Part shown: positions 1 through 64,000 of the stretch, piece by piece | Numbering within the stretch: the stretch's first letter is position 1 | Layout of the letters: each line of letters starts with the position of its first letter | From: Thalassospira sp. TSL5-1 | GTDB taxonomy: Bacteria > Pseudomonadota > Alphaproteobacteria > Rhodospirillales > Thalassospiraceae | NCBI RefSeq assembly: GCF_001907695.1 | Contig: NZ_KV880637.1 | Coordinates: 310,001-374,000, forward strand | Reading direction: 5' to 3' | DNA length: 64,000 nt | Made by a program: the position numbers and the translations under genes | The notes under the pieces: model-generated | Seen by the model: only the letters and a program-made list of their open reading frames with translations | The model's database searches: none | Told to the model about the DNA's origin: nothing

Positions 1-1183
1 AGTGTTCGGGAATACGGACCCAGGCAGAAAGCGAGGTGGGATGATGACGCACCACGGCATCGCCCAATATCTCGGCAACGAGGCTTTGGCGTTCGCGCAT
101 CAGGGCACGCTGTACGGTCACGGCCTGGTCTACAACACCATCCTCGATCCAGCGTGCGCCGATTTCGGCAAGCAAGGGTGTGCCCATCCAGCCCGTCACG
201 CGCAAGACACTGCTGGCACGAATCGACAGGTGTTTGGGCACCACAAGGTAGCCCGTTCGTAAGCCTGGCATGACGATTTTGGTCAGGCTTGAAACATGGA
301 AACCCAATTGCGGGATGAAACTGGTGACAGGCGGAAGGTTTTGTTCCAGAAGCGGGCGGTAAACATCATCCTCGATCACGTAAACGCCATGCTGACTGGC
401 AATTTCGGCGATGCGTTTGCGCCGTTCCAGCCCCATCAGGCAGTTGGTGGGGTTGGTATAAACCGGAGTGATGACAAGGGCGCGAATGGCGCGTTGCTGG
501 CATTCGCGTTCAAAGGCATCGGGTAAAATGCCTTCGTCATCGGTGGGCAGGGCAGCCAGCTTGAAACGTAAAACACTGGCGGTGCCGATCACACCATGAT
601 CGGTCAGGCTTTCGGTTAAAACCACGTCATCAGGCTGCACGATGGAAGCAAGGGCAATGAAAACGCCCTGTGCCGCGCCATTGGTGATGATGGTGTGTGA
701 CGGGTCCGCACTCAGGCCCATGCCAGCCAGCCAGTTCACCCCGACTTCGCGGTGATAATCAAAACCGGCGACCGGACGGCAGCTTTCCATCCAGGGGTGG
801 TGTGGTTCTTCGGCCAGGCGCTGGTGCATTTGCCGGGACAGGTCATTGTGAAAATCGGTATAGGCGGCACGCACAATCGACAAATCGATCAGGTCGGGCT
901 GGCGATTATCAAGGATAAAAGAGGCTGCCCGGTCGGTCAGCCGTGCCTGGACAAAGGTGCCGCGCCGACGTTCGGACCGCAAATATCCCTGGCGTTCAAC
1001 CTCTTTATAGGCGGCACTGACGGTCTGCACGCTGACTTTCAGGTGATAGGCAAGGTCACGGTGGGTCGGCATTCGCACGCCATGGCGCAAGCGACCGGAC
1101 TCGATATCGGTAATGATTGCTTCGACCAGCGCCTTGTATTTTGGGCCTGTGTCGCCACTCAGGTCAGTCGTCGGTAGCCACAT
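1..1183 (-). CDS. MocR-type GntR/aminotransferase regulator (3' end cut)
   Basis: The minus strand is open from an ATG at 1183 to the left window edge, giving about 394 residues. The first ~70 residues form a GntR winged helix (for example RMPTHRDLAYHLKVSVQT), followed by an aspartate-aminotransferase fold. TPVYTNPTN fits the domain core, and SLTK near residue 300 supplies the lysine that should hold PLP. MocR regulators sense amino acids or related amines through PLP and control adjacent metabolic or transport genes. It is divergent from the dctP gene at 1401, so control of that uptake gene is a reasonable inference; the ligand cannot be read from sequence. The C-terminus lies outside the window. 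Confidence 0.88.
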   Translation of the reverse strand, partial: MWLPTTDLSGDTGPKYKALVEAIITDIESGRLRHGVRMPTHRDLAYHLKVSVQTVSAAYKEVERQGYLRSERRRGTFVQARLTDRAASFILDNRQPDLIDLSIVRAAYTDFHNDLSRQMHQRLAEEPHHPWMESCRPVAGFDYHREVGVNWLAGMGLSADPSHTIITNGAAQGVFIALASIVQPDDVVLTESLTDHGVIGTASVLRFKLAALPTDDEGILPDAFERECQQRAIRALVITPVYTNPTNCLMGLERRKRIAEIASQHGVYVIEDDVYRPLLEQNLPPVTSFIPQLGFHVSSLTKIVMPGLRTGYLVVPKHLSIRASSVLRVTGWMGTPLLAEIGARWIEDGVVDQAVTVQRALMRERQSLVAEILGDAVVRHHPTSLSAWVRIPEH

Positions 1184-1254
1184 TTTGCTCGTTCCACCCT
1201 GTGTTTTGCCGTTAGCCTAACATGGTCGGGTGGCTTTTGGGTAGGTTGTTGTAT

Positions 1255-1272
1255 TTTTGTCATGAAACAAAA
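1255..1272. promoter_or_regulatory. Inverted repeat in the MocR/dctP divergent region
   Basis: TTTTGT at 1255-1260 and ACAAAA at 1267-1272 are 6-bp arms around a 6-bp spacer, in the AT-rich gap between two divergent genes. Position suggests an operator for the MocR regulator. Short AT-rich arms can occur by chance. Confidence 0.3.
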
Positions 1273-1400
1273 TGCCCATTGACCTGATGCAGGAACATTT
1301 CAAAACTTCGTGCGTTCAAACATACGACGTATCAATGCAAACCGCCGCCTGCTCTGTTTGGACGCAGGGTTGTAGTGGCACAATAAGGGAGACTTCTGTA

Positions 1401-2444
1401 ATGAGTTTGACTAAGCTCTTCAAGGCGACCCTGTCTGCCGCAGCCGTATTTGCGGTTGCAGGTACGGCAATGACTGCGCAGGCCGAGGAATGGAAATTCG
1501 CCATCGAAGAAAGCACCGGCGACGTCCAGGATTTGTACGCCCAGAAATTTAAAGAACTGGTTGAAGAAAAATCCGGTGGTGATGTTGATGTCACCATTTA
1601 CACCTATGGCCAGCTTGGTACCGAAAATGACATCACTGAACTGACCGCATCGGGGGCGATCCAGTTCTCGAACGCATCTCCGGGGCATTTGGGTACCTTT
1701 GTTCCCGAGATCCAGGTTTTTGGTGTTCCTTATCTGCTCTCGCAAAATAACGAGGTCAACAAGGAAATTCTGTCGAAAAGCCCGACCATTTACAAAGGCC
1801 TTTCCAAGGATTTTGAAAGCAAGGGGCTGAAGCTTTATACCATGTATCCGGAAGGTGAAATGGTATGGACCACCAAAAAACAGGTGGAAGCACCCAAGGA
1901 CCTGAACGGTGTTAAATTTCGTGTGATGACATCACCGATCCTGATCGACAGCTACAAATCCTTTGGTGCCGATCCGGTTGCTCTGCCGTGGGGCGAGGTT
2001 TATTCGGGCCTTCAGACCAGCGTGATTGATGCGCAGGTGAACCCGATTTTCTTCATCGAAAGTGCGAAATTCTATGAAGTGACCGACTATCTGATTTATG
2101 CCGGTCAGCAGCAATACACCACCACTGTGGTCACCAACGATGCCTTCTATAAAGGCCTGCCGGATGACCGCAAGGAACTGCTGAAGGATGTGAAGGCTGA
2201 ACTTGATGATTACATCTTCAAGGCCCAGGCGGAACTGAATGATGCGGCACTGGCGAAAATCAAGGAAGCCAAGCCAAGCATCAAGGTGATCAAGCTTGAC
2301 GCTGATCAGCGTGCCAAATTCGCCGAAGCATCAAAAGGCATCGGTGACAAGCTGGTTGAGGAAGTTGGTGGTGACACCAAACAGGTTCTTTCCGATCTGC
2401 GCAAAGAAATTGCCGAGAAAGAAAAAGATCTTGGCAAAATGTAA
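1401..2444 (+). CDS. dctP: TRAP transporter solute-binding protein, DctP family
   Basis: A 347-residue periplasmic binding protein for a TRAP-type carboxylate transporter. The ATG at 1401 follows AAGGGAG and opens a signal peptide whose likely cut is after AQA (residue 28); an upstream in-frame ATG at 1272 would bury the signal peptide. The mature protein has the DctP fold. KFRVMTS carries the arginine that normally grips the ligand carboxylate, followed by the family stretch ALPWGEVYSGLQTSVIDAQ. No DctQ or DctM membrane subunit lies nearby: the gene is monocistronic with its own terminator. It must therefore work with membrane subunits encoded elsewhere, or be a sensor-type binding protein. 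The substrate is not evident. Confidence 0.93.
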   Translation: MSLTKLFKATLSAAAVFAVAGTAMTAQAEEWKFAIEESTGDVQDLYAQKFKELVEEKSGGDVDVTIYTYGQLGTENDITELTASGAIQFSNASPGHLGTFVPEIQVFGVPYLLSQNNEVNKEILSKSPTIYKGLSKDFESKGLKLYTMYPEGEMVWTTKKQVEAPKDLNGVKFRVMTSPILIDSYKSFGADPVALPWGEVYSGLQTSVIDAQVNPIFFIESAKFYEVTDYLIYAGQQQYTTTVVTNDAFYKGLPDDRKELLKDVKAELDDYIFKAQAELNDAALAKIKEAKPSIKVIKLDADQRAKFAEASKGIGDKLVEEVGGDTKQVLSDLRKEIAEKEKDLGKM

Positions 2445-2482
2445 TCTGATGATGTGACGGATTTTAACCGTCAGATTTTAAG

Positions 2483-2520
2483 CCCCTGCCGCCTTGTCGT
2501 GGCAGGGGATTTTTGTTTTT
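2483..2520 (+). terminator. Rho-independent terminator of dctP
   Basis: Perfect 8-bp stem CCCCTGCC/GGCAGGGG (2483-2490 and 2501-2508) with a 10-base loop, then a T-rich run to 2520. It starts 39 bases after the dctP stop. Confidence 0.88.
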
Positions 2521-2675
2521 GCCTGGCATTTTGTGGCCCGCTGTCCTGTTAAAATATACGGGGCATGGGCTGCGTGACGAGAGCCGGGAATGGATACCAG
2601 TACATCCAAGAGAAAAAGCCAAATACGGCTTATACCTTTCCATGAAGCGTGCTGATAGCACCCGGGATTGAATGA

Positions 2676-3059
2676 TCAGACGGTGAGCATGGGGATGGGG
2701 CGACGCAAGGTAATCCAGGCAAAAAGCCCCATCGATGTCAGTTGCAGGAAAAAACCAATAAAGAATGGGAGGGAAGGTCCCCCAACCTTGATGACTGCTG
2801 TGCCTGCAGCCACAATCAGCGCGCCGATAATTGCCAGAAAAACCTGGCTTTTATCCAGCCCGTCATAGTGTCGACGGCTGATACGATAATAGGTACCGTA
2901 AAGTGCCAGTCCTATCCAGCCGACGAGATTGATGTAACTTGCCCCCGGAAGCACGTTTTCATGCTCGGGATTGCCTAGAAGTGTTTGCAAATTGAACAGC
3001 ATTTCGCAAAAGGCAAGCCATGCGGCAACTGTCCAGCATAGTCGTGGTAAATTGGCCAT
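2676..3059 (-). CDS. Small integral membrane protein, unknown function
   Basis: A 127-residue protein with about four hydrophobic segments: near residues 5-25, 40-58, 72-92 and 98-118. They are separated by short polar loops such as RISRRHYDGLDKS, with positive charge on one side. No motif I recognise. The start is preceded by GGAAC seven bases upstream, which is a weak ribosome-binding site. The competing plus-strand frames in the same place are low-complexity or basic and lack a ribosome-binding site. It stands alone between two terminators. Function unassigned. Confidence 0.6.
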   Translation of the reverse strand: MANLPRLCWTVAAWLAFCEMLFNLQTLLGNPEHENVLPGASYINLVGWIGLALYGTYYRISRRHYDGLDKSQVFLAIIGALIVAAGTAVIKVGGPSLPFFIGFFLQLTSMGLFAWITLRRPIPMLTV

Positions 3060-3216
3060 TTCAGTTCCATTTTTACGATAGCAATGACTATGCTCCTATC
3101 CCCAAAGACGTATAGTTTATTTGTTTTTTATAATCCTAAAGAATAAGTTGTTGTGATGCAACTAACGGTTAATGTTATTTTCGTGTCATTTCATGTCGTG
3201 ACCCGCGAAACGCATC

Positions 3217-3254
3217 AAAAATGCAAAACCGGGCCGAACAAGTGTTCGACCCGG
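3217..3254 (-). terminator. Terminator of the transaminase operon
   Basis: An 11-bp stem (3229-3239 with 3244-3254, one G-U pair) with a 4-base loop. Read on the minus strand it is followed by a T-rich run (the A runs at 3217-3228). It lies 50 bases past the transaminase stop. Confidence 0.85.
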
Positions 3255-3305
3255 CGAGGAAAGTTGTTTTTAACGGTTAGTCAGCGATAATTGAGCTGCA
3301 AACCG

Positions 3306-4703
3306 TTATTTTGCCGCCAGTTCGTCCGTCACGGCGTCAACAGCCTGTTTGGCAATATCAACAACCTTTTCGACCTCGGCCTTGGTGATGCAAAGCGGCG
3401 GGGCAAAGCCGAGAATGTCGCCATGCGGCATGGCGCGCGCAATCATGCCACGTTCCAGGCAGGCTGCCGAAACCTTGGCGCCGACTTTCAGGTTCGCATC
3501 AAAACGTTCCTTTTTGTCCTTGTCGGCAACAAATTCCAGGGCGGCCATCAGGCCCACACCGCGGGCTTCACCCACCAGCGGATGGTCATTGAAGGTTTCA
3601 CGCAGCAGCTTCTGCATGTAGCCACCGGTTTCGGCAGAATTGCCTGTCAGGTTTTCGCCATCGACGATATCGAGGTTGGCATTGGCCGCTGCAGCACAAA
3701 CCGGATGGGCCGAATAGGTCCAGCCGTGGCCGATCGGCCCCATTTTGTCCGAACCCTGTTCCAGAACTTTCCAGACCCGTTCGCCAATGATGACGCCCGA
3801 CAGCGGCAGATAGCCCGAGGATACACCCTTGGCAATGGTGATCAGGTCCGGCTTCATGCCGTAATGCTGGGAGCCAAAATAACTGCCGGTACGGCCAAAG
3901 GCGGTGACGACTTCGTCAGCAACCAGCAGGATGTCGTATTTGTTCAGAACAGCCTGAATGGCTTCCCAGTAGCCTTTCGGCGGGGTGATGATGCCGCCCG
4001 TGCCCATTACCGGCTCGCCAATGAAGGCGGCAATGGTTTCGGGTCCTTCGCGCAGGATCATTTTTTCCAGATCATCAGCACAGCGTTTGGCAAACTGTTC
4101 TTCGGTTTCACCGGCTTCGGCATTCCAGTAGAAATGCGGGCAGGTGGTGTGCATGATCGGCGCACGCGGCAAATCAAATGCGTTATGGAAGGTCGCAAGG
4201 CCGGTCAGGCTGCCGGTCATGATGCCCGAGCCATGATAGCCGCGCCAGCGCGAGATGATTTTTTTCTTTTCCGGGCGACCGAGAATGTTGTTGTAATACC
4301 AGATCAGCTTGATGTTGGTTTCGTTCGCATCTGATCCGGACATGCCATAATAAACGCGCTGCATGCCTTCAGGCGCGCTTTTGATGATGCGGTCTGAAAG
4401 GCGAATGATCGGCTCGTTCCCATGCCCGACATAGGTGTGGTAATAGGCCAGTTCTTTGGCCTGGGCATAAATGGCATCGGCAATTTCGGTGCGGCCATAA
4501 CCCACATTCACACAATACAGGCCAGCAAAGGCATCGAGGGTTTCTTTGCCTTCGGTGTCATGAATGTAAATGCCCTTGCCGCCATTGATGATGCGGTTGG
4601 GGGTTTCACCATCGGCGTGCTGGCGCATATGGGTTGAAGGGTGCATGAAATGCGCCCGGTCCATTTCCTGCAGTTCGGCGGTGTTGTTCTTGATCACATT
4701 CAT
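3306..4703 (-). CDS. Class-III omega-aminotransferase (amine/GABA:pyruvate type)
   Basis: A 465-residue PLP-dependent fold-type I transaminase. It aligns by eye throughout with omega-amino acid:pyruvate aminotransferases: YYGMSGSDANETNIKLIW (PLP phosphate region), RWRGYHGSG, the VADEVVTAFGRTG metal/PLP aspartate motif, and TIAKGVSSGYLPLSG with the Schiff-base lysine. Such enzymes move the amino group of putrescine, GABA, beta-alanine or similar amines to pyruvate. It is the second gene of a minus-strand operon, 41 bases after a succinate-semialdehyde-type dehydrogenase, which would oxidise the aldehyde it makes. A role in polyamine/GABA breakdown to succinate is therefore inferred; the exact amine is uncertain. 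Confidence 0.9.
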   Translation of the reverse strand: MNVIKNNTAELQEMDRAHFMHPSTHMRQHADGETPNRIINGGKGIYIHDTEGKETLDAFAGLYCVNVGYGRTEIADAIYAQAKELAYYHTYVGHGNEPIIRLSDRIIKSAPEGMQRVYYGMSGSDANETNIKLIWYYNNILGRPEKKKIISRWRGYHGSGIMTGSLTGLATFHNAFDLPRAPIMHTTCPHFYWNAEAGETEEQFAKRCADDLEKMILREGPETIAAFIGEPVMGTGGIITPPKGYWEAIQAVLNKYDILLVADEVVTAFGRTGSYFGSQHYGMKPDLITIAKGVSSGYLPLSGVIIGERVWKVLEQGSDKMGPIGHGWTYSAHPVCAAAANANLDIVDGENLTGNSAETGGYMQKLLRETFNDHPLVGEARGVGLMAALEFVADKDKKERFDANLKVGAKVSAACLERGMIARAMPHGDILGFAPPLCITKAEVEKVVDIAKQAVDAVTDELAAK

Positions 4704-4744
4704 TATCTTCTCCCGTTCGAGATCGTTTTAGCGAACTGCCAGCC

Positions 4745-6226
4745 TTAGAAGGCTGCGCAGACATATTTAAGCTCGGTGAATTCTTCCATACCGTGGCGCG
4801 ATCCTTCGCGGCCCAGGCCCGATTGTTTGACGCCCCCAAAGGGAATGGGCGCACCGGTGATTTTCACGCAATTCAGGGCAACCATGCCGTATTCCAAGGC
4901 ATTGGCAACGCGATTGGCGCGTGAATGGTCGTTGGTGTAAAGATAGGCTGCCAGGCCATATTCGCTATCATTGGCCCGCGTGATGACTTCATCTTCGTTA
5001 TCAAACGGGATCACCGGGGCCACCGGACCAAAGGTTTCCTCGTGATAGATCTGCATGTCTTCCGTAACATCGGCCAGCAGGGTCGGGGCATAAAAAAGGC
5101 CGCCCAGTTTTTTACCACCTGTCAGGACGCGCGCCCCTTTGGCGCGGGCATCTTCAACATGTTCTTCGCATTTGGCAACCGCACGGTCGTGCATCAGCGG
5201 GCCAATGTCGCAATCTTCGTCCAGGCCATTGCCAACCCGTAGTTTGGCGATGGCGGTGACATAGCGTTCCAGAAAATCTTCGTAAATGTCGCGATGAACA
5301 AAAATGCGGTTGGCTGCCAGGCAATCCTGGCCGCTGGTGGCAAATTTTGCCCCGATGGCGTGGGTAACAGCCTGATCCAGGTCCATATCGGGAAACAGGA
5401 TGAAAGGCGCATGTCCGCCCAGTTCCATCGACATTTTTTTAACCGTTTGTGCACCCTGTGCCAGCAACAGGCGGCCGATTTGGGTTGAACCGGTGAAGGA
5501 CAGAGCCCGCACAACCGGGTTGCCACAAAGCTCGCCCACGACAGGGTTCGGGTCGCCGGTAATCACGTTAAACACGCCTGCCGGGATACCGGCCCGTTCG
5601 GCCAGTTCGGCCAGAGCGGTTGCCGAAAACGGGGTTTCGGTCGCCGGGCGCACAATCATGGTGCAGCCTGCCGCAAGGGCGGCTGCGGCCTTACGCGTGA
5701 TCATGGCGCAGGGGAAATTCCAAGGGGTAACGGCGGCGGTTACACCAACCGGCTCCCGCCGGACTGACATGGCCCGGTTGGGCAGATGTGATGAAATGTT
5801 TTCGACATTCACCCGTTTGGCTTCTTCGGCGTAAAATTCGACAAAGCTGGCGGCATAGTCGATCTCGCCCCGGGATTCATTGATCGGTTTGCCCTGTTCC
5901 AGGGTCATCAACAAGGCAAGGTCTTCCTTGTTTTCGATCAGCAATTCAAACCAGCGGCGCAGGCGGCCTGCACGGTCTTGTGGCAAAAGGGCTGCCCAGG
6001 CCGGAAACGCCTTTTGGGCGGCCTCGACAGCGCGGCGGGTTTCCGCCACTCCCATATTGGGAACAGTGCCCAGAAAGCTGCCGTCAAACGGGTTGGTGAC
6101 TTCGATAATCTGCCGATTGTCCGCCGAGCACCAGCGCCCATCAATATAGGCGTGTTCGCGCAGCAGTCTCAAATCGGTCAGATTGCTTAACGACACACAA
6201 CGCTGTTCTTTCAATTGTGCCGTCAT
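4745..6226 (-). CDS. gabD: NAD(P)-dependent succinate-semialdehyde dehydrogenase
   Basis: A 493-residue aldehyde dehydrogenase. MSMELGGHAP carries the general-base glutamate, SGQDCLAANRI the catalytic cysteine, and FTGSTQIGRLL the cofactor glycines. Length and the ETNPFDGSFLGTVPN-like N-terminus fit the GabD group. The ATG at 6226 follows AAGGAGG at ideal spacing; an upstream in-frame start would add ten residues and no ribosome-binding site. It is the first gene of the operon with the downstream transaminase, so it most likely converts succinate semialdehyde (or a close homologue such as glutarate semialdehyde) to the acid feeding the TCA cycle. Confidence 0.9.
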   Translation of the reverse strand: MTAQLKEQRCVSLSNLTDLRLLREHAYIDGRWCSADNRQIIEVTNPFDGSFLGTVPNMGVAETRRAVEAAQKAFPAWAALLPQDRAGRLRRWFELLIENKEDLALLMTLEQGKPINESRGEIDYAASFVEFYAEEAKRVNVENISSHLPNRAMSVRREPVGVTAAVTPWNFPCAMITRKAAAALAAGCTMIVRPATETPFSATALAELAERAGIPAGVFNVITGDPNPVVGELCGNPVVRALSFTGSTQIGRLLLAQGAQTVKKMSMELGGHAPFILFPDMDLDQAVTHAIGAKFATSGQDCLAANRIFVHRDIYEDFLERYVTAIAKLRVGNGLDEDCDIGPLMHDRAVAKCEEHVEDARAKGARVLTGGKKLGGLFYAPTLLADVTEDMQIYHEETFGPVAPVIPFDNEDEVITRANDSEYGLAAYLYTNDHSRANRVANALEYGMVALNCVKITGAPIPFGGVKQSGLGREGSRHGMEEFTELKYVCAAF

Positions 6227-6340
6227 GGGAGCCTCCTTAAAAAACGGCCCGGCCATTTCTTGTCATGCCGGGTCTGCCTGTTGAACTAAAGGCAGCCTAA
6301 CAATATCGACGCAGAGGAGGTGTCCGAAGGTGACGCCAAT

Positions 6341-6362
6341 TGTTGCTGTTTTTTTGGCAACA
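6341..6362. promoter_or_regulatory. Inverted repeat upstream of the dehydrogenase operon
   Basis: TGTTGC (6341-6346) and GCAACA (6357-6362) form a perfect inverted repeat with a 10-base T-rich spacer, 115 bases upstream of the gabD start. The two-half-site geometry of about 16 bp centre to centre suits a dimeric regulator. No regulator gene is adjacent. Confidence 0.35.
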
Positions 6363-6457
6363 GGTGCCGTTTGGAGGATGTTTTTTCTGCTGTTTGCAGG
6401 GCGTTTTGGTTAGGGTATTGATATTTATGGAAAAAATAACAATGCGAGGCGCAGAAA

Positions 6458-6715
6458 TTATTGGTGGTTATTTTCGTTATTGTTGCTCAGCCAGGCTTTC
6501 AGCTCGCGGCGTTTTTTCTGTTTTTCAAAAAATGTGCGAATAATCAGCACCAGAAAAACCAGCAATAACAGCGTTGTGGTGGTGGGAAAGGCAAAGGGAA
6601 GGCCGATGAGTACCATCAGCGCGCCCGCCAGACTGCCGCCAATGATCGCAATCAGGCCGAGAATCAGCAGGATGGCGACGATGGCGGCAATCAGAATGGC
6701 GGCAATTTTATTCAT
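6458..6715 (-). CDS. Small two-helix membrane protein downstream of ABC gene
   Basis: 85 residues. Residues 4-30 are a very hydrophobic alanine/isoleucine helix, and residues ~45-62 form a second helix ending in the basic segment FFEKQKKRRELKAWL and an asparagine-rich tail. No family recognised. The start is only 8 bases after the stop of the large ABC protein, so it is almost certainly cotranscribed and may be translationally coupled. It could be an accessory subunit of that transporter; this rests on position alone. Confidence 0.6.
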   Translation of the reverse strand: MNKIAAILIAAIVAILLILGLIAIIGGSLAGALMVLIGLPFAFPTTTTLLLLVFLVLIIRTFFEKQKKRRELKAWLSNNNENNHQ

Positions 6716-6723
6716 CGGTTTTG

Positions 6724-9700
6724 TTAATCGCGATTTGAAAGCTGTTTGGTGGTCAGGTCCAGCCGTTCGGCCAGAACCCGCAGCAATTGGACGGATACGG
6801 CTTGGTCCTGGCGGACAAGCCCCAGGAATTCAGCCTTGTCGAGTTTCAGGACGGTCATGTCTTCGACTGCACGGATGGTGGCCGAGCGGGGCTGATCGAC
6901 CAGCAGTGCAATTTCGCCAATCACTTCCTTCGGTTCGACATCGCGCAATTTCAGGGTTTGGGCTTCGTCTGTTGTCAGCCAGATTTCACCACGCCCGGAA
7001 ATCACGATAAAGGCGGCATCACCCGGTTCACCCTGTTTGACGATGACCTCGCCACGCTTATAAGTAAGACGCGGGCTGGTAAATGCCAGCAGCTTGATGA
7101 CATTCGGGTCGAGTGCGGAGAATAGCGGGATGGTCCGCAGCAAACGGACTTCTTCCTCGATGCTGCCATCTTCGGTAGGGCCGATATCGCTTTCGGCGGT
7201 GATGGCGGCGGCATCTGTCGTCGGGTCCGGGGTGATCGCCTCATGTGTGTCGCGGCGCGTCAGTTTGCCATTGGACATGTGCAATGCGGTGGAAAAATGC
7301 TCGCTTGGCATATCCGCCCCATCAACCCAGATCACGCTGAGGTCACTGGCGCTTTTGGTCAGATATTTCACCACCTGATCGCGGGTTTCGTTGTCGATGG
7401 CGGACAATGCCTCGTCGATGACAAGGATATCGGGGTTTTTGATCAGGGCACGCACCAGCGTTATTTTCTGACGCAGGCTTTGCGAAACCCGGCTGCCGCC
7501 CACACCGACATCCGATTCCAGGCCCAGGCTGATCAGGGCTTCATAAAGGCCGCCATCCCGGGCAATTTCAAACAGGACTTCACCGACACGTTCTTCGGAA
7601 TGGGCACGGCCATAGGCAAACCGGCCAAACAGCAGGTTATCGAGGATCGAGGCCGAGGCGGTATAATTATCGGCGTCAAAGAAATCGATTTCCCGGACCA
7701 GATCATCGGGAATGTTTTCGTGAAATTTGGGCCGCGCCTTAAGAACCATATCGCGGAAATTGTCGTCCATGACGCGCAGACGATGACGGGCCGGGGTCAG
7801 ATTCATGGCGACTTCAAGAAGGCGCAGTTGGTCTTCCTCGCCAATATCGCTTACGGCGACGCCATCAATGCGTTTAAGCATATGTTTGACTTCGGTGAGT
7901 TCGTCCGCCGAAATGAAGCTGTAGCGGTCAAAAAATTCATGCCCGGGCGGCAGGCCGGTAAACAGCTCGATCATCAGATCCAGCATGTTGCGTCCCATAT
8001 TGATCATGGGTTCGTACAGGCCGTTATCGCGCAAGACCCCGAGGAAATAGGGGTGGGACAGGAAACTCCGCCGTTCGTAATTCGGGTTTACCGGCACGCC
8101 GAAAATAAGGTTGATGCCAACCGTGGCATTGTCGTTATAACGATTGATGTCAAACGGTTCGACCAGATCCGCCAGCCCGCGTTCTGCCAGAAGTTCCTTG
8201 AGGCGCGGGCGCGCGGCAAGCACAGCCTGGGACAGGTTGGGCCGCAATTTGGGATCAATACGCCGGAAAAGACCGATGCGGTAAATGTCGCGATCCAGAT
8301 GCACCACCGACAGCAGCGACAGCAATTCGCTGTTAAGCTGTTCAAGCGATTCATAACCCGGGCCGGTATAGTCAATCCACTGGCCGCTGGGATCATAGGG
8401 GATATTGCCCGACCGTTTGATTTCATCAAACATCTCTGCTGTTAAATGGTCGGGCAGATCGGTGGGCGATGCCAGTTTAACTTCCTCGACCAGTTTCGGC
8501 GGGAGCAGTTTGCCAGTTTCTTCCTGGCTGTCGTCGGTTGCCATGCCTTGGTCTTTTGCCGCGGTTTTCCCGGCATTGGTATCGTCATCACGCTCTATTT
8601 GCGGGCGATGTTTTAACCCATAAAGCAGGTTGTCGGAAATGGTGCCGTGGAAAAGATAGGAATCCGGCCCGACATAGGCCGTCCGTTGCCCCAAAAAGGA
8701 AGCGGGTAATTGTGCGGCATTGACATCGGCAAACTGGATGCGGCCGCTGCTTGGATTTAACAGGCGTACCAGCAGCCGGGCGAGATGCGATTTGCCACTG
8801 TCTGCTGTGCCGGTCAGCAGGGCTGATCCGGGCAGGGGCATGTTGAAAGACACGTTTTCAACAACGCGCGTGCCGTCATCATCCATCCAGGACACGCCAT
8901 ATACATCCAGTGGTGACTTCAGATGATCCGCCAGTGGTGCAGTCAGTTCGTGTTCCTGGTCCAGATCGGGCAGTTCAAATTGTTCATATAGCTGGTCATA
9001 TTTGATATGCGCATCGGCCAGGCGCTGATAATAGGCCAGCAATTCCTTCCAGGGCGCGGACATATCCTTGTAGGCGGCAAGGGCGGCCACCAGTGCGCCA
9101 AATGACAGATCCCCCTGAATGACCAGATAGCCGCCAATCGAATAAAAGAAAAACGGCGTGATCTGGGCGATGAAGTTGTTAAGGAATTTGATGAAAAACT
9201 TGCGGAAATAGATTTCCTTGCGGATTTCAAAAATACGGCCCATGCGCTGGGTATAGCGCATCAGCTCGTAACCCTGGGTATTGTGGGCGCGAATATCGGT
9301 CGCACCGCTAACGGTATCGCCAATATGTTCGGACAGGCGACGGATATTCTGAACGCGGTCTTTACCCAGCTGGTTTACACGCCGCTGCAATTTCGGAATG
9401 ATGTATCCCTGCAGCGGGTAAAATGATACCGCAGCCAGCCCCATGAGCGGGTCCTGAATAAAGATAAAGGCCGAAATGGTAATCAGGATGCCGCCCTGAT
9501 AGACCGGCAGGGAGAAGGCCTCGCCAAAAAAGCCACCCAAAGGTTCGGCCTCGGCGGTGATCATGGAAACGATTTCGCCCTGGCTGGTTTTGCGGAAATG
9601 CGGCAGCGGAAAACGCAAAATCCGTTCATACAGGATATAGCGCATCCGGCGCAAAAGCCGTTCGGCCATAACCCCGGTATAAACGTTGATCAGGTATTTG

Positions 9701-9948
9701 AACCCGCCATTGATGAAAACCAGGGCCAGAAAAATACCCGACAGGCTAAAAAGATATTCAACCTGGTTTAGCTCGATCCCCAGAATATCAAAAGGTTCGC
9801 CAGCACCCCCAATGGCCTTGTTGACGATCATTTTGGGCAAATCGAGGGAATAATACAGAAACGGAAAAGACAGCACCGTAATGATCAAAAGAACGATCTG
9901 CTGAAAGCGGCTGTGGCGCCAGATATAGGCAAATACCGACTGCGGCAT
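6724..9948 (-). CDS. ABC exporter-like protein with duplicated insert and C-terminal cNMP-binding domain
   Basis: A 1074-residue protein. Residues 1-330 are a six-helix type-I ABC exporter membrane domain. An ATPase-like domain starts near 345 with Walker A GTADSGKS (380-387) and ends with Walker B ILVIDEALSAID (841-852). About 390 residues are inserted between the first ATPase half and Walker B, and they contain an approximate tandem repeat: ARPRLKEL...NLIFG...GLYEPMINMG and ARPKFHEN...NLLFG...GLYEALISLG. The usual Q-loop glutamine is absent (TAYVGPDSYLF), the signature LSGGQ reads VSQSLRQ, and the switch histidine is replaced (VIWVDGAD). Residues ~940-1060 form a cyclic-nucleotide-binding fold (GEVIVKQGEPGDAAFIV, PRSATIRA). 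It is the middle gene of an apparent three-gene unit. Substrate unknown; ATP hydrolysis is doubtful. Confidence 0.85.
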   Translation of the reverse strand: MPQSVFAYIWRHSRFQQIVLLIITVLSFPFLYYSLDLPKMIVNKAIGGAGEPFDILGIELNQVEYLFSLSGIFLALVFINGGFKYLINVYTGVMAERLLRRMRYILYERILRFPLPHFRKTSQGEIVSMITAEAEPLGGFFGEAFSLPVYQGGILITISAFIFIQDPLMGLAAVSFYPLQGYIIPKLQRRVNQLGKDRVQNIRRLSEHIGDTVSGATDIRAHNTQGYELMRYTQRMGRIFEIRKEIYFRKFFIKFLNNFIAQITPFFFYSIGGYLVIQGDLSFGALVAALAAYKDMSAPWKELLAYYQRLADAHIKYDQLYEQFELPDLDQEHELTAPLADHLKSPLDVYGVSWMDDDGTRVVENVSFNMPLPGSALLTGTADSGKSHLARLLVRLLNPSSGRIQFADVNAAQLPASFLGQRTAYVGPDSYLFHGTISDNLLYGLKHRPQIERDDDTNAGKTAAKDQGMATDDSQEETGKLLPPKLVEEVKLASPTDLPDHLTAEMFDEIKRSGNIPYDPSGQWIDYTGPGYESLEQLNSELLSLLSVVHLDRDIYRIGLFRRIDPKLRPNLSQAVLAARPRLKELLAERGLADLVEPFDINRYNDNATVGINLIFGVPVNPNYERRSFLSHPYFLGVLRDNGLYEPMINMGRNMLDLMIELFTGLPPGHEFFDRYSFISADELTEVKHMLKRIDGVAVSDIGEEDQLRLLEVAMNLTPARHRLRVMDDNFRDMVLKARPKFHENIPDDLVREIDFFDADNYTASASILDNLLFGRFAYGRAHSEERVGEVLFEIARDGGLYEALISLGLESDVGVGGSRVSQSLRQKITLVRALIKNPDILVIDEALSAIDNETRDQVVKYLTKSASDLSVIWVDGADMPSEHFSTALHMSNGKLTRRDTHEAITPDPTTDAAAITAESDIGPTEDGSIEEEVRLLRTIPLFSALDPNVIKLLAFTSPRLTYKRGEVIVKQGEPGDAAFIVISGRGEIWLTTDEAQTLKLRDVEPKEVIGEIALLVDQPRSATIRAVEDMTVLKLDKAEFLGLVRQDQAVSVQLLRVLAERLDLTTKQLSNRD

Positions 9949-9991
9949 GCACGTTTCCCGTTATACTGCAATGCCTGGCCGGGATATCCGG

Positions 9992-10771
9992 TCAGGCCAG
10001 GTCAAAGCTTTGTTCCGGCAAGATGAAGCCGCAAAAACCGTCGGCGACGGCATCGGGCTTGGCATAGGCCGGATAATGATAAAGCCACATTTTGGCTTTG
10101 ATGTCGTCGGGCAGGGTTTTTAACTGCTCGTAATGTGCATGTACACCCGATCGACGCGGCCCGAGTTCACAATCCTGAAAAATGATGTCGGCCTTGCGAT
10201 AGAAGGCCATATGGGCGTCAGGATCGAAGATCGCATCCGTTGTAATAAAAAAGCGCGTTGACCGTGTTTCGCCAAACAGCGCGTATGACAGCATTTTTCC
10301 TTCGTCAGCAATAATATGATCAACCGGTAAAATGCTGATATGTGCGTCGTGCCAGTCAAATGTACCTGTTGCTGACAGGGGTTTGACATTGAAATAGGTT
10401 TTCAGTTTCCGATCACCGTGGTCGCTGACCTCCAGCCCGCCGCGCAGGCTGTGTTCCCATAACGGGGTAATCAGGTCATCAACAAGGTAAAGATCGACGC
10501 GGTGCTGATTGAAAATAAAATAGTTGCTTAAGGCAATCCATTCGAGGCCCCCGATATGGTCCGAGTGCAGGTGGCTGATATAGATGGCGTCAAAATCCTT
10601 GGGCCATAATCCGAGGCGATGCAACGCATGGCGTGCATCTGTTCCGCAGTCAATCAGCATACGTGCCAGTTTGCCTGTATCGGTATTCGTCGTTTCCAAA
10701 ATCATATTGCTTTGGAAATTATCGGCCGCGGTGCAGAACGCTGATCCTGTCCCCGCAAACGTAAGCTTCAT
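9992..10771 (-). CDS. Metallo-beta-lactamase-fold hydrolase (RNase Z-like)
   Basis: 259 residues with the N-terminal MKLTFAGTGSAF of RNase Z/phosphodiesterase-type members, the zinc motif HLHSDH, a second histidine in PVDH, and an aspartate in the FITTDAIFD strand. LYHYP near the C-terminus can supply the last ligand histidine. AAGGGAG lies eight bases before the ATG. It precedes the ABC-cNMP gene by 43 bases on the same strand, so they may be cotranscribed. The family includes cyclic-nucleotide phosphodiesterases and tRNA 3' nucleases. The neighbour's cNMP domain makes a phosphodiesterase role tempting but unproven. Confidence 0.82.
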   Translation of the reverse strand: MKLTFAGTGSAFCTAADNFQSNMILETTNTDTGKLARMLIDCGTDARHALHRLGLWPKDFDAIYISHLHSDHIGGLEWIALSNYFIFNQHRVDLYLVDDLITPLWEHSLRGGLEVSDHGDRKLKTYFNVKPLSATGTFDWHDAHISILPVDHIIADEGKMLSYALFGETRSTRFFITTDAIFDPDAHMAFYRKADIIFQDCELGPRRSGVHAHYEQLKTLPDDIKAKMWLYHYPAYAKPDAVADGFCGFILPEQSFDLA

Positions 10772-11128
10772 TCCCCAACTCCCTTACTTTGGGAAAATCT
10801 TAGACGAGGAAGGCCCTGCAGAACCACCTTAATTTATTCAATTTTGCAGGTAACGGCGCGTTTTATCGGGCTTTGTGCCCATCTCTTTGCCAATTGCCGG
10901 TCTTTAAGGCGCAAAAATAACCTCAAAAGGCGGCATTAGGCGAAAATTTAAAGCCCAAACCAAACTTGTGCGCGTTGTTATGCCGTAACCGGCGTAACGT
11001 ATCGGCCCGGCAGGGACTCGGCTTTGATGTTGTGTGCCGGGGCGTGGGCAGGGTGCTAAAATAACACAATAAAAAAGGGTCAGCACCAATACTGGCCTGA
11101 CCCCTTTATGACATCGGAAAGAGTTTGA
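10772..11128. other. Intergenic gap with no recognisable gene
   Basis: 357 bases between accA (reading toward the left) and the hydrolase promoter side. Apart from the accA terminator at 11071-11103 I see no conserved frame, RNA fold or repeat. Short frames here lack ribosome-binding sites. Confidence 0.5.
11071..11103 (-). terminator. Terminator of accA
   Basis: Stem GGGTCAG (11077-11083) with CTGACCC (11097-11103), 13-base loop. On the minus strand it is followed by six T (A run 11071-11076). It sits 25 bases past the accA stop. Confidence 0.8.
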
Positions 11129-12088
11129 TCAGTTGATACCCTGACGCCCCATTTCCAGGAATTTGTCACGGCGGCGGGCTTTCAGAACGCCTCCTTCAAG
11201 ATCGGAAAGTTCGATCAGGGCCCTCTCGATGGCATCGCCCACTATTTTACAGGCATTTTGCGGTTCGCGCTGTGCGCCGCCCAGCGGTTCAGCAACGACT
11301 TCGTCAATGACACCAAGCTGCTGCAAATCCTGTGCTGTCAGGCGCAGGGCTTCGGCGGCTGTTTTGGCTTCGTCACCTGAACGCCACAAAATGGAGGCGC
11401 AGCCTTCGGGGGAAATGACGGAATAAATCGAGTTTTCCAGCATCAAAACGGTATTTGCCGTGGCAAGGGCTATGGCACCACCCGAACCGCCTTCGCCAAT
11501 AATGACCGAAACCAGCGGCACCTTGATGTCAAGGCAGGTTTCAATCGAGCGGGCGATGGCTTCGGACTGGCCGCGTGCTTCGGCCTCGGCCCCCGGAAAG
11601 GCACCAGCGGTATCCACAAGTGTGACAACCGGGATGTTAAACCGTTCTGCCATGCGCATCAGGCGAATGGCCTTGCGATAGCCCTCGGGTTTGGCCATGC
11701 CGAAATTGTGCTTTACACGGGTTTCGGTGTCGCGGCCCTTTTCGTGGCCGATCACCATCACACTGCGACCACGCAAACGGGCCAGACCACCAATAATGGC
11801 TTCGTCTTCACCATACAGGCGATCACCGGCCAGCGGGGTGAAATCATCAAACAGATATTTGATGTATTCCACGAAATGCGGGCGATCCGGATGGCGGGCA
11901 ACCTGGGTTTTCTGCCAAGGGGTCAAACGGCCATAGGTGCTTTGCAAAAGCTTGGTCAGTTTGTCTTGCAGGCGCGCAACTTCATCGGCAATGTTGACTT
12001 CGTCGTCATTGCCGCTTAGGTGGCGGAGCTCTTCGATCTTGCCTTCGAGTTCGGCGATCGGCTTCTCAAAATCCAGAAAATTGTGCAT
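11129..12088 (-). CDS. accA: Acetyl-CoA carboxylase carboxyltransferase alpha subunit
   Basis: 319 residues, the normal length of AccA. The N-terminus [18 protein letters not shown] is diagnostic, as are [19 protein letters not shown]-like [24 protein letters not shown], and [10 protein letters not shown], which forms part of the crotonase-fold oxyanion site. With AccD it transfers the carboxyl group from biotinylated AccB to acetyl-CoA, giving malonyl-CoA for fatty acid synthesis. It is monocistronic here, as is usual in alphaproteobacteria where accD lies elsewhere. Confidence 0.97.
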
Positions 12089-12252
12089 CAGGACGTCAAA
12101 TCCGGCTGGGAAACAATGGTGCGGAACATACGTGATCAGTTTGTCACGTCAAGGGGCGAGCGCAAAAAGGCGCGACAAATTCAAGATTCGACCCTATCAT
12201 TGACCAAATTGCATGAAATTGAAGCTCCGAAATTTGCCTGACGGAAATAATT

Positions 12253-12774
12253 ATGTCTACAAATCTGCATATCTCGGAATTGCTATCGCCTGATATTTCC
12301 GATTTTGACCGCCTTGTCGCGATCCTGAAAGATGCCTTTGCTTTTCAGGATGGTATCGTTAATCCTCCCAGTTCCGTTACCCGCGTTGATACCGCCGAAC
12401 TGCAATGGCGATTTGACCGTGATACCGTTCTCGTTGCGCGGGATATGAATAGTGGCGGTAGCATAATTGGCCAGGTCTGGATCGAACAAACCCCTGAAGA
12501 TGCCTATCTTTACAAGCTGTCGGTGGATAAGGCCGCTCATGGGCAGGGCATTGGCCGGGCGCTGGTGCAGGCCGCACTGGATCATGTTGCGCGCCACAGC
12601 ACAATTGCCAAGGCTCGCCTGAATGTGCGCAAGGAACTGGATGGCAATATTGCCTTCTTTCAGCGGTGTGGTTTTGCCATTACCGGCAACGGCACCCATG
12701 AAGGCTTTGATCAGCCGACCTTTTTTATCATGACCCGTGATATTCCGCCTTACGAAACGCTTTCTATCGCCTGA
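12253..12774 (+). CDS. GNAT-family N-acetyltransferase
   Basis: 173 residues with one GNAT fold: LYKLSVDKAAHGQGIGRALV contains the acetyl-CoA pyrophosphate-binding loop (QGIGRA), and the NIAFFQRCGF motif follows. Substrate not predictable; the divergent accA gene gives no clue. The 3' end overlaps the convergent HxlR gene by 25 bases. Confidence 0.85.
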   Translation: MSTNLHISELLSPDISDFDRLVAILKDAFAFQDGIVNPPSSVTRVDTAELQWRFDRDTVLVARDMNSGGSIIGQVWIEQTPEDAYLYKLSVDKAAHGQGIGRALVQAALDHVARHSTIAKARLNVRKELDGNIAFFQRCGFAITGNGTHEGFDQPTFFIMTRDIPPYETLSIA

Positions 12775-13166
12775 CGGGGCGGCGGTTTAACTGTGCCTTT
12801 GTTTTTGACAGGTGCGGTTTCGGCCGCGGCGGAGAAATAGGGAACATTCTTTTCGCCCCAGTCCTTTAACGCCAGGATGATGGCGCGCAGGCTTTCGCCC
12901 TTGGTGGTTAGGCTATATTCCACGCGCGGGGGGACTTCGGCATAAACCTCACGGTGGATAATGCCATCCTGTTCCAGCTCGCGCAGCTGGCGGGTCAGCA
13001 TGCGCTGGGTCACACCGGGCATTAACCGGCGCAGTTCGTTAAAGCGTTTGGTGCCATCAAGTAGATGAAACAGCACAACACCTTTCCATTTCCCGCCAAT
13101 CACCATCAAGGCGCCTTCAACAGGGCAGCCGGGGCTGCGGTCTGGCGGGCAGTCGAAATTTTGCAT
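12750..13166 (-). CDS. HxlR-family winged-helix regulator
   Basis: 138 residues. The HxlR signature is clear: CPVEGALMVIGGKWKGVVLF, KRFNELRRLMPGVTQRMLT and REVYAEVPPRVEYSLT. The start at 13166 is chosen because GGAGG lies six bases upstream; a longer frame has no such site. Cys5 and Cys14 in the N-terminal CPPDRSPGC segment are typical of members that respond to electrophiles, quinones or aldehydes through a cysteine. It is divergent from a quinone-oxidoreductase-type reductase (13307), which it probably represses. The extended C-terminal tail after residue ~115 is basic and of unknown use. Confidence 0.9.
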   Translation of the reverse strand: MQNFDCPPDRSPGCPVEGALMVIGGKWKGVVLFHLLDGTKRFNELRRLMPGVTQRMLTRQLRELEQDGIIHREVYAEVPPRVEYSLTTKGESLRAIILALKDWGEKNVPYFSAAAETAPVKNKGTVKPPPRQAIESVS

Positions 13167-13195
13167 TGATCCTCCAAAAATGGCAGAAAAGCCCA

Positions 13196-13239
13196 TTAGT
13201 ATACAAAATGTCACTAGTGGCTTTAATTGTGCGTACTTA
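13196..13239. promoter_or_regulatory. Candidate HxlR operator (imperfect inverted repeat)
   Basis: TTAGTATACA (13196-13205) and TGCGTACTTA (13230-13239) are inverted with 7 of 10 matches, in the 140-base gap between the HxlR gene and its divergent reductase. The GTAC-type core resembles sites bound by HxlR proteins. Unproven. Confidence 0.4.
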
Positions 13240-13306
13240 TCATGATTGTTATTATCAGGTAAGAAAGTCGCATTCGCAAATCAAACCTCGGCAAGGAGGA
13301 ATGACC

Positions 13307-14329
13307 ATGAAAGCCATTGGCTTGAAAACGGCCCGTCCAGTCACGGATGAAAACCTGTTTGAACAGACCGAGATCGAAACCCCCTGCGCAACAGGGCATG
13401 ATGTTCTGGTCAGGGTCAAAGGTGTTGCGGTGAACCCGGTAGATTTCAAAGTTCGCCGTGGCAAGGCCGATGACAGCACCTTTAAGGTGCTGGGTTGGGA
13501 CGCCGCCGGTATTGTAGAAGCGGTTGGCGACCAGGTCACGCTGTTTAAAAAGGGCGATGAGGTCTGGTATGCGGGGGATGTGACCCGTCCGGGCTCAAAC
13601 AGCGAATTGCAGCTTGTTGACGAACGGATTGCAGCCCTGAAACCCAAAAAACTGGATTTCGCAACCGCAGCTGCCCTGCCGCTGACCACCATTACGGCAT
13701 GGGAAGCCATGTTTGATCGCATGAAGATCAACCGCACTGCCTTTGAGGCCAATGCGGTCAAAAGCATTCTGATTATTAATGGTGCAGGCGGTGTGGGCTC
13801 GATTGCGATTCAATTGGCGAAAATGGCCGGTTTGCAGGTGATTGCCACGGCATCGCGCCCGGAAACCATTTCCTGGGTGACGAAAATGGGCGCGGATCAT
13901 GTGATTAATCATCACCAGCCGCTTAAGGAACAGCTTGAAGGGGCAGGCTTTGCCACCGTGGATTATGTGCTGTGCACATCTGAAACCGATGACTATTGGG
14001 ATGTGATGTGCGATCTGGTGGCACCACAGGGCCACATCGTCAGTATTACCGAGGCCAAAAACAACCATAATGTTGATTTGCTCAAGGCGAAATCGGCCAG
14101 CTTTTCCTATGAATTCATGTTTACCCGCTCGATGTTCCAGACCCCGGATATGATCGAGCAGCATAAACTGTTAACCGAAATGGCCGCCCTGGTGGATGCA
14201 GATGCGATTAAGGTTACGACCGGTGAGCATTTTGGCTCCCTGACGCCGGACAGCCTGCGCAAGGCCCATGCCGTGCTGGAAAGCGGCAAAGCAATTGGCA
14301 AGATCGTTTTTGACGGGCTTGGTGCCTGA
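13307..14329 (+). CDS. Zinc-type alcohol dehydrogenase/quinone oxidoreductase family reductase
   Basis: 340 residues of the medium-chain reductase superfamily, in the subgroup often named zinc-binding alcohol dehydrogenase family protein. GVAVNPVDFKVRRG and LGWDAAGIVEAVG mark the catalytic domain, and ILIINGAGGVGSIAIQLAK the NADPH-binding Rossmann fold. The cysteine and histidine ligands of true zinc alcohol dehydrogenases are missing, so it is probably an NADPH-dependent enone/quinone reductase. The ATG at 13307 follows AAGGAGG by seven bases. Divergent HxlR regulation suggests induction by electrophiles. Confidence 0.88.
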   Translation: MKAIGLKTARPVTDENLFEQTEIETPCATGHDVLVRVKGVAVNPVDFKVRRGKADDSTFKVLGWDAAGIVEAVGDQVTLFKKGDEVWYAGDVTRPGSNSELQLVDERIAALKPKKLDFATAAALPLTTITAWEAMFDRMKINRTAFEANAVKSILIINGAGGVGSIAIQLAKMAGLQVIATASRPETISWVTKMGADHVINHHQPLKEQLEGAGFATVDYVLCTSETDDYWDVMCDLVAPQGHIVSITEAKNNHNVDLLKAKSASFSYEFMFTRSMFQTPDMIEQHKLLTEMAALVDADAIKVTTGEHFGSLTPDSLRKAHAVLESGKAIGKIVFDGLGA

Positions 14330-14361
14330 AAGGGCGATTAACCGAATGAACGATGAAAAAG

Positions 14362-14397
14362 CCGGACCGGTGCGTTTGTGCCGGTCCGGTTTTGTTT
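14362..14397 (+). terminator. Terminator between convergent reductase and LysR genes
   Basis: Perfect 9-bp stem CCGGACCGG/CCGGTCCGG (14362-14370, 14381-14389), then TTTTGTTT. An A run on the other flank may let it also end the LysR transcript, whose stop codon overlaps the T-run. Confidence 0.87.
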
Positions 14398-15310
14398 ATC
14401 GGGTTTGGGCACTATCGCGCATAAGCTGGTAAATCCGGTCCCGTAACCAGCGATGCAGCGGGTGGGTGGTTGTGCGGTCATGCCAGACCAGGGCCATGTC
14501 AAAGCCCGGAACCGGCAGCGGCGGGGGCAGGATTTGCAGGCGGCCCTGGCGGTTTTCTGCGACCCGGCTGGGAACAAGGGCGATCATGTCACTTTGGGCA
14601 ATAATATCGGGCACGACCAGAAAACCGGGGGCTGACAGGCATACCCGGCGGTTTTTCCCCACCCCGGCCAGGGCGGCATCTGCCGGGCCTGCAAACCCAC
14701 CCCCCTCGGGCGAGACGATAACGTGGTCAAGCTGGCAAAAGGTTTCAAGGTCCAGCGTATTCTTGATGGCAGGGTGGCCGGGCCGGGCAATGGCGACATA
14801 GGTTTCATGGTACAGATGGCGCATATGCAGGGTTTCGGGCGCGGTTTCCGGCGTGGTCAGGGCCAGGTGAATGTCGCCACGCGCCATTTTATCTTCAAGC
14901 CGGGCTGTATCAATGGTGCGCCAGGACAGGCGAAGGCCCGGTGCCTCGTTTTGCAGGATGTGCAGCAAGGGCAGCAATACCGAATATTGCACATAGTCAC
15001 TGGCGGCAATGGCGATGGTTGCCGTGATGGCCGCCGGATCAAACGGGCTGGTTTCGGCAATGACACGGCGCACGGCCTCTATCGCATCATGCAGCGGAGC
15101 CTGAAGCTCCAGCGCGCGTTCCGTCGGGATCATCCCGCGCTGGGATGGCAGCAATAAAGGGTCATTTAACAGGTCGCGCAGCCGTGTCAGCCGGGCGGAA
15201 AGGGCTGGTTGGCTCAGGTTCAACCGCCGCGCGGCATGGGTGACATTGCGTTCCGCCAGCAATGTGTCGAGTGTGACCAGCAAATTCAGGTCAAGCTGTT
15301 CGATATTCAT
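14396..15310 (-). CDS. LysR-family transcriptional regulator
   Basis: 304 residues. The N-terminal helix-turn-helix reads LAERNVTHAARRLNLSQPAL, then SARLTRLRDLLNDPLLLPS; the effector domain follows from residue ~90. The start at 15310 matches the usual MNIEQLDLNLL beginning of this subgroup; the longer frame adds 19 unlikely residues. It is divergent from the flavodoxin-fold reductase at 15408 across a 97-base gap, so it should regulate that gene. The inducer is unknown. Confidence 0.9.
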   Translation of the reverse strand: MNIEQLDLNLLVTLDTLLAERNVTHAARRLNLSQPALSARLTRLRDLLNDPLLLPSQRGMIPTERALELQAPLHDAIEAVRRVIAETSPFDPAAITATIAIAASDYVQYSVLLPLLHILQNEAPGLRLSWRTIDTARLEDKMARGDIHLALTTPETAPETLHMRHLYHETYVAIARPGHPAIKNTLDLETFCQLDHVIVSPEGGGFAGPADAALAGVGKNRRVCLSAPGFLVVPDIIAQSDMIALVPSRVAENRQGRLQILPPPLPVPGFDMALVWHDRTTTHPLHRWLRDRIYQLMRDSAQTR

Positions 15311-15407
15311 TTGATTTATACCAAAACATAAAAAATTCGATTTCAACGATAGCAGAGCAATGCGCAATCATCATCCGATAATCTGACCGCTTTAAAAGGA
15401 TGACGTT

Positions 15408-16235
15408 GTGAAAAAGATTCTGATTGTCCATGCCCATCCCGAAGCCAAATCCCTGACCTGTGCGCTAAAGGATGTGGCGGTTGAAACCTTGCAGACGCAA
15501 GGACACGAGGTGCAGGTATCGGACCTTTATAAAATAGGATGGAAGGCCTGTGCCGATGCTGGTGATTTTACCGACATCACCAACCCGGACCGGTTGAAAT
15601 ACATTGCCGAATCCCGGCATGCCTTTGCGTCGGGCACGCAAAGCCCGGAAATTGAGGCCGAACAGCAAAAACTGTTATGGGCCGATGCGGTGTTATTTAC
15701 CTTTCCCCTGTGGTGGTTTAGCGCGCCTGCCATCTTAAAAGGCTGGTTTGACCGGGTCTTTACCTATGGCTTTGCCTATGGGGTGGGGGAGCATGGCGGC
15801 GAACGCTGGGGGGATCGTTATGGTGAAGGCGTGTTGGCCGGTCGGCGGGCAATGGTGATTGTGCCGATCGGCGGCCGTGCACCGCATTATAGCGACCGGG
15901 GGGTGAATGGCAGCCTGGATGATATTCTATGGCCCATCCAGCACGGAACGCTGTTTTACCCGGGATTTGAGGTGGTTCCTGCCTTTCCGGTGTATCAAAG
16001 CGACCGGATGGATGATGAAAACTGGGGCAAGGTCCGGGCGGATTTGAAAGATCGGCTGGACCAGTTATTTACCATGCCAACCATTGCTTTTCGCACCCAG
16101 AATGGCGGACATTATGACGCGCATCAACGGCTGAAGCCCGGCCTTGGTGCGGGTGCGGGGGGCACACATATTCATTTGTTACAACCCAGGGACCCGGTTG
16201 AAACGGTTCCCCGGCCTGCGCGTACCCCCCGCTAA
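15408..16235 (+). CDS. NAD(P)H:quinone oxidoreductase, flavodoxin fold
   Basis: 275 residues of the NQO1/MdaB-like group. MKKILIVHAHPEAKSLT opens the flavin-binding fold, and FPLWWFSAPAILKGWFDRVF is the conserved FAD/FMN-contact region. The GTG start is supported by AAGGA eight bases upstream. The C-terminal ~45 residues (FRTQNGGHYDAHQRLKPG) go beyond the core fold but look like part of this subfamily. Two-electron reduction of quinones or azo compounds is likely. Its neighbour is the divergent LysR regulator. Confidence 0.85.
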   Translation: MKKILIVHAHPEAKSLTCALKDVAVETLQTQGHEVQVSDLYKIGWKACADAGDFTDITNPDRLKYIAESRHAFASGTQSPEIEAEQQKLLWADAVLFTFPLWWFSAPAILKGWFDRVFTYGFAYGVGEHGGERWGDRYGEGVLAGRRAMVIVPIGGRAPHYSDRGVNGSLDDILWPIQHGTLFYPGFEVVPAFPVYQSDRMDDENWGKVRADLKDRLDQLFTMPTIAFRTQNGGHYDAHQRLKPGLGAGAGGTHIHLLQPRDPVETVPRPARTPR

Positions 16236-16252
16236 CACCTGTTACGTGCCGC

Positions 16253-17239
16253 TTATTTTCCGTCTTTGGCGGCAATAATGTCGGCCTGGTGCACCATGAC
16301 TTCGGCCTGCTTGATCGATGCTATATCGATCAGGCGGCCATCCAGGGCCACGGCACCGGCCCCTTCATTCTGCGCCTTTTCCATGGCTTCAAGAATGCGT
16401 TTTGCCTTGGTGACTTCGGCTTCTGAGGGCGAATAGACCTCGTTGGCAAGGGTAATCTGGCTGGGATGGATGGCCCATTTGCCCTCGCACCCCAGCACCA
16501 TGGCCCGGGCCGCCTGGGCACGATAACCATCGGGGTCGGAAAAATCGCCAAACGGCCCGTCAATCGGGCGCAGGCCATTGGCGCGAGCGGCTACTACCAT
16601 GCGGGCAATGGCATAATGCCACATATCGCCCCAATGATAATCACGCGGGGCATCGCCGTTTTTATCGGTCAATACGCCATAATGCGGGTTGGGCCCGCCA
16701 ATGCCGGTGGTCATCGCCTTGGTCGATGCGGCATAGTCCGCCACGCCAAAATGCAGGCTTTCATTGCGTTTCGAGGCGGCAGCAATTTCGTGAATGTTTT
16801 GCATGCCAAGGGCGGTTTCAATGATCAACTCGAACCCGATGCGTTTTTTACACCCCTTGGCGGTTTCGATCTGGGTTGCCAGCATATCCAGGGCATAAAC
16901 ATCGGATGCCGTGCCAACCTTGGGGATCATGATCAGGTCCAGGCGGTCGCCAGCCTGTTCCAGCACATCCACCACATCGCGATACATATAATGGGTATCA
17001 AGGCCGTTGATGCGCACTGATAAAACCTTGTCGCCCCAGTCGATATCATTGATGGCGGCAATAATGTTTTTGCGCGCCTGTTCCTTGTCACGCGGGGCAA
17101 CGGCATCTTCCAGATCCAGGAAAATGGCATCGGCCTTTGATTTGGCCGCTTTTTCAAAAAGTTCGATCCGGCTGCCGGGCACGGCAAGTTCGGACCGGTT
17201 CAGGCGCGCGGGTGCCGGGGTCGGTGTGGTGAAGCTCAT
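16253..17239 (-). CDS. mcl1: L-malyl-CoA/beta-methylmalyl-CoA lyase
   Basis: 328 residues of the HpcH/citrate lyase beta family. It closely resembles Rhodobacter Mcl1: NRSELAVPGSRIELFEKAA, AIFLDLEDAVAP (metal-binding acidic residues), RINGLDTHYMYRDVVD, IDGPFGDFSDPDGYRAQA and GKWAIHPSQI. The enzyme cleaves malyl-CoA to acetyl-CoA and glyoxylate, and the methyl homologue to propionyl-CoA and glyoxylate, in the ethylmalonyl-CoA pathway or related glyoxylate metabolism. The start at 17239 follows AAGGAG. It is alone; palindromic direct repeats sit just upstream. Assignment against other CoA-ester lyases rests on remembered similarity. Confidence 0.88.
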   Translation of the reverse strand: MSFTTPTPAPARLNRSELAVPGSRIELFEKAAKSKADAIFLDLEDAVAPRDKEQARKNIIAAINDIDWGDKVLSVRINGLDTHYMYRDVVDVLEQAGDRLDLIMIPKVGTASDVYALDMLATQIETAKGCKKRIGFELIIETALGMQNIHEIAAASKRNESLHFGVADYAASTKAMTTGIGGPNPHYGVLTDKNGDAPRDYHWGDMWHYAIARMVVAARANGLRPIDGPFGDFSDPDGYRAQAARAMVLGCEGKWAIHPSQITLANEVYSPSEAEVTKAKRILEAMEKAQNEGAGAVALDGRLIDIASIKQAEVMVHQADIIAAKDGK

Positions 17240-17258
17240 GTGTTTCTCCTTGCTGCAT

Positions 17259-17383
17259 TGCGCAATGGCGTCGCCAAAATGCGCAATAGCGTCAAACCTG
17301 TACCGGGGCCTGCCTGGGCAGAAAAAGCGGTCTGTTTTGTTTTTGTGCCGCTTTGATGGCCTGCATGTTAGCAATATTATTGC
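17259..17383. promoter_or_regulatory. Repeated TTGCGCAAT sites upstream of mcl1
   Basis: TGCGCAATGGCGTC (17259-17272) recurs as TGCGCAATAGCGTC (17280-17293), exactly 21 bp apart, so on the same helix face. The first copy lies in the perfect 12-bp palindrome CATTGCGCAATG. A further palindrome GCAATATTATTGC is at 17371-17383. All lie in the 346-base gap upstream of mcl1, which otherwise holds no gene. They look like a cooperative operator; the regulator is unknown. Confidence 0.5.
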
Positions 17384-17585
17384 GCCCGCGTCCAATTCGA
17401 CGTTGGTTGGAACGCGGTATTTAAGGATAGGGCACAGCAATCAGGCGTGGATCGAAATGTTGTTCCCGTTGCGCGTGAGGTTATGAATAATCGTATGAAT
17501 TTGAAACTAATGTAGGAATATTCAGGGTTTTAACCTTATATTGCCGATCCAATTTTCAGGATAAAAGCTAACGGGCCAGGATTAA

Positions 17586-18752
17586 ATGCGTCGAGCCTTC
17601 TTTGCCTGTATGTCAGTTGCGTTGATACCGTTGTTGATTTTATCTGCGGTAACGGCACTGGCATTTGCGAGCAGGGCAGGCATTTTGCCGGGCGGGCTTC
17701 TTGGTTTTGTTGAATATCGCCCGTTTCTGTTTGCAGTGCTGGGCGTTGTGCTTGGCGGATGGTTCAACCGGGGGCGCGTTGTGTACGCGATGCTGGTTTT
17801 GATCATTTGTTACTGGTTTTTCATCGGGGCCCCCGACTTTCTGCCGCCGGAAGGGGTCAGCTTTTTAAAAGTAGCAACACTTTATATTATACCCGTCAAT
17901 CTTGTCTTGATGGCGTTCATGTCCGAACGCGGGGTTTTTCGCAAACGCGGGGTCGCCCGACTCCTGTTTTTGGCATTGCAGTTTTTTGCGCTGATGCTGT
18001 TTGCCACCCGGCCCGATGTTTCCGAAGCTCTTAATCGCCTGTTAGAGATTCGCTTTATTCCGCTGGGTGGCCGGGCGGATGCCCTGCCGCAAATGGCCGT
18101 GTTGCTTGCCGTTGTGGCAATGGTTGTTTTGCTGGCACGGGGGCGGTCGCTTGAATTTGCTTTTTTCTGCACCTTGCTGCCGGTCTTTAGCGTTTTTCTG
18201 GTCGATGCGCGTTACATATCGTTTGCGTATCTTGGCGCAACCGGGGTGATTTTGGGTGGTGTTGTTCAGGAAGCCTGGCGTATGGCCTTTGTCGATGATT
18301 TAACCGGACTTTCCGGGCGGCGGGCTTTGGGGCATGCAATGGCGGAACTGGGTGGCAAATATTGCATTGCCATGCTCGATGTTGATCATTTTAAAAAATT
18401 CAACGACAGCCACGGCCACGATGTTGGGGATATGGTTTTGCGCAAAGTTGCCCGCGAACTGGCCCATTGTGGCGGCGGTGGCAAGGCGTTCCGCTATGGG
18501 GGCGAGGAATTTTCCATTCTGTTTGCCGGGCGTGACCGTAGCAAGGTTCTTGAGACACTGGAAAATTTGCGCAAGAAAATCGCGGGCAGTAAAATTGCCT
18601 TGCCGGAGTCAAACCGTGAGGTTGGCATTACCGTTTCGATTGGTCTGGCAGAAAGGGGGGCCGATGAAGATGATCCCTGGGTTGTGCTCAAAGAAGCCGA
18701 TGAAAAGCTTTTTGCCGCCAAACAGGCCGGGCGGAACAGAGTGACGGTATAG
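17586..18752 (+). CDS. Membrane-bound diguanylate cyclase (GGDEF)
   Basis: 388 residues. The first ~235 hold six to eight transmembrane helices with no recognised sensor name. A GGDEF domain follows: DDLTGLSGRRAL, MLDVDHFKKFNDSHGHDVGD, and RYGGEEF near residue 305. The active-site motif GGEEF and the metal aspartate are intact, so it should make c-di-GMP. The product-inhibition RxxD site five residues before GGEEF is absent (GGGGKAFRY), so feedback inhibition is not expected. It begins a monocistronic unit after a long gap. Confidence 0.9.
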   Translation: MRRAFFACMSVALIPLLILSAVTALAFASRAGILPGGLLGFVEYRPFLFAVLGVVLGGWFNRGRVVYAMLVLIICYWFFIGAPDFLPPEGVSFLKVATLYIIPVNLVLMAFMSERGVFRKRGVARLLFLALQFFALMLFATRPDVSEALNRLLEIRFIPLGGRADALPQMAVLLAVVAMVVLLARGRSLEFAFFCTLLPVFSVFLVDARYISFAYLGATGVILGGVVQEAWRMAFVDDLTGLSGRRALGHAMAELGGKYCIAMLDVDHFKKFNDSHGHDVGDMVLRKVARELAHCGGGGKAFRYGGEEFSILFAGRDRSKVLETLENLRKKIAGSKIALPESNREVGITVSIGLAERGADEDDPWVVLKEADEKLFAAKQAGRNRVTV

Positions 18753-18785
18753 CTGTGATGATGGCGTTGGGCATTGTGGACAGCA

Positions 18786-18813
18786 AAACGCCCTGAGGCA
18801 TATCAGGGCGTTT
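18786..18813. terminator. Hairpin between convergent genes
   Basis: Perfect 11-bp stem AAACGCCCTGA/TCAGGGCGTTT (18786-18796 and 18803-18813), 6-base loop, between the cyclase stop and the ACT-protein stop. Flanking T-runs are short on both strands; probably a bidirectional terminator. Confidence 0.75.
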
Positions 18814-18839
18814 GCGGTATCGGTGTTGTTTGCGCTTTT

Positions 18840-19367
18840 TTATCCCGCGAGGGTATCGAACCGAAACAGCATGCGCAGCGAGCCTGCGGTATTTGCCAGG
18901 GTCGCCAGGCAGGCAGCCGCCCGGTCTTCGGGGATGGCGACGGCAAAGCGGGTGGTATAAACGCGGGCGTCTTTTTCATCCGATGCGGATGCCGCCATTT
19001 GCACGATATTGGCGTTATATTCGATAAAAATTTCTGACAGCCGCGCAATCAGTCCGGGTTGGTCGATGCCGGCACATTCGATCAGATGAGTTGCACCGGG
19101 CGTATCGGCCAAAACAGGGGCAGGATGGATGGCCTCGACGGTGATTTCGGCCTGTTCCATTGGCAACTCGCACAGGGCCGCTTCGCATTCGGTAATCGGG
19201 CAGGTATCGGGAAGCTCGCAGGTTGTAATGAAATTCGCGCGTCCCTGATCCAGCACAAAACTGGTCGCGCCAAGATTGACGCCAATATCAAACAGACGGC
19301 CGGAAATATCAGATACCAGACCAACACGGTCAGCGCAGGATATGGTAATGCGTGTATTGGCGTTCAT
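18840..19367 (-). CDS. ACT-domain protein, GcvR-like
   Basis: 175 residues comprising two ACT domains: residues ~5-80 (ISCADRVGLVSDISGRLFD) and ~90-170 (LIECAGIDQPGLIARLSEIF). This arrangement matches glycine-cleavage repressor GcvR and related amino-acid-binding regulators. The start at 19367 has CGGAGC eight bases upstream; the longer frame lacks support. Target pathway not shown by the neighbours. Confidence 0.8.
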   Translation of the reverse strand: MNANTRITISCADRVGLVSDISGRLFDIGVNLGATSFVLDQGRANFITTCELPDTCPITECEAALCELPMEQAEITVEAIHPAPVLADTPGATHLIECAGIDQPGLIARLSEIFIEYNANIVQMAASASDEKDARVYTTRFAVAIPEDRAAACLATLANTAGSLRMLFRFDTLAG

Positions 19368-19662
19368 TTGCAAAGCTCCGTCATCAGCAGAATTTCTGTA
19401 ACCTATCAATGAATGACCGAGGATGCCATCACAGGCATACGACATGGCGTGATTATTGTGGTTTTACAGCGATGATTGTGCCTGGTGCGGTTGTCTTCCT
19501 GTTTTGTCCGTCCCGTTGTTCGTCCTGGCTCATCAACGAAAAAAGCGGCGTGCTCTCTTAAATAGATGTTTTCATGCCCCATATGTCTTCAGAGTATTTT
19601 GCATATCTGGAGCAATATACGCGTTAAGAAAATGCGCTCGGGGAGCATGGGAGAGTTTAATA

Positions 19663-21738
19663 ATGAATAACTTGGCATTGAGCACAAAAATTGCGCTTTT
19701 TTCTGCAGTTGTGGTTGCCATTGCTTTAGGTCTTGTGATTGTTCACGCGTCAAATCGGGCGTTTGATACGGCAAGAAAAAGCGGCATTTCCGAAATGCGC
19801 AGCGACGTGGGCAGTGCGGCGGATGATATGTCGGCACGTCTGGAGTTGGCACTGGGCGCCGCCGAAGGATTTGCCGATATGACTGCAGCGTTTGTTCAAA
19901 CGGCAAAAACATCACAAATTCCAGGCAATCGCGAATTTATCAGTCAGACCTTGCGCGAGTCCCTTAAAGATCATGGTAGCTGGTTTGGGACGTGGACATT
20001 GGCCTTGCCAAACGCACTTGATGGTGCGGACAAGGACTGGATCAACAAGTCCGGAAGCACCGGGGCGGGGATTTTCACACCTTATTGGGTGCGTGACGGC
20101 GAAAAGGTTGTTTTGGCAACTGTGCCGGACATGACGATCAGTTATGACGAAGGCTATTTTGCGGTTTCTTACGCAAGTAAAAAGTCAGCCGTTTTGGAGC
20201 CTTATGTCGAGGATTCGGCAGGGACAGACCCGGTTCTTATGACGTCGGCGACCGCACCGGTTATTGTTGATGGTGCCGTTGTTGCTGTTTCCGGTGTTGA
20301 TCTGGATTTGGGCGGCCTTCAGGCGCGTGTTGCCAACGAGAAACCGTTGGGGGCGGGCAAAATCTGGCTGGTGACGGATAAGGGAACGGTTGTTGCCCAT
20401 CCTGACAAGGAATTGCTGGCCAAGCTGCTTGCGGATTCAGGGGTGAGCCAACAGCAGGTCGAGCAGGCGCTTGAGCAGGATTTCGTGATTGCCGATATTG
20501 ATGGCGTCGAGAATTATCTGGTTGCTCTGCCTGTCCAGTTTGGCAATGCCCCGCAAAAATGGACGGTTATTGGGGCAGTTCCAAGTAAAGCTGTTCTGGC
20601 AAGTGCCAATGCGGCGTCGCGTGATGCGGTGATTATTGGTTTGATTGTGCTTGTCGTGGCGGTTGGTGCAGCCCTGTTGCTGGGCAAGTTTTTGGCCCGA
20701 CCGATTCTTAATCTGGCTGCTGTGATGGGGAGCATGGCCGAAGGCGAATTGCATATTGATATTCCCTATGCCGGGCAAACCAACGAAATGGGCAAAATGG
20801 CCGCGGCCCTGGCGAATTTCCGCGACAAGTCGTTGCGGGCCAAACAATTGGAAGAAGAAGCGGAAAAAGCCGAAAAACGTGCCGAGCAGGAACGTATTTT
20901 GGCAATGCGCAAGGTTGCGGATGATTTTGAAGCAACGTCGGGTAAGGCGGTTGGGTCGGTCAGTTCTGCTGCTGTCGCCCTGGGCGATATTACCCAGCGT
21001 ATGGGGCAACTGGTGCAGCGGGCGCGGACCCGCATGGCCGATGCCACTGGCGGCGCCGATCTTGCCAGTGAAAATGTTCAGGTTGTTGCATCTGCGGCAG
21101 AAGAGCTGTTGTCCTCGATCGAGGAAATTGGTCAGCAGGTGAGCATGGCTGCCGATATTGCCCGCGAGGCGGCACAGGAAGCCGGGCAGGCCACCACAAG
21201 CGTTGGAGACCTTGATGACAAGGCACGCCAGATTGGTGAAGTGGTCGTTATTATTCAGGATATCGCGGCCCAGACCAATCTTTTGGCCCTGAATGCGACA
21301 ATTGAAGCCGCGCGTGCTGGTGATGCAGGCAAAGGATTCGCCGTTGTTGCCAACGAGGTGAAGGGGCTGGCCAATCAGACGGCAAAGGCGACCGACCAGA
21401 TTTCCGAGCAGGTCAGCGTCATTCAGGGTGCTGTCGGGGCGGCGGTGCAGACCATCGGCCGGATTGACGAAGTTGTTGGTCGGGTTGAAGGGATTTCAAC
21501 TGCGATTGCCTCCGCTGTTGAACAGCAAAGTGCAGCGACACGCGAAATTGCCAGCAGCGCCAGCAAGGCGTCGGATGGTGTGCGCACATTTGCCGATAAT
21601 ATCGCCGAACTTGCCCAGTCAATCGAAGAGGTTGGCAATGTTTCGACCGACGTTCAGGATTCGGCTTCCCATCTGCGCAATGATGCCGGTTCGCTCGAAA
21701 CTGCGGTTTCAACATTCCTGGGGGCTGTCAGAAAATAA
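19663..21738 (+). CDS. Methyl-accepting chemotaxis protein with dCache sensor
   Basis: 691 residues. TM1 is at ~7-26 and a ~290-residue periplasmic double-Cache-type domain follows ([29 protein letters not shown]). TM2 is near 320-345, then a HAMP domain and a long cytoplasmic coiled coil. The signalling tip [20 protein letters not shown] lies near residues 535-555. No C-terminal CheR/CheB-binding pentapeptide is present (it ends FLGAVRK). The ATG at 19663 directly begins the TM1 segment; a start 207 bases upstream would precede it with an unrelated peptide. dCache receptors usually sense amino acids or carboxylates. Confidence 0.92.
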
Positions 21739-21861
21739 CAGGCAAATAGTATTTATCGTGTTTGCTGATTGTCCGGGCCGGTTTCCGGTTCCGGGCCTTC
21801 GGCGGTCCATTATAATTTGATGGCGCGCCAATAATACGACTGCCTGAAGAATATCGACCGG

Positions 21862-21898
21862 AAAAAACAAAGGCCCGACGCGTTAACGTCGGGCCTTT
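21862..21898 (-). terminator. Terminator of tRNA-Arg
   Basis: Perfect 12-bp stem (21869-21880 with 21887-21898), 6-base loop. On the minus strand a T-rich run follows (A run 21862-21867), right after the tRNA 3' end. On the plus strand it may also end the chemoreceptor transcript. Confidence 0.88.
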
Positions 21899-21901
21899 CA
21901 A

Positions 21902-21978
21902 TGGCGCGCCCGGAAGGATTCGAACCTCCGGCCTTCTGATTCGTAGTCAGATGCTCTATCCAGCTGAGCTACGGGCGC
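21902..21978 (-). tRNA. tRNA-Arg (anticodon ACG)
   Basis: 77 bases read on the minus strand with a complete cloverleaf. The acceptor stem GCGCCCG pairs with CGGGCGC, the D arm contains AGCTGGATAGA, the anticodon loop CTACGAA gives ACG, the T loop is TTCGAAT, the discriminator is G and the CCA is encoded. The ACG wobble adenosine would be edited to inosine by TadA to read CGU, CGC and CGA. Confidence 0.97.
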
Positions 21979-22030
21979 TTCGTCTTTGTTTCCGAAGGTT
22001 TGCAGTGTGTGCTCCCCGTCGGCGGAGCGG

Positions 22031-22059
22031 AACTTATGAAAACCCGATGCCCTTTGCAA
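22031..22059 (-). promoter_or_regulatory. Candidate promoter of tRNA-Arg
   Basis: On the minus strand TTGCAA (22054-22059) and TAAGTT (22031-22036) are 17 bp apart and about 50 bases upstream of the tRNA. The -35 is good, the -10 weak. The rest of the gap 21979-22314 shows nothing else. Confidence 0.45.
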
Positions 22060-22314
22060 GCGGTAATTTTCAAAAAAGTGTATTTTTTCTTCGAGCCCGT
22101 AAAATATCGCCTGTAAGTAGCTTTACAGGGCCCCGTTTTCTGCCATGTTGGCGATTATCGCTATGTTACGGGGAAAAAAGGGGGAAATGCGTCTTGTTCC
22201 GGGGGGAACCCTCTATTAAGATGCTGTTCAATCCCAGGGGAGCAGGGGCTTGTTTATACATAAAAAAGCAGGCCCAGGGAGATTCGCTTATTCCTACTTA
22301 GGTAATTGATCGAA

Positions 22315-23430
22315 ATGGCCGTTCGCAAAACCTACCTCGCCGTTTTCGGCGTCGCCCTGCTACTAGGCGGGTGTTCCAATTCTACCGATGCCATGTGGCC
22401 GGCACTTAGCGGGGAGGATGCCGGATCATCGGCGAGCCAAACCAGCGCGGCACAGTCCGATATCGGAACCGGGGCCCCAGAGGCCGACGTGATGCGCAGC
22501 ACACAGCCTTTGACGGGTATGTCTACGACGGGCACTTTTGTCGGGACCAAAGTTGAAAGCATGCGTCAGGAATTGAACCGCCTGAAATCCGCGCTCAATA
22601 CCCACAACAACGAATTGCAAAGTCTGCGTGCCCAGACGGTAAGTCATTCACAGGCTTATCACGGTACCGTGGCGGCGATTAATGCCCGCCTGCAGGTTGG
22701 CACAACGCCGGGAAATCCGGTGCTGGTAAACCAGTGGAACCAGGCACAGCAGGAACTTGACCGGGTGAATGGCGATATCGCATCGCTCAATTCGCTGGCC
22801 AATGATGTTGCCGCTGACTCGACATTATCCACCTTCCTGCTGGAATCGGTGCGTTCCGCTTATCAGGTTTCCGGCGCGGTTGACGAAGACCATCGCCAGC
22901 TTGCCATGCTGGAAGATGAAACCAACCGGACCTCGGTTTTGATTGACCGTCTGTTAAGCGAGATCAGCGAAGACCTGTCACGCCAGACCACTTATATCGC
23001 CAATGAGCGTTCAAACCTGAATGCGCTGTCGCTTGCTGTTAAAAACGGCGAGATTTTCGGCCAATCGCTGGCGGCGAAGTCTGTTCCGTCACAGCCGGTT
23101 GCGGCAAATCGTTCTTTGCCCGACTCGGAAGACCGCCCGCTGGTGGTTATTCGCTTTGACAGTGCCAGCGTGAAATACGAACAGGCCCTTTACAATGCGG
23201 TGAACCGTGCACTGGAGCGTCGCCCTGATGCGACCTTTGATATTGTTGCTGTCACTCCGAACCGGGGAACACCGGCACAGGTGGCGCTAAACAGCAGCAA
23301 AGCGAAGCGCGATGCGCAAAGTGTTCTGCGGTCGCTGACGGATATGGGAATGCCCAATTCCCGTGTACGCCTGTCGGATTCAACCAGTTCATCGGTTTCC
23401 GCCAACGAAGTACATGTTTACGTTCGCTAA
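22315..23430 (+). CDS. Coiled-coil lipoprotein with OmpA-like C-terminus
   Basis: 371 residues. The lipobox LLLGGC makes Cys20 the likely lipidated residue. A low-complexity Ser/Ala linker follows, then heptad-rich coiled coil at ~75-125 and ~130-250. The C-terminal ~100 residues (VIRFDSASVKYEQALYNAVN, AQVALNSSKAKRDAQSVLRS, HVYVR) look like an OmpA/periplasmic alpha-beta fold, but the peptidoglycan-binding residues are not obvious. It should sit in the outer or inner membrane facing the periplasm. The ATG at 22315 has AGG 12 bases away; a TTG at 22306 is a poorer start. Monocistronic. Confidence 0.75.
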   Translation: MAVRKTYLAVFGVALLLGGCSNSTDAMWPALSGEDAGSSASQTSAAQSDIGTGAPEADVMRSTQPLTGMSTTGTFVGTKVESMRQELNRLKSALNTHNNELQSLRAQTVSHSQAYHGTVAAINARLQVGTTPGNPVLVNQWNQAQQELDRVNGDIASLNSLANDVAADSTLSTFLLESVRSAYQVSGAVDEDHRQLAMLEDETNRTSVLIDRLLSEISEDLSRQTTYIANERSNLNALSLAVKNGEIFGQSLAAKSVPSQPVAANRSLPDSEDRPLVVIRFDSASVKYEQALYNAVNRALERRPDATFDIVAVTPNRGTPAQVALNSSKAKRDAQSVLRSLTDMGMPNSRVRLSDSTSSSVSANEVHVYVR

Positions 23431-23466
23431 TCAGTTTCGATCCTGATCAGTTGAACGGCCGGAACG

Positions 23467-23500
23467 GGGCACCTCAAACGAGGTGCCCTTTCTTTGTTTT
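23467..23500 (+). terminator. Terminator of the lipoprotein gene
   Basis: Perfect 9-bp stem GGGCACCTC/GAGGTGCCC (23467-23475, 23480-23488), 4-base loop, then TTTCTTTGTTTT. Confidence 0.9.
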
Positions 23501-23642
23501 GGGGGCATTGCGTCATATGGGAACAGGGTATGCCGTATATGACAAAATGGTCTGAAACGGTCGTGAAAAGACAGGTATAATCAGCGGTCAAATTACGGTC
23601 ACTGAATTCCCGAACGTTCACAGAGGACGGAAAGCGATTAAA

Positions 23643-24080
23643 ATGGCGGATGCGGATATTGTTAATTTGCGTCAGCATCGCAAGCGCAAGGCGCGCGATG
23701 AAAAGACCCAAAAGGCGGATGCCAATCGCATTGCCTTCGGTCGCACCCGTGTGGAACGCAAACAAACCAAAGCCCAGCAGGATATGGAGGAGCGCAAATT
23801 GGCGGCACATCGTCTTGAACGCGATGCGGACAAGGCGGGGGCGGAGGTTGATCGGAAAGGGGATGCTGACCTGAAACAGCATGTCATGGCTGACCAGGCG
23901 GCCGTGAAGGCGCAGGAAGACCTGAAAGAAGCCGGGAGTGTGAATGCAGTCCAGGATGATGCGGCGGAGTCAGAAGACGGAACCTCATCGGATGCAGATG
24001 AAAAAACACCATCAGCCCAAAAACATATCGGCGATGTTGCGAATGTTGTGCCACTTAAGCTTGGCCCGCCGAAAAAATAG
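23643..24080 (+). CDS. DUF4169-family protein with long acidic tail
   Basis: 145 residues. The first ~60 match the DUF4169 pattern: ADIVNLRQHRKRKARDEKT, then NRIAFGRTRVERKQTKAQQD, highly charged and helical. The rest is alternating charged and then acidic (AVQDDAAESEDGTSSDADE), longer than the usual ~60-residue family members. Function of the family is unknown. The stretch 24081-24344 downstream shows no supported gene. Confidence 0.8.
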   Translation: MADADIVNLRQHRKRKARDEKTQKADANRIAFGRTRVERKQTKAQQDMEERKLAAHRLERDADKAGAEVDRKGDADLKQHVMADQAAVKAQEDLKEAGSVNAVQDDAAESEDGTSSDADEKTPSAQKHIGDVANVVPLKLGPPKK

Positions 24081-24344
24081 CAGTGCGGCTATATGTTGCG
24101 CAATGCAGCGGGTTCTGAATGCCAGGTTGGGTAATGCCTGGGATGTTGTCCGACAAATGGCTGCCTTGCGGAACCTGCTTGGCATTTTGGGGCACAAGAC
24201 CGCATCATGCAGGCTTGCACAATGTCAGAAAAACTTGTTGCGCGACATATCAAGAATCGCAACAAAGTCAGGCGCATAACGCGCTTGGGATGTCAAATAG
24301 CAGGCAATCGTTACATCGGTGACGATGTGACGTTTTGTCGTTGC

Positions 24345-24878
24345 TTAGCTTAACAGGGTTTCTTTTTCCCGTTTGTACTGGTCCAGGGCCTCGTCCCAGC
24401 CCATCAGCCAGTCTTCATGTTCGCGGCTGTCAGCGGGGTAGGGGTTTTCTGTCAGGCGGTGGGCACCAAGACCGGCTGAAAAGCCATAATTCAGCGCTGC
24501 ATTGGGAAGTGCCCGACTGGCCGGGGCATGTTCGCTGTAAAGCCTGTGGCGGAAAGCGGGCAAGGAGCACAAAACGCCATCATCAATGCCCAGCGGATAA
24601 GTGATCAGCATGGCTTCACCCAGCGGGGTGATGGACATTGTACCATCATGGGCAATGTGAATCAGGCCCGCCATTTTCAGCTGTGATTTGGCATATTCAA
24701 TGCGGCTGCACAGGGCAGGGGTATCTTGCAGGATGATTTGGATGCCATCATCATCGCAGCAAAACAGCGACAGGACTTTCTCCTTCAGGGCTTGCTGACC
24801 AAGCCCGGCCGAAGCAGAGCGCAGAACAGTCAGCATCAGGGCGGGGTCGCCAGGGATATAGTCTGTTGTTGTTGGCAT
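24345..24878 (-). CDS. Mrr_N-like winged helix fused to Rmf/CrpP-like domain
   Basis: 177 residues. Residues ~12-95 read as a winged helix of the Mrr N-terminal type (SRIEYAKSQLKMAGLIHI, then GTMSITPLGEAML). Residues ~128-170 contain NYGFSAGLGA, ENPYPADSREHEDWLMGW and the trailing DEALDQ. This is the G-x2-AG-x2-G ... NPY ... W-x2-GW pattern of ribosome modulation factor and its small relatives. No nuclease motif is present. CGGAGG lies seven bases before the ATG. The two-domain layout is unusual; the first domain may bind nucleic acid and the second a ribosome or protein. Both domain calls are by eye. Confidence 0.65.
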   Translation of the reverse strand: MPTTTDYIPGDPALMLTVLRSASAGLGQQALKEKVLSLFCCDDDGIQIILQDTPALCSRIEYAKSQLKMAGLIHIAHDGTMSITPLGEAMLITYPLGIDDGVLCSLPAFRHRLYSEHAPASRALPNAALNYGFSAGLGAHRLTENPYPADSREHEDWLMGWDEALDQYKREKETLLS

Positions 24879-25256
24879 TTGGGGCCTCCGTCTTTAGCGA
24901 AACGAATTCCCTCCCAAGGGCAATTTTATAAACCGGCCAATATATAAATCGGTCGCGTTATTATTATTATAGTTTGCAGATATGTTTCAAACTTGTGAAG
25001 ACAAGAGTGCACCCTGGTAGAATTTTTGTGAATTGTTGGTGATAATTTCAATCACAGGTATTGGGATGGCATTGGTTGTACGGGAATATTTGCCTAAAAT
25101 GCCCGCTAAAGTAGTTTGCATCTGGGTTTTTAAAGGTTTTAATACAGCAACATTCGCGTTTTTGTTTGTGGGCAGGATTACGTAAATGCGTATTTCCCGC
25201 ATATCGAAACCAGTGCCCGGAATTCGCTGCAAGTTTTTGTGGCCGGGGCGGGGATG
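24879..25256. other. AT-rich intergenic gap
   Basis: 378 bases between the divergent-looking promoter of the fusion protein and the 3' end of the zinc-sensing cyclase. The portion 24935-24985 is strongly AT-rich. I find no supported frame, hairpin terminator or tRNA in it. Confidence 0.5.
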
Positions 25257-26303
25257 TTATTTTTTGCCGGTTTCGGCATTTTCCGGTGAGCGCCATAAGC
25301 GTACGCGATTCCGCCCGCTTTCCTTTGCGGCATAAAGGGCCCGGTCGGCCTTTTCGATAATCTGCTCAATTTTGCGGTCTGGCAGGATGGGAGCTGCGCC
25401 GATCGACGTGGTGATGGAAAGTGATATGTCATTGTCGAGCTTGACCGGCGATGCCTCGATCACACGACGCAAACGCTCTAGAATCCTTGCCGTCTGGCGC
25501 ATGTCGGCATTGGGAAGGCAGATCAGAAATTCTTCGCCGCCATAACGATAGACCTTGTCAAAGGGCCTGACATGGGACTGTAAAATACCGGCAATTGCTT
25601 GCAGGATCTGGTCGCCGGCCTGATGGCCGTAGGTATCATTAATGGCTTTGAAATGATCCAGATCGACCATCGCAATGGCCGTCGCCGAGTTGGTGCGAAT
25701 CGACCGTTCCCTTTCCACTTCAAGGTCCGATAGCATCGTTTGCCGGTTATAGGCCCCGGTTAACGGGTCCACATTTGAGCGTGCGGTGCGAAAGGCCCGC
25801 TCAAGACGACGGATCTGGCTGAAAAAGGATTCGGCACGCAGCGCCATGACATCATATTCGGCAGTATCGATTGTGCCGTTATGGTCAAAATGCTTCAGCA
25901 CGCGCCGGGCGGCGTTGTGAAGCTGTTCGTGCGTGGTGGCCAGGGCGTGCATGGCTGGCTGGTCAATCAGCCTGTTATGCTGGTTCAAGGCGTACCAGGC
26001 GCCGAAATTACAGTCATGATCGTCGATATGGTCATCCGCATGGGGATGGGCCGCAATGCCGGGCTGTCCGCTATTTTCTGTATTCTCATCCTCATCACGT
26101 ACAATCAGGTGACGATTCCATTCGAGAATCAGCGCAATATGCTCGGAAAGGGCGGTTTCGAGTTCCTGTAAAATATCCCGTTCCGCATCAACAAGATTAC
26201 CATCCGCGATGCTGTCGGGCATTTCCGGTTGCCGTTGATCAGACGGATCAGACTCGCGGTGGCTCTTGTCGTCCTTTGTTCCAGGCATATTGCGCGGTTC
26301 CAT
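25257..26303 (-). CDS. dgcZ: Zinc-sensing diguanylate cyclase (CZB-GGDEF, DgcZ-like)
   Basis: 348 residues, no membrane segment. Residues ~45-140 form a CZB (chemoreceptor zinc-binding) domain with likely ligands His55, Cys98 (in DCNFGAW), His125 and His129. The Cys-to-His spacing of 27 equals that of E. coli DgcZ, with a 13-residue longer first loop. The GGDEF domain follows the shared linker ARSNVDPLTG: VDLDHFKAINDTYGHQAGD, the product-inhibition site RPFD (246-249) and RYGGEEF (255-259), all intact. Zinc should inhibit c-di-GMP synthesis, as in DgcZ. It lies 18 bases after lipB, so it is cotranscribed with it. Confidence 0.88.
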   Translation of the reverse strand: MEPRNMPGTKDDKSHRESDPSDQRQPEMPDSIADGNLVDAERDILQELETALSEHIALILEWNRHLIVRDEDENTENSGQPGIAAHPHADDHIDDHDCNFGAWYALNQHNRLIDQPAMHALATTHEQLHNAARRVLKHFDHNGTIDTAEYDVMALRAESFFSQIRRLERAFRTARSNVDPLTGAYNRQTMLSDLEVERERSIRTNSATAIAMVDLDHFKAINDTYGHQAGDQILQAIAGILQSHVRPFDKVYRYGGEEFLICLPNADMRQTARILERLRRVIEASPVKLDNDISLSITTSIGAAPILPDRKIEQIIEKADRALYAAKESGRNRVRLWRSPENAETGKK

Positions 26304-26321
26304 CTTGATTACGGGGGAATA

Positions 26322-27005
26322 TCAGGCACTGTCGCTGTGCAAAGCCGCTGATGGAAGCGGAAAAACATCATCGAAAGTTTGTGCCAGCAGGCTATCAAGC
26401 TGCGCCATTGTCAGGTCGATTCCCAAGTCTTTTAGGCTGGTCACGCCATGTTCTGCAATGCCACAAGGCACGATCCCGCCAAAATGTGTCAAATCGGGGT
26501 TTACGTTAATCGCAATGCCGTGAAATGTGACCCAGCGGCGCACCCGAACACCGATCGCGGCAATTTTGTCTTCGCGGCCATTGCCCCGGTCCACCCATAT
26601 GCCAACACGGCCATCGCGTCGTTCGCCTTTAACGCCGGCCAGCGCCAAAGTGCGGATAATCCATTCTTCCAGGTTATGCACATAGGCCCGTACATCGCGC
26701 CCGCGGTTGCGTAAGTCCATCATCAGATAGGCCGTGCGTTGCCCCGGCCCGTGATAGGTATATTGGCCGCCACGCCCGGCATTATAAACGGGGAATCGCT
26801 CCGGATCGACCAGGTCCTGGATCTTTGAACTGGTTCCCGCCGTGTAAAGAGGGGGGTGTTCGACCAGCCAGATCAATTCGCGCGCGTCGTTTTGGGCGAT
26901 GGCTTCCGCCCGCGCTTCCATTTCGGCAAGGGCGTCGGGGTAGGAAACGGGCTGTTTTGCCACCCGCCATTCGGGCTTTTGGGCACTAAAATCGATACTT
27001 TTCAT
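26322..27005 (-). CDS. lipB: Octanoyl-[acyl carrier protein]:protein octanoyltransferase
   Basis: 227 residues. The LipB motifs are complete: [39 protein letters not shown] with the catalytic lysine, and GIVPCGI with the acyl-accepting cysteine. It moves octanoate from ACP to lipoyl domains before LipA inserts sulfur. ATG at 27005 is preferred over a TTG four codons upstream. First gene of a two-gene operon with the zinc-sensing cyclase; divergent from tRNA-Leu. Confidence 0.96.
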
Positions 27006-27124
27006 TTTTCCTGTCAAATAAATGAAAACTCCCCTTGATTGGGGGTGTCCTTTTTGCTATCTCCCTTTCCGCGCCAAGGCAAGCCCGCAACGTTACCTCA
27101 TAGGGCTTGTTGCAAACATAGTAT

Positions 27125-27211
27125 GCGGTCGTGGCGGAATTGGTAGACGCGCAGCGTTGAGGTCGCTGTGGGCTAACCCCCGTGGAAGTTCGAGTCTTCT
27201 CGACCGCACCA
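27125..27211 (+). tRNA. tRNA-Leu (anticodon GAG)
   Basis: 87 bases with the long variable arm of a class II tRNA (GGGCTAACCCCCGT). Acceptor GCGGTCG pairs with CGACCGC, anticodon loop TTGAGGT gives GAG, T loop TTCGAGT, discriminator A, and CCA encoded. Reads CUC and CUU leucine codons. Confidence 0.97.
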
Positions 27212-27213
27212 AA

Positions 27214-27245
27214 AAGGCCTTTCTCTGGAAACGGAGAAGGGCCTT
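27214..27245 (+). terminator. Terminator of tRNA-Leu
   Basis: 12-bp stem (27214-27225 with 27234-27245, one G-U pair), 8-base loop, immediately after the tRNA CCA. The trailing T-run is short (TTTCTGATTCT). Confidence 0.75.
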
Positions 27246-27607
27246 TCTGATTCTGGCAGTATTTTCCGGTGTGAAACAAAAACAGTCCGTTTGCATCATG
27301 GTGAACAAGGTATTTTGGCCAAATTTGCCGGATGAATGCTTTTGGCTGATGTGCGGTGCCCACATGGCCTGTGTAAAACTTGAATGATGTTAAAGTTTTC
27401 AGAAGGCAATGCAGGCGTGATATGATGCTGAATTGCCGTTGGATTTTTACATACAAGCAAGAGGAATATTGAGGTGCTCCATAACTGAATGCTTCTCTCG
27501 ATGTGATAATTCCACTAGGCTGTCCGGTCCCACACGGCTAAGAATTTTCAGGGCTTAATCCACTTTAGGTTAATTTGGCCTAAATACCTGAAGTTAAAGG
27601 TATTAAT
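27246..27607. other. Intergenic gap upstream of maeB
   Basis: 362 bases. I see no supported gene. An AT-rich stretch with TGATAAT near 27507 could be part of the maeB promoter, but no matching -35 box at proper spacing is clear. Confidence 0.45.
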
Positions 27608-29899
27608 ATGACAAACAGAAACGATAAGCTGCGCGAAGCCGCTTTGGACTATCACCGGTACCCCACCCCCGGTAAGCTGGCAGTCACCGCAACCACCACC
27701 CTGGCCAACCAGCGCGACCTGGCACTGGCCTATTCGCCCGGTGTTGCCTTTGCCTGCGAGGAAATTGTCAAGGACCCGGAAACGGCGGTGCATTACACCG
27801 CACGGGGTAATCTGGTCGCGGTGATCAGTAATGGCACGGCTGTTCTTGGTCTTGGCCCTATTGGCCCGCTGGCATCCAAGCCGGTGATGGAGGGTAAGGC
27901 CGTCCTGTTCAAGAAGTTCGCCAATATCGATGTTTTCGATCTGGAAGTGAACGAACTCGACCCGCAAAAATTCATTGATATTGTTGCTGCCCTTGAACCC
28001 ACCTTTGGCGGCGTCAATCTGGAAGACATCAAGGCGCCGGAATGTTTCATCATTGAAAAGGCGCTGCGCGAACGCTGCAATATCCCGATTTTCCATGATG
28101 ACCAGCACGGTACCGCCATTTGTGTGGCTGCGGCTGTTCGCAATGGTCTGCGCGTTGTTGGCAAGGACCTGGAAAAGGTTCGGCTGGTGGCATCGGGTGC
28201 CGGGGCGGCTGCTCTTGCCTGCCTGAACCTGCTGGTTTCGATGGGCCTGCCGCGCGAAAATATCACGGTCACGGACCGTTTTGGCGTGGTTTACAAGGGC
28301 CGCGAAGAAGAAATGGACCCGTGGAAAGCGGAATATGCCATTGAAACCAATGCCCGCACCCTCGATGACGTGATCGAAGGGGCTGATATTTTCCTGGGTC
28401 TTTCCGCCCCCAATATCATGGGCGAAAAAGAACTGCGCAAGATGGGCGAACGCCCGATCATTATGGCGCTGGCAAACCCGACCCCGGAAGTTTCGCCCGA
28501 ACTGGTCAAGGAAATTCGCCCGGATGCCGTGATGGCAACAGGCCGTACGGATTACCCGAACCAGGTTAACAACGTTCTTTGTTTCCCGTTCCTGTTCCGT
28601 GGCGCGCTGGACGTGGGTGCGACCGAAATTAACGAGGAAATGAAGATCGCAGCGGTCGAGGCAATCGCCGATCTGGCAACGGCCGAAGTTTCCGACATTG
28701 TTGCCACGGCATATGGCGGCGAAGAACTTAAATTCGGGCCGGAATATCTGATTCCGAAACCGTTTGATCCGCGCCTGATGCTGGAAATTCCGCCCCGTGT
28801 TGCCAAGGCTGCCATGGATAGCGGTGTTGCCAAGCGCCCGATCGAGGATTTCGACGCCTATCGCCAGCAGCTTGAAGGCTTTGTCTTCCGGTCCGGTCTG
28901 GTGATGAAGCCGGTCTTTGATATGGCACGTAGCCACAAAAAACGTGTCGTTTACCCCGAAGGCGAATCGCGGCGTGTGTTGCAGGCCTGTCAGGTGCTGG
29001 TGGATGATGGTGTGTGTCATCCGGTGCTGATTGGCCGGCGCGACGTTATTCTGGAGCGTATTGCCGAACTGGGCCTGCGTATTGTGCCCGACGTGCATGT
29101 TGAAATTCATGACCCGGATGATAACCGCCATTTCGAACAGGACTGGCAGGATTTTCACAACATTATGGGCCGTCGCGGGATTAACCCCGAATATGCCCGT
29201 TCGATTGTGCGTACCCGCCCGACCGTGATTGCCTGTTTGATGCTGCGCCGGGGTGAGGTGGACGCAATGGTGTGTGGTTGCCAGGGCGGTTTCCTGCGCC
29301 ATTTGCGCTATGTGCGTAATCTGGTGGGCCTGCGCAAGGGTGTGACCGATTTCTCGACCGTCAATATGATGATCATGAAACACGGTACGTTCTTTTTGAC
29401 CGATACCTATGTGTCGGTTGATCCAACGCCCGAACATGTGGCTGAAACCACCGTCATGGCGGCCGATGTTGTCAAACGGTTTGGGATTACGCCAAAGGCC
29501 GCGCTGATTTCGCATTCCAATTTCGGTAGCCACGAAAATCCGTCGGCCTGCAAAATGCGAGATGCCCTTAAAATCATCCGCGTTCAGGCACCTGACCTGG
29601 AAGTCGAAGGCGAAATGCACGCTGATGCGGCGATTTCGGAAACCATCCGTAACCGTATTTTCCCCAATTCGATGTTGAAAGGATCGGCCAACCTTTTGGT
29701 TATGCCGACCCTAGATGCGGCGAATATTTCCTATAATATGGTTAAAATGCTGGGGGATGGCCTTCCCGTTGGTCCGATTCTGGTGGGGGCTGCGAAATCG
29801 GCCCATGTTGTCAGCCCGTCGATTACCGTGCGCGGACTGGTCAATATGAGTGCGATTGCCGTGGTTGATGCCATTGATCGGGAACAGTCCCGCATCTAG
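27608..29899 (+). CDS. maeB: NADP-dependent malic enzyme with phosphotransacetylase-like domain
   Basis: 763 residues, the normal length of MaeB. Residues 1-430 are the malic enzyme: [47 protein letters not shown] and the Rossmann region [16 protein letters not shown]. Residues ~435-763 resemble phosphotransacetylase ([31 protein letters not shown]); in MaeB this part is regulatory and binds acetyl-CoA, not catalytic. It oxidatively decarboxylates malate to pyruvate, giving NADPH. AAAGGT precedes the ATG. A 690-residue open frame on the other strand is a shadow. Confidence 0.96.
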
Positions 29900-29963
29900 G
29901 CGCGTTAGTCTTGTGTGGGCGTGTACCGCACTTGACCAGGCAAAAATGATGGCGCAAAAACAG

Positions 29964-29997
29964 CCGTGCCGGACGGATTGGTCCGGCACGGTTTTTG
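29964..29997 (+). terminator. Terminator of maeB
   Basis: Perfect 11-bp stem CCGTGCCGGAC/GTCCGGCACGG (29964-29974, 29981-29991), 6-base loop, then five T. Confidence 0.93.
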
Positions 29998-30043
29998 TCT
30001 AGGGAACAGTCAAAACGGTAAAACAGCAATCGGGGAGGGACAG

Positions 30044-31456
30044 ATGACTGACATCAAAGAACTTGATCGTCCTGAAAATACGACGTCATCTGCATCGACC
30101 AGCGATGATTATGTTGATCTCACCCCGGAATATGCCCGCGAAATTCTTGATGCCCTGCACGAGGAAGACACCCCGCGTGTTGAAGAACTGGTTGGTGAAC
30201 TGCACTTTGCCGATATTGCCGACCTTCTGGGCTGGGCAGGCAGTTCGGAACGCCAGCAGCTTGTTGATGTTATCCGGCCGGATTTTGACCCGGAGCTTCT
30301 GACCGAACTTGATGATGAACTGCGTGAGGAAGTTATTGCGCAGTTGGGCACCGAGGTGGTGGCCGAAGCCATTTCCGAGCTTGATTCGGATGACGTGGTT
30401 GAGGTCATCGAGGATCTGGAGGAAGCCGACCAGCAGGAATTGCTGGGCGCACTTTCGGAAATAGAACGTGCCCGCGTTCAGGAGGCCCTGTCTTATCCTG
30501 AATATACTGCTGGCCGTATCATGCAGCGGGAACTGGTCGCCATTCCCGATTACTGGAGTGTCGGCCAGACCATCGACTTTTTACGTTCGGCCAAAAACCT
30601 GCCCGAAGATTTTTACGACATTATCGTGGTGGACCCGCGCTATCGCCCGGTGGGGATGATGCCCCTGTCACGCGCGATTCGCACCAACCGCCCGGTTTTG
30701 GTGCGTGATGTCATGGAAACCGATGACATGCGCACCGTTCTGGTTACCGAAGAACAGGAAAATGTCGCCCATCTGTTTCGTCAGCGCGACCTGATCTCGA
30801 CGCCGGTTGTTGATGATAATGGCCGCCTTGTCGGTGTGATCACGGTCGATGACGTGGTGGACGTTATCGACGAAGAATATGAAGAAGACATGATGCGCAT
30901 GGCCGGTGTTGGCGAGGAAGACGACCTTTCCAGCGACATTCTCGATACCACGCGGTCACGTTTTACCTGGCTTTTGGTTAATTTGGGCACGGCGATTGCC
31001 GCATCAATGGTGATTGGCATGTTTGAAAACACCATTCAAAGCCTGGTGGCCCTGGCTGTGCTGATGCCGATTGTTGCCTCGATGGGCGGAAATGCCGGTA
31101 CCCAGACCCTGACGGTGGCTGTGCGCGCCATTGCCACACGCGAATTGACCAGCACCAACGCCTGGCGCGTGGTACGCAAGGAAGTGGCGGTATGTACCCT
31201 TAATGGCCTTGCCTTTGCCGTGTTAAGCGGTGCGGTCAGCTGGTTCTGGTTTGATAATGTACGCTTGGGAATGGTGATTGGCGTTGCCATGATCATTAAT
31301 TTGATTGTGGCAGGTGCTGCCGGGGCCATCATCCCGCTTGCTCTGGAGCGTGCCGGGGTTGATCCGGCCGTTTCCTCATCGGTGTTTTTAACCACGATTA
31401 CCGATGTGGTCGGTTTCTTTGCCTTTTTGGGGCTGGCGGCCGCCTTTTTGTTATAA
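30044..31456 (+). CDS. mgtE: Magnesium transporter MgtE
   Basis: 470 residues. Order: an acidic N-terminal superhelical domain (~20-150), two CBS domains (~155-280, e.g. PVVDDNGRLVGVITVDDVVD), a linking plug helix, then five transmembrane helices (~300-470) with MPIVASMGGNAGTQTLTV, the conserved pore motif. ATG at 30044 follows GGGGAGGGA; a start upstream would run through the maeB terminator. MgtE passes Mg2+ and closes when the cytosolic domain binds Mg2+. No M-box riboswitch fits in the short leader. Confidence 0.95.
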   Translation: MTDIKELDRPENTTSSASTSDDYVDLTPEYAREILDALHEEDTPRVEELVGELHFADIADLLGWAGSSERQQLVDVIRPDFDPELLTELDDELREEVIAQLGTEVVAEAISELDSDDVVEVIEDLEEADQQELLGALSEIERARVQEALSYPEYTAGRIMQRELVAIPDYWSVGQTIDFLRSAKNLPEDFYDIIVVDPRYRPVGMMPLSRAIRTNRPVLVRDVMETDDMRTVLVTEEQENVAHLFRQRDLISTPVVDDNGRLVGVITVDDVVDVIDEEYEEDMMRMAGVGEEDDLSSDILDTTRSRFTWLLVNLGTAIAASMVIGMFENTIQSLVALAVLMPIVASMGGNAGTQTLTVAVRAIATRELTSTNAWRVVRKEVAVCTLNGLAFAVLSGAVSWFWFDNVRLGMVIGVAMIINLIVAGAAGAIIPLALERAGVDPAVSSSVFLTTITDVVGFFAFLGLAAAFLL

Positions 31457-31480
31457 GGCGCTTTGGGGCAAGGACGGCAA

Positions 31481-31514
31481 AACGGAAGGCCCGATGTTTC
31501 AGGCCGTCCGTTTT
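31481..31514. terminator. Bidirectional terminator inside a larger inverted repeat
   Basis: AACGGAAGGCC (31481-31491) pairs imperfectly with GGCCGTCCGTT (31502-31512), with T-runs on both flanks. It is nested in an outer repeat, AAGGCGCTT (31455-31463) with AAGCGCCTT (31521-31529). It lies between convergent mgtE and the GGDEF-EAL gene and probably stops both. Confidence 0.78.
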
Positions 31515-31527
31515 GGTTTGAAGCGCC

Positions 31528-34131
31528 TTAGTCGCCGTTCTGGCTGCTCGCGGGTGTGTCGGGTGTGAGCTGGCGCTTCATAAAGCTGGTGGTGGCGGTA
31601 TCTGCCACCGGTGGTGAAAATATAAAGCCCTGGATTTCATCGCATTCCGCCGTGCCCAGCATGGCAAGCTGTTCTTCTGTTTCGACACCGACTGCTACAA
31701 CACGCCGGTTCAGGCTTTTGCACAGCCGTGTTGCCGGGCCAAGAACACTGTTTTCAGGCTGTTCATCAAGTTCAATATCAAACAGGCTTTGTGACAACTT
31801 AATACGCTGAACCGGAAACCGTTTCAGATAGCGCAAGGATGAATGGGTCGCACCGAACTGATCCAGCGTCAGGCTGATTCCGGCCTCGGCAAAGCGATAG
31901 AACTGGGCCAGGGAATGTTCCGGGTCGCGCATGGCAACTTCTTCGGCAACCTCGATTTCAATCAGGCCCGGGTGAATGTCATAGCGTTCGGTTTCCTCAT
32001 GGATATTTTTGATGATATCTGCCTGGATAAATTGCCGCCCGGAAAGGTTAAGGGCAATCGGAACCGGCTGGTATCCGTCTTTGCGCCACTGGCTTATTTG
32101 CTGACAGACCGATGAAATAATCCAGCGGCCCAGCGGGGCCAAAAGCCCGGTGCGATCTGCCACGGCGATGAAATCGCTCGGCAGGTGGCGCAACCCGCTA
32201 TCATCATGCCAGCGCAGCAGGGCTTCAAATCCTGTCAGGGTGTGATCGGACAGGCGAAAACGGGGCTGATATTCCAGGACAAACCGCTTTTCATCGACCG
32301 CGCGGCGCAATTGTGCCTCCAGCGACAGGCGCGCGTGCATGACATTGTTCATGGTTTCGACAAAGAAGCAGTAAGAGGATTCTGCCGATTTCTGGGCGCG
32401 ATACATGGCTGCATCGGCATTGGCCAGCAATTGGGACGGGGCCCGCGCATCATTGGGGTAAAGGGCGACACCAACACTAACATGCAGGCGAATTTCATCT
32501 CCGCCTATGGGAATGGGGTGGGAAATGGCCTCGACAATGCGTTCAGCTACCAAGGCAGCCCCTTCGGCCTCGGATAGGTCGGTGGCGATAATGGCAAATG
32601 TATCGCCCGACAGTCGCGAGCATGTGTCCTTTTCACGCACAGTCGCGCGGAGCCGCCCTGAAATGGAACGCAATGTCTCGTCGCCGACATCGGAACCATA
32701 CCGGTCATTGACGGCGCGGAAATTGTCGATATCCACCATCAGGACCGATAACAGCTTGTCATACCGTTTGGCATGGGCAACGGCCTGGTTCAGCCGGTCG
32801 TCAAACAGGGCGCGGTTGGGCAGGCCGGTTAGAGGGTCGTGGGTTGCAAGATAGCGCAGCCGGTTAACGGCCGCGTTTGCTGCCGGGTTGTGATGCAGCA
32901 ATACATCAATGTGATCGTTGTTGGTGGCCGACGGCGTCATCAGAAGGTCGCAAACAATGTGAACCCCTTCGGCACTGCGTACCACCCATTCCCGTCGTAC
33001 TTCGGTTTCACCCTGGGTGATGGCGGAAAGTAGTTTGTCCTGGGCGCGTTGTGATGATGTGCCGTCTGATTGAAATTCAGGGGCAAGGTTATAAAGACGG
33101 ATAAAGCCGTAATCTTCCGTGCGCAGGTCAAAAAAGCTGGCCGTTTCGGTGGACATGGCAAGGAGGTGCCCGTCTGATCGATTGATCGTCAGGGCAAGGT
33201 CGCTGATATTTTCGCGCCCCCGAATGTGTTGCAACTTGTGCGCGGAAGGGTTTTCGTGGCGGTTGGCATAAAAAAACAGCAAACCGGAAAACAGGGCCGC
33301 CAGAACAAGACCCGTAATCGCCACCATTTGCGGGGCATTTGCATCAATGCCAGCGGCAACGGGGGCGGCGGTAACGTCAATATCCCATATATGCCCGGCC
33401 GCATTGACCCTGCTGCTGCGGGTCAGGGTCGGTTCACTGCCATTGCCCTGCATTTCAAACAGAACGCTGGCATTTTCGCGCACCCGAATGGTGTAATCGG
33501 CCAAATAGTCGCTGCCAAGGATGGTGGCGAGCATCGAGCGAATGCGAAACACGCCATTGACCATGCCAATAATTTCGCCTTCCGGGGTGATCACGGGCAC
33601 GTAGGCGGCAAACCCCCGTCCCCCCTGAAGAAGTTCGAGTGTCGGGGTGATTTGTGTCTGGCGCTGGTCAAAGGCCATATCAAGAACCGGTCCTGCCACG
33701 GGATGACGTTTTAAATCCGCCCCCATTGCCGAGACATTGCCCTTGATCGGCGCAACGTATTTTATGATGTAGTTGGGGGATATCCAGTTAATGGCCTGAA
33801 GGGCCTCGAAACGTGACTGTAACGGCGCGGCTTGCGCAATATATTGCCGTTCGTCTTCGGGGGCGTTGCCGCGCCAGTTATCAGCGAAGTTTTCAAGTGC
33901 GTGCAAATTGGCATTGATGGTTTCGCCAATTCTGTCGGCCAGGTTCACGGCCAGCAATTCTGCATTTGCCTGCAACGCCTGTTCATTTTCTTTTTTGATC
34001 TTTTGGCCCAAAAGCAGGGATGCGCCGCCGATCAGGCAGAAACAAACAGCTGCAAGAACCGCAGCACGCATGTTGAAGGCCGATTTGTTTTGTCCACGAC
34101 CCGTGTCAGATATATCTGCTGCGTCCTGCAT
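31528..34131 (-). CDS. CHASE-PAS-GGDEF-EAL protein with degenerate c-di-GMP domains
   Basis: 867 residues. TM1 is at ~22-42, a CHASE-type periplasmic sensor spans ~50-260, TM2 ~268-290, a PAS-like domain ~305-415, GGDEF ~425-590 and EAL ~605-850. The GGDEF signature is SGDTF (508-512), so cyclase activity is unlikely. The EAL domain keeps FEALLRW (636-638), NLS and QGF, but DDFG has become DQFG (757-760) and AEGVE has become AVGVE (813-817), losing the expected metal aspartate and base glutamate. It may bind rather than turn over c-di-GMP, like LapD. Monocistronic. Confidence 0.88.
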   Translation of the reverse strand: MQDAADISDTGRGQNKSAFNMRAAVLAAVCFCLIGGASLLLGQKIKKENEQALQANAELLAVNLADRIGETINANLHALENFADNWRGNAPEDERQYIAQAAPLQSRFEALQAINWISPNYIIKYVAPIKGNVSAMGADLKRHPVAGPVLDMAFDQRQTQITPTLELLQGGRGFAAYVPVITPEGEIIGMVNGVFRIRSMLATILGSDYLADYTIRVRENASVLFEMQGNGSEPTLTRSSRVNAAGHIWDIDVTAAPVAAGIDANAPQMVAITGLVLAALFSGLLFFYANRHENPSAHKLQHIRGRENISDLALTINRSDGHLLAMSTETASFFDLRTEDYGFIRLYNLAPEFQSDGTSSQRAQDKLLSAITQGETEVRREWVVRSAEGVHIVCDLLMTPSATNNDHIDVLLHHNPAANAAVNRLRYLATHDPLTGLPNRALFDDRLNQAVAHAKRYDKLLSVLMVDIDNFRAVNDRYGSDVGDETLRSISGRLRATVREKDTCSRLSGDTFAIIATDLSEAEGAALVAERIVEAISHPIPIGGDEIRLHVSVGVALYPNDARAPSQLLANADAAMYRAQKSAESSYCFFVETMNNVMHARLSLEAQLRRAVDEKRFVLEYQPRFRLSDHTLTGFEALLRWHDDSGLRHLPSDFIAVADRTGLLAPLGRWIISSVCQQISQWRKDGYQPVPIALNLSGRQFIQADIIKNIHEETERYDIHPGLIEIEVAEEVAMRDPEHSLAQFYRFAEAGISLTLDQFGATHSSLRYLKRFPVQRIKLSQSLFDIELDEQPENSVLGPATRLCKSLNRRVVAVGVETEEQLAMLGTAECDEIQGFIFSPPVADTATTSFMKRQLTPDTPASSQNGD

Positions 34132-34476
34132 AGGCTCCCCATTTTGTTATGCAGGTTGGTGCGCCGGCCGCATTTGTGGCCAGACCTTCCCCTCTTTACA
34201 TGGCAATTGCGGGCAATTGCCAATGTCCACTCGCTTATTGGGGGCGCAGCTTATCGGATTTCCGGGCAAATGTGTCGCAAAATGTTTTTCTGCTGCCTCA
34301 ATTGGGCTGGTTGCGCCATATCGTTCTTATTGCGGGTGATCCACCCTAGGCAGAACTGTTGTGAACCCCTATAACGGGGCGGCATTTTCCGGCCTATGAA
34401 TGCACTGGAAGTGAGCCGCTTTATTTTGGTGGCCGCCGGGCCATATACTGGTTCATCCCGCAAAAGAGATATCGAC
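34132..34476. other. Divergent intergenic region with a perfect palindrome
   Basis: 345 bases between the CHASE protein and rlmD, both starting outward. TGGCAATTGC (34201-34210) and GCAATTGCCA (34213-34222) form a perfect 10-bp inverted repeat with a 2-base spacer. It is too tight to be a terminator loop, so it is more like an operator. Nothing else recognised. Confidence 0.55.
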
Positions 34477-35877
34477 ATGAAAAACCGTTCGCGCAATTTT
34501 CGTTCCCGTCCCGGGCGTCGTGGCACCGCACCGCGCCGCGATCCGATGATCGGTAAAGAAGTGGATGTGCGCATTGCCGATATTGGTGCGCGCGGCGATG
34601 GCCTGGCCGAAACCGCCGCGATTGATGGCAAATCGGTGCTGGTTTATGTCGATGGGGTTTTGCCTGGCGATGAAGTGCGCGTCAAGTTGCGGCAAAAGCG
34701 CGGGGATGGTTATGGGGCCGAGGTGTTGGCCGTTCATGCCCGCCCTGTTGCCCATGCCGACGCGAAATGCCCCCATTATGAAAAATGCGGTGGCTGTTCG
34801 TTGCAGCATGTACCAGACGATGATTATCGAAACTGGAAACGCCAGCGGGCCGTCCAGGCGGTGGTACGGGCCGGTGTTTCAGATCGTGCCGAGGCAGAAA
34901 TGCTGGTTGGGGCGCTTGAAACATCCCCGCCCTCAAGCCGCCGTCGGGCGGATTTTTCGGTGATTTCCACACAGGATGGTGTGTTTGTTGGTTATGCCGA
35001 ACGGTTCAGCCATCATATTGTCAATGTGCCGGGCTGTGCGGTTTTATTGCCGGAAATTGTTGAATTTCGTAATCACTGCCAGTCATTTCTGGAAAGTCTG
35101 CCGCGTGAAAGTGCCGGCATTGTCAAAAGTATTGTTATCAATGCCGCCGATAACGGGCTTGATGTGGTGATTTCCGCCAGCGCCGAGCCGGACCTGGACT
35201 TGCGCCAGGGGTTGGCGGAACTGGCCGAGTATGTGGATCTGGCACGTATTGCCTGGAAAACCGGCGATAACCCGACCGAACCATTGGCCCAGCGTCGTGT
35301 TCCCGAAGTCCATTTTGCTGGGGTTGCGGTGCCTGTTCCCGCCGGTGGTTTTTTGCAGGCGACCCATCAGGGGGAAACGGCCTTAACGGCTGCTATGGCG
35401 GATGCCCTGGCACATATTCCGGCCCGCCAGGTCATTGATTTGTTTTGCGGGATCGGCAGTTTTACCTTTCCGTTGGCCTTGCGGGGGGATCGTCGTCGGG
35501 TTTTGGCCGTTGAGGGCGATGTCAATGCTGTGCAGGCCTTGCAATATGCCGTTGGTCGTGCCGCCGCCCCGATCGAGGTTTCCCGGCGCGATCTGTTTCG
35601 TCAGCCGCTTGATGCGGATGATCTGAAAAATGCCGATGTTGTTGTGTTTGACCCGCCGCGCGCCGGGGCGCTAGCCCAATGCGAAATTCTGGCCGACTTT
35701 GGCCCGGAATGGATTTTGGCGGTGTCGTGCAACCCGGCAACCTTTGCCCGCGATATTCGCCTGTTGCGCAATGGCGGCTATGAATTGCAAAAGGTGGTGC
35801 CGGTGGACCAGTTTTTATGGTCAGCCCATCTGGAATTGTTTGCCGTTTTGCGCCGCGCATTACCCGCTGCGGCCTGA
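34477..35877 (+). CDS. rlmD: RNA (uracil-C5-)-methyltransferase, RumA/RlmD type
   Basis: 466 residues. It has an N-terminal TRAM domain (~20-80), an iron-sulfur cysteine cluster CPHYEKCGGC near residues 103-112, an RNA-binding insert, and a SAM methyltransferase domain with VIDLFCGIGSFTFPLA, VVVFDPPRAGA and the nucleophilic cysteine in AVSCNPATFARD. It should make 5-methyluridine in 23S rRNA; which uridine cannot be told, and alphaproteobacteria often have only one such enzyme. The basic N-terminus MKNRSRNFRSRPGRR is an extra tail. ATG at 34477 begins it; a start 27 codons upstream has no ribosome-binding site. Confidence 0.88.
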   Translation: MKNRSRNFRSRPGRRGTAPRRDPMIGKEVDVRIADIGARGDGLAETAAIDGKSVLVYVDGVLPGDEVRVKLRQKRGDGYGAEVLAVHARPVAHADAKCPHYEKCGGCSLQHVPDDDYRNWKRQRAVQAVVRAGVSDRAEAEMLVGALETSPPSSRRRADFSVISTQDGVFVGYAERFSHHIVNVPGCAVLLPEIVEFRNHCQSFLESLPRESAGIVKSIVINAADNGLDVVISASAEPDLDLRQGLAELAEYVDLARIAWKTGDNPTEPLAQRRVPEVHFAGVAVPVPAGGFLQATHQGETALTAAMADALAHIPARQVIDLFCGIGSFTFPLALRGDRRRVLAVEGDVNAVQALQYAVGRAAAPIEVSRRDLFRQPLDADDLKNADVVVFDPPRAGALAQCEILADFGPEWILAVSCNPATFARDIRLLRNGGYELQKVVPVDQFLWSAHLELFAVLRRALPAAA

Positions 35878-35982
35878 AATGGCAGAAACTGGGGTTTAGC
35901 AAACTGGGCAGGCCCGACGCAGTGTGTTGACGTTACCGACAGGCCAGCGCCCAGACCCGACGACTGATGCGGGCTTATTGGC

Positions 35983-36483
35983 TTATTCTATGGCCTCGTT
36001 GTCATATACGCCCCAGATACCCTCGCGCTGAACCCAGCCTTCATAGTCCTGAAACTGGATCTGGCACCAGTCAACGCCTTTGGGGCAGGTCTCGACTTTG
36101 CCAACAACGCCGTTTTTGACCAGGGCAATGCGGCGCGCACTTTTGTCCGCAGCGGCATACATGGTAATTTCGTCGCCGGTCACAATTACATAGCGGGTCC
36201 CGATCAGCAGGCTTTGATGCACCCAGCCTTCGCTGCCTTCCCAGTCCCGCACTTTGCGCCAGGTGTCAAATTCCGAAACCACCTCCATCGGCAGGTGGCT
36301 GCGTTGATAAATCCAGACTTTGGGATAGCGCAGGCCGGGCCCGGAACGCAGATGGACCTTGTCGGACCGCAACGCAACAAAACGCGGGATCGGCAGGCCC
36401 GATTCCTGTGCGATGGCGAAATTCGGCAGTAAAAATCCGCAAAGAACGATCAGTGAAAGGAGCTTTCGCATCCTGACGGGCAT
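35983..36483 (-). CDS. Exported bacterial SH3-domain protein
   Basis: 166 residues. A signal peptide (MRKLLSLIVLCGFLLPNFAIA) is cut near residue 25. Two SH3_4-like repeats follow (VHLRSGPGLRYPKVWIYQ; ALVKNGVVGKVETCPKG-WCQIQ), ending in GWVQREGIWGVY. The ATG at 36483 has AAGGGA ten bases upstream; an alternative four codons on also fits a signal peptide. Such proteins probably bind cell-wall or envelope ligands. Divergent from the 2-hydroxyacid dehydrogenase. Confidence 0.85.
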   Translation of the reverse strand: MPVRMRKLLSLIVLCGFLLPNFAIAQESGLPIPRFVALRSDKVHLRSGPGLRYPKVWIYQRSHLPMEVVSEFDTWRKVRDWEGSEGWVHQSLLIGTRYVIVTGDEITMYAAADKSARRIALVKNGVVGKVETCPKGVDWCQIQFQDYEGWVQREGIWGVYDNEAIE

Positions 36484-36682
36484 GGGGGTGGTTCCCTTTT
36501 CGTGGTCTGGTACCCGACTTTATGGTCAAAATCGGATATGTAAGAAATAAAATTACAAAAAAGGCGTCAAAATTCTTGCTTTCGTACCTTGGGCCGTGGC
36601 ATCACTGCAATGCGGCAAGATGTAAATAATCCATACCTGATTTTGCCAGCAAAAGAGTTAAAAGACCGCATAGGATCGGCAG

Positions 36683-37669
36683 ATGACCAAGAAAAAGCCC
36701 CTCGTCATCGTGACCCGCAAGTTGCCGGAAGCGATTGAAACCCGCATGATGGAACTGTTCGACAGCCGCCTCAACATCGACGATACGCCGATGGACAAGG
36801 CGGCCCTGATCGACGCGGTGAAACATGCCGATGTATTGGTTCCCACCGTAACCGACCGGATTGACGCTGCGGTATTGGCACATGCCGGGCCGAACCTGCG
36901 GCTGATTGCCAATTTTGGCAATGGCATTGACCATCTTGACCTGCAAACGGCCCGCCAGCGCGGCATTACGGTCACCAACACGCCCGATGTTCTGACCGAA
37001 GATACCGCCGATATGACAATGGGCTTGATCCTGTCGGTATCGCGCCGTGTTGGCGAGGGGGAACGCCTGATCCGTTCTGGCGACTGGAATGGCTGGGGAC
37101 CAACCCTGATGCTGGGGCATCGTATTTGGGGCAAAAGGCTGGGCATTGTGGGCATGGGCCGCATTGGCCGGGCACTGGCACGCCGGGCAAAGGGCTTTGG
37201 CCTGTCGGTGCATTATCACAATCGCCGCCGGGTCCATCCCGACATTGAAGAAGAACTTGATGCCACCTATTGGGAAAGCCTGGACCAGATGCTGGCCCAT
37301 GTCGATGTGGTGTCGGTCAATTGCCCGCACACACCGGCCACTTATCATTTGCTTTCAGCACGGCGGTTAAAGCTGCTGCAGCCCCATGCCATTCTGGTGA
37401 ATACCGCGCGCGGTGAAATTGTCGATGAAATGGCGCTGACACGAATGCTGGCCAATCAGGAAATTGCGGGCGCGGGCCTGGATGTATTTGAACATGAACC
37501 GGCCGTGAACCCGAAACTGATCGAACTGAACAACGCGGTATTATTGCCGCATATGGGCTCTGCAACCATCGAGGGTCGGGTTGATATGGGCGAAAAGGTG
37601 CTGATCAATATCAAAACCTTTGTCGATGGTCATACTCCGCCAGACCGCGTAATTGAAGGGTTGTTGTAA
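36683..37669 (+). CDS. D-2-hydroxyacid dehydrogenase (glyoxylate/hydroxypyruvate reductase type)
   Basis: 328 residues of the D-isomer-specific family. NAD(P) is bound by GIVGMGRIGRALARRAKGF; the catalytic residues are Arg in VNTARGEIVDE, Glu in DVFEHEP and His in LPHMGSAT. The C-terminal DMGEKVLINIKTFVDGHTPP is characteristic of the D-glycerate dehydrogenase/glyoxylate reductase group. AGGA lies seven bases before the ATG. Glyoxylate reduction would link to malyl-CoA lyase elsewhere in the window. Substrate is inferred only. Confidence 0.9.
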   Translation: MTKKKPLVIVTRKLPEAIETRMMELFDSRLNIDDTPMDKAALIDAVKHADVLVPTVTDRIDAAVLAHAGPNLRLIANFGNGIDHLDLQTARQRGITVTNTPDVLTEDTADMTMGLILSVSRRVGEGERLIRSGDWNGWGPTLMLGHRIWGKRLGIVGMGRIGRALARRAKGFGLSVHYHNRRRVHPDIEEELDATYWESLDQMLAHVDVVSVNCPHTPATYHLLSARRLKLLQPHAILVNTARGEIVDEMALTRMLANQEIAGAGLDVFEHEPAVNPKLIELNNAVLLPHMGSATIEGRVDMGEKVLINIKTFVDGHTPPDRVIEGLL

Positions 37670-37702
37670 CCGCGGCACTTAATATATTCCGGTTTTACGA
37701 AA

Positions 37703-37735
37703 AACCTGCCGCTCTGTGAGTTGGCAGGTTTTTGT
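37703..37735 (+). terminator. Terminator of the dehydrogenase gene
   Basis: Perfect 8-bp stem AACCTGCC/GGCAGGTT (37703-37710, 37723-37730), 12-base loop, then TTTTTGT. Confidence 0.85.
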
Positions 37736-37948
37736 CTGGTGCGTACAGATTTTTATACTTTAAATCAGTGCTGAGAGATTTCTTCTCCTGCAAAAGTATA
37801 GATTCCCAAAATGTAGCTTGTTTTTCAAACAATAATTGTTGTTTATTCCCCTCCGAAAACAAGGTTGGGGCTCCCATGTTTATTGATTTTTCCGGTGAAT
37901 GTGGCAGTCGATTTCAGAAGTATTAAAGAAAATAAGAAGGAACGACAC

Positions 37949-38248
37949 GTGATTTATTGCACCTCTTGCGGAACCGAGATGTCGGAAGCTGCTGTTGCCT
38001 GTCCGAAATGCGGACAACCCAATTCGCTTGCTGATGGGCCTGTTTCCCCCAAAGGATTCGTCCCGACATTGCTGCTTTGCCTTTTCCTGGGCGTTTTTGG
38101 TATTCATCGGTTTTATGTCGGCAAAATCGTGACCGGGATTCTGATGATTTTGACCTTTGGTGGCTTCGGGATCTGGTCGTTTATCGATCTGATCATGATT
38201 GTTGTTGGCAGCTTCCGCGACAAAAATGGCCTGCCGGTTAAACGATAG
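37949..38248 (+). CDS. Zinc-ribbon/TM2-domain membrane protein
   Basis: 99 residues from a GTG start at 37949 with AAGGA seven bases upstream; an earlier ATG in frame gives a leader with no ribosome-binding site. CTSCGTEMSEAAVACPKCG is a four-cysteine zinc ribbon. Then two hydrophobic helices carry the TM2 pattern: LGVFGIHRFYVGK and GGFGIWSFIDLIMI. TM2 proteins are small two-helix membrane proteins of unclear function. First of a tandem pair. Confidence 0.88.
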   Translation: MIYCTSCGTEMSEAAVACPKCGQPNSLADGPVSPKGFVPTLLLCLFLGVFGIHRFYVGKIVTGILMILTFGGFGIWSFIDLIMIVVGSFRDKNGLPVKR

Positions 38249-38285
38249 GTTTTTTGGCCGTTTCGTTTAAGTTCAGGTGAAGACA

Positions 38286-38741
38286 ATGGATGAGTCGAAC
38301 GAAACAAGTAGCGTGCCCGATTTGCTCGCAAAGCGTGAAAAAAGCAAGTTTTGCGCCAAGTGCGGGCAAGGAATGCCAATGGAAGCACAGGCTTGTCCGA
38401 CATGCGGGCATCCGTGTTCCTTGCCGCCTTCCGACGCTGCTCGGCATTCAAATGACATCAGCAAAAAGAAATTCGGTACTGCCGTGGCATTATGCGGGGT
38501 GTTCGGCATATTGGGCATCCACCATTTCTATCTTGGGAACATTTTGCACGGTATTGCGGACTTTTTGTTATGTGTTGTCGCCATTACCTGTTTTGTCAGC
38601 AATGATCCGTCCCTCGTGCCAATCGGGTTACTTTTGCTGTTGATCGATTTTGGTCACACTTTTTGGGTCATGGTCCGGTTATTTACCGGCAAGACCCGGG
38701 ATGGTCTGGGTAAGCTGGTGGTGTATCCCGGACAAATATGA
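38286..38741 (+). CDS. Zinc-ribbon/TM2-like protein, second of tandem pair
   Basis: 151 residues from ATG 38286 (AGGTGA six bases upstream; a GTG three codons earlier overlaps the site). After ~22 polar residues comes a zinc ribbon, FCAKCGQGMPMEAQACPTCG. Three hydrophobic segments follow, the first with VFGILGIHHFYLGN. It resembles the preceding gene in layout but diverges in the membrane part and has an additional helix. It probably arose by duplication and is cotranscribed (37-base gap). Confidence 0.82.
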   Translation: MDESNETSSVPDLLAKREKSKFCAKCGQGMPMEAQACPTCGHPCSLPPSDAARHSNDISKKKFGTAVALCGVFGILGIHHFYLGNILHGIADFLLCVVAITCFVSNDPSLVPIGLLLLLIDFGHTFWVMVRLFTGKTRDGLGKLVVYPGQI

Positions 38742-38768
38742 TTTTTGACCGGGGCCAGGCATTCACAC

Positions 38769-38808
38769 AAAAAAGCACTTCGTCTTTGGCGGGGTGCTTT
38801 TTTGTTTT
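38769..38808 (+). terminator. Terminator of the TM2 pair
   Basis: 14-bp stem AAAAAAGCACTTCG/CGGGGTGCTTTTTT (38769-38782, 38790-38803, two G-U pairs), followed by GTTTT. Confidence 0.88.
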
Positions 38809-38940
38809 GCACGATCGTTCAGATGCCACCTGCTGACACATCCTGACAGGGGAATATGAAATTTGCGTGTTGCGCCATTTCCTTTTGCAGCGTGCTTCGC
38901 TATCACTGGGGCATAAACCTCTTTCAGGGAGTTCCCCCAA

Positions 38941-39627
38941 ATGGCCTATTTGTTTGCGCCTGCCGACCCCACGACTGTGCCGGTTACTGGCAGTGATGAT
39001 GTTTTTCCGGTAAGCCGTATTTTTTGTATCGGCAAAAATTATGCCGATCATGTCCGTGAAATGGGGTCCGACCCGGCAAGCACGCCGCCCTGTATTTTTA
39101 TGAAGCCTGCGAATTGCCTTAAGGTCGGTGATGGTGACCTTGCCTATCCTTCCGCGACCAAAGATTTGCATTATGAAGGTGAATTGGTGGTGGCCCTGGC
39201 AAAGGGCGGCAAGAACCTTGATCGTGCGGCAGTTGAAGAGGCCATTTTTGGCTATGCCTGTGGCCTGGATATGACCCGCCGCGATGTGCAAAGCGACCTT
39301 AAAGAACGGCGGTTGCCCTGGGATATGGGAAAATCGTTTGATGATTGCGCCGCCATTTCCGCCATCCGCCCCAAGGCCGAATGTGGTACCCCTGCCAATG
39401 CCAATTTGAAGCTGTCGGTAAATGGGGAAGTGCGGCAGAACGACACCACGGCCAAAATGATTTGGCCGGCAATTGATGCGCTGGTACATCTTTCCACCCT
39501 GATCGAACTTCGTGCTGGCGACCTGCTCTATACCGGCACACCCGAAGGTGTTGGTGCCGTTTCCAACGGGGATCGCATGGATGTTGTGATCGAAAATGTC
39601 GGTTCCCTGTCAGTGACCCTGAAATAA
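38941..39627 (+). CDS. Fumarylacetoacetate hydrolase-family protein
   Basis: 228 residues, the compact single-domain FAH type. CIGKNYADHVREMG, FMKPANCL, HYEGELVVAL (metal glutamates), GYACGLDMTRRDVQ and LLYTGTPEGVGAV are all present. Such enzymes hydrolyse acylpyruvates such as fumarylpyruvate in aromatic breakdown, or act as oxaloacetate decarboxylases. It is 20 bases upstream of xth on the same strand, an arrangement without an obvious functional link. Substrate unknown. Confidence 0.9.
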   Translation: MAYLFAPADPTTVPVTGSDDVFPVSRIFCIGKNYADHVREMGSDPASTPPCIFMKPANCLKVGDGDLAYPSATKDLHYEGELVVALAKGGKNLDRAAVEEAIFGYACGLDMTRRDVQSDLKERRLPWDMGKSFDDCAAISAIRPKAECGTPANANLKLSVNGEVRQNDTTAKMIWPAIDALVHLSTLIELRAGDLLYTGTPEGVGAVSNGDRMDVVIENVGSLSVTLK

Positions 39628-39647
39628 CCCAAGAAACGGAGCCGGTT

Positions 39648-40445
39648 TTGAAAATTGTAAGCTGGAATATTAATTCGGTACGTTTGCGCATTGACCAGGT
39701 GACGCAGTTTCTGCGTGACCAGCAACCCGATGTGCTGTGCCTTCAGGAACTGAAATGCCCCGACGAACATTTCCCCCACGAGGCCTTTGAGGCACTTGGT
39801 TACAAGCATCGCCATGTGCATGGCATGAAATCCTATAACGGGGTTGCCATTCTCTCCAAACTGCCCTTTACCAATACTGAAATCAAACATTTCTGCGCCA
39901 AGGAAGATCGTCGCCATTGCATGGCCGCGTTTGAAAATGGCGTTGAAGTGCATAATTTTTATATCCCGGCTGGTGGTGACGAACCCGACCCCGCCATTAA
40001 CGACAAGTTTGCCCACAAGCTGTCTTTCTTGCAGGAAATGACGCAATGGTGGACGGAACGCCTGCAGGGTGGTGCCGGTCGCAAGGCGGTGCTGGTGGGG
40101 GATTTTAACATTGCCCCGTCGGAATTTGACGTCTGGTCGCACAAGCAGCTTTTGAAAGTTGTCAGTCACACCCCGGTCGAGGTTGAGGCACTGGAGCTGT
40201 TTCGTAAAAGCGGCGACTTTATTGATGCCGTTCGCGAAATCTACCCGGAACCGGAAAAGCTTTATAGCTGGTGGAGCTATCGTTCCCGCGATTGGCGCCA
40301 GTCCAACAAGGGGCGTCGCCTTGATCATGTCTGGATGACACCGGAAATGGCCGGTTCGGTTGCGAAGGCATCGGTATATGACACCGCGCGTGACTGGGTG
40401 AAGCCATCTGACCATGCACCGGTGATTGTTGAATTCAAAATTTGA
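39648..40445 (+). CDS. xthA: Exodeoxyribonuclease III
   Basis: 265 residues. MKIVSWNINSVRLRID, LCLQELKCPDEHFP (metal glutamate), VLVGDFNIAP (catalytic Asp/Asn) and SDHAPVIVEF (catalytic Asp/His) define the family. It nicks DNA at abasic sites and removes 3' blocking groups in base-excision repair. The TTG start at 39648 is supported by GGAG eight bases upstream; no ATG or GTG fits the conserved N-terminus. Likely cotranscribed with the FAH gene. Confidence 0.95.
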   Translation: MKIVSWNINSVRLRIDQVTQFLRDQQPDVLCLQELKCPDEHFPHEAFEALGYKHRHVHGMKSYNGVAILSKLPFTNTEIKHFCAKEDRRHCMAAFENGVEVHNFYIPAGGDEPDPAINDKFAHKLSFLQEMTQWWTERLQGGAGRKAVLVGDFNIAPSEFDVWSHKQLLKVVSHTPVEVEALELFRKSGDFIDAVREIYPEPEKLYSWWSYRSRDWRQSNKGRRLDHVWMTPEMAGSVAKASVYDTARDWVKPSDHAPVIVEFKI

Positions 40446-40710
40446 TCACGGTGCGGGTGGCTTGTTTCCCGGCTTGTTTTGCGGCCTCTCATACGCGGTG
40501 AAGCGGTAAAACAGGCATAGCTGTTCTATTGGCACAGGCGGAGTATCTGCTTGATAAAGGCGAATTTTTCTTCCGCCTGTGCCTGTTTTATGGGAAACTT
40601 CGCCCGGTTCGTGGGGATCATATCATTATTGACGATGGGCAGTTCTGGCGCGCGGGTGATCCCGGGGGCGGACTGCTTTGTTCGTTTTATCCGGAAGTGG
40701 GAACAGTGAG

Positions 40711-41523
40711 ATGCGCAAAATCCTGATAGGCCTGACGGTCATTGTTTTGATCGTTGTCGGGTTTCTGGTTTATGTTTATGCCAATCTCGACTCGATCGTG
40801 AAATCGACAATCGAGGATGCCGGAACCCGCGTGACCCAGGCGGATGTAACGGTTGATAAGGTTAAAATCGAAACCACACAAAATACTGCACGCATTACCG
40901 GGCTTAAAATTGGCAATCCGACCGGATTTTACAGTGATTATGCCTTTTCGCTGGGCGATATATCGGTTGTGATTGACGGGGCATCGTTGACCAGCCCGGT
41001 TATTCATGTCGAAAAGGTCGTGATTGATGCGCCCGCCATTACCTATGAGGTCGGCGACAAGACATCCAATATCGCAACGATCCAGCGTAATGTTGAAAGT
41101 TTCATTAGTCGGGTTTCTGGCCCAGCCGGTGAAAATGCCACCAAGGATGCCAAGGAAATTAATCAGGAACAGGAAGGTACCCGTGTTGTGATTGATAATG
41201 TTTTTATCAATAACGGTTCGGTTGCTATTTCGGCCAGTTTCCTAGGCGGTAAAAAGCTCTCGACGTCGCTCCCTGATTTGCACCTGAAAGACATTGGCCG
41301 TGATAATAATGGCGCAACCCCGGCCCAGGTGGCCGAGGAAATCCTCTCTGCCATTAACACCGCTGTTATCAAATCGGTATCGCAGTTGAATATGGATGGC
41401 TTGATGCAGGGGGTGGGTAACTTGGGCAAAAGCCTTGGCGAAGGCGGCAGCGGCCTTAAAGGCGGGGCAGATGCCGTAGGCAATGCGGTTAAGGGGCTGT
41501 TTGGCAGCGATACGTCGAAATAG
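40711..41523 (+). CDS. AsmA-like single-pass membrane protein, unknown role
   Basis: 270 residues. A transmembrane helix (residues ~4-24) anchors a periplasmic beta-rich domain (ITGLKIGNPTGFYSDYAFSL, VVIDAPAITYEVG, VVIDNVFINNGSVAI) that looks like AsmA/DUF748-type repeats. A Gly-rich tail ends in VKGLFGSDTSK. Such proteins are implicated in lipid or outer-membrane handling. The ATG at 40711 has GGGA upstream. The 265-base gap before it shows nothing else. Confidence 0.7.
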   Translation: MRKILIGLTVIVLIVVGFLVYVYANLDSIVKSTIEDAGTRVTQADVTVDKVKIETTQNTARITGLKIGNPTGFYSDYAFSLGDISVVIDGASLTSPVIHVEKVVIDAPAITYEVGDKTSNIATIQRNVESFISRVSGPAGENATKDAKEINQEQEGTRVVIDNVFINNGSVAISASFLGGKKLSTSLPDLHLKDIGRDNNGATPAQVAEEILSAINTAVIKSVSQLNMDGLMQGVGNLGKSLGEGGSGLKGGADAVGNAVKGLFGSDTSK

Positions 41524-41717
41524 TCAAGTTTGGTGGCTAACATGCTGCCATAAATGTTGAAATTGCCCTGCCAGTCCCGCAAATCCGTCGTAAACTTGCC
41601 TGAATTTATTTGTTATAGTCCGTTATGCGGGATTGACCGTCAGACAAGGTTGCGCCAGCGGTTTTGCGATGAACTGTTTGGATGGTTTGCCATCCGTCCG
41701 AAAACAAGGAAAATGAA

Positions 41718-41915
41718 ATGCGTTTGCTAATTGCAATTCTGTTGCCCTGGCTTCTGTTCTTTACCATTGGCCGGCCCATTGCCGGTGTTATCTGCCTGAT
41801 TTTGCAGCTTACCGTTGTTGCATGGATTGTGGCGGCCATTTGGGCCGTTTATGCCCTAAGCCAGTATAACACGGACAAGAAAATCAATTCGGCGATGGGC
41901 AATAGAACCTTTTAA
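41718..41915 (+). CDS. YqaE/Pmp3-family small membrane peptide
   Basis: 65 residues with two hydrophobic helices: MRLLIAILLPWLLFFTIGRP and ICLILQLTVVAWIVAAIWAVYAL. The order and spacing are those of the Pmp3/YqaE stress-related family. AAGGA lies seven bases before ATG 41718; an earlier in-frame ATG would add a polar leader. Followed at once by a strong terminator. Confidence 0.82.
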   Translation: MRLLIAILLPWLLFFTIGRPIAGVICLILQLTVVAWIVAAIWAVYALSQYNTDKKINSAMGNRTF

Positions 41916-41942
41916 GCCAGCCTGGCCGTTATTTGATCGTGT

Positions 41943-41975
41943 AACCGGCACAGGTTTTCTGTGCCGGTTTTTTTA
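41943..41975 (+). terminator. Terminator of the YqaE-like gene
   Basis: Perfect 11-bp stem AACCGGCACAG/CTGTGCCGGTT (41943-41953, 41959-41969), 5-base loop, then seven T. Confidence 0.95.
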
Positions 41976-42001
41976 TTAAACGCGCCGGTTTCGGGCGTTG
42001 T

Positions 42002-43327
42002 TTATCGGCCTTGTGACCCCCCAATGTCCCGGGTCAGGCGTGCGGCAAAGTCGTCTGTCATGCCGGAAATATAATCCAGAATGAACAGATAAAGGCTGTA
42101 AAGATTGCCGCCGATGGGCATGTCGTCGCGGCCAATCAGTTCGCGCACACGCGCGGTTCGATAGCTGATATCGGCTTCGCTTTGCGCCTGGTGCAGTTCC
42201 AGGGCCGCGCGGCAAAAGGTATCAAGCAGCACTTCAATACAGGCAAAGGCACCAACCTCGATCTGGACCTTGCGCCGGTTTAATATGATTTGCTGTTCGG
42301 AAAAGGCCTTGGCCCGCAGGATCATGTCGTTATAGGGACCCTCCACGTAATTCAGAATATCCCCGGCCAGTTCACCTGCCAGAAGCTCTTCTTCATGAGC
42401 GAGAAATGCCTCGCTAATCGCGGCAAGAAGACCGGTCATGATGCGGCCACGCAGGAAGTTCATTTTACGGCTGATGCTGGTTTCACGGTGATATTCAGCG
42501 GGAATATCGTCGATGCAGGGCATGATCAGATTTTCAAAAACCTGAAAATCTACCAATTCCAGTTCAATGCCATCTTCGATATCGATCAGGGCATAACAAA
42601 TATCGTCAGCCGCCTCGACCAGGTAAACCAGCGGGTGACGGGCATAACAATTCTCACCGCGTTCCAAAAGGCCAGTGACGTCGGCAACCTGGGACAGCAA
42701 GGGGGTTTCCTGTTGAAAGGCCCCAAATTTGCGCTTTTCCGGAAAGGGGCTGTTAATTGCCGTCCAGGGATATTTCACAAAGCTTGCCAGGGTCGCGTAG
42801 GTCAGGCGCATGCCGCCATCATGCAGGCCGGTGCGTTTGTTGGTCAGCAGGCGAAATCCCTGGGCATTGCCTTCAAAGGTTAAAAGATCGGCGCGTTCGC
42901 CCTCTGTCAGCGGGGCGAGAAATTTCGGGTCGGCCTCGGCAAACCATTGGCGGATGGCATATTCACCGGCATGGCCGAAAGGCGGATTGCCAATATCGTG
43001 GGCAAGGGCCGCGGCCTGAATAATTGCGGCCAGATGGTCCGCCTCGACATGGTCGGGCAGGTGTCCTTTTTCTGCCAGTTGATGCCCCACCATCAAGCCC
43101 ATCGACCGCCCTACGCACGAAACTTCAAGGCTGTGGGTAAGGCGGGTGTGGATATTGTCATTTTCGGGCAGGGGATGAACCTGTGTTTTGCGTTGCAGGC
43201 GCCGGAACGCAGCGGAAAAAATGATGCGGTCATAATCCTTGTGAAAATCCGACCGACCGAATGTGCCGACACTGGAATGCCGTGACCCAAGCCGGGCCGG
43301 AGAGAGCAGTTGCTGCCAGTTCATCAT
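42002..43327 (-). CDS. dgt: Deoxyguanosinetriphosphate triphosphohydrolase-like protein
   Basis: 441 residues. The HD metal site is complete: HTRLTHSLEVS, AAALAHDIGNPPFGHAGE and the distal aspartate in VEAADDICYALIDIEDG. The N-terminus MNWQQLLSPARLG with DYDRIIFSAAFRRLQRKTQV is that of bacterial dGTPases. It cleaves dGTP (or several dNTPs) to deoxynucleoside and triphosphate. Two consecutive ATG codons open it; the first is taken. No strong ribosome-binding site is seen. Confidence 0.92.
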   Translation of the reverse strand: MMNWQQLLSPARLGSRHSSVGTFGRSDFHKDYDRIIFSAAFRRLQRKTQVHPLPENDNIHTRLTHSLEVSCVGRSMGLMVGHQLAEKGHLPDHVEADHLAAIIQAAALAHDIGNPPFGHAGEYAIRQWFAEADPKFLAPLTEGERADLLTFEGNAQGFRLLTNKRTGLHDGGMRLTYATLASFVKYPWTAINSPFPEKRKFGAFQQETPLLSQVADVTGLLERGENCYARHPLVYLVEAADDICYALIDIEDGIELELVDFQVFENLIMPCIDDIPAEYHRETSISRKMNFLRGRIMTGLLAAISEAFLAHEEELLAGELAGDILNYVEGPYNDMILRAKAFSEQQIILNRRKVQIEVGAFACIEVLLDTFCRAALELHQAQSEADISYRTARVRELIGRDDMPIGGNLYSLYLFILDYISGMTDDFAARLTRDIGGSQGR

Positions 43328-43639
43328 GTTTTAAGGCCCCTGTTCCGGGTTAGGCGCGGTTGGGTTTGTGCGCTTGTTTTAAGCAGGAACCGGTCAATAG
43401 TCCATGAGGATATAAAAATCCCTTTATTACAGTTGATTACCGGATTCGGGTTGATGAAAGGCCGTGTTTGGTTGTTCGAAGTAAACTATACGAAGGGCGG
43501 TTGAGTGTTTTACAAATATATCAAACTTTAGTATATGATGGGTTTGTTGGGTGATACCTTGGTATGTATCACTTCTTTCCGATCCTACCCTCATAACGCG
43601 AAACTGTGGGGTGGACTTTGCGTTTGCAGGATGAACGAA
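43328..43639. other. Divergent gap between dgt and chemoreceptor
   Basis: 312 bases. Apart from the candidate chemoreceptor promoter at 43509-43537 I see no gene or terminator. Confidence 0.45.
43509..43537 (+). promoter_or_regulatory. Candidate sigma-70 promoter of the CHASE3 receptor
   Basis: TTTACA (43509-43514) and TATATG (43532-43537) with a 17-base spacer, about 100 bases before the start codon. Confidence 0.4.
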
Positions 43640-45346
43640 ATGCGTAAACTCAATTTTTCTAATCTTAAAACCAAAACCAAATTTCTTATCGGGTTTTGTT
43701 TTCCTCTTTTGTTTCTCGTCGTTGTTGGGGGCGTGGCGATTAACAGCCTTGAAAAACTGACGGTTTCTAACGAATGGGTTAACCATACTTATGAAGTTTT
43801 GTCCGTATCGGACTCCATTGTGGCGTCGGCGGTGGATATGGAAACCGGGATGCGGGGCTATCTGCTAGCCGGCGATGAGGCTTTTCTGGAACCCTACAAA
43901 AAGGGCGAAGTGAAGACCTATCAAAGAATAGACGTCTTAAAGCAGAAAGTGAGCGATAATCCGAAGCAAGTGGCGCGTCTTGACCAGGTTGCCGGGATTT
44001 TGAAAGCCTGGCAGGCGAAGGTGACCGAGCCTTATATCAAATTACGCAGTGAAGTCGGAAACGGCAAAACAATGGATGACATTGCCCGTCTGGTCGGGGA
44101 AGCGCAGGGTAAGCAGTATTTCGACAAATTCCGTCAGATCATGGCTGACTTCAATGCGGAAGAAAGCCAGCTGATTGATGTACGCAAGGCAGAAAACACC
44201 GAAACTGTCAGCCAGGCTCACATTGTTATTATTTCCAGCATTGTGATTGCGTTGGTCGCAGGGGTTGGTCTGTCGCTGCTGATTGGCAATGGCATTGCAG
44301 GGCCGATTAACCGGATGACGGCGGCGATGGGAAAACTGGCAAACGGTGATTTGTCGGTGGACATTAACGGCCGTGATCGTGGCGATGAAATTGGTGATAT
44401 GGCCCGTGCCACCCAGGTTTTCAAAGAAAACGCACAAAAAATGGAAGTTCTGCAAAAAGAGCAGGCGGAAAGTGAAAAACGTGCAGCCGAGCGGCAAAAG
44501 GCAGCCATGAACAAAATGGCGGACGAGTTTGAAGCAACGGTTCGCAAGGTGGTGGATAATGTGTCCAGTGCCGCCCAGCAGATGCAAACCAATGCCGGCA
44601 GTCTTTCTGCAATTGCCGAGGAAACCAACCGCCAGTCCGTATCGGTTGCTGCCGCAACAGAACAGGCGAGCGCAAACGTTCAGTCGGCCGCATCCGCGAC
44701 TGAGGAACTGTCCGTATCGATTAACGAAATCAACCAGCAGATCGACGGGGCATCACAATTGGCCCAGGACGCGTCGCAGGAAGTTGACAAAACCAACGAA
44801 ACGATGGTGTCGTTACAGGAAAGCGTTGAACAGATTGGCAATGTGGCGTCCCTGATCGAGGATATTGCCTCTCAGACCAACCTTTTGGCACTGAACGCAA
44901 CCATCGAAGCCGCGCGCGCCGGTAATGCCGGCAAGGGATTTGCTGTTGTTGCCAACGAGGTGAAAAACCTTGCGTCGCAGACGGCCAAGGCAACCCAGGA
45001 AATTTCCGGTCAGATTACGGAAATGCAAAGCCGTGCCGATGTTTCGATCAATGCGGTCCAAACCATTCGCACGATGGTGCGCCAGATCAGCGAGCGTGCC
45101 TCGACCGTAGCCGTAGCGGCCCGCGAACAGACCGTGGCGACCAATGAAATTTCGCGCAACGTTCAGGAAGCCGCACAAGGCACCAACCAGGTGTCATCCA
45201 GCATCACGGACGTGACCCAGGCATCAAACGAAACCGGGTCCATGTCCAATCAGGTGTTGTCGGCTGCAAATGAATTGGGCGCGCAGGCGGAACTTCTCAG
45301 ACAGGAAGTCGATCAGTTCGTTCAGCGCGTGCGTGGTTCTGCCTGA
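43640..45346 (+). CDS. Methyl-accepting chemotaxis protein with CHASE3 sensor
   Basis: 568 residues. TM1 is near 13-33, a CHASE3 helical-bundle sensor at ~40-180 ([20 protein letters not shown] is diagnostic), TM2 at ~194-214, then HAMP ([20 protein letters not shown]) and the signalling coiled coil with tip [20 protein letters not shown] near 415-435. AGGATG sits nine bases before ATG 43640; an ATG three codons earlier is possible. No C-terminal pentapeptide. Its signal is unknown. Confidence 0.9.
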
Positions 45347-45371
45347 TCGGATTGGATGGCATTAAAAAAGA

Positions 45372-45404
45372 GGCAGCCCGTTATGGTGCGGGCTGCCCCT
45401 TTTT
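45372..45404. terminator. Bidirectional terminator between chemoreceptor and htpG
   Basis: Perfect 9-bp stem GGCAGCCCG/CGGGCTGCC (45372-45380, 45389-45397), 8-base loop, CCTTTTT on one side and an A run (45364-45369) on the other. Confidence 0.88.
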
Positions 45405-45432
45405 ATTGGTCCATCGCCTTTTTACAGGCCTT

Positions 45433-47316
45433 TTAAAGTCCTTTTTCCATCACGCTGTCCAGGCGACGGGCAAAGGCAACCGGGTCGGGCAGGGCTTCGC
45501 CTTCCAGAATGCGCGCCTGATCGAGCAAAAGCTGGGCGGCATCTTCCAGAACCGGGGCCTTGGCATCGGTCTTTGCCAGGTCTGAAAGTTTGCGGATCAG
45601 GCTGTGTTTCGGGTTGATTTCCAGGATACGTGCGCTGACGTCATCAACACGGTTATGCTGTTTCATCAGCCGTTCCATCCGCAGGTCCATGTCGGTTTCA
45701 TCGGCAATCAGGCAGCAGGCCGAACTGGTCAAACGGTCCGATTCGCGCACATCCTTCACACTGGTGCCCAGCGCAATCTTGATGGCGGCAATCAGGGTAT
45801 CAAGATCGGCGTCACTCACCGCCTTGTCCTCGGCATCGTCCTTTTTGTCGTCGCTGGCATCATCGGCTTTGACGTCATTCAAATCGGCACCCCCACGGGT
45901 AACAGATTTAAAGTCTTTTTCGTCAAACTGGCCAACAGACGGCATCCAGAATTCATCAACCGGGTCGGTCAGAAGCAGCACTTCGACGCCCTTGGCGTCA
46001 AAACCTTCAAGTTGCGGGCTGCGGCGCAGGGCATCCACATCTTCACCGCTAATGTAATAGATGGCCTTCTGGCCTTCTTTCATGCGGCTGACATAGTCTT
46101 CCAGGCTGGTCCAGCCATCGACCTTCGATGATTTGAACCGTGCCAGTTTCAGGATGCGGTCACGATTGGCATAGTCTTCGTAAAGGCCTTCCTTAACGAC
46201 AGAACCAAAGGCTTCCCAGAAGGTGTTGTATCCTTCAACATCCTTTTTGGCGCTGCTTTCAAGCTCGGAAAGCAGTTTTTTGGTCAGGCCATTTTTGATT
46301 TTGGTCAGCAGCGGATGGTCCTGCAGCATTTCGCGCGACACGTTCAGCGGCAGGTCCTGGCTATCGACCACACCCGAAACAAATCGCAGCCAAGGCGGTA
46401 GCAACTCATCAGCCCCTTCGGTGATGAAAACCTTGCGGACATAAAGTTTCAGATGGCCCTTGCGTGACGGATCATAAAGGTCAAACGGGCGCATGGTCGG
46501 AATGTAGAGCAGGCCGGTATATTCAATTGCACCCTCCGCCTGATAGTGGATGGTTTTCCACGGTTCATCAAAGGCGTGGGCGCTGTGCTTGTAGAATTCC
46601 TTGTATTGCTCGTCGGTGATTTCCGATTTCGGGCGGGTCCAAAGGGCCGAGGCCTCATTCAGGGTTTCATCCTCGCCGTCTGCTTTCATCAGCACAACCG
46701 GAATGCCGATATGGTCGGAATAGGTTTTGACGATGTGGCGCAGGCGGTATTCTTCGGTGAAATCCTTGGCATCATCATTCAGATGCAGGGTGATTTGCGT
46801 GCCGTGACCTTCCATTTCGGCTTCGGCGATGGTGTATTCACCCTTGCCATCCGATGTCCATTTCCAGGCCTGGTCTTCACCCGCTTTTTTGGTGGTGACT
46901 TCAACCTTGCCTGCCACCATGAAGGCCGAATAAAAGCCGACACCAAACTGGCCGATCAGATCGACGCTTTTTTTTTCGTCTTTTGCCTGGCTCATGGCCT
47001 CGACAAATTTGGCCGTCCCGGAATTGGCAATCGTCCCGAGATTTTCCACCAGGTCGGTTTTGTTCATGCCAATGCCATTATCGATAATGGTCAGGACATT
47101 ACGAACATTGTCCGTCATCAGGCGAATTTTGAATTCACTGTCCCCGGCAAGCAGTTCGGGCTTGCCAATGGCTTCATAGCGCAGCTTGTCACACGCATCG
47201 GATGCGTTGGAAATGAGCTCGCGCAGGAAGATGTCCTTGTTGGAATAAAGCGAGTGGACAACGATGTCGAGAAGGCGGCTGACCTCCGCCTCGAACCGCA
47301 TTTTTTCTTCCGTCAT
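45433..47316 (-). CDS. htpG: Hsp90-family chaperone HtpG
   Basis: 627 residues, close to the family's ~625. FLRELISNASDACDKLRY, DNGIGMNKTDLVENLGTIA and QFGVGFYSAFMVA form the GHKL ATP site; VDSQDLPLNVSREMLQ is the middle-domain arginine loop. The start at 47316 is chosen because MTEEKMRFEAEVSRLLD matches the usual N-terminus and AAAGGAG lies upstream; an extended start has no site. It acts late in folding with DnaK. A sigma-32 promoter could not be assigned confidently. Confidence 0.96.
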   Translation of the reverse strand: MTEEKMRFEAEVSRLLDIVVHSLYSNKDIFLRELISNASDACDKLRYEAIGKPELLAGDSEFKIRLMTDNVRNVLTIIDNGIGMNKTDLVENLGTIANSGTAKFVEAMSQAKDEKKSVDLIGQFGVGFYSAFMVAGKVEVTTKKAGEDQAWKWTSDGKGEYTIAEAEMEGHGTQITLHLNDDAKDFTEEYRLRHIVKTYSDHIGIPVVLMKADGEDETLNEASALWTRPKSEITDEQYKEFYKHSAHAFDEPWKTIHYQAEGAIEYTGLLYIPTMRPFDLYDPSRKGHLKLYVRKVFITEGADELLPPWLRFVSGVVDSQDLPLNVSREMLQDHPLLTKIKNGLTKKLLSELESSAKKDVEGYNTFWEAFGSVVKEGLYEDYANRDRILKLARFKSSKVDGWTSLEDYVSRMKEGQKAIYYISGEDVDALRRSPQLEGFDAKGVEVLLLTDPVDEFWMPSVGQFDEKDFKSVTRGGADLNDVKADDASDDKKDDAEDKAVSDADLDTLIAAIKIALGTSVKDVRESDRLTSSACCLIADETDMDLRMERLMKQHNRVDDVSARILEINPKHSLIRKLSDLAKTDAKAPVLEDAAQLLLDQARILEGEALPDPVAFARRLDSVMEKGL

Positions 47317-47576
47317 GACCTCTGTTTTCTCCTTTGGGATCAATGGACTTGCCATCACTTTACGAGGATAAAAATATATATCTCGCGACCGCAGTGTGCT
47401 TGATATGCGTCAACACATCTTGCAGCGCAAGCCCTGTATCCTACATCTAAAGGAACACGGTTTTTCCCGGCACCCGCAAAACGGTGTCGATCCTGCCCCG
47501 GGATGGGCAACATCCCGGATAAAAATGCAAGGTATCATACCTTGTGAACGTCCAAGGCTTAAACAGGAGGCCATAA

Positions 47577-47900
47577 ATGAAGGTTCCCGTGCAAATCACC
47601 TATCGTGATGTTGATCAGTCCGATGCGCTTGACGAGCGTATCCGTTTCAAGGTGGAGAAACTGGAAGAAACCTTCGACCGGATGACATCGTGTCATGTGG
47701 TTATTGAAAAACCCCATTCCTCCCGTGCCCGCCCGCTATATTCGGTGCATTTCGGCATTAATGTTCCGGGCAAGGAAATCATGGTCAAGCGTGACAGTGC
47801 GGATCACGCCCATGAGGATGTCTATATCGCCCTTAAAAACAGCTATCAGGCGGCCCGTCGCCAGCTTAAGGACTATGCCGAAAAAATGCGCAACCACTAA
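47577..47900 (+). CDS. hpf: Short ribosome hibernation promoting factor (HPF/RaiA family)
   Basis: 107 residues: only the N-terminal HPF domain (VPVQITYRDVDQSDALDERI, DVYIALKNSYQAARRQL), without the C-terminal dimerisation domain of long HPF. It should bind the ribosome decoding site in stationary phase. AGGAGG precedes ATG 47577 at ideal spacing. Monocistronic, with its own terminator, divergent from htpG. Confidence 0.92.
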   Translation: MKVPVQITYRDVDQSDALDERIRFKVEKLEETFDRMTSCHVVIEKPHSSRARPLYSVHFGINVPGKEIMVKRDSADHAHEDVYIALKNSYQAARRQLKDYAEKMRNH

Positions 47901-47945
47901 ACCGGTTGGCATCTGGATCATTCCCTAACGGGTGTTGAAAGGACA

Positions 47946-47979
47946 GGGGCGGCGGTCATGCCGCCCCATTGTTGTTTTT
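47946..47979 (+). terminator. Terminator of hpf
   Basis: Perfect 8-bp stem GGGGCGGC/GCCGCCCC (47946-47953, 47960-47967), 6-base loop, then ATTGTTGTTTTT. Confidence 0.88.
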
Positions 47980-48055
47980 GGGGGATATATTCTGTGGGCG
48001 GCCCGTCGGGGTTGCAAAGGCCTGGGATAACGGGTTTGGGTGATGGATGTGCCCA

Positions 48056-48691
48056 TCAGGCAAACTGGTTGTGCAAGGTGCTGGTCAGTCCCGGTGTTGC
48101 CCGGGTTTCGGTCATGGTGGATTGTTCAAGTGTTCGCATGGGAAGGCGTGCCTCGCGTAGGGCACGGGCCCACCATTTCAGGTCGGCAAGCTGCTTTTGT
48201 GCGGCCAGCTTGGCATTTGCCAAATCATAGGGGCGGCCATGATCGTCAAAACATTCCCATACATTGGCAAAGCTGACGGTCTCGCGGATGGTGGCGACAT
48301 GCAGTTCGCCAAAAACGCTACGCAATTGTTCGGCGGCACGTAATCCGCCGGAAATACCGCCATAGGTGACAAATCCTGCGGGTTTGCGACGCCATTCCTC
48401 CCGTGCCGAATCGATCAGCAATTTCAGTTCACCGGTAAAGCTATGGTTATATTCCGGCGTGACAATCAGATAGGCATCCGCCTCGGCAATGGCAGGGCGA
48501 ATTTGGCTGCTGGTGGGGCAGTTGTGCCGGCCACCTTGCGGGGCATGTTTGATCTGGGCGGGGTCGATGGTTTCAATCAGAAAATCACCGTCCTCCAGAA
48601 TGATCGGAACCAGCCAGTTCACGATGGTGTCGCAAAATCGGCTTTTACCAGCACTGCCATAGACGATTGCCAGATTCAAACGTTCCATCAT
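48056..48691 (-). CDS. NADPH-dependent FMN reductase under SoxR control
   Basis: 211 residues. FMN_red fold: AIVYGSAGKSRFCDTI (phosphate loop), VTPEYNHSFTGELKLLID and YGGISGGLRAAEQLR. The first ATG (48691) is preceded by AGAGG. The divergent neighbour is soxR, and a SoxR box lies in the 19-bp spacer of this gene's promoter, so SoxR very probably activates it when oxidised by redox-cycling agents. Confidence 0.9.
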   Translation of the reverse strand: MMERLNLAIVYGSAGKSRFCDTIVNWLVPIILEDGDFLIETIDPAQIKHAPQGGRHNCPTSSQIRPAIAEADAYLIVTPEYNHSFTGELKLLIDSAREEWRRKPAGFVTYGGISGGLRAAEQLRSVFGELHVATIRETVSFANVWECFDDHGRPYDLANAKLAAQKQLADLKWWARALREARLPMRTLEQSTMTETRATPGLTSTLHNQFA

Positions 48692-48721
48692 TGCATCCTC
48701 TGTTTTTGCTCAGGGATACTT

Positions 48722-48752
48722 TTTCTAAAACCTCAACATATATTCAGGTCAA
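48722..48752 (-). promoter_or_regulatory. SoxR box inside an overlong promoter spacer
   Basis: On the minus strand -35 TTGACC (48747-48752) and -10 TAGAAA (48722-48727) are 19 bp apart, the overlong spacing typical of MerR-family promoters. The 18-bp near-palindrome CCTCAACATATATTCAGG (48731-48748, plus strand) fits the SoxR consensus, whose halves are CCTCAA and TTGAGG. Confidence 0.85.
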
Positions 48753-48783
48753 GTGAATTATGTTTCTTGCGACAGGATAAAAA

Positions 48784-49278
48784 ATGACCGAAGAAAAATC
48801 AGTATCTTGCCCCGCGGGTGGCGCGGTTTTATCGGTCGGTGAAGTGGCGGCCCGCACAGGGGTGGCGGTTTCCGCCATTCATTTTTATGAACGCCAGGGA
48901 TTGATCCACAGCATCCGGACCCAGGGAAACCAGCGGCGTTTTAATCGTGGTGTTTTACGCCGGATCGGTATTATCAAGGTGGCACAGCGCACGGGCATTC
49001 CGTTAAATGAAATTCGCGAAGCCCTTTCCTGCTTACCGCTTGATCGCCCGCCAACGGCACGGGACTGGCGGCATTTGTCGTCGCGATGGCGCGATGATTT
49101 GAACACCCGTATTGAACAGTTGACCCGTCTGCGCGACCAGTTGGGGGCCTGCATCGGCTGCGGTTGTTTGTCGTTATCGGACTGTCCTTTGCGAAATCCC
49201 GATGATTATCTGGCCCGCGATGGGGCAGGGGCGCGGTTTTTGGAAGCCGGTGCCCATCATGATGACGGCGTGGCGTAA
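48784..49278 (+). CDS. soxR: Redox-sensitive activator SoxR
   Basis: 164 residues of the MerR family. It has a winged helix ([21 protein letters not shown]), a dimerisation helix, and the [2Fe-2S] cluster motif [12 protein letters not shown] at ~121-132, whose four cysteines match SoxR exactly. The extended tail after residue 140 is variable. It is divergent from the FMN reductase and shares the SoxR-box region with it. No soxS is nearby, as expected outside enterics. Confidence 0.96.
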
Positions 49279-49436
49279 CATATGCCTGGATGGGGTGGCC
49301 GGAGCGAAAAATACCCCATGATTGGGTGTTTTGCCCCGGCCAACGGGCTCAATGCTTGACTTCGACGGGGCAAAGTGTTGAAAAGCCCAGAGACCGGTGG
49401 TTACCGTATCCGGTAGCCGCCTGCTGGAAGAGTTTT

Positions 49437-52352
49437 ATGCAGATTTCAACCCGATCAGGTCCCCGTATCCTTGCCGTTCTGGGGCCAACCAACACCGGCA
49501 AGACCCATCTGGCAATGGAACGGATGTTGGCACATACCACGGGTATGATCGGCTTTCCGTTGCGTCTGCTGGCGCGGGAAAATTATGATCGCGCTGTTGC
49601 CAAGGTTGGCAAGGGGGCCGTGGCCCTGATCACCGGGGAAGAACGCATTTTGCCGCCGCGTGCACGCTATTATTTGTGCACGGTCGAGGCCATGCCGGTG
49701 AATATGCCGGTCGATTTCATGGCGATTGATGAAATCCAGATGTGCGCGGACCCGGAACGCGGCCACGTTTTTACTGATCGTTTGCTGCATGCCCGCGGGC
49801 GCTACGAAACCATGTTTATGGGGGCGGCAACCATCCGCCCGGTGATTCGCCAGCTTGTCGATAATGTCGAATTTGACACAAGGGCGCGGTTTTCGACTCT
49901 CAGCTATTCCGGCCCTAAAAAAATTCAGCGATTGCCCGCGCAGTCCGCTGTGGTGACATTTTCCGCCCAGGAAGTCTATGCCGTGGCCGAACTGGTGCGC
50001 CGCCAGAAGGGCGGCGCGGCGGTGGTCTTGGGCGCGCTCAGCCCGCGCACCCGCAATGCCCAGGTCGAGATGTTTCAAAACGGCGATGTTGAACATCTGA
50101 TCGCCACTGATGCCATTGGCATGGGGTTGAACCTGGATTTGCAGCATGTGGCCTTTGCCGCGCTGTCAAAGTTTGACGGGCAGTTTCATCGCAACCTGAG
50201 TGCTGCCGAAACCGCACAAATTGCCGGGCGTGCCGGGCGCCACATGAATGACGGCACCTTTGGCGTGACCGGAAACCTGAGCGGCATTGATCCCGATATT
50301 ATCGAACAGATCGAGGCCCACGAATTTGAAGCGCTGACAAAGGTTTACTGGCGATCCGCCCGGCCCGATTTCCGGTCGGTTGAAGGATTGCAGAAATCAT
50401 TGCGTCGCCTGCCCGATAACCCGATGCTGATCAGGGTGCGCGAGCCGGTTGACGAGATCATGCTTGATCATTTGTCGCATGCCGAAGACATAGCGCGCCT
50501 GACCCGTTCGCCAGATCGGGTACGGCTGTTATGGGAAGTTTGCCAGATTCCGGACTTCCGAAATATCCATACTGACGCCCATCCGCGCCTGCTTGCGTCC
50601 ATCTACAAATTCCTTTGTCAGCCAAAAAGCAGGCTGCCAACGGACTGGATGGGCGAACAAGTCTTGCGTATGGATCGTTATGATGGTGATATTGACCAGT
50701 TATCTTCACGGCTCGCGGGGATTCGCGTCTGGACATATGTTTCGCACAAGCATAACTGGCTTGATGACGCGAATCATTGGCAGGAACGAACGCGCGCCAT
50801 TGAGGATAAGCTGTCAGATGTGCTACATGAACGGTTGACCCAAAGGTTTGTGGATCGCCGGACCTCGGTTTTATTGAAAAGTCTCAAGGACAAGTCTGAA
50901 CTCATGTCTACCATCACTGCGAATGGTGAAGTCCAGGTCGAAGGTGAATTCGTCGGCCGATTGGAAGGATTCCGTTTCATTGCCGATGAAACAGATGCCG
51001 CTTTTGAAGGCAAGGCAATTGCCAGTGCTGCCCGTCGCGCACTGAGCGGTGAAATTGCCCAGCGTGTCAAAACACTGGAAACCGACGAAGATAGCCAGTT
51101 CGCCGTGACAGGCAAACTGGTCATCCTGTGGAACGGTGCGCCGGTTGGAACACTGAAAAAGGGGGATACGGTTTTAAGCCCCGAAATCAGTGTCATCGAC
51201 AGCGAATTTTTTGATGGTCCAACGCGCGAACGTGTTCGGACCCGGTTGCAGACATGGCTGAACAGCCATATCGAAACCCGTCTTAAAATGCTGACCCGCC
51301 TGCGCGATTGCCAGCTTACCGGTGCAATTCGTGGCCTTTTGTTCCAGTTGAACGAAGGTCTGGGCTGTGTGCCGCGTTCGGAACTTGAAAGCCTGATTAA
51401 GGATTTGAGTGACGAAGACCGCAAGGCGCTGGCAAAGTTGGGTGTGCGCCTGGGCGTGGAAACGGTTCATGTGCTTGATGCCTTGAAACCGGACCCTGTC
51501 GAACTGCGTGGCATTTTATGGGCCGTCTCGCGCGAGCTGGAAGAATTGCCCGAATTGCCGCCGGCAGGCCGCACCTCGGTTCCCAATGATCGCAGCAATT
51601 CGAAGGGCTTCTATCTGGCCGCTGGCTATATGCCGGTTGGTCCGCTTGCGGCCCGTGTTGACATGCTGGAGCGTTTTGCCGCCCTGTTGCGCCAGAAAGC
51701 CCGTGAAAACGATGGCAAGGTTCGCCCTGACCCCGATCTGCTCTCGCTTTTGGGCTGCACGGTTGAACAGGCCGAGGGCGTCTTTACAGCCCTTGGCTGG
51801 CGTGCCGAGATTGTGAAGGTTAAAAAGGTACCTGCTGTCGCTGCAGCACCTGCTGCCGAGGCTGCGGACAGTGCCGAAAATGCCAAAAGCGATGAAACGG
51901 CTGAAAATGCTGACGTTGCGGTTGGGGGCGACTCGGATGCTGTAGCTGTAACCGAAACACCGGTTGCGGCTGAGACGGCAAGTGCAGTGGAAGCACCGGC
52001 TGATGCCGCTGCGGAAGTGACCGAATCGGCTGATGCAGCCGCAAGCGGTGAAGACGAATATGAAGACGTTAAATTCTTCGTTCGTGTTGATCGTCGTAAA
52101 CGGCATAACGCCGGTCAGAATGCCCGTGGTCCGCGTCATAACCAGCAGGCTGCTGCTGGTGAAGGTCGTGGTGCTGGCAATCGTGGTGGTCAGAAGGGTG
52201 GTCCGCGCCATGCCAAGGGGGGGCCGAAATCGGGTCCGAAGGGCAATGGTCCGCGTTCTGGTGGCAAACCACAATCGGCTGCCAAGAACAATCAGATCAA
52301 CGAAGATTCTCCCTTCGCCAAATTGAAGGAAATGCTGGCTGCCAAAGGGTAA
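49437..52352 (+). CDS. Suv3-like superfamily 2 RNA helicase
   Basis: 971 residues. Helicase motifs: I in GPTNTGKTHLAMERM, II in DEIQMC, VI in QIAGRAGRHMNDG; the Suv3-type C-terminal domains follow (to ~790). A low-complexity linker rich in Ala/Glu/Thr (~800-880) leads to a basic Gly-rich tail ending FAKLKEMLAAKG. ATG 49437, after GGAAGAG, starts right before the Walker A region; an upstream start adds 49 residues with no similarity. Suv3 relatives unwind RNA for degradation. The neighbouring S4 protein is a common partner in alphaproteobacteria. Confidence 0.92.
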   Translation: MQISTRSGPRILAVLGPTNTGKTHLAMERMLAHTTGMIGFPLRLLARENYDRAVAKVGKGAVALITGEERILPPRARYYLCTVEAMPVNMPVDFMAIDEIQMCADPERGHVFTDRLLHARGRYETMFMGAATIRPVIRQLVDNVEFDTRARFSTLSYSGPKKIQRLPAQSAVVTFSAQEVYAVAELVRRQKGGAAVVLGALSPRTRNAQVEMFQNGDVEHLIATDAIGMGLNLDLQHVAFAALSKFDGQFHRNLSAAETAQIAGRAGRHMNDGTFGVTGNLSGIDPDIIEQIEAHEFEALTKVYWRSARPDFRSVEGLQKSLRRLPDNPMLIRVREPVDEIMLDHLSHAEDIARLTRSPDRVRLLWEVCQIPDFRNIHTDAHPRLLASIYKFLCQPKSRLPTDWMGEQVLRMDRYDGDIDQLSSRLAGIRVWTYVSHKHNWLDDANHWQERTRAIEDKLSDVLHERLTQRFVDRRTSVLLKSLKDKSELMSTITANGEVQVEGEFVGRLEGFRFIADETDAAFEGKAIASAARRALSGEIAQRVKTLETDEDSQFAVTGKLVILWNGAPVGTLKKGDTVLSPEISVIDSEFFDGPTRERVRTRLQTWLNSHIETRLKMLTRLRDCQLTGAIRGLLFQLNEGLGCVPRSELESLIKDLSDEDRKALAKLGVRLGVETVHVLDALKPDPVELRGILWAVSRELEELPELPPAGRTSVPNDRSNSKGFYLAAGYMPVGPLAARVDMLERFAALLRQKARENDGKVRPDPDLLSLLGCTVEQAEGVFTALGWRAEIVKVKKVPAVAAAPAAEAADSAENAKSDETAENADVAVGGDSDAVAVTETPVAAETASAVEAPADAAAEVTESADAAASGEDEYEDVKFFVRVDRRKRHNAGQNARGPRHNQQAAAGEGRGAGNRGGQKGGPRHAKGGPKSGPKGNGPRSGGKPQSAAKNNQINEDSPFAKLKEMLAAKG

Positions 52353-52381
52353 TTCCTGTCAGTCATTCATGATCCGCTTTT

Positions 52382-52420
52382 CGGCCTGCTGTGGAAACGC
52401 AGCAGGCCGAACGTGTTTTT
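52382..52420 (+). terminator. Terminator after the helicase gene
   Basis: Perfect 10-bp stem CGGCCTGCTG/CAGCAGGCCG (52382-52391, 52400-52409), 8-base loop. The T-run comes six bases after the stem. Confidence 0.8.
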
Positions 52421-52585
52421 GAGGCGCAAAAGGCGTTGGGCCTTTTGGGGTATTTTCTTTTGTCATCATGCCTGGTCGAAATCCTTGACCGTAAAATCAT
52501 TACGGCCTACGGATTTTTTGTTTGCTGGACCACAAATGATGTGGGGAAGAAGAATTATATGAAAAGAAATACGGTCTAGAAGCTG

Positions 52586-52996
52586 ATGTCTGATCAGGAA
52601 GGCGGAAAAATCCGCATTGATAAATGGTTGTGGTATGCGCGTTTTTTCAAAACACGCTCGCTTGCCAGCAAAGCCTGCCAGGGCGGGCATATCGTGCTGA
52701 ATGGAGCAACTGTTTCCAAAGCCAGTGTTGCGGTGGGGCAGGGCGACCGACTCCAGTTTTTTCAGGGGCCGTATATTCGCATTGTCGAGATTGTGGCGGT
52801 GGGGACCCGCCGTGGCCCGGCGCCAGAGGCCCAGGCTCTTTATCAGGACCATTCGCCACCCCGCATTAAAAAAGCCGATGCCAATGCCGATATTCGCACG
52901 GCTGACGTGGCGGTGCGCGAAACAGGTAGCGGGCGCCCCACCAAGGCTGAAAGGCGCGCGCTGGACCGTTTACGTGGCGATGTTGGCCCGGATTGA
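52586..52996 (+). CDS. hslR: S4-domain RNA-binding protein (Hsp15/HslR type)
   Basis: 136 residues. The S4 domain reads IRIDKWLWYARFFKTRSLAS, then GGHIVLNGATVSKASVAVGQGD, as in Hsp15. A basic C-terminal extension (RPTKAERRALDRL) follows. Hsp15 binds 50S subunits carrying nascent chains on stalled ribosomes. The ribosome-binding site is weak. Symbol assigned by domain layout only. Confidence 0.85.
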   Translation: MSDQEGGKIRIDKWLWYARFFKTRSLASKACQGGHIVLNGATVSKASVAVGQGDRLQFFQGPYIRIVEIVAVGTRRGPAPEAQALYQDHSPPRIKKADANADIRTADVAVRETGSGRPTKAERRALDRLRGDVGPD

Positions 52997-53200
52997 CTCC
53001 GCTGGTCGTCTTTTTTGCCGTCGGGCTTGGAGAGGGCGATTCGGTAAAATGCCGCCTTGTGATTGACGAAAGGGCGTTGACTTTGTGGGCATCGCCGCTT
53101 ATCCACTGCGACCTTGCGTTCCAATTTGATGCCGCGTGTGACAAAACCCGCCGCCATTGCCGGATTTCGGCGAAAAACGACCTAAATGGCGGTGGCGTGA

Positions 53201-53229
53201 TTGACAGCGCAAGTGGGAAGCCCTATACA
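53201..53229 (+). promoter_or_regulatory. Near-consensus promoter of the rpmH cluster
   Basis: TTGACA (53201-53206) and TATACA (53224-53229) with an exactly 17-base spacer, 50 bases before the rpmH start codon. Confidence 0.9.
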
Positions 53230-53279
53230 GCGGACCTCGAATTTTATTGGATTACCTTCATTAGAACGGAGTATGTGCA

Positions 53280-53414
53280 GTGAAACGCACCTACCAGCCC
53301 AGCAAACTCGTCCGGAAACGCCGCCATGGCTTCCGTTCCCGCAACGCGACCGTCGGTGGCCGCCGCGTGATTACCGCACGCCGCGCCAAGGGCCGCAAGC
53401 GTCTGTCGGCCTAA
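53280..53414 (+). CDS. rpmH: 50S ribosomal protein L34
   Basis: 44 residues: [20 protein letters not shown] and the rest match L34 end to end. GTG start (53280), GGAG eight bases upstream. First gene of the conserved rpmH-rnpA-yidD-yidC cluster; dnaA is not upstream here, as is usual in alphaproteobacteria. Confidence 0.98.
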
Positions 53415-53418
53415 TCTT

Positions 53419-53877
53419 GTGACCGTTACGGTGGAACGCCTGAAAAAGCGTGCGGATTTTCTCCGTGTCGCCGGGACCCGCCGTAAATGGGTTACAGATG
53501 GTTTGATCCTGCAAGGTGCACCGCGCCCCGGGATCCAGCCAGAAGACCAAAGCGCCGGAGAAGACCGTTTCGCCCGAATCGGTTTTACCGTCACCAAAAA
53601 GGTGGGCAAGGCCGTCGTACGCAATCGCGTTCGGCGGCGTTTGCGTGCTGTCGCCGACCTGTTGGCACCTGATATGGCTTTGTCTGGATGGGATTATGTC
53701 GTGATTGGACGGCAGCAAACCATCGAGCGGCCTTTTGATGCCCTGGTCGAGGACATGAGAACTGCCTTGCGGCGTATACCTGACGCCAAGCCATCCTCTG
53801 CTGACCGATCGCGCCCTTCTCGGGGCCGGGGAAAGGCAAAAGGGGGAAAGCGTCAGGCGGGAGGGTCGGTAAAATGA
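53419..53877 (+). CDS. rnpA: Ribonuclease P protein component
   Basis: 152 residues. [20 protein letters not shown] is the RNase P RNA-binding signature, and an N-terminal [19 protein letters not shown] segment precedes it. GTG start 53419, four bases after the rpmH stop. The C-terminal ~30 residues are a basic Arg/Lys/Gly tail longer than usual. With the RNase P RNA (not in this window) it trims tRNA 5' ends. Confidence 0.95.
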
Positions 53878-54164
53878 GTCCTCTTGCGCGCCTCATGCAA
53901 CTCGCCGTTCGCGGGTATCAGCTTTTTTTATCTCCCTATGTTGGATGGCAATGTCGTTACCAGCCAACCTGCTCGGCCTACATGATGGAGGCTTTGGCGA
54001 AACATGGGGCATTGAAAGGCGGCTGGATCGGGTTTAAACGGATCATGCGCTGTCACCCGTGGGGGGGGCATGGTTATGACCCCGTTCCCGATTGTGGTTG
54101 CGAACATAAAAAGGCGCCGCCGGACAGAGACCCTCGGTCCTCGGCGCTTTCGTCATATAGATAG
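53874..54164 (+). CDS. yidD: Membrane protein insertion efficiency factor YidD
   Basis: 96 residues. [20 protein letters not shown], then [18 protein letters not shown] and [14 protein letters not shown], are the complete DUF37 signature with its conserved cysteines. Start overlaps the rnpA stop (ATGA), implying coupled translation. Confidence 0.96.
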
Positions 54165-54216
54165 AATAAACAGCCGGTCAGGCCGCGTGGCCGCCGGACG
54201 AAAGCGGAAAGAGGCG

Positions 54217-55941
54217 ATGAACGAACAACGTAACCTCTGGATTGCGATTGCAGTATCGGTCGTAATCCTGGTCGGGTTCCAATTCCTTTTCCCTCACAAA
54301 CCTGATCCCCAGGTTCGCGAGGCGCAGGTGCGCGAGCAATTGGATGTCAATAAATCCACGGCGCCGCAGCCTTCCACGTCGAGTGCTGCACCGTCGGCCC
54401 CCGGTGGGTCCGCCGCTGCACCGGTTGCGAACCGCAGCGAAGCCCTGTCAACTTCGCCGCGCATCGCAATTGATACGCCGCGTGTGAAGGGCTCCATTCG
54501 TCTGGTTGGTGGCCTGATTGACGATATCCAGTTGCAGGATTATCGGGAAACCGAAGACCCCAAAAGCCCACTTATTCATGTTCTGAACCCGGCCGGGTCG
54601 AATGAAGCCTATTTTGGCGAATTTGGCTGGGTCGCAGGCGAGGGTGAAAAGCTCGCCCTGCCGGGGAATGACACCCGCTGGCAGGCTGATAGCGAAACGC
54701 TGAGCCCGGAAAAGCCCGTTACCCTGACCTGGGATAACGGCCAGGGCCTCATCTTCAAGCGGACCATCTCGATCGATGACAACTATATGTTTTCGGTCAA
54801 GCAGTCGGTGACGAACAATAGTGGCAAATCGGTTTCGCTTTACCCCTATGGTCTGATTTCGCGCCGGGGTCTGCCGCATACGTCTGGCTATTACATCCTT
54901 CACGAAGGTCCGATTGGCGTTATTGATGGCTCGCTCAAAGAGATCAGCTACAAGGACCTGATGGAAGACGACGGCACGGTTAGCGAGAAATCGACCGGCG
55001 GCTGGGTGGGGATCACCGATAAATACTGGCTGGTCGCCCTGGCCCCGGCCAATGACGAAAGCCTGACGGCCCGTTTCAGCCATCATATGGCGAACAATAC
55101 CGACAAGTTCCAGGCCGATTATCTGGGGGCGGCCCGCACGGTTGCCAATGGCGAAAGCACCAGCACCGAAAGCCACATGTTTGCCGGGGCAAAGGAATAT
55201 AAACTTCTGGAGGCCTATTCCGAACAGTACAATATCAAGCTGTTTGATCGTGCAATCGACTTTGGCTGGTTCTGGTTCCTGACCATTCCGTTCTTCCAGA
55301 TCCTGCAGTGGATCAACCATGTGATTGGCAACTTTGGCCTGTCGATCCTGGCCTTTACGGTTCTGGTCAAGGCGGTGATGTTCCCGCTGGCCAACAAGTC
55401 CTACAAATCCATGAGCGGCATGAAAAAGCTGCAGCCGAAAATGACGCAGATTCGCGAACAGTTCGCCGATGACCGTCAGCGTCAGCAGCAGGAAATCATG
55501 GCCCTGTATAAACGTGAAAAGATCAACCCGGCATCGGGCTGTCTTCCGATCGTTGTGCAGATCCCGGTATTCTTTGCACTTTATAAAGTGCTGTTTGTGA
55601 ATATCGAAATGCGTCATGCACCGTTTTTTGGCTGGATTCAGGACCTTTCGGCACCGGACCCCACGACGCTGTTTAACCTGTTTGGTTTGATCGACTGGAC
55701 CCCGCCGCATATGCTGATGATTGGTGTGTGGCCGTTGATCATGGGGATCACCATGTTCCTCCAGCAGAAGCTGAACCCGGCACCGGCTGATCCGACCCAG
55801 GCCAAGATTATGATGTTCCTTCCGGTCATCTTTACCTTTATGCTGGCGAACTTCCCGGCAGGTCTGGTGATCTACTGGGCATGGAACAACACGTTGTCGA
55901 TCATTCAGCAGCGTTACATCATGTACCGGATGGGGGTCTGA
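54217..55941 (+). CDS. yidC: Membrane protein insertase YidC
   Basis: 574 residues. TM1 is at residues ~7-24, a large periplasmic P1 beta domain spans ~65-350, and the conserved insertase core holds five helices (MFPLANKSYKSMSGMKKLQP, NPASGCLPIVVQIPVFFALY, FPAGLVIYWAWNNTLSIIQQ). The hydrophilic-groove arginine is expected in the first core helix region. ATG 54217 follows GAGG; longer starts overlap yidD. It inserts respiratory and ATP synthase subunits, with or without SecYEG. Confidence 0.97.
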   Translation: MNEQRNLWIAIAVSVVILVGFQFLFPHKPDPQVREAQVREQLDVNKSTAPQPSTSSAAPSAPGGSAAAPVANRSEALSTSPRIAIDTPRVKGSIRLVGGLIDDIQLQDYRETEDPKSPLIHVLNPAGSNEAYFGEFGWVAGEGEKLALPGNDTRWQADSETLSPEKPVTLTWDNGQGLIFKRTISIDDNYMFSVKQSVTNNSGKSVSLYPYGLISRRGLPHTSGYYILHEGPIGVIDGSLKEISYKDLMEDDGTVSEKSTGGWVGITDKYWLVALAPANDESLTARFSHHMANNTDKFQADYLGAARTVANGESTSTESHMFAGAKEYKLLEAYSEQYNIKLFDRAIDFGWFWFLTIPFFQILQWINHVIGNFGLSILAFTVLVKAVMFPLANKSYKSMSGMKKLQPKMTQIREQFADDRQRQQQEIMALYKREKINPASGCLPIVVQIPVFFALYKVLFVNIEMRHAPFFGWIQDLSAPDPTTLFNLFGLIDWTPPHMLMIGVWPLIMGITMFLQQKLNPAPADPTQAKIMMFLPVIFTFMLANFPAGLVIYWAWNNTLSIIQQRYIMYRMGV

Positions 55942-55989
55942 GGACCCCCGTCTTCGGGCCGCTCATGTGGCGGGCGGATACGGAAAATA

Positions 55990-56652
55990 ATGACCGAAGC
56001 AAACATAACGGTACCCTTGTCGGTGCCGACATACAAAGAACACCAGATCGAAGCCGGGCGCCTGCTTTTTACGCGCCCGGTGACTTTCATGTTGGGGGTT
56101 GCCAAGCTTGAGCAGCTGCCCGCCGAAGACAAGGTCGAGATCTGTTTTGCCGGACGTTCAAATGTCGGCAAATCCAGCCTGATCAATGCGCTTTGTTCGC
56201 GCAAGGATATGGCCCGTACGTCCAACACTCCCGGGCGTACCCAGCAGCTTAACTTTTTTGACCTGGATGGTGCCTTTAACCTGGTCGATTTGCCCGGTTA
56301 TGGTTTTGCCCAGGCCCCCAAGGATGTTGTGCGCAGTTGGCAGGGGCTCATTCGGCATTACCTGCGCGGGCGCGTGATGCTGCGCCGTGTTTTCGTCCTT
56401 ATCGATTCGCGCCATGGATTTAAGGGCGCTGATCTTGAAATGATGAAAATGCTCGATGAGACCGCAGTGTCCTATCAGGTTGTTTTGACCAAGGCCGACA
56501 AGCTGAAAAAAGGCCAGATGGAAAAACGCATTGCCGAAGTGGTAACGGCGCTGAAAAAACATCCAGCTGCCCTTAACCAGATTTTTGCGACTTCAAGTGA
56601 AAAAAATACAGGTATTTCGGAATTGCGTGCCGAAATCGCAAGCCTGTTATAA
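55990..56652 (+). CDS. engB: Ribosome biogenesis GTPase YsxC/EngB
   Basis: 220 residues. G1 FAGRSNVGKSSLINAL, G2/G3 in TPGRTQQLNFFDLDG and VDLPGYGFA, G4 TKADKL, and the EngB-specific RRVFVLIDSRHGFKGAD. It helps assemble the 50S subunit. Adjacent to yidC as in many alphaproteobacteria. Confidence 0.95.
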   Translation: MTEANITVPLSVPTYKEHQIEAGRLLFTRPVTFMLGVAKLEQLPAEDKVEICFAGRSNVGKSSLINALCSRKDMARTSNTPGRTQQLNFFDLDGAFNLVDLPGYGFAQAPKDVVRSWQGLIRHYLRGRVMLRRVFVLIDSRHGFKGADLEMMKMLDETAVSYQVVLTKADKLKKGQMEKRIAEVVTALKKHPAALNQIFATSSEKNTGISELRAEIASLL

Positions 56653-56701
56653 TGATAGACGACCGCGTTCCTGATACGCGTTGCATGAATTGGGGAGCCC
56701 T

Positions 56702-57628
56702 ATGAGCGAAGAGATCCGTCCGGAAGATGAAAATTCTGAATCCAGCGCATACCGGACTTTGGCCCGTGCCAAGGTTCTGTCGGAAGCTTTGCCCTATATG
56801 CGACGCTATAACGGCCAGAAAATAGTGATCAAATATGGCGGCCATGCAATGGGGGACCCGGAGCTGGCACGCCTGTTTGCGCAGGATGTGGTGTTGCTCA
56901 AGCAGGTTGGCATGAATCCGATTGTGGTTCATGGCGGCGGCCCGCAGATCGGCCAGATGCTCAAGGAACTCAACATTCAGTCCGAATTCGTTGATGGTTT
57001 GCGCGTGACCGACCAACAGACGATTGATGTCGTCGAAATGGTGCTGGCTGGCAAGATCAACAAGGAAATCGTTTCCAATATCAATGCCTCAGGCGGTGTG
57101 GCTGTTGGCCTGTGTGGCAAGGATGCACATCTGATTACCGCGCGCAAGCTGACCCGGACCAAACGTGACCCGGAAAGCAATATTGAAAAAGTTCTCGATC
57201 TTGGCTTTGTCGGCGAGCCGGTTGCAGTGAACCCCCATGTGCTCGATTGTTTTGCCAGCACGGATATTATTCCGGTAATTGCACCCATAGGTGTTGATGA
57301 AAACGGTCAGACATACAATATCAATGCTGATACCGCTGCCGGTGCCGTTGCAAAGGCAGTGGGCGCGCGTCGCCTGTATATGCTGACCGATGTGAAGGGA
57401 ATCCTGGACCAGAACAAGCAGTTGGTGCGCGATGCCGATGTTGAGAGCATTAATGCCATGATTGCCGATGGGACGATTTCGGGCGGGATGATCCCCAAAA
57501 CCGAAACCTGTCTTGATGCCGTTCAAAATGGTGTGGAAGCTGCTGTTATTGTTGATGGGCGTGCGCCCCATGCCGTGCTGCTGGAACTGTTCACCGAACG
57601 GGGTGCTGGTACGATGATCCGGGGATAG
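56702..57628 (+). CDS. argB: N-acetylglutamate kinase
   Basis: 308 residues. [45 protein letters not shown] and [15 protein letters not shown] are the family motifs. The ATG at 56702 follows GGGGAG. It phosphorylates N-acetylglutamate in arginine synthesis; an arginine-feedback N-terminal helix ([20 protein letters not shown]) is present, suggesting inhibition by arginine. Confidence 0.96.
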
Positions 57629-57786
57629 TCCCCGGGCATCTGGCTCTGCTGTTGATGGCAAAGATGTGTTTGTCGCACAATTTGATGTATAATTGCTGCT
57701 AGACTACGCCTGTGGTCTGATCTGCGATTACGCAGGTTGTTTGTGGGATAAATTTGCCACAAAAGGTTGTGTGGAGCAAATATAAG

Positions 57787-58845
57787 GTGACAACAGAGTC
57801 TCCTCTTAAATCCCGATACTGGGACACCGCGTCTGCGGCGCTGGATGTATTGCGCGAATATAACCTCTCGCCTGTACCGGAAGTGTTCCATGTCTGGTTT
57901 GTTTATTTCGCTGATGAAAACCCGGATATTTTCCGCGCGCTGGATCTCGCCCGCCAACAGGGAAGTGCTATCGAGGAAAAGCAGATTTTTGACCTTTATC
58001 AGCGGTTTATTCTACACCCGCAGATGGCCGAATTTTTGCTGCAGGGGATGGATGACTTTGCCGATGTCATTGATCATAGCGAACACAGCATAGGCTCTGT
58101 GACAGCCGAATTGACGGTTTATGGCAAGGTTCTGCAAGAAGTTGACGCCGTTTTGCAGCGCGATGGCCAGAAGATGGAAATTTTGGGTCTGGTCGCCCGC
58201 CAGACTCGTCAAATCCGCCAAAGTGTTTCGGCATTGAGCGATCAGCTGGAAACCTATCATCAGCAAATTACCGATCTTCAGACTGAGTTGCAAAAGGCGC
58301 GTGAACAATCCTTTACCGATGGTTTGACCCGCGTTTCCAACCGTTTGCATTTTGAACAGTTACTCAATGGTCTTGCCGATGACCTGGATAACGAGACGAA
58401 CAACCAGCCCTTTTGCCTGATGTTGATTGATCTGGACCAGTTCAAGCAAATCAATGACCGGTTTGGGCATCGGGTGGGCGATGAAATTCTGGTTCTGATC
58501 GCCGGGATATTGAAATCCACGATCAAGGGGCGGGATACGGTCGCGCGTTATGGCGGTGATGAATTTACCGTGTTGCTTCCACAAACCAGGCTTGATGAAG
58601 CAAAATCACTGGCAGAAGAGCTGTGTAATTCCGTCAGGGTGCGTGAAGTGCGGGCAAAATCGTCGGGGGTTTCGTTTGGGCATATGACAGTCTCGATTGG
58701 CGTTGCCGAATATCAAAAGGGTGAAGGGGCGGCATCCCTTGTTGATCGAACGGATAAAGCCCTGTATCAAGCCAAACAGGCTGGCCGGGACCAGTATTGC
58801 ATTGCTTTTCCATCGGCTGATACCGTCGAACCGGCAGGCTGTTAA
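57787..58845 (+). CDS. Soluble GGDEF diguanylate cyclase
   Basis: 352 residues, no membrane helix. The helical N-terminal ~125 residues (YWDTASAALDVLREYNLSPV) are unassigned, followed by a coiled coil (~130-180, QQITDLQTELQKAREQ), then GGDEF with LIDLDQFKQINDRFGHRVGD and RYGGDEF near residue 260. The metal and substrate residues are intact; the product-inhibition site reads KGRD, with Lys in place of Arg. GTG 57787 is preferred (GGAG ten bases upstream); earlier GTG/TTG codons are possible. Alone between argB and mtaB. Confidence 0.85.
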   Translation: MTTESPLKSRYWDTASAALDVLREYNLSPVPEVFHVWFVYFADENPDIFRALDLARQQGSAIEEKQIFDLYQRFILHPQMAEFLLQGMDDFADVIDHSEHSIGSVTAELTVYGKVLQEVDAVLQRDGQKMEILGLVARQTRQIRQSVSALSDQLETYHQQITDLQTELQKAREQSFTDGLTRVSNRLHFEQLLNGLADDLDNETNNQPFCLMLIDLDQFKQINDRFGHRVGDEILVLIAGILKSTIKGRDTVARYGGDEFTVLLPQTRLDEAKSLAEELCNSVRVREVRAKSSGVSFGHMTVSIGVAEYQKGEGAASLVDRTDKALYQAKQAGRDQYCIAFPSADTVEPAGC

Positions 58846-59274
58846 GGCTGTTTCAACGATCATCCATTGCCATGATGTCTGCCGGAAAAATGGACAAGGT
58901 GACGCATGGCAGTGTTGTGTGGATGACCATGATTTTCGGTTTGGTACGTTGATTGCCGTTTTGGTTTAAGCGATGCTTTTCTTGTTCGGTTTGGCATTCT
59001 CCTTTTTAAAACAAAGCCTTGGTTTCGTTCTGTTGGGCGGCACGAATATGTTGTCGGATATGACAAAGGCGCGCCTGATCGCGTGCCCCTAAGGGGCGGT
59101 ATGGGGCCTTGCGTGGCTGTGGTCTTGCAATCATCGGTGCAAAAGCGTATGTAACCAGCGCCTGACAGCGATAGTTGCTGCCGGGCTGTCTGGCGTTTGT
59201 GGCAGGAATTGCCTGCCATTCAGCCAGAAACGACATGTGTTTCCGTATTTACCGCCAGCCTTCGAAAGCCGAGC
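58846..59274. other. 429-base gap without recognised gene
   Basis: Between the GGDEF gene and mtaB. Open frames of up to 119 residues on the minus strand and 90 on the plus strand show no recognisable domain or ribosome-binding site. GCCCCTAAGGGGC is a short hairpin near 59084. dapF, which often precedes mtaB in alphaproteobacteria, is not here. Confidence 0.45.
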
Positions 59275-60522
59275 ATGACAGAGCCGCGCGTCATTACATT
59301 TGGTTGCCGTTTGAACACCTATGAATCCGAGGTGATGCGCGACCACGCCAAGGCAGCAGGGTTGGATGATGCGATCATCATCAATACCTGCGCTGTTACG
59401 ACCGAGGCCGAACGCCAGGCGAGGCAGAATATTCGCCGTCTGCGTCGCGAAAACCCGGATGCCAAAATTTTCGTCACCGGCTGTGCCGTGCAGGTAAACC
59501 CGGAAAAATTCGCCGGGATGAAGGAGATCGACCGCATATTTGGCAACGATACCAAAATGAAGGCCGAAACCTTCATGGATATCAGCCATGAACGCGTGAT
59601 CGTAAACGACATCATGTCGGTTGAAGAAACCGCCAGCCATCTTGTATCGGGCTTTGAGGGGCGCGCGCGGGCCTTTGTCCAGGTCCAGAATGGGTGTGAT
59701 CATCGCTGCACATTTTGCATTATTCCCTATGGTCGGGGAAATTCGCGCAGTGTGCCGTTGGGCGAAATTGTCACCCAGGTGCGTGAACTGGTCGCCAATG
59801 GCTATGCCGAGGTTGTTTTGACCGGCGTTGATATTACATCCTATGGTCATGACTTGCCCGGTAAGCCGACGCTGGGGCAAATGGCGCGTCGGCTGCTGGC
59901 CCAGGTGCCGGAACTGCCGCGTTTGCGTATTTCATCGGTCGATCCGGTGGAAATTGACGAAGATATTTTTCGCCTGATCGAAACCGAACCGCGCCTGATG
60001 CCGCATATGCACATTAGTTTGCAAGCCGGTGATGACATGGTGCTCAAGCGCATGAAGCGTCGTCATTTGCGCCAGGATGTGATCGACTTTTGCCAAAAGG
60101 TCCGTGCATTGCGGTCTGATGTTACCTTTGGCGCCGATATTATTGCCGGTTTTCCGACCGAAACCGATGAGATGGCTGAAAATACCTTGCGCCTGGTCGA
60201 GGAATGCGGGTTGATTTACCTTCATGTGTTTCCTTATTCATCGCGTCCGGGCACGCCAGCGGCAAAAATGCCGCAGGTTGCCAAGGACAAGCGCAAGGAA
60301 CGGGCCGCCGCTCTGCGTGAAGCAGGCGAGATTCAGCTTGCGGCATTTTTGCAATCGCGCGTCGGGCTGGTCGAAAATGTGCTGATCGAAAAGGAAAATA
60401 CGGGCCATACGGAGCATTTTGCTCCCGTTGAGCTGGATCGCGTGATAGAACCGGGCACAATCGCCAGGGCCAAGGTTGTTGGTCATCAAGACGGAAAACT
60501 GATTGCGGAGCTGATGGTATGA
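59275..60522 (+). CDS. mtaB: tRNA t6A37 methylthiotransferase MtaB
   Basis: 415 residues. The N-terminal UPF0004 domain has cysteines in TFGCRLNTYE, INTCAVT and VTGCAVQ; the radical-SAM motif is GCDHRCTFCIIPYG; a TRAM domain ends it. It adds a methylthio group to t6A at position 37 of tRNAs reading ANN codons. ATG 59275 starts the conserved MTEPRVITFGCR; the longer frame has 26 unrelated residues. Confidence 0.95.
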   Translation: MTEPRVITFGCRLNTYESEVMRDHAKAAGLDDAIIINTCAVTTEAERQARQNIRRLRRENPDAKIFVTGCAVQVNPEKFAGMKEIDRIFGNDTKMKAETFMDISHERVIVNDIMSVEETASHLVSGFEGRARAFVQVQNGCDHRCTFCIIPYGRGNSRSVPLGEIVTQVRELVANGYAEVVLTGVDITSYGHDLPGKPTLGQMARRLLAQVPELPRLRISSVDPVEIDEDIFRLIETEPRLMPHMHISLQAGDDMVLKRMKRRHLRQDVIDFCQKVRALRSDVTFGADIIAGFPTETDEMAENTLRLVEECGLIYLHVFPYSSRPGTPAAKMPQVAKDKRKERAAALREAGEIQLAAFLQSRVGLVENVLIEKENTGHTEHFAPVELDRVIEPGTIARAKVVGHQDGKLIAELMV

Positions 60523-61454
60523 GTGATGAGGGGAAAAAAAGCTGGTTTGCCCGATTAAAGGACGGGTTGAAACGGTCCTCCTCGAAACTGACTACCGGCA
60601 TTGCCGATATTTTTACCAAGCGCCGCCTTGATGATGATGCGCTGGAAGAATTTGAAGATCTGCTGATCACGTCGGATCTTGGCGTTACCACGGCAGCAAA
60701 GCTGAGTGGTGAACTGGCAAAAACCCGCTTTGACAAAGAAGTGGATTCTGCCGAAATCCAGGAATTCATTGCCGAAGAAGTTGCCAAAATTCTTGAACCG
60801 GTGGCAAAGCCGCTGGTTCTGGACCCGGCGCATAAGCCCCATGTGGTGTTGGTGGTGGGCGTGAATGGGTCGGGCAAAACCACCACCATTGGCAAACTGG
60901 CGAAATCCTATAAGGATCAGGGCCTGAAGGTCATGATGGCAGCGGGCGATACCTTTCGTGCGGCTGCGGTCGAACAGCTTAAGGTTTGGGGTGAACGCAC
61001 CGATTGCCCGGTCATTTCCCGTGATACGGGCGCGGATGCCGCAGGCCTTGCCTTTGATGCGATTGAGCAGGCAAAACGCCAGGGCATGGATTTATTGTTG
61101 ATTGATACGGCTGGCCGTTTGCAAAACAAATCACACCTGATGGACGAACTTAAAAAGATCGTTCGTGTGATTCGCAAATGCGATGAAACTGCCCCGCATG
61201 ACACGCTTTTGGTGCTTGATGCCACAACCGGCCAAAACGCCCATTCCCAGGTAGAGCTGTTTTCGGCCGCGACCAATGTGTCGGGCCTGATTGTCACAAA
61301 GCTGGATGGCACGGCCAAAGGTGGTGTTGTTGTGGCCCTGGCCGAAAAGTTCGGCAAGCCGGTCCACGCCATTGGCGTTGGCGAAAGTGCCGAAGATTTG
61401 CGCCCGTTCGAAGCACGCAATTTTGCCCGCAGCCTTGCCGGGTTGGTGGATTAA
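60519..61454 (+). CDS. ftsY: Signal recognition particle receptor FtsY
   Basis: 311 residues, with a short N-terminal region and no long acidic A domain, as in most alphaproteobacteria. The N domain (LTTGIADIFTKRRLDDDALE) precedes the GTPase: GVNGSGKTTTIGKLAKSY, DTFRAAAVEQL, DTAGRLQNKSHLMDEL and TKLDGTAKGGVV. It docks SRP-ribosome complexes at the membrane. Its ATG overlaps the mtaB stop, so it is translationally coupled. Confidence 0.97.
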   Translation: MSDEGKKSWFARLKDGLKRSSSKLTTGIADIFTKRRLDDDALEEFEDLLITSDLGVTTAAKLSGELAKTRFDKEVDSAEIQEFIAEEVAKILEPVAKPLVLDPAHKPHVVLVVGVNGSGKTTTIGKLAKSYKDQGLKVMMAAGDTFRAAAVEQLKVWGERTDCPVISRDTGADAAGLAFDAIEQAKRQGMDLLLIDTAGRLQNKSHLMDELKKIVRVIRKCDETAPHDTLLVLDATTGQNAHSQVELFSAATNVSGLIVTKLDGTAKGGVVVALAEKFGKPVHAIGVGESAEDLRPFEARNFARSLAGLVD

Positions 61455-61528
61455 ACGTCAAAAGGTGGCGGGCAGCAGCATTACAGCATCGGATTTGTCG
61501 ATAGTTGTTATCTGAATTTACCCGTTAG

Positions 61529-61570
61529 AAAAAAGCCCCCGAAGTTGATGTCCAACTTTCGGGGGCTTTT
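61529..61570. terminator. Bidirectional terminator between ftsY and tctA
   Basis: A ~14-bp stem with one bulge (AGCCCCCGAAGTTG at 61534-61547 with CAACTTTCGGGGGCT at 61553-61567), 5-base loop, T-run on one side and A run on the other. Confidence 0.88.
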
Positions 61571-61599
61571 GTTTGGGGGGGTGTTTAAATGTGGGAGCG

Positions 61600-63108
61600 T
61601 TAATTTTGCCCAGCCTGTCTGCGTTTACGCATCCGCATCACCAACGGCAAGACGACGGCACCGACCAAAAGAAACATCAGCACGATGGCGATGGGTCTTT
61701 CGACAAGATAGGCAAACGGGTTTCCACCCGAAATTTGAAGAGTGCGGACAATTTCCCCTTCTGTCATTCGGCCCAGTAGCAGTCCAATGACGGTGGCTGC
61801 CACAGGATAGTCGTGGCGCCGCATCAGCCAGCCAATACCGGCAAAAGCCATAACTGTCACCGGTCCTGCAATGGTGCCGGTAATGCCAAATCCACCCCAG
61901 GCGCATAACGCCAAAACCGATGGCACCAGATAGGTTAACGGGACGCGCACGATCATGCCCAATATGCGCAAGGACAATAAACCGATCACCGCAAGCAGGA
62001 TCACCTGGCCCATATTGCCAATAATAATCGAATAAACGATGTCTCGTTGATCGCGGATAAAGGCTGGCCCACCGACAAGGTTGTGAAAGGAAAAGGCTGC
62101 CAGCAATACGGCTGTTGCGGCACCACCGGGAATGCCAAGCGCCAGCAGGGCCGTCATGGAGCCGCCTTCGGAGCTGGAATTTGCCGATTCAGCGGCAACC
62201 ACGCCGTCAGGCTCGCCCTTGCCAAACCGTTCCGGGTGTTTGGAGCTGCGCCTGACTTCGCCATATGCCACCAGATTGGCGACAGATGAGCCAACACCGG
62301 GAACGGCCCCAATTAAAACGCCAATGATACTGCCGCGCAACAAAACGCCGGGATGGCGAAAGGCCATGACAAAACCGGCAATCAATTTGCGAAAGGAGAT
62401 GTTGCGGTTTTCGGTGGCTTCAACCAGATAGCCGTCGCCGCGTAATCGCAGCAATTCGGAGGCCGCGAAAATACCGATCATGGCGGGCACCACGGCAATG
62501 CCGTCAATCAGATACGGATTGCCAATCGTTGTGCGCATGATGCCTGTTGTGGACATGCCTATTTGACTTAGTAAAAGCCCGAATAAACCGGCGACAAGGC
62601 CCTTTGATACCGCCCCTTGATTAAGCGTCGCAATCAGGGTCAGGCCCCACATGACCACCATAACCATTTCCAGCGGGCCTAACTTTAAAACAACAAAAGC
62701 CAACGGCTGGATGAGCAGCAATAAAAGGATATAGCCGAAGAAAGCGCCAAAAACCGATGCCCCCAGGCCAATGCCCAGGGCCTCGTTATGTTGGCCCCGA
62801 CGCGCCATCGGGTGTCCGTCAAATGCGGTTGCCACGGACGAGGAAGAACCTGGAATATTCATCAGGATCGCGGTAACGCCACCGCCATATGCCCCACCGG
62901 TAAAAATCGATGTCAGGAAAAGCATGGCCTGAAGAAAGTCCATTGACCAGGTGATTGGCAGGAAGACCGCCATTGCCATCGAAATTTGCAAACCCGGTAT
63001 CGCGCCGAAAACAAGGCCGATGAGCAGCCCCGGAATGACATAGAGCCACGGGGTAAAATCGGTGAAAAGCAGCGAAAGGGCCTGGGAAAATGCAAAGCTG
63101 TCAATCAT
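61600..63108 (-). CDS. tctA: Tripartite tricarboxylate transporter permease TctA
   Basis: 502 residues with about 11-12 membrane helices. The TctA motif is complete: SIFTGGAYGGGVTAILMNIP, then TAFDGHPMARRGQHNEALG; a second copy of the pattern is GIPGGAATAVLLAAF. The start at 63108 begins MIDSFAFSQAL, one base after the tctB stop; an upstream frame lacks support. It is the large membrane subunit that moves (hydroxy)carboxylates with cations. Confidence 0.96.
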   Translation of the reverse strand: MIDSFAFSQALSLLFTDFTPWLYVIPGLLIGLVFGAIPGLQISMAMAVFLPITWSMDFLQAMLFLTSIFTGGAYGGGVTAILMNIPGSSSSVATAFDGHPMARRGQHNEALGIGLGASVFGAFFGYILLLLLIQPLAFVVLKLGPLEMVMVVMWGLTLIATLNQGAVSKGLVAGLFGLLLSQIGMSTTGIMRTTIGNPYLIDGIAVVPAMIGIFAASELLRLRGDGYLVEATENRNISFRKLIAGFVMAFRHPGVLLRGSIIGVLIGAVPGVGSSVANLVAYGEVRRSSKHPERFGKGEPDGVVAAESANSSSEGGSMTALLALGIPGGAATAVLLAAFSFHNLVGGPAFIRDQRDIVYSIIIGNMGQVILLAVIGLLSLRILGMIVRVPLTYLVPSVLALCAWGGFGITGTIAGPVTVMAFAGIGWLMRRHDYPVAATVIGLLLGRMTEGEIVRTLQISGGNPFAYLVERPIAIVLMFLLVGAVVLPLVMRMRKRRQAGQN

Positions 63109-63109
63109 G

Positions 63110-63580
63110 TTAAAGAACCAGTAACGGCATGGGAAACGGGAAAAGCGATCCGAAGCCTTCGACAAGGAACAGGGTAAACAGGGCGGCATAAAGAGGCGGG
63201 AGCCACCAGCGTTTTTCGCCGCCAATGACAATGCCGACCCAGACAAACAAAAATGTCGCGATGTCAAAGCCGACTGTGGTGAGGCCAAAGCATAGGGCTG
63301 CGAAAAGACCCAGTAATACAAGGTCGATCAGGGTGGCTCGCCGGTTTGCGCGTTGTTCAAGGGGCTCTTTGGGGGCTGCTTTATTTGGGTTTTGCAGATT
63401 TTTGATGATGATGCCAGCCACCAGCAGCAAAAGGGCGATGCCAACCGGAACGACAACAACCAGGTTGTAGAGCTTGGTGGATGCCGAAATTGCGCTCCAG
63501 TTCAGAAATATGGCTGCTGCGGCGATAAGGGCAAGAAAAGCCAAATGAGATAGGGACAGGCTTGATTGGCGACCGGACAT
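63110..63580 (-). CDS. tctB: Tripartite tricarboxylate transporter small permease TctB
   Basis: 156 residues with four hydrophobic helices (~12-30, ~45-65, ~88-108, ~120-150), the TctB layout. ATG 63580 has AGGAG eight bases upstream; the longer frame is unsupported. Stop and tctA start are one base apart, so translation is coupled. Confidence 0.9.
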   Translation of the reverse strand: MSGRQSSLSLSHLAFLALIAAAAIFLNWSAISASTKLYNLVVVVPVGIALLLLVAGIIIKNLQNPNKAAPKEPLEQRANRRATLIDLVLLGLFAALCFGLTTVGFDIATFLFVWVGIVIGGEKRWWLPPLYAALFTLFLVEGFGSLFPFPMPLLVL

Positions 63581-63658
63581 ATTGGTGCTCCTGAGCGAGC
63601 GGAACGGAACAGAGCGGAGTGGGGAAGTGTGCAACGAATTGCACACTTCGAGGCAGGA

Positions 63659-64000
63659 TCACTTTGCGATGTCTTTGAACCGTTTCAGGGTTTCAAAGTT
63701 CGACTTGATGATTTCGGTCGTCAATTCCGGGCCAAGCCAATCGCTGCCAATACCCTGCTTTTTGAGGTCGGCAATAAAAGCCGGGTCAGTGAGGATTGTT
63801 TTATAGGCCTTGGTAAAGATCTCGAAACGTTCCGGGTATTTTTCCTTAAAGCTCGCACGTGCTGCGATGCCGCGCATAGATCCCACCAGCGGGGCAATTT
63901 TCTTGCCATGTTTGGCCAGAACTTCGTTCAGGGTCGGGGCATCCCAGTCGGGCACCCGTTTGTCAGACGCAATGGCAAGCGGGCGAATATATTCCGCAAT
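63659..64000 (-). CDS. tctC: Tripartite tricarboxylate transporter binding protein TctC (3' part)
   Basis: The minus strand is open from the right edge to 63659, giving ~113 C-terminal residues: IRPLAIASDKRVPDWDAPTL and FKEKYPERFEIFTKAYKTIL match the end of Bug/TctC binding proteins. The N-terminus and signal peptide are outside the window. It precedes tctB by 78 bases, making a tctCBA operon. Confidence 0.9.
   Translation of the reverse strand: MAEYIRPLAIASDKRVPDWDAPTLNEVLAKHGKKIAPLVGSMRGIAARASFKEKYPERFEIFTKAYKTILTDPAFIADLKKQGIGSDWLGPELTTEIIKSNFETLKRFKDIAK

Follow-up and report, generated by a model that had tools for sequence, protein, structure and literature searches.

The window, a 64,000-nucleotide stretch of the Thalassospira sp. 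TSL5-1 genome, encodes on its reverse strand a protein (here called ABC-cNMP) that runs from an ABC-exporter transmembrane domain through a split ATPase domain with tandem copies to a C-terminal cNMP-binding domain (Table 1). On balance, we lean slightly toward reading it as an ATPase-dead, cNMP-controlled gate or regulator with an ABC fold that acts in an envelope-glycan pathway. By fold it is a type IV ABC exporter, with ABC_membrane and ABC_tran domains in that order, and the AF2 model of one chain has a mean pLDDT of 88.7 and a pTM of 0.79. The family to which it belongs, the insert-ABC family, shares its transmembrane and ATPase fold with type IV exporters of the MsbA, ComA, and TmrAB type but differs from them in its degraded ATPase motifs, tripled ATPase segment, and reversed conservation gradient.

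Table 1. Features of the ABC-cNMP gene and its neighbor, in positions of the window
Feature	Residues	Positions	Strand	Basis or remark
ABC-cNMP ORF, 1074 aa		6724..9948	(-)	ORF list; PF00664, PF00005, and PF00027 matches; AF2 model
ABC-exporter transmembrane domain	5-325	8974..9936	(-)	PF00664, 90.4 bits; most conserved part of the family
Walker A, GTADSGKS	380-387	8788..8811	(-)	Intact here; changed in most relatives beyond the 32 closest
Copy 1, first part (Q-loop strand and NLLYG helix)	412-448	8605..8715	(-)	Profile comparison
Q-loop position	424-432	8653..8679	(-)	Gln replaced; GPD at 427-429
Linker within copy 1	449-529	8362..8604	(-)	Low confidence at 465-478 (AF2); holds conserved W524
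Copy 1, second part (helix)	530-565	8254..8361	(-)	Profile comparison
Copy 2 (ARP, NLIFG, GLYE)	570-665	7954..8241	(-)	Profile comparison
Copy 3 (ARP, NLLFG, GLYE)	729-822	7483..7764	(-)	Profile comparison; reaches signature position
Signature position, GGSRVSQSLR	818-827	7468..7497	(-)	LSGGQ lost; VSQSL at 821-825
Walker B, ILVIDE	841-846	7411..7428	(-)	Intact here
Switch position, DG	876-877	7318..7323	(-)	His lost
cNMP-binding domain	961-1048	6805..7068	(-)	PF00027, 78.1 bits (cutoff 27.5)
Phosphate-binding cassette, GEIALLVDQPRSAT	1011-1024	6877..6918	(-)	Kept in fused and split relatives
MBL-fold hydrolase, Apyc1 family, 259 aa		9992..10771	(-)	HLHSDH metal motif; 43 bp upstream of ABC gene, same strand

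Of the five motifs of an ATP-hydrolyzing ABC transporter (Walker A, Q-loop glutamine, LSGGQ, Walker B DE, and switch histidine), the window protein keeps two, Walker A and Walker B, the latter opening the longer stretch ILVIDEALSAID (residues 841-852). A preliminary description of this DNA had located the Walker A, Walker B, NLLYG, ARP, NLIFG/NLLFG, and GLYE motifs and had called the Q-loop glutamine, signature, and switch histidine replaced; the translation agrees on every position and on all three replacements. Homologs with canonical motifs, which that description had named as evidence against itself, did not appear: among 205 proteins, 60, 81, 63, and 1 keep zero, one, two, and three of the five motifs, and in a second set of 107 rows (110 sequences minus 3 unrelated ORFs at an E threshold of 1e-30, with 13 rows in common with the 205) the corresponding counts are 45, 46, 14, and 2, none in either set exceeding three. 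By comparison, 29 of 31 ordinary exporter control rows, which include the reference twice, keep five motifs and 2 keep four. Single motifs do persist in the 205 (Walker A in 56, Q in 67, signature in 1, Walker B in 37, and His in 49), and the Walker B aspartate is changed to asparagine in 158 of them. Walker A and Walker B are both retained in the 32 closest relatives (32/32 rows), so ATP binding and slow turnover are possible for the window protein, and its earlier characterization as ATP-binding but possibly nonhydrolyzing fits this group; most other rows lack Walker A, Walker B, or both. When relatives were grouped by rank and length rather than by domain scans, the Walker B change to asparagine was found in 77/83 rows of 840 to 939 aa and 49/50 rows of at least 1120 aa, and the Walker A S/T was replaced in 83/83 and 24/50, respectively. 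Distant family members lack Walker A altogether. Read from these motifs, ATPase activity has probably been lost. A degenerate ATP site within an exporter fold is likewise found in TmrAB, ABCC7/CFTR, and ABCB11, which retain one canonical site according to the accessible text of PMC7756269; with no canonical set in the 205 and 107 rows, an insert-ABC homodimer, the arrangement we assume, would have zero canonical sites.

The ATPase domain is interrupted by about 340 residues, and 458 residues separate Walker A from Walker B, compared with 121 in an ordinary exporter that TSL5-1 also encodes. The long gap noticed earlier is thus real but, at nearly four times the normal spacing, was understated as more than twice the usual. 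According to family profiles, a segment made up of the Q-loop strand, the N-L-L-Y-G helix, and the next helix is present in three tandem copies, with copy-versus-copy scores of 44 to 79 against 15.98 for the best of 51 control comparisons. The second and third copies (B and C) carry ARP at 579, NLIFG at 613-617, and GLYEPMINMG at 643-652, and ARP at 738, NLLFG at 771-775, and GLYEALISLG at 800-809, respectively, and match each other with an hhalign score of 79 (E 3.5e-16). The preliminary description had recognized two similar units and had staked them on a repeat signal; that signal is present in the profile comparisons, far above chance, and there are three copies instead of two. NLLYG at 440-444, which had been thought related to these units, belongs to copy 1, and the helix at 530-565, previously overlooked, completes that copy. 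With both parts joined, copy 1 scored 46.5 and 43.8 against B and C. Taken separately, with tighter bounds, its first part (412-450) scored 27.9 and 29.6 and its helix (528-566) 27.4 and 21.2, the best of 172 controls being 15.65; with bounds of 395-446, the first half had shown no significant match to either B or C (probability 2-5%). The tighter bounds, joined or separate, were picked after a scan, and the controls were contiguous windows. VIA-align placed residues 600-744, weakly, on ABC transporter ATPase domains. Judged by these profiles, the inserted region is extra copies of the ATPase domain's own segment, not a foreign insert. The idea that the ARP helix duplicates the signature helix was also tried but found no support, as its profile scores against the true signature were 8.0 and 9.6 and the control maximum was 16.2.

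The usual conservation gradient of exporters is reversed in the insert-ABC family. Conservation is 55% in the transmembrane part and 38% in the ATPase core, compared with 53% and 63% in ordinary exporter orthologs, and the ATPase core is the more conserved of the two in 2.8% of 5565 family pairs versus 97.5% of 435 control pairs. Conservation is highest in the transmembrane part, and this points to a specific function within the membrane. The cytosolic insert is large and conserved.

The C-terminal cNMP-binding domain proposed in the preliminary description is present as a Pfam cNMP_binding match with an intact phosphate-binding cassette. Its pocket residues G1011, E1012, and R1021, which we take to be the ligand-binding residues of the cassette, are kept in 104/104, 95/104, and 103/104 sensor ORFs, respectively, these ORFs having been chosen by similarity to the cNMP domain of the window protein. 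With its pocket intact, the domain would be expected to bind a cyclic nucleotide, which may in turn gate the protein. Across the 32 non-Thalassospira loci, which come from an insert-only query, the sensor is fused in 6, adjacent in 21, and missing in 5 (fused or adjacent in 27/32); among 94 loci, ranked mostly by a query containing the sensor, it is fused in 23, adjacent in 61, absent from 8, and at contig ends in 2. Six relatives that were checked have GGDEF-like C-terminal domains, none with a GG[DE]EF-type motif. The accessible text of PMC10986499 describes HetC of Nostoc as a peptidase-containing ABC exporter whose cNMP-fold sensor is needed for function and whose best ligand found is ppGpp, not cAMP; consequently, a cNMP-type domain may take ppGpp instead of a cyclic nucleotide. 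HetC depends on its ATPase catalytic residue and has an N-terminal sensor together with a C39 peptidase (PMC10986499, same text), whereas the insert-ABC sensor is C-terminal or encoded by a separate gene and the ATPase is degraded.

The insert is found family-wide in Alphaproteobacteria, and an insert-only query placed the family in 31 of the 398 genomes searched within the phylum; from a second collection, the best 80 of 551 confirmed relatives were retained. The family is co-inherited with a glycosyltransferase cluster, and this association is wider than the hydrolase pairing described below. All 27 genomes with a strong match to the glycosyltransferase GT28b carry insert-ABC, linked or unlinked (27/27, among the 398 genomes), where "strong" refers to a cut of 380 bits set after the scores had been viewed, at a drop from 385.6 to 236.5. 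Matches to GT28b of any strength occur in 37 genomes; 10 fall below 380 bits, and 9 of these are without the insert-ABC family. The 4 family genomes without strong GT28b have no sensor gene adjoining the ABC gene. At least one of the four cluster glycosyltransferases lies nearby at 58/80 loci (best 80 of 551) and at 17/32 insert-found loci, and none lies near the ABC gene at 22/80 loci of the same best 80 or at 15/32, some of which are on short contigs. None was seen near the 7 Thalassospira loci; the TSL5-1 genome contains the entire cluster, away from the ABC gene. Rhizobial copies adjoin glycosyltransferases on pRL11 of Rhizobium johnstonii 3841 and on pSymB of Sinorhizobium meliloti, both tractable in the laboratory. 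The pathway product would be an envelope glycan, with the ABC-cNMP protein acting in that pathway.

The adjacent metallo-hydrolase had been put forward as a possible cyclic-nucleotide phosphodiesterase, and it remains a good candidate: it matches Anti-Pycsar_Apyc1 (PF23023) at 99.9 bits (cutoff 50), has PDB matches to 7u2s and 7u2r, both named Apyc1, and carries the HxHxDH metal motif, in likeness to Apyc1 and the class II MBL cyclic-NMP phosphodiesterases. The three-gene module proposed along with it was not confirmed beyond Thalassospira. An MBL homolog adjoins the ABC gene at 7/7 Thalassospira loci and 0/73 others among the 80 loci (best of 551; phmmer at E 1e-5, with flanks of at most 8 kb and shorter ones at contig ends), and at E 1e-15 the pairing occurs in 4/31 family genomes, each of them a Thalassospira. 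The module was therefore rejected as a family feature, with the reservation that distant MBL enzymes may be missed. In contrast to known Apyc1, this enzyme is chromosomal and adjoins a membrane receptor candidate rather than being a phage gene, and Thalassospira thus offers one genus in which an Apyc1-type enzyme of the chromosome lies beside a candidate cNMP receptor. Host Apyc1 enzymes in other cNMP signaling are raised as a possibility in the accessible text of PMC9117128. A promoter and terminator scan of positions 9900 to 11200 gave nothing beyond shuffles.

In our preferred reading, the ATPase domain, which has gained two further in-frame copies of its Q-loop/helical segment, would no longer be an engine but an enlarged scaffold. 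Control input would come from the cyclic-nucleotide sensor, fused to the protein here and encoded by a neighboring gene in most other relatives. In favor of this reading, class III nucleotide cyclases occur in 31/31 family genomes; they also occur in 5/14 control genomes. When a cyclic nucleotide binds the sensor, a change would travel via the pseudo-ATPase domains, enlarged as they are, into the transmembrane helices. These would then either let a glycan or glycolipid through along a path that needs no ATP drive or act as a switch on the glycan machinery. In Thalassospira, hydrolysis of the nucleotide by the neighboring Apyc1-type enzyme would terminate the signal. The protein may thus gate or switch a cell-surface sugar under the control of a signal; if true, the exporter fold would be reusable under another control, in a bacterial family with a tripled segment, a second-messenger sensor, and no canonical site in any sequence examined. 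More tentatively, and with the odds in our view against it, the family could be a class of second-messenger-gated, ATP-independent glycan conduits or flippases of Alphaproteobacteria whose path is opened through the triplication-rebuilt ATPase domain.

ABC exporters are textbook ATP-driven pumps, and the kept Walker B glutamate would allow ABC-cNMP to remain one, working by ATP binding alone or slow hydrolysis, with the cNMP domain only tuning it. We find this doubtful given that different branches have lost different motifs, that distant members have no Walker A, and that the ATPase core is more variable than the membrane part, opposite to controls. It is possible, although not what we would wager on, that the protein moves nothing and serves regulation alone, as a SUR1-like membrane receptor or scaffold that recruits or switches glycosyltransferases. 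Inheritance with glycosyltransferases even when unlinked, the lost ATPase motifs, the large conserved cytosolic insert, and the GGDEF-like domains of the six relatives all fit such a role; the best conserved part, however, is the transmembrane one, with the in-membrane job that this suggests.

Motif loss could also mark the degenerate half of a heterodimer whose partner is an unlinked canonical ABC protein or a TMD-only relative. The TSL5-1 genome does encode a 318-aa TMD-only relative, and in a sample of 142 genomes all 11 with a TMD-only match also have a family-size ORF (11/11; P about 3e-7, with kinship ignored), but of the 41 sampled genomes that have a family-size ORF, 30 gave no TMD-only match, and a TMD-only protein, having no ATPase domain, cannot provide the missing ATP site; we regard such a pairing as unlikely. 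Highly improbable, in our judgment, is a Pycsar-type phage defense made up of a membrane cyclic-nucleotide receptor and the neighboring Apyc1 enzyme. PADLOC does match the cNMP domain to Pycsar models and an Apyc1-family gene does adjoin, but the matches are confined to residues ~949-1072, the generic cNMP domain, the Apyc1 pairing is seen in a single genus, and the recurrent partner genes are glycosyltransferases. In Pycsar defense, moreover, the cyclase gene adjoins the cNMP effector. Class III cyclases (PF00211, the only cyclase family sought) are found at nine places in the TSL5-1 genome; 0/9 lie within the window (310001-374000 of its contig), the nearest on that contig being at 460014, and no such gene lies beside the cNMP effector.

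Titles and abstract openings of open-license PMC articles yielded no published description of the insert-ABC family, and the names redA/redB, carried by glycosyltransferase-region genes of R. etli CIAT 652, gave no further lead there. S. meliloti SMb20813 is called the msbA homolog in one published passage, and our guess is that it could be a member of the insert-ABC family.

A search with the insert region as query gave 909 proteins at an E value of 1e-3 among 8000 candidates scored (the best 120 of the 909 are listed); of 398 genomes of the phylum, 31 contain the region, every one of them in the window's class. Another collection yielded 551 confirmed relatives; the best 80 of these are labeled mostly as Alphaproteobacteria or its subgroups, with six assigned to Gammaproteobacteria or Granulosicoccus. 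A 114-row alignment shows no variation at insert residues W524, R580, N613, F616, G617, F663, F678, H722, R739, N771, and G775. Judged by these matches, the window protein belongs to a family and is not an isolated oddity. In one genome (G083; loci L089, L090, and L091) the sensor-fused form is present three times, each time without a recognizable Walker A. In the record of S. meliloti 1021 pSymB, a relative's gene is broken across two overlapping frames, but the same gene is a single open frame of 922 codons in the records of strains 2011 and Rm41, so intact copies exist. The TSL5-1 genome also encodes a TMD-only relative (318 aa) that has no ATPase domain, and among 142 genomes of the class, 11 have short TMD-only ORFs (about 310 to 425 aa), all 11 together with a family-size ORF.

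Coordinates of the features discussed (residues refer to the window protein)
Feature	Location	Strand
Window protein ORF, 1074 aa	6724..9948	-
Hydrolase gene, MBL fold, 259 aa	9992..10771	-
Walker A	residues 380-387	
Walker B	residues 841-846	
Insert region used as query	residues 446-800	
Segment copy 1	residues 412-448 + 530-565	
Segment copy 2, part compared (B)	residues 585-665	
Segment copy 3, part compared (C)	residues 743-822	
TMD-only relative, TSL5-1	L002 1483-2439 (G000:C1:1686339-1687292)	
Broken gene, S. meliloti 1021 pSymB	L126 9685-12436	
ABC importer operon, Thalassospira	L170 11151-17411	
ABC importer operon, Rhizobium	L123 144-6114	
Class III cyclase	G167:C88:49842-50384 (L117)	

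The preliminary description had suspected an internal repeat in the insert, and a self dot-plot bears this out, with residue pairs 429/602, 593/751, and 631/788 among the top four of a BLOSUM comparison of the single sequence. Using family profiles, B and C align over 91 columns (hhalign E value, 1.2e-16). When all gapless 26-column profile pairs were scanned, the top pair was 592/750 (42.7) and the second 419/750 (21.7), and the helix pairs 535/785 (17.8) and 537/630 (17.2) also exceeded the highest pair outside the repeats (14.8). Copy 1, when its two parts were joined, scored 46.5 against B (E value, 2e-9) and 43.8 against C (9e-9), with a highest score of 16.0 in 51 control comparisons; its strand part alone scored 27.9 and 29.6 and its helix alone 27.4 and 21.2 against B and C, respectively (172 controls; highest, 15.65). 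The case for this third copy is weaker than that for B and C because its bounds were picked after the 26-column scan had been seen and because the first half with looser bounds (395-446) gave no significant profile match to B or C. On these comparisons, our conclusion is that one in-frame segment, spanning the Q-loop strand, the N-L-L-Y-G helix, and the helix that follows, occurs three times, and the insert, by its sequence, is built from the ATPase domain's own. The ARP helices resemble each other (profile score, 36.6); their origin as copies of the true signature helix was not supported by profile comparison.

The ATPase site is degraded throughout the sequences examined. Of five ATPase motifs, 0, 1, 2, and 3 are kept in 60, 81, 63, and 1 of 205 family proteins and in 45, 46, 14, and 2 of 107 rows (94 ORFs from loci and 13 proteins shared with the 205), whereas in the control set, an ordinary TSL5-1 exporter with its orthologues (31 rows, one a duplicate of the reference), all five are retained in 29 rows and four in two. 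The replacement of the Q-loop glutamine, signature, and switch histidine, as previously described, extends to the 32 closest relatives, which keep Walker A and Walker B. Motif losses differ between branches: rows of 840 to 939 aa, mostly the form with the sensor as a separate gene, have N in Walker B in 77 of 83 and D or E in Walker A in 76 of 83, and distant members lack Walker A altogether. Over 5565 pairs, pairwise identity averages 55% for the transmembrane part, 38% for the ATPase core, and 41% for the insert, compared with 53% and 63% for the first two of these regions in the control exporters (30 distinct, 435 pairs). Because of the motif losses and this identity pattern, we read catalysis as relaxed, with the membrane part and insert apparently still constrained.

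The sensor, by contrast with the ATPase site, appears from its residues to be the site that the family retains. In 104 sensor ORFs (103 loci), chosen by similarity to the window protein's sensor domain, the pocket Gly is present in every one, the Arg in 103, and the Glu in 95. The insert used alone as query picked out 32 loci outside Thalassospira: 6 carry the sensor as a fusion, 21 have an adjacent same-strand sensor gene, and the 5 with neither all belong to one genus. In the 94-locus set, the majority of which was ranked with a query that contains the sensor, it is fused in 23, adjacent in 61, absent in 8, and at contig ends in 2. Some relatives have an extra C-terminal GGDEF-like domain; the six checked (P0035, P0036, P0044, P0063, P0073, and P0108) have no GG[DE]EF-type motif, so that these proteins carry a degenerate domain in addition to the ATPase.

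Recurrent neighbors of the relatives, mostly on the strand opposite to the ABC gene, include a cluster in which two glycosyltransferases are of GT28 type and two of GT4 type, along with a histidine phosphatase and other genes. Loci with one or more of these four glycosyltransferases nearby number 58 of 80 and 17 of 32, and Rhizobium johnstonii 3841 has three glycosyltransferases, then the ABC gene, then the sensor gene. Strong matches to one of them, GT28b (385 bits or more), occur in 27 of 398 genomes, and all 27 have the insert-ABC, unlinked cases included; ten more genomes match GT28b more weakly (237 bits or less), and nine of these lack the family. In the four insert-ABC genomes without strong GT28b, the sole family copy has no adjoining sensor gene. 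Over the 398 genomes the co-occurrence has a Fisher P of 5e-38 (genus level, 2e-26), both values ignoring phylogeny. In TSL5-1 the cluster is on the same contig, 1.14 Mb from the window protein's gene. An ABC importer operon adjoins the cluster in Thalassospira (from reading translations) and Rhizobium (annotated); in R. etli it is called an "oligopeptide" type.

Established at the level of sequence are the copies of the segment, the loss of motifs, the conservation of the sensor pocket, the sensor's position in or beside the ABC gene, and co-inheritance. The reading we place first, at slightly better than an even chance, is an ATP-independent gate or regulator, in which ATP hydrolysis has probably been lost, the sensor would bind cyclic nucleotide, and proteins of this type would control a glycan step. 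A purely regulatory role, which narrows this reading further, is also counted as a rival, and the odds of the two overlap. Residual ATP use is possible in a protein that keeps both Walker motifs and has lost the Q, signature, and switch residues. As for ligand, a comparable cNMP-fold domain in HetC bound ppGpp, not cAMP (PMC10986499).

We infer that the gate or regulator is a homodimer; a heterodimer with the TMD-only relative is possible. Exporters with degenerate sites and exporters with cNMP-fold domains are known singly, and the fold here is the exporter fold, but the combination of both with a triplicated ATPase segment in one exporter was not found among the open-licence PMC papers that the literature searches listed.

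The proposed three-gene module with a metallo-hydrolase was not confirmed across the family: the hydrolase, whose gene lies upstream of the ABC gene across a 43-bp gap and shares its strand, is a real neighbor matching the Apyc1 family, but among the loci and genomes examined the pairing occurs in Thalassospira only. Cyclic nucleotide may be available to family proteins, since class III cyclases occur in all 31 family genomes, although their presence proves nothing specific because 5 of 14 control genomes have them too. The window holds no class III cyclase; the TSL5-1 genome has nine such places, all elsewhere. In another genome, a family copy without an adjoining sensor gene has a class III cyclase about 70 bp away.
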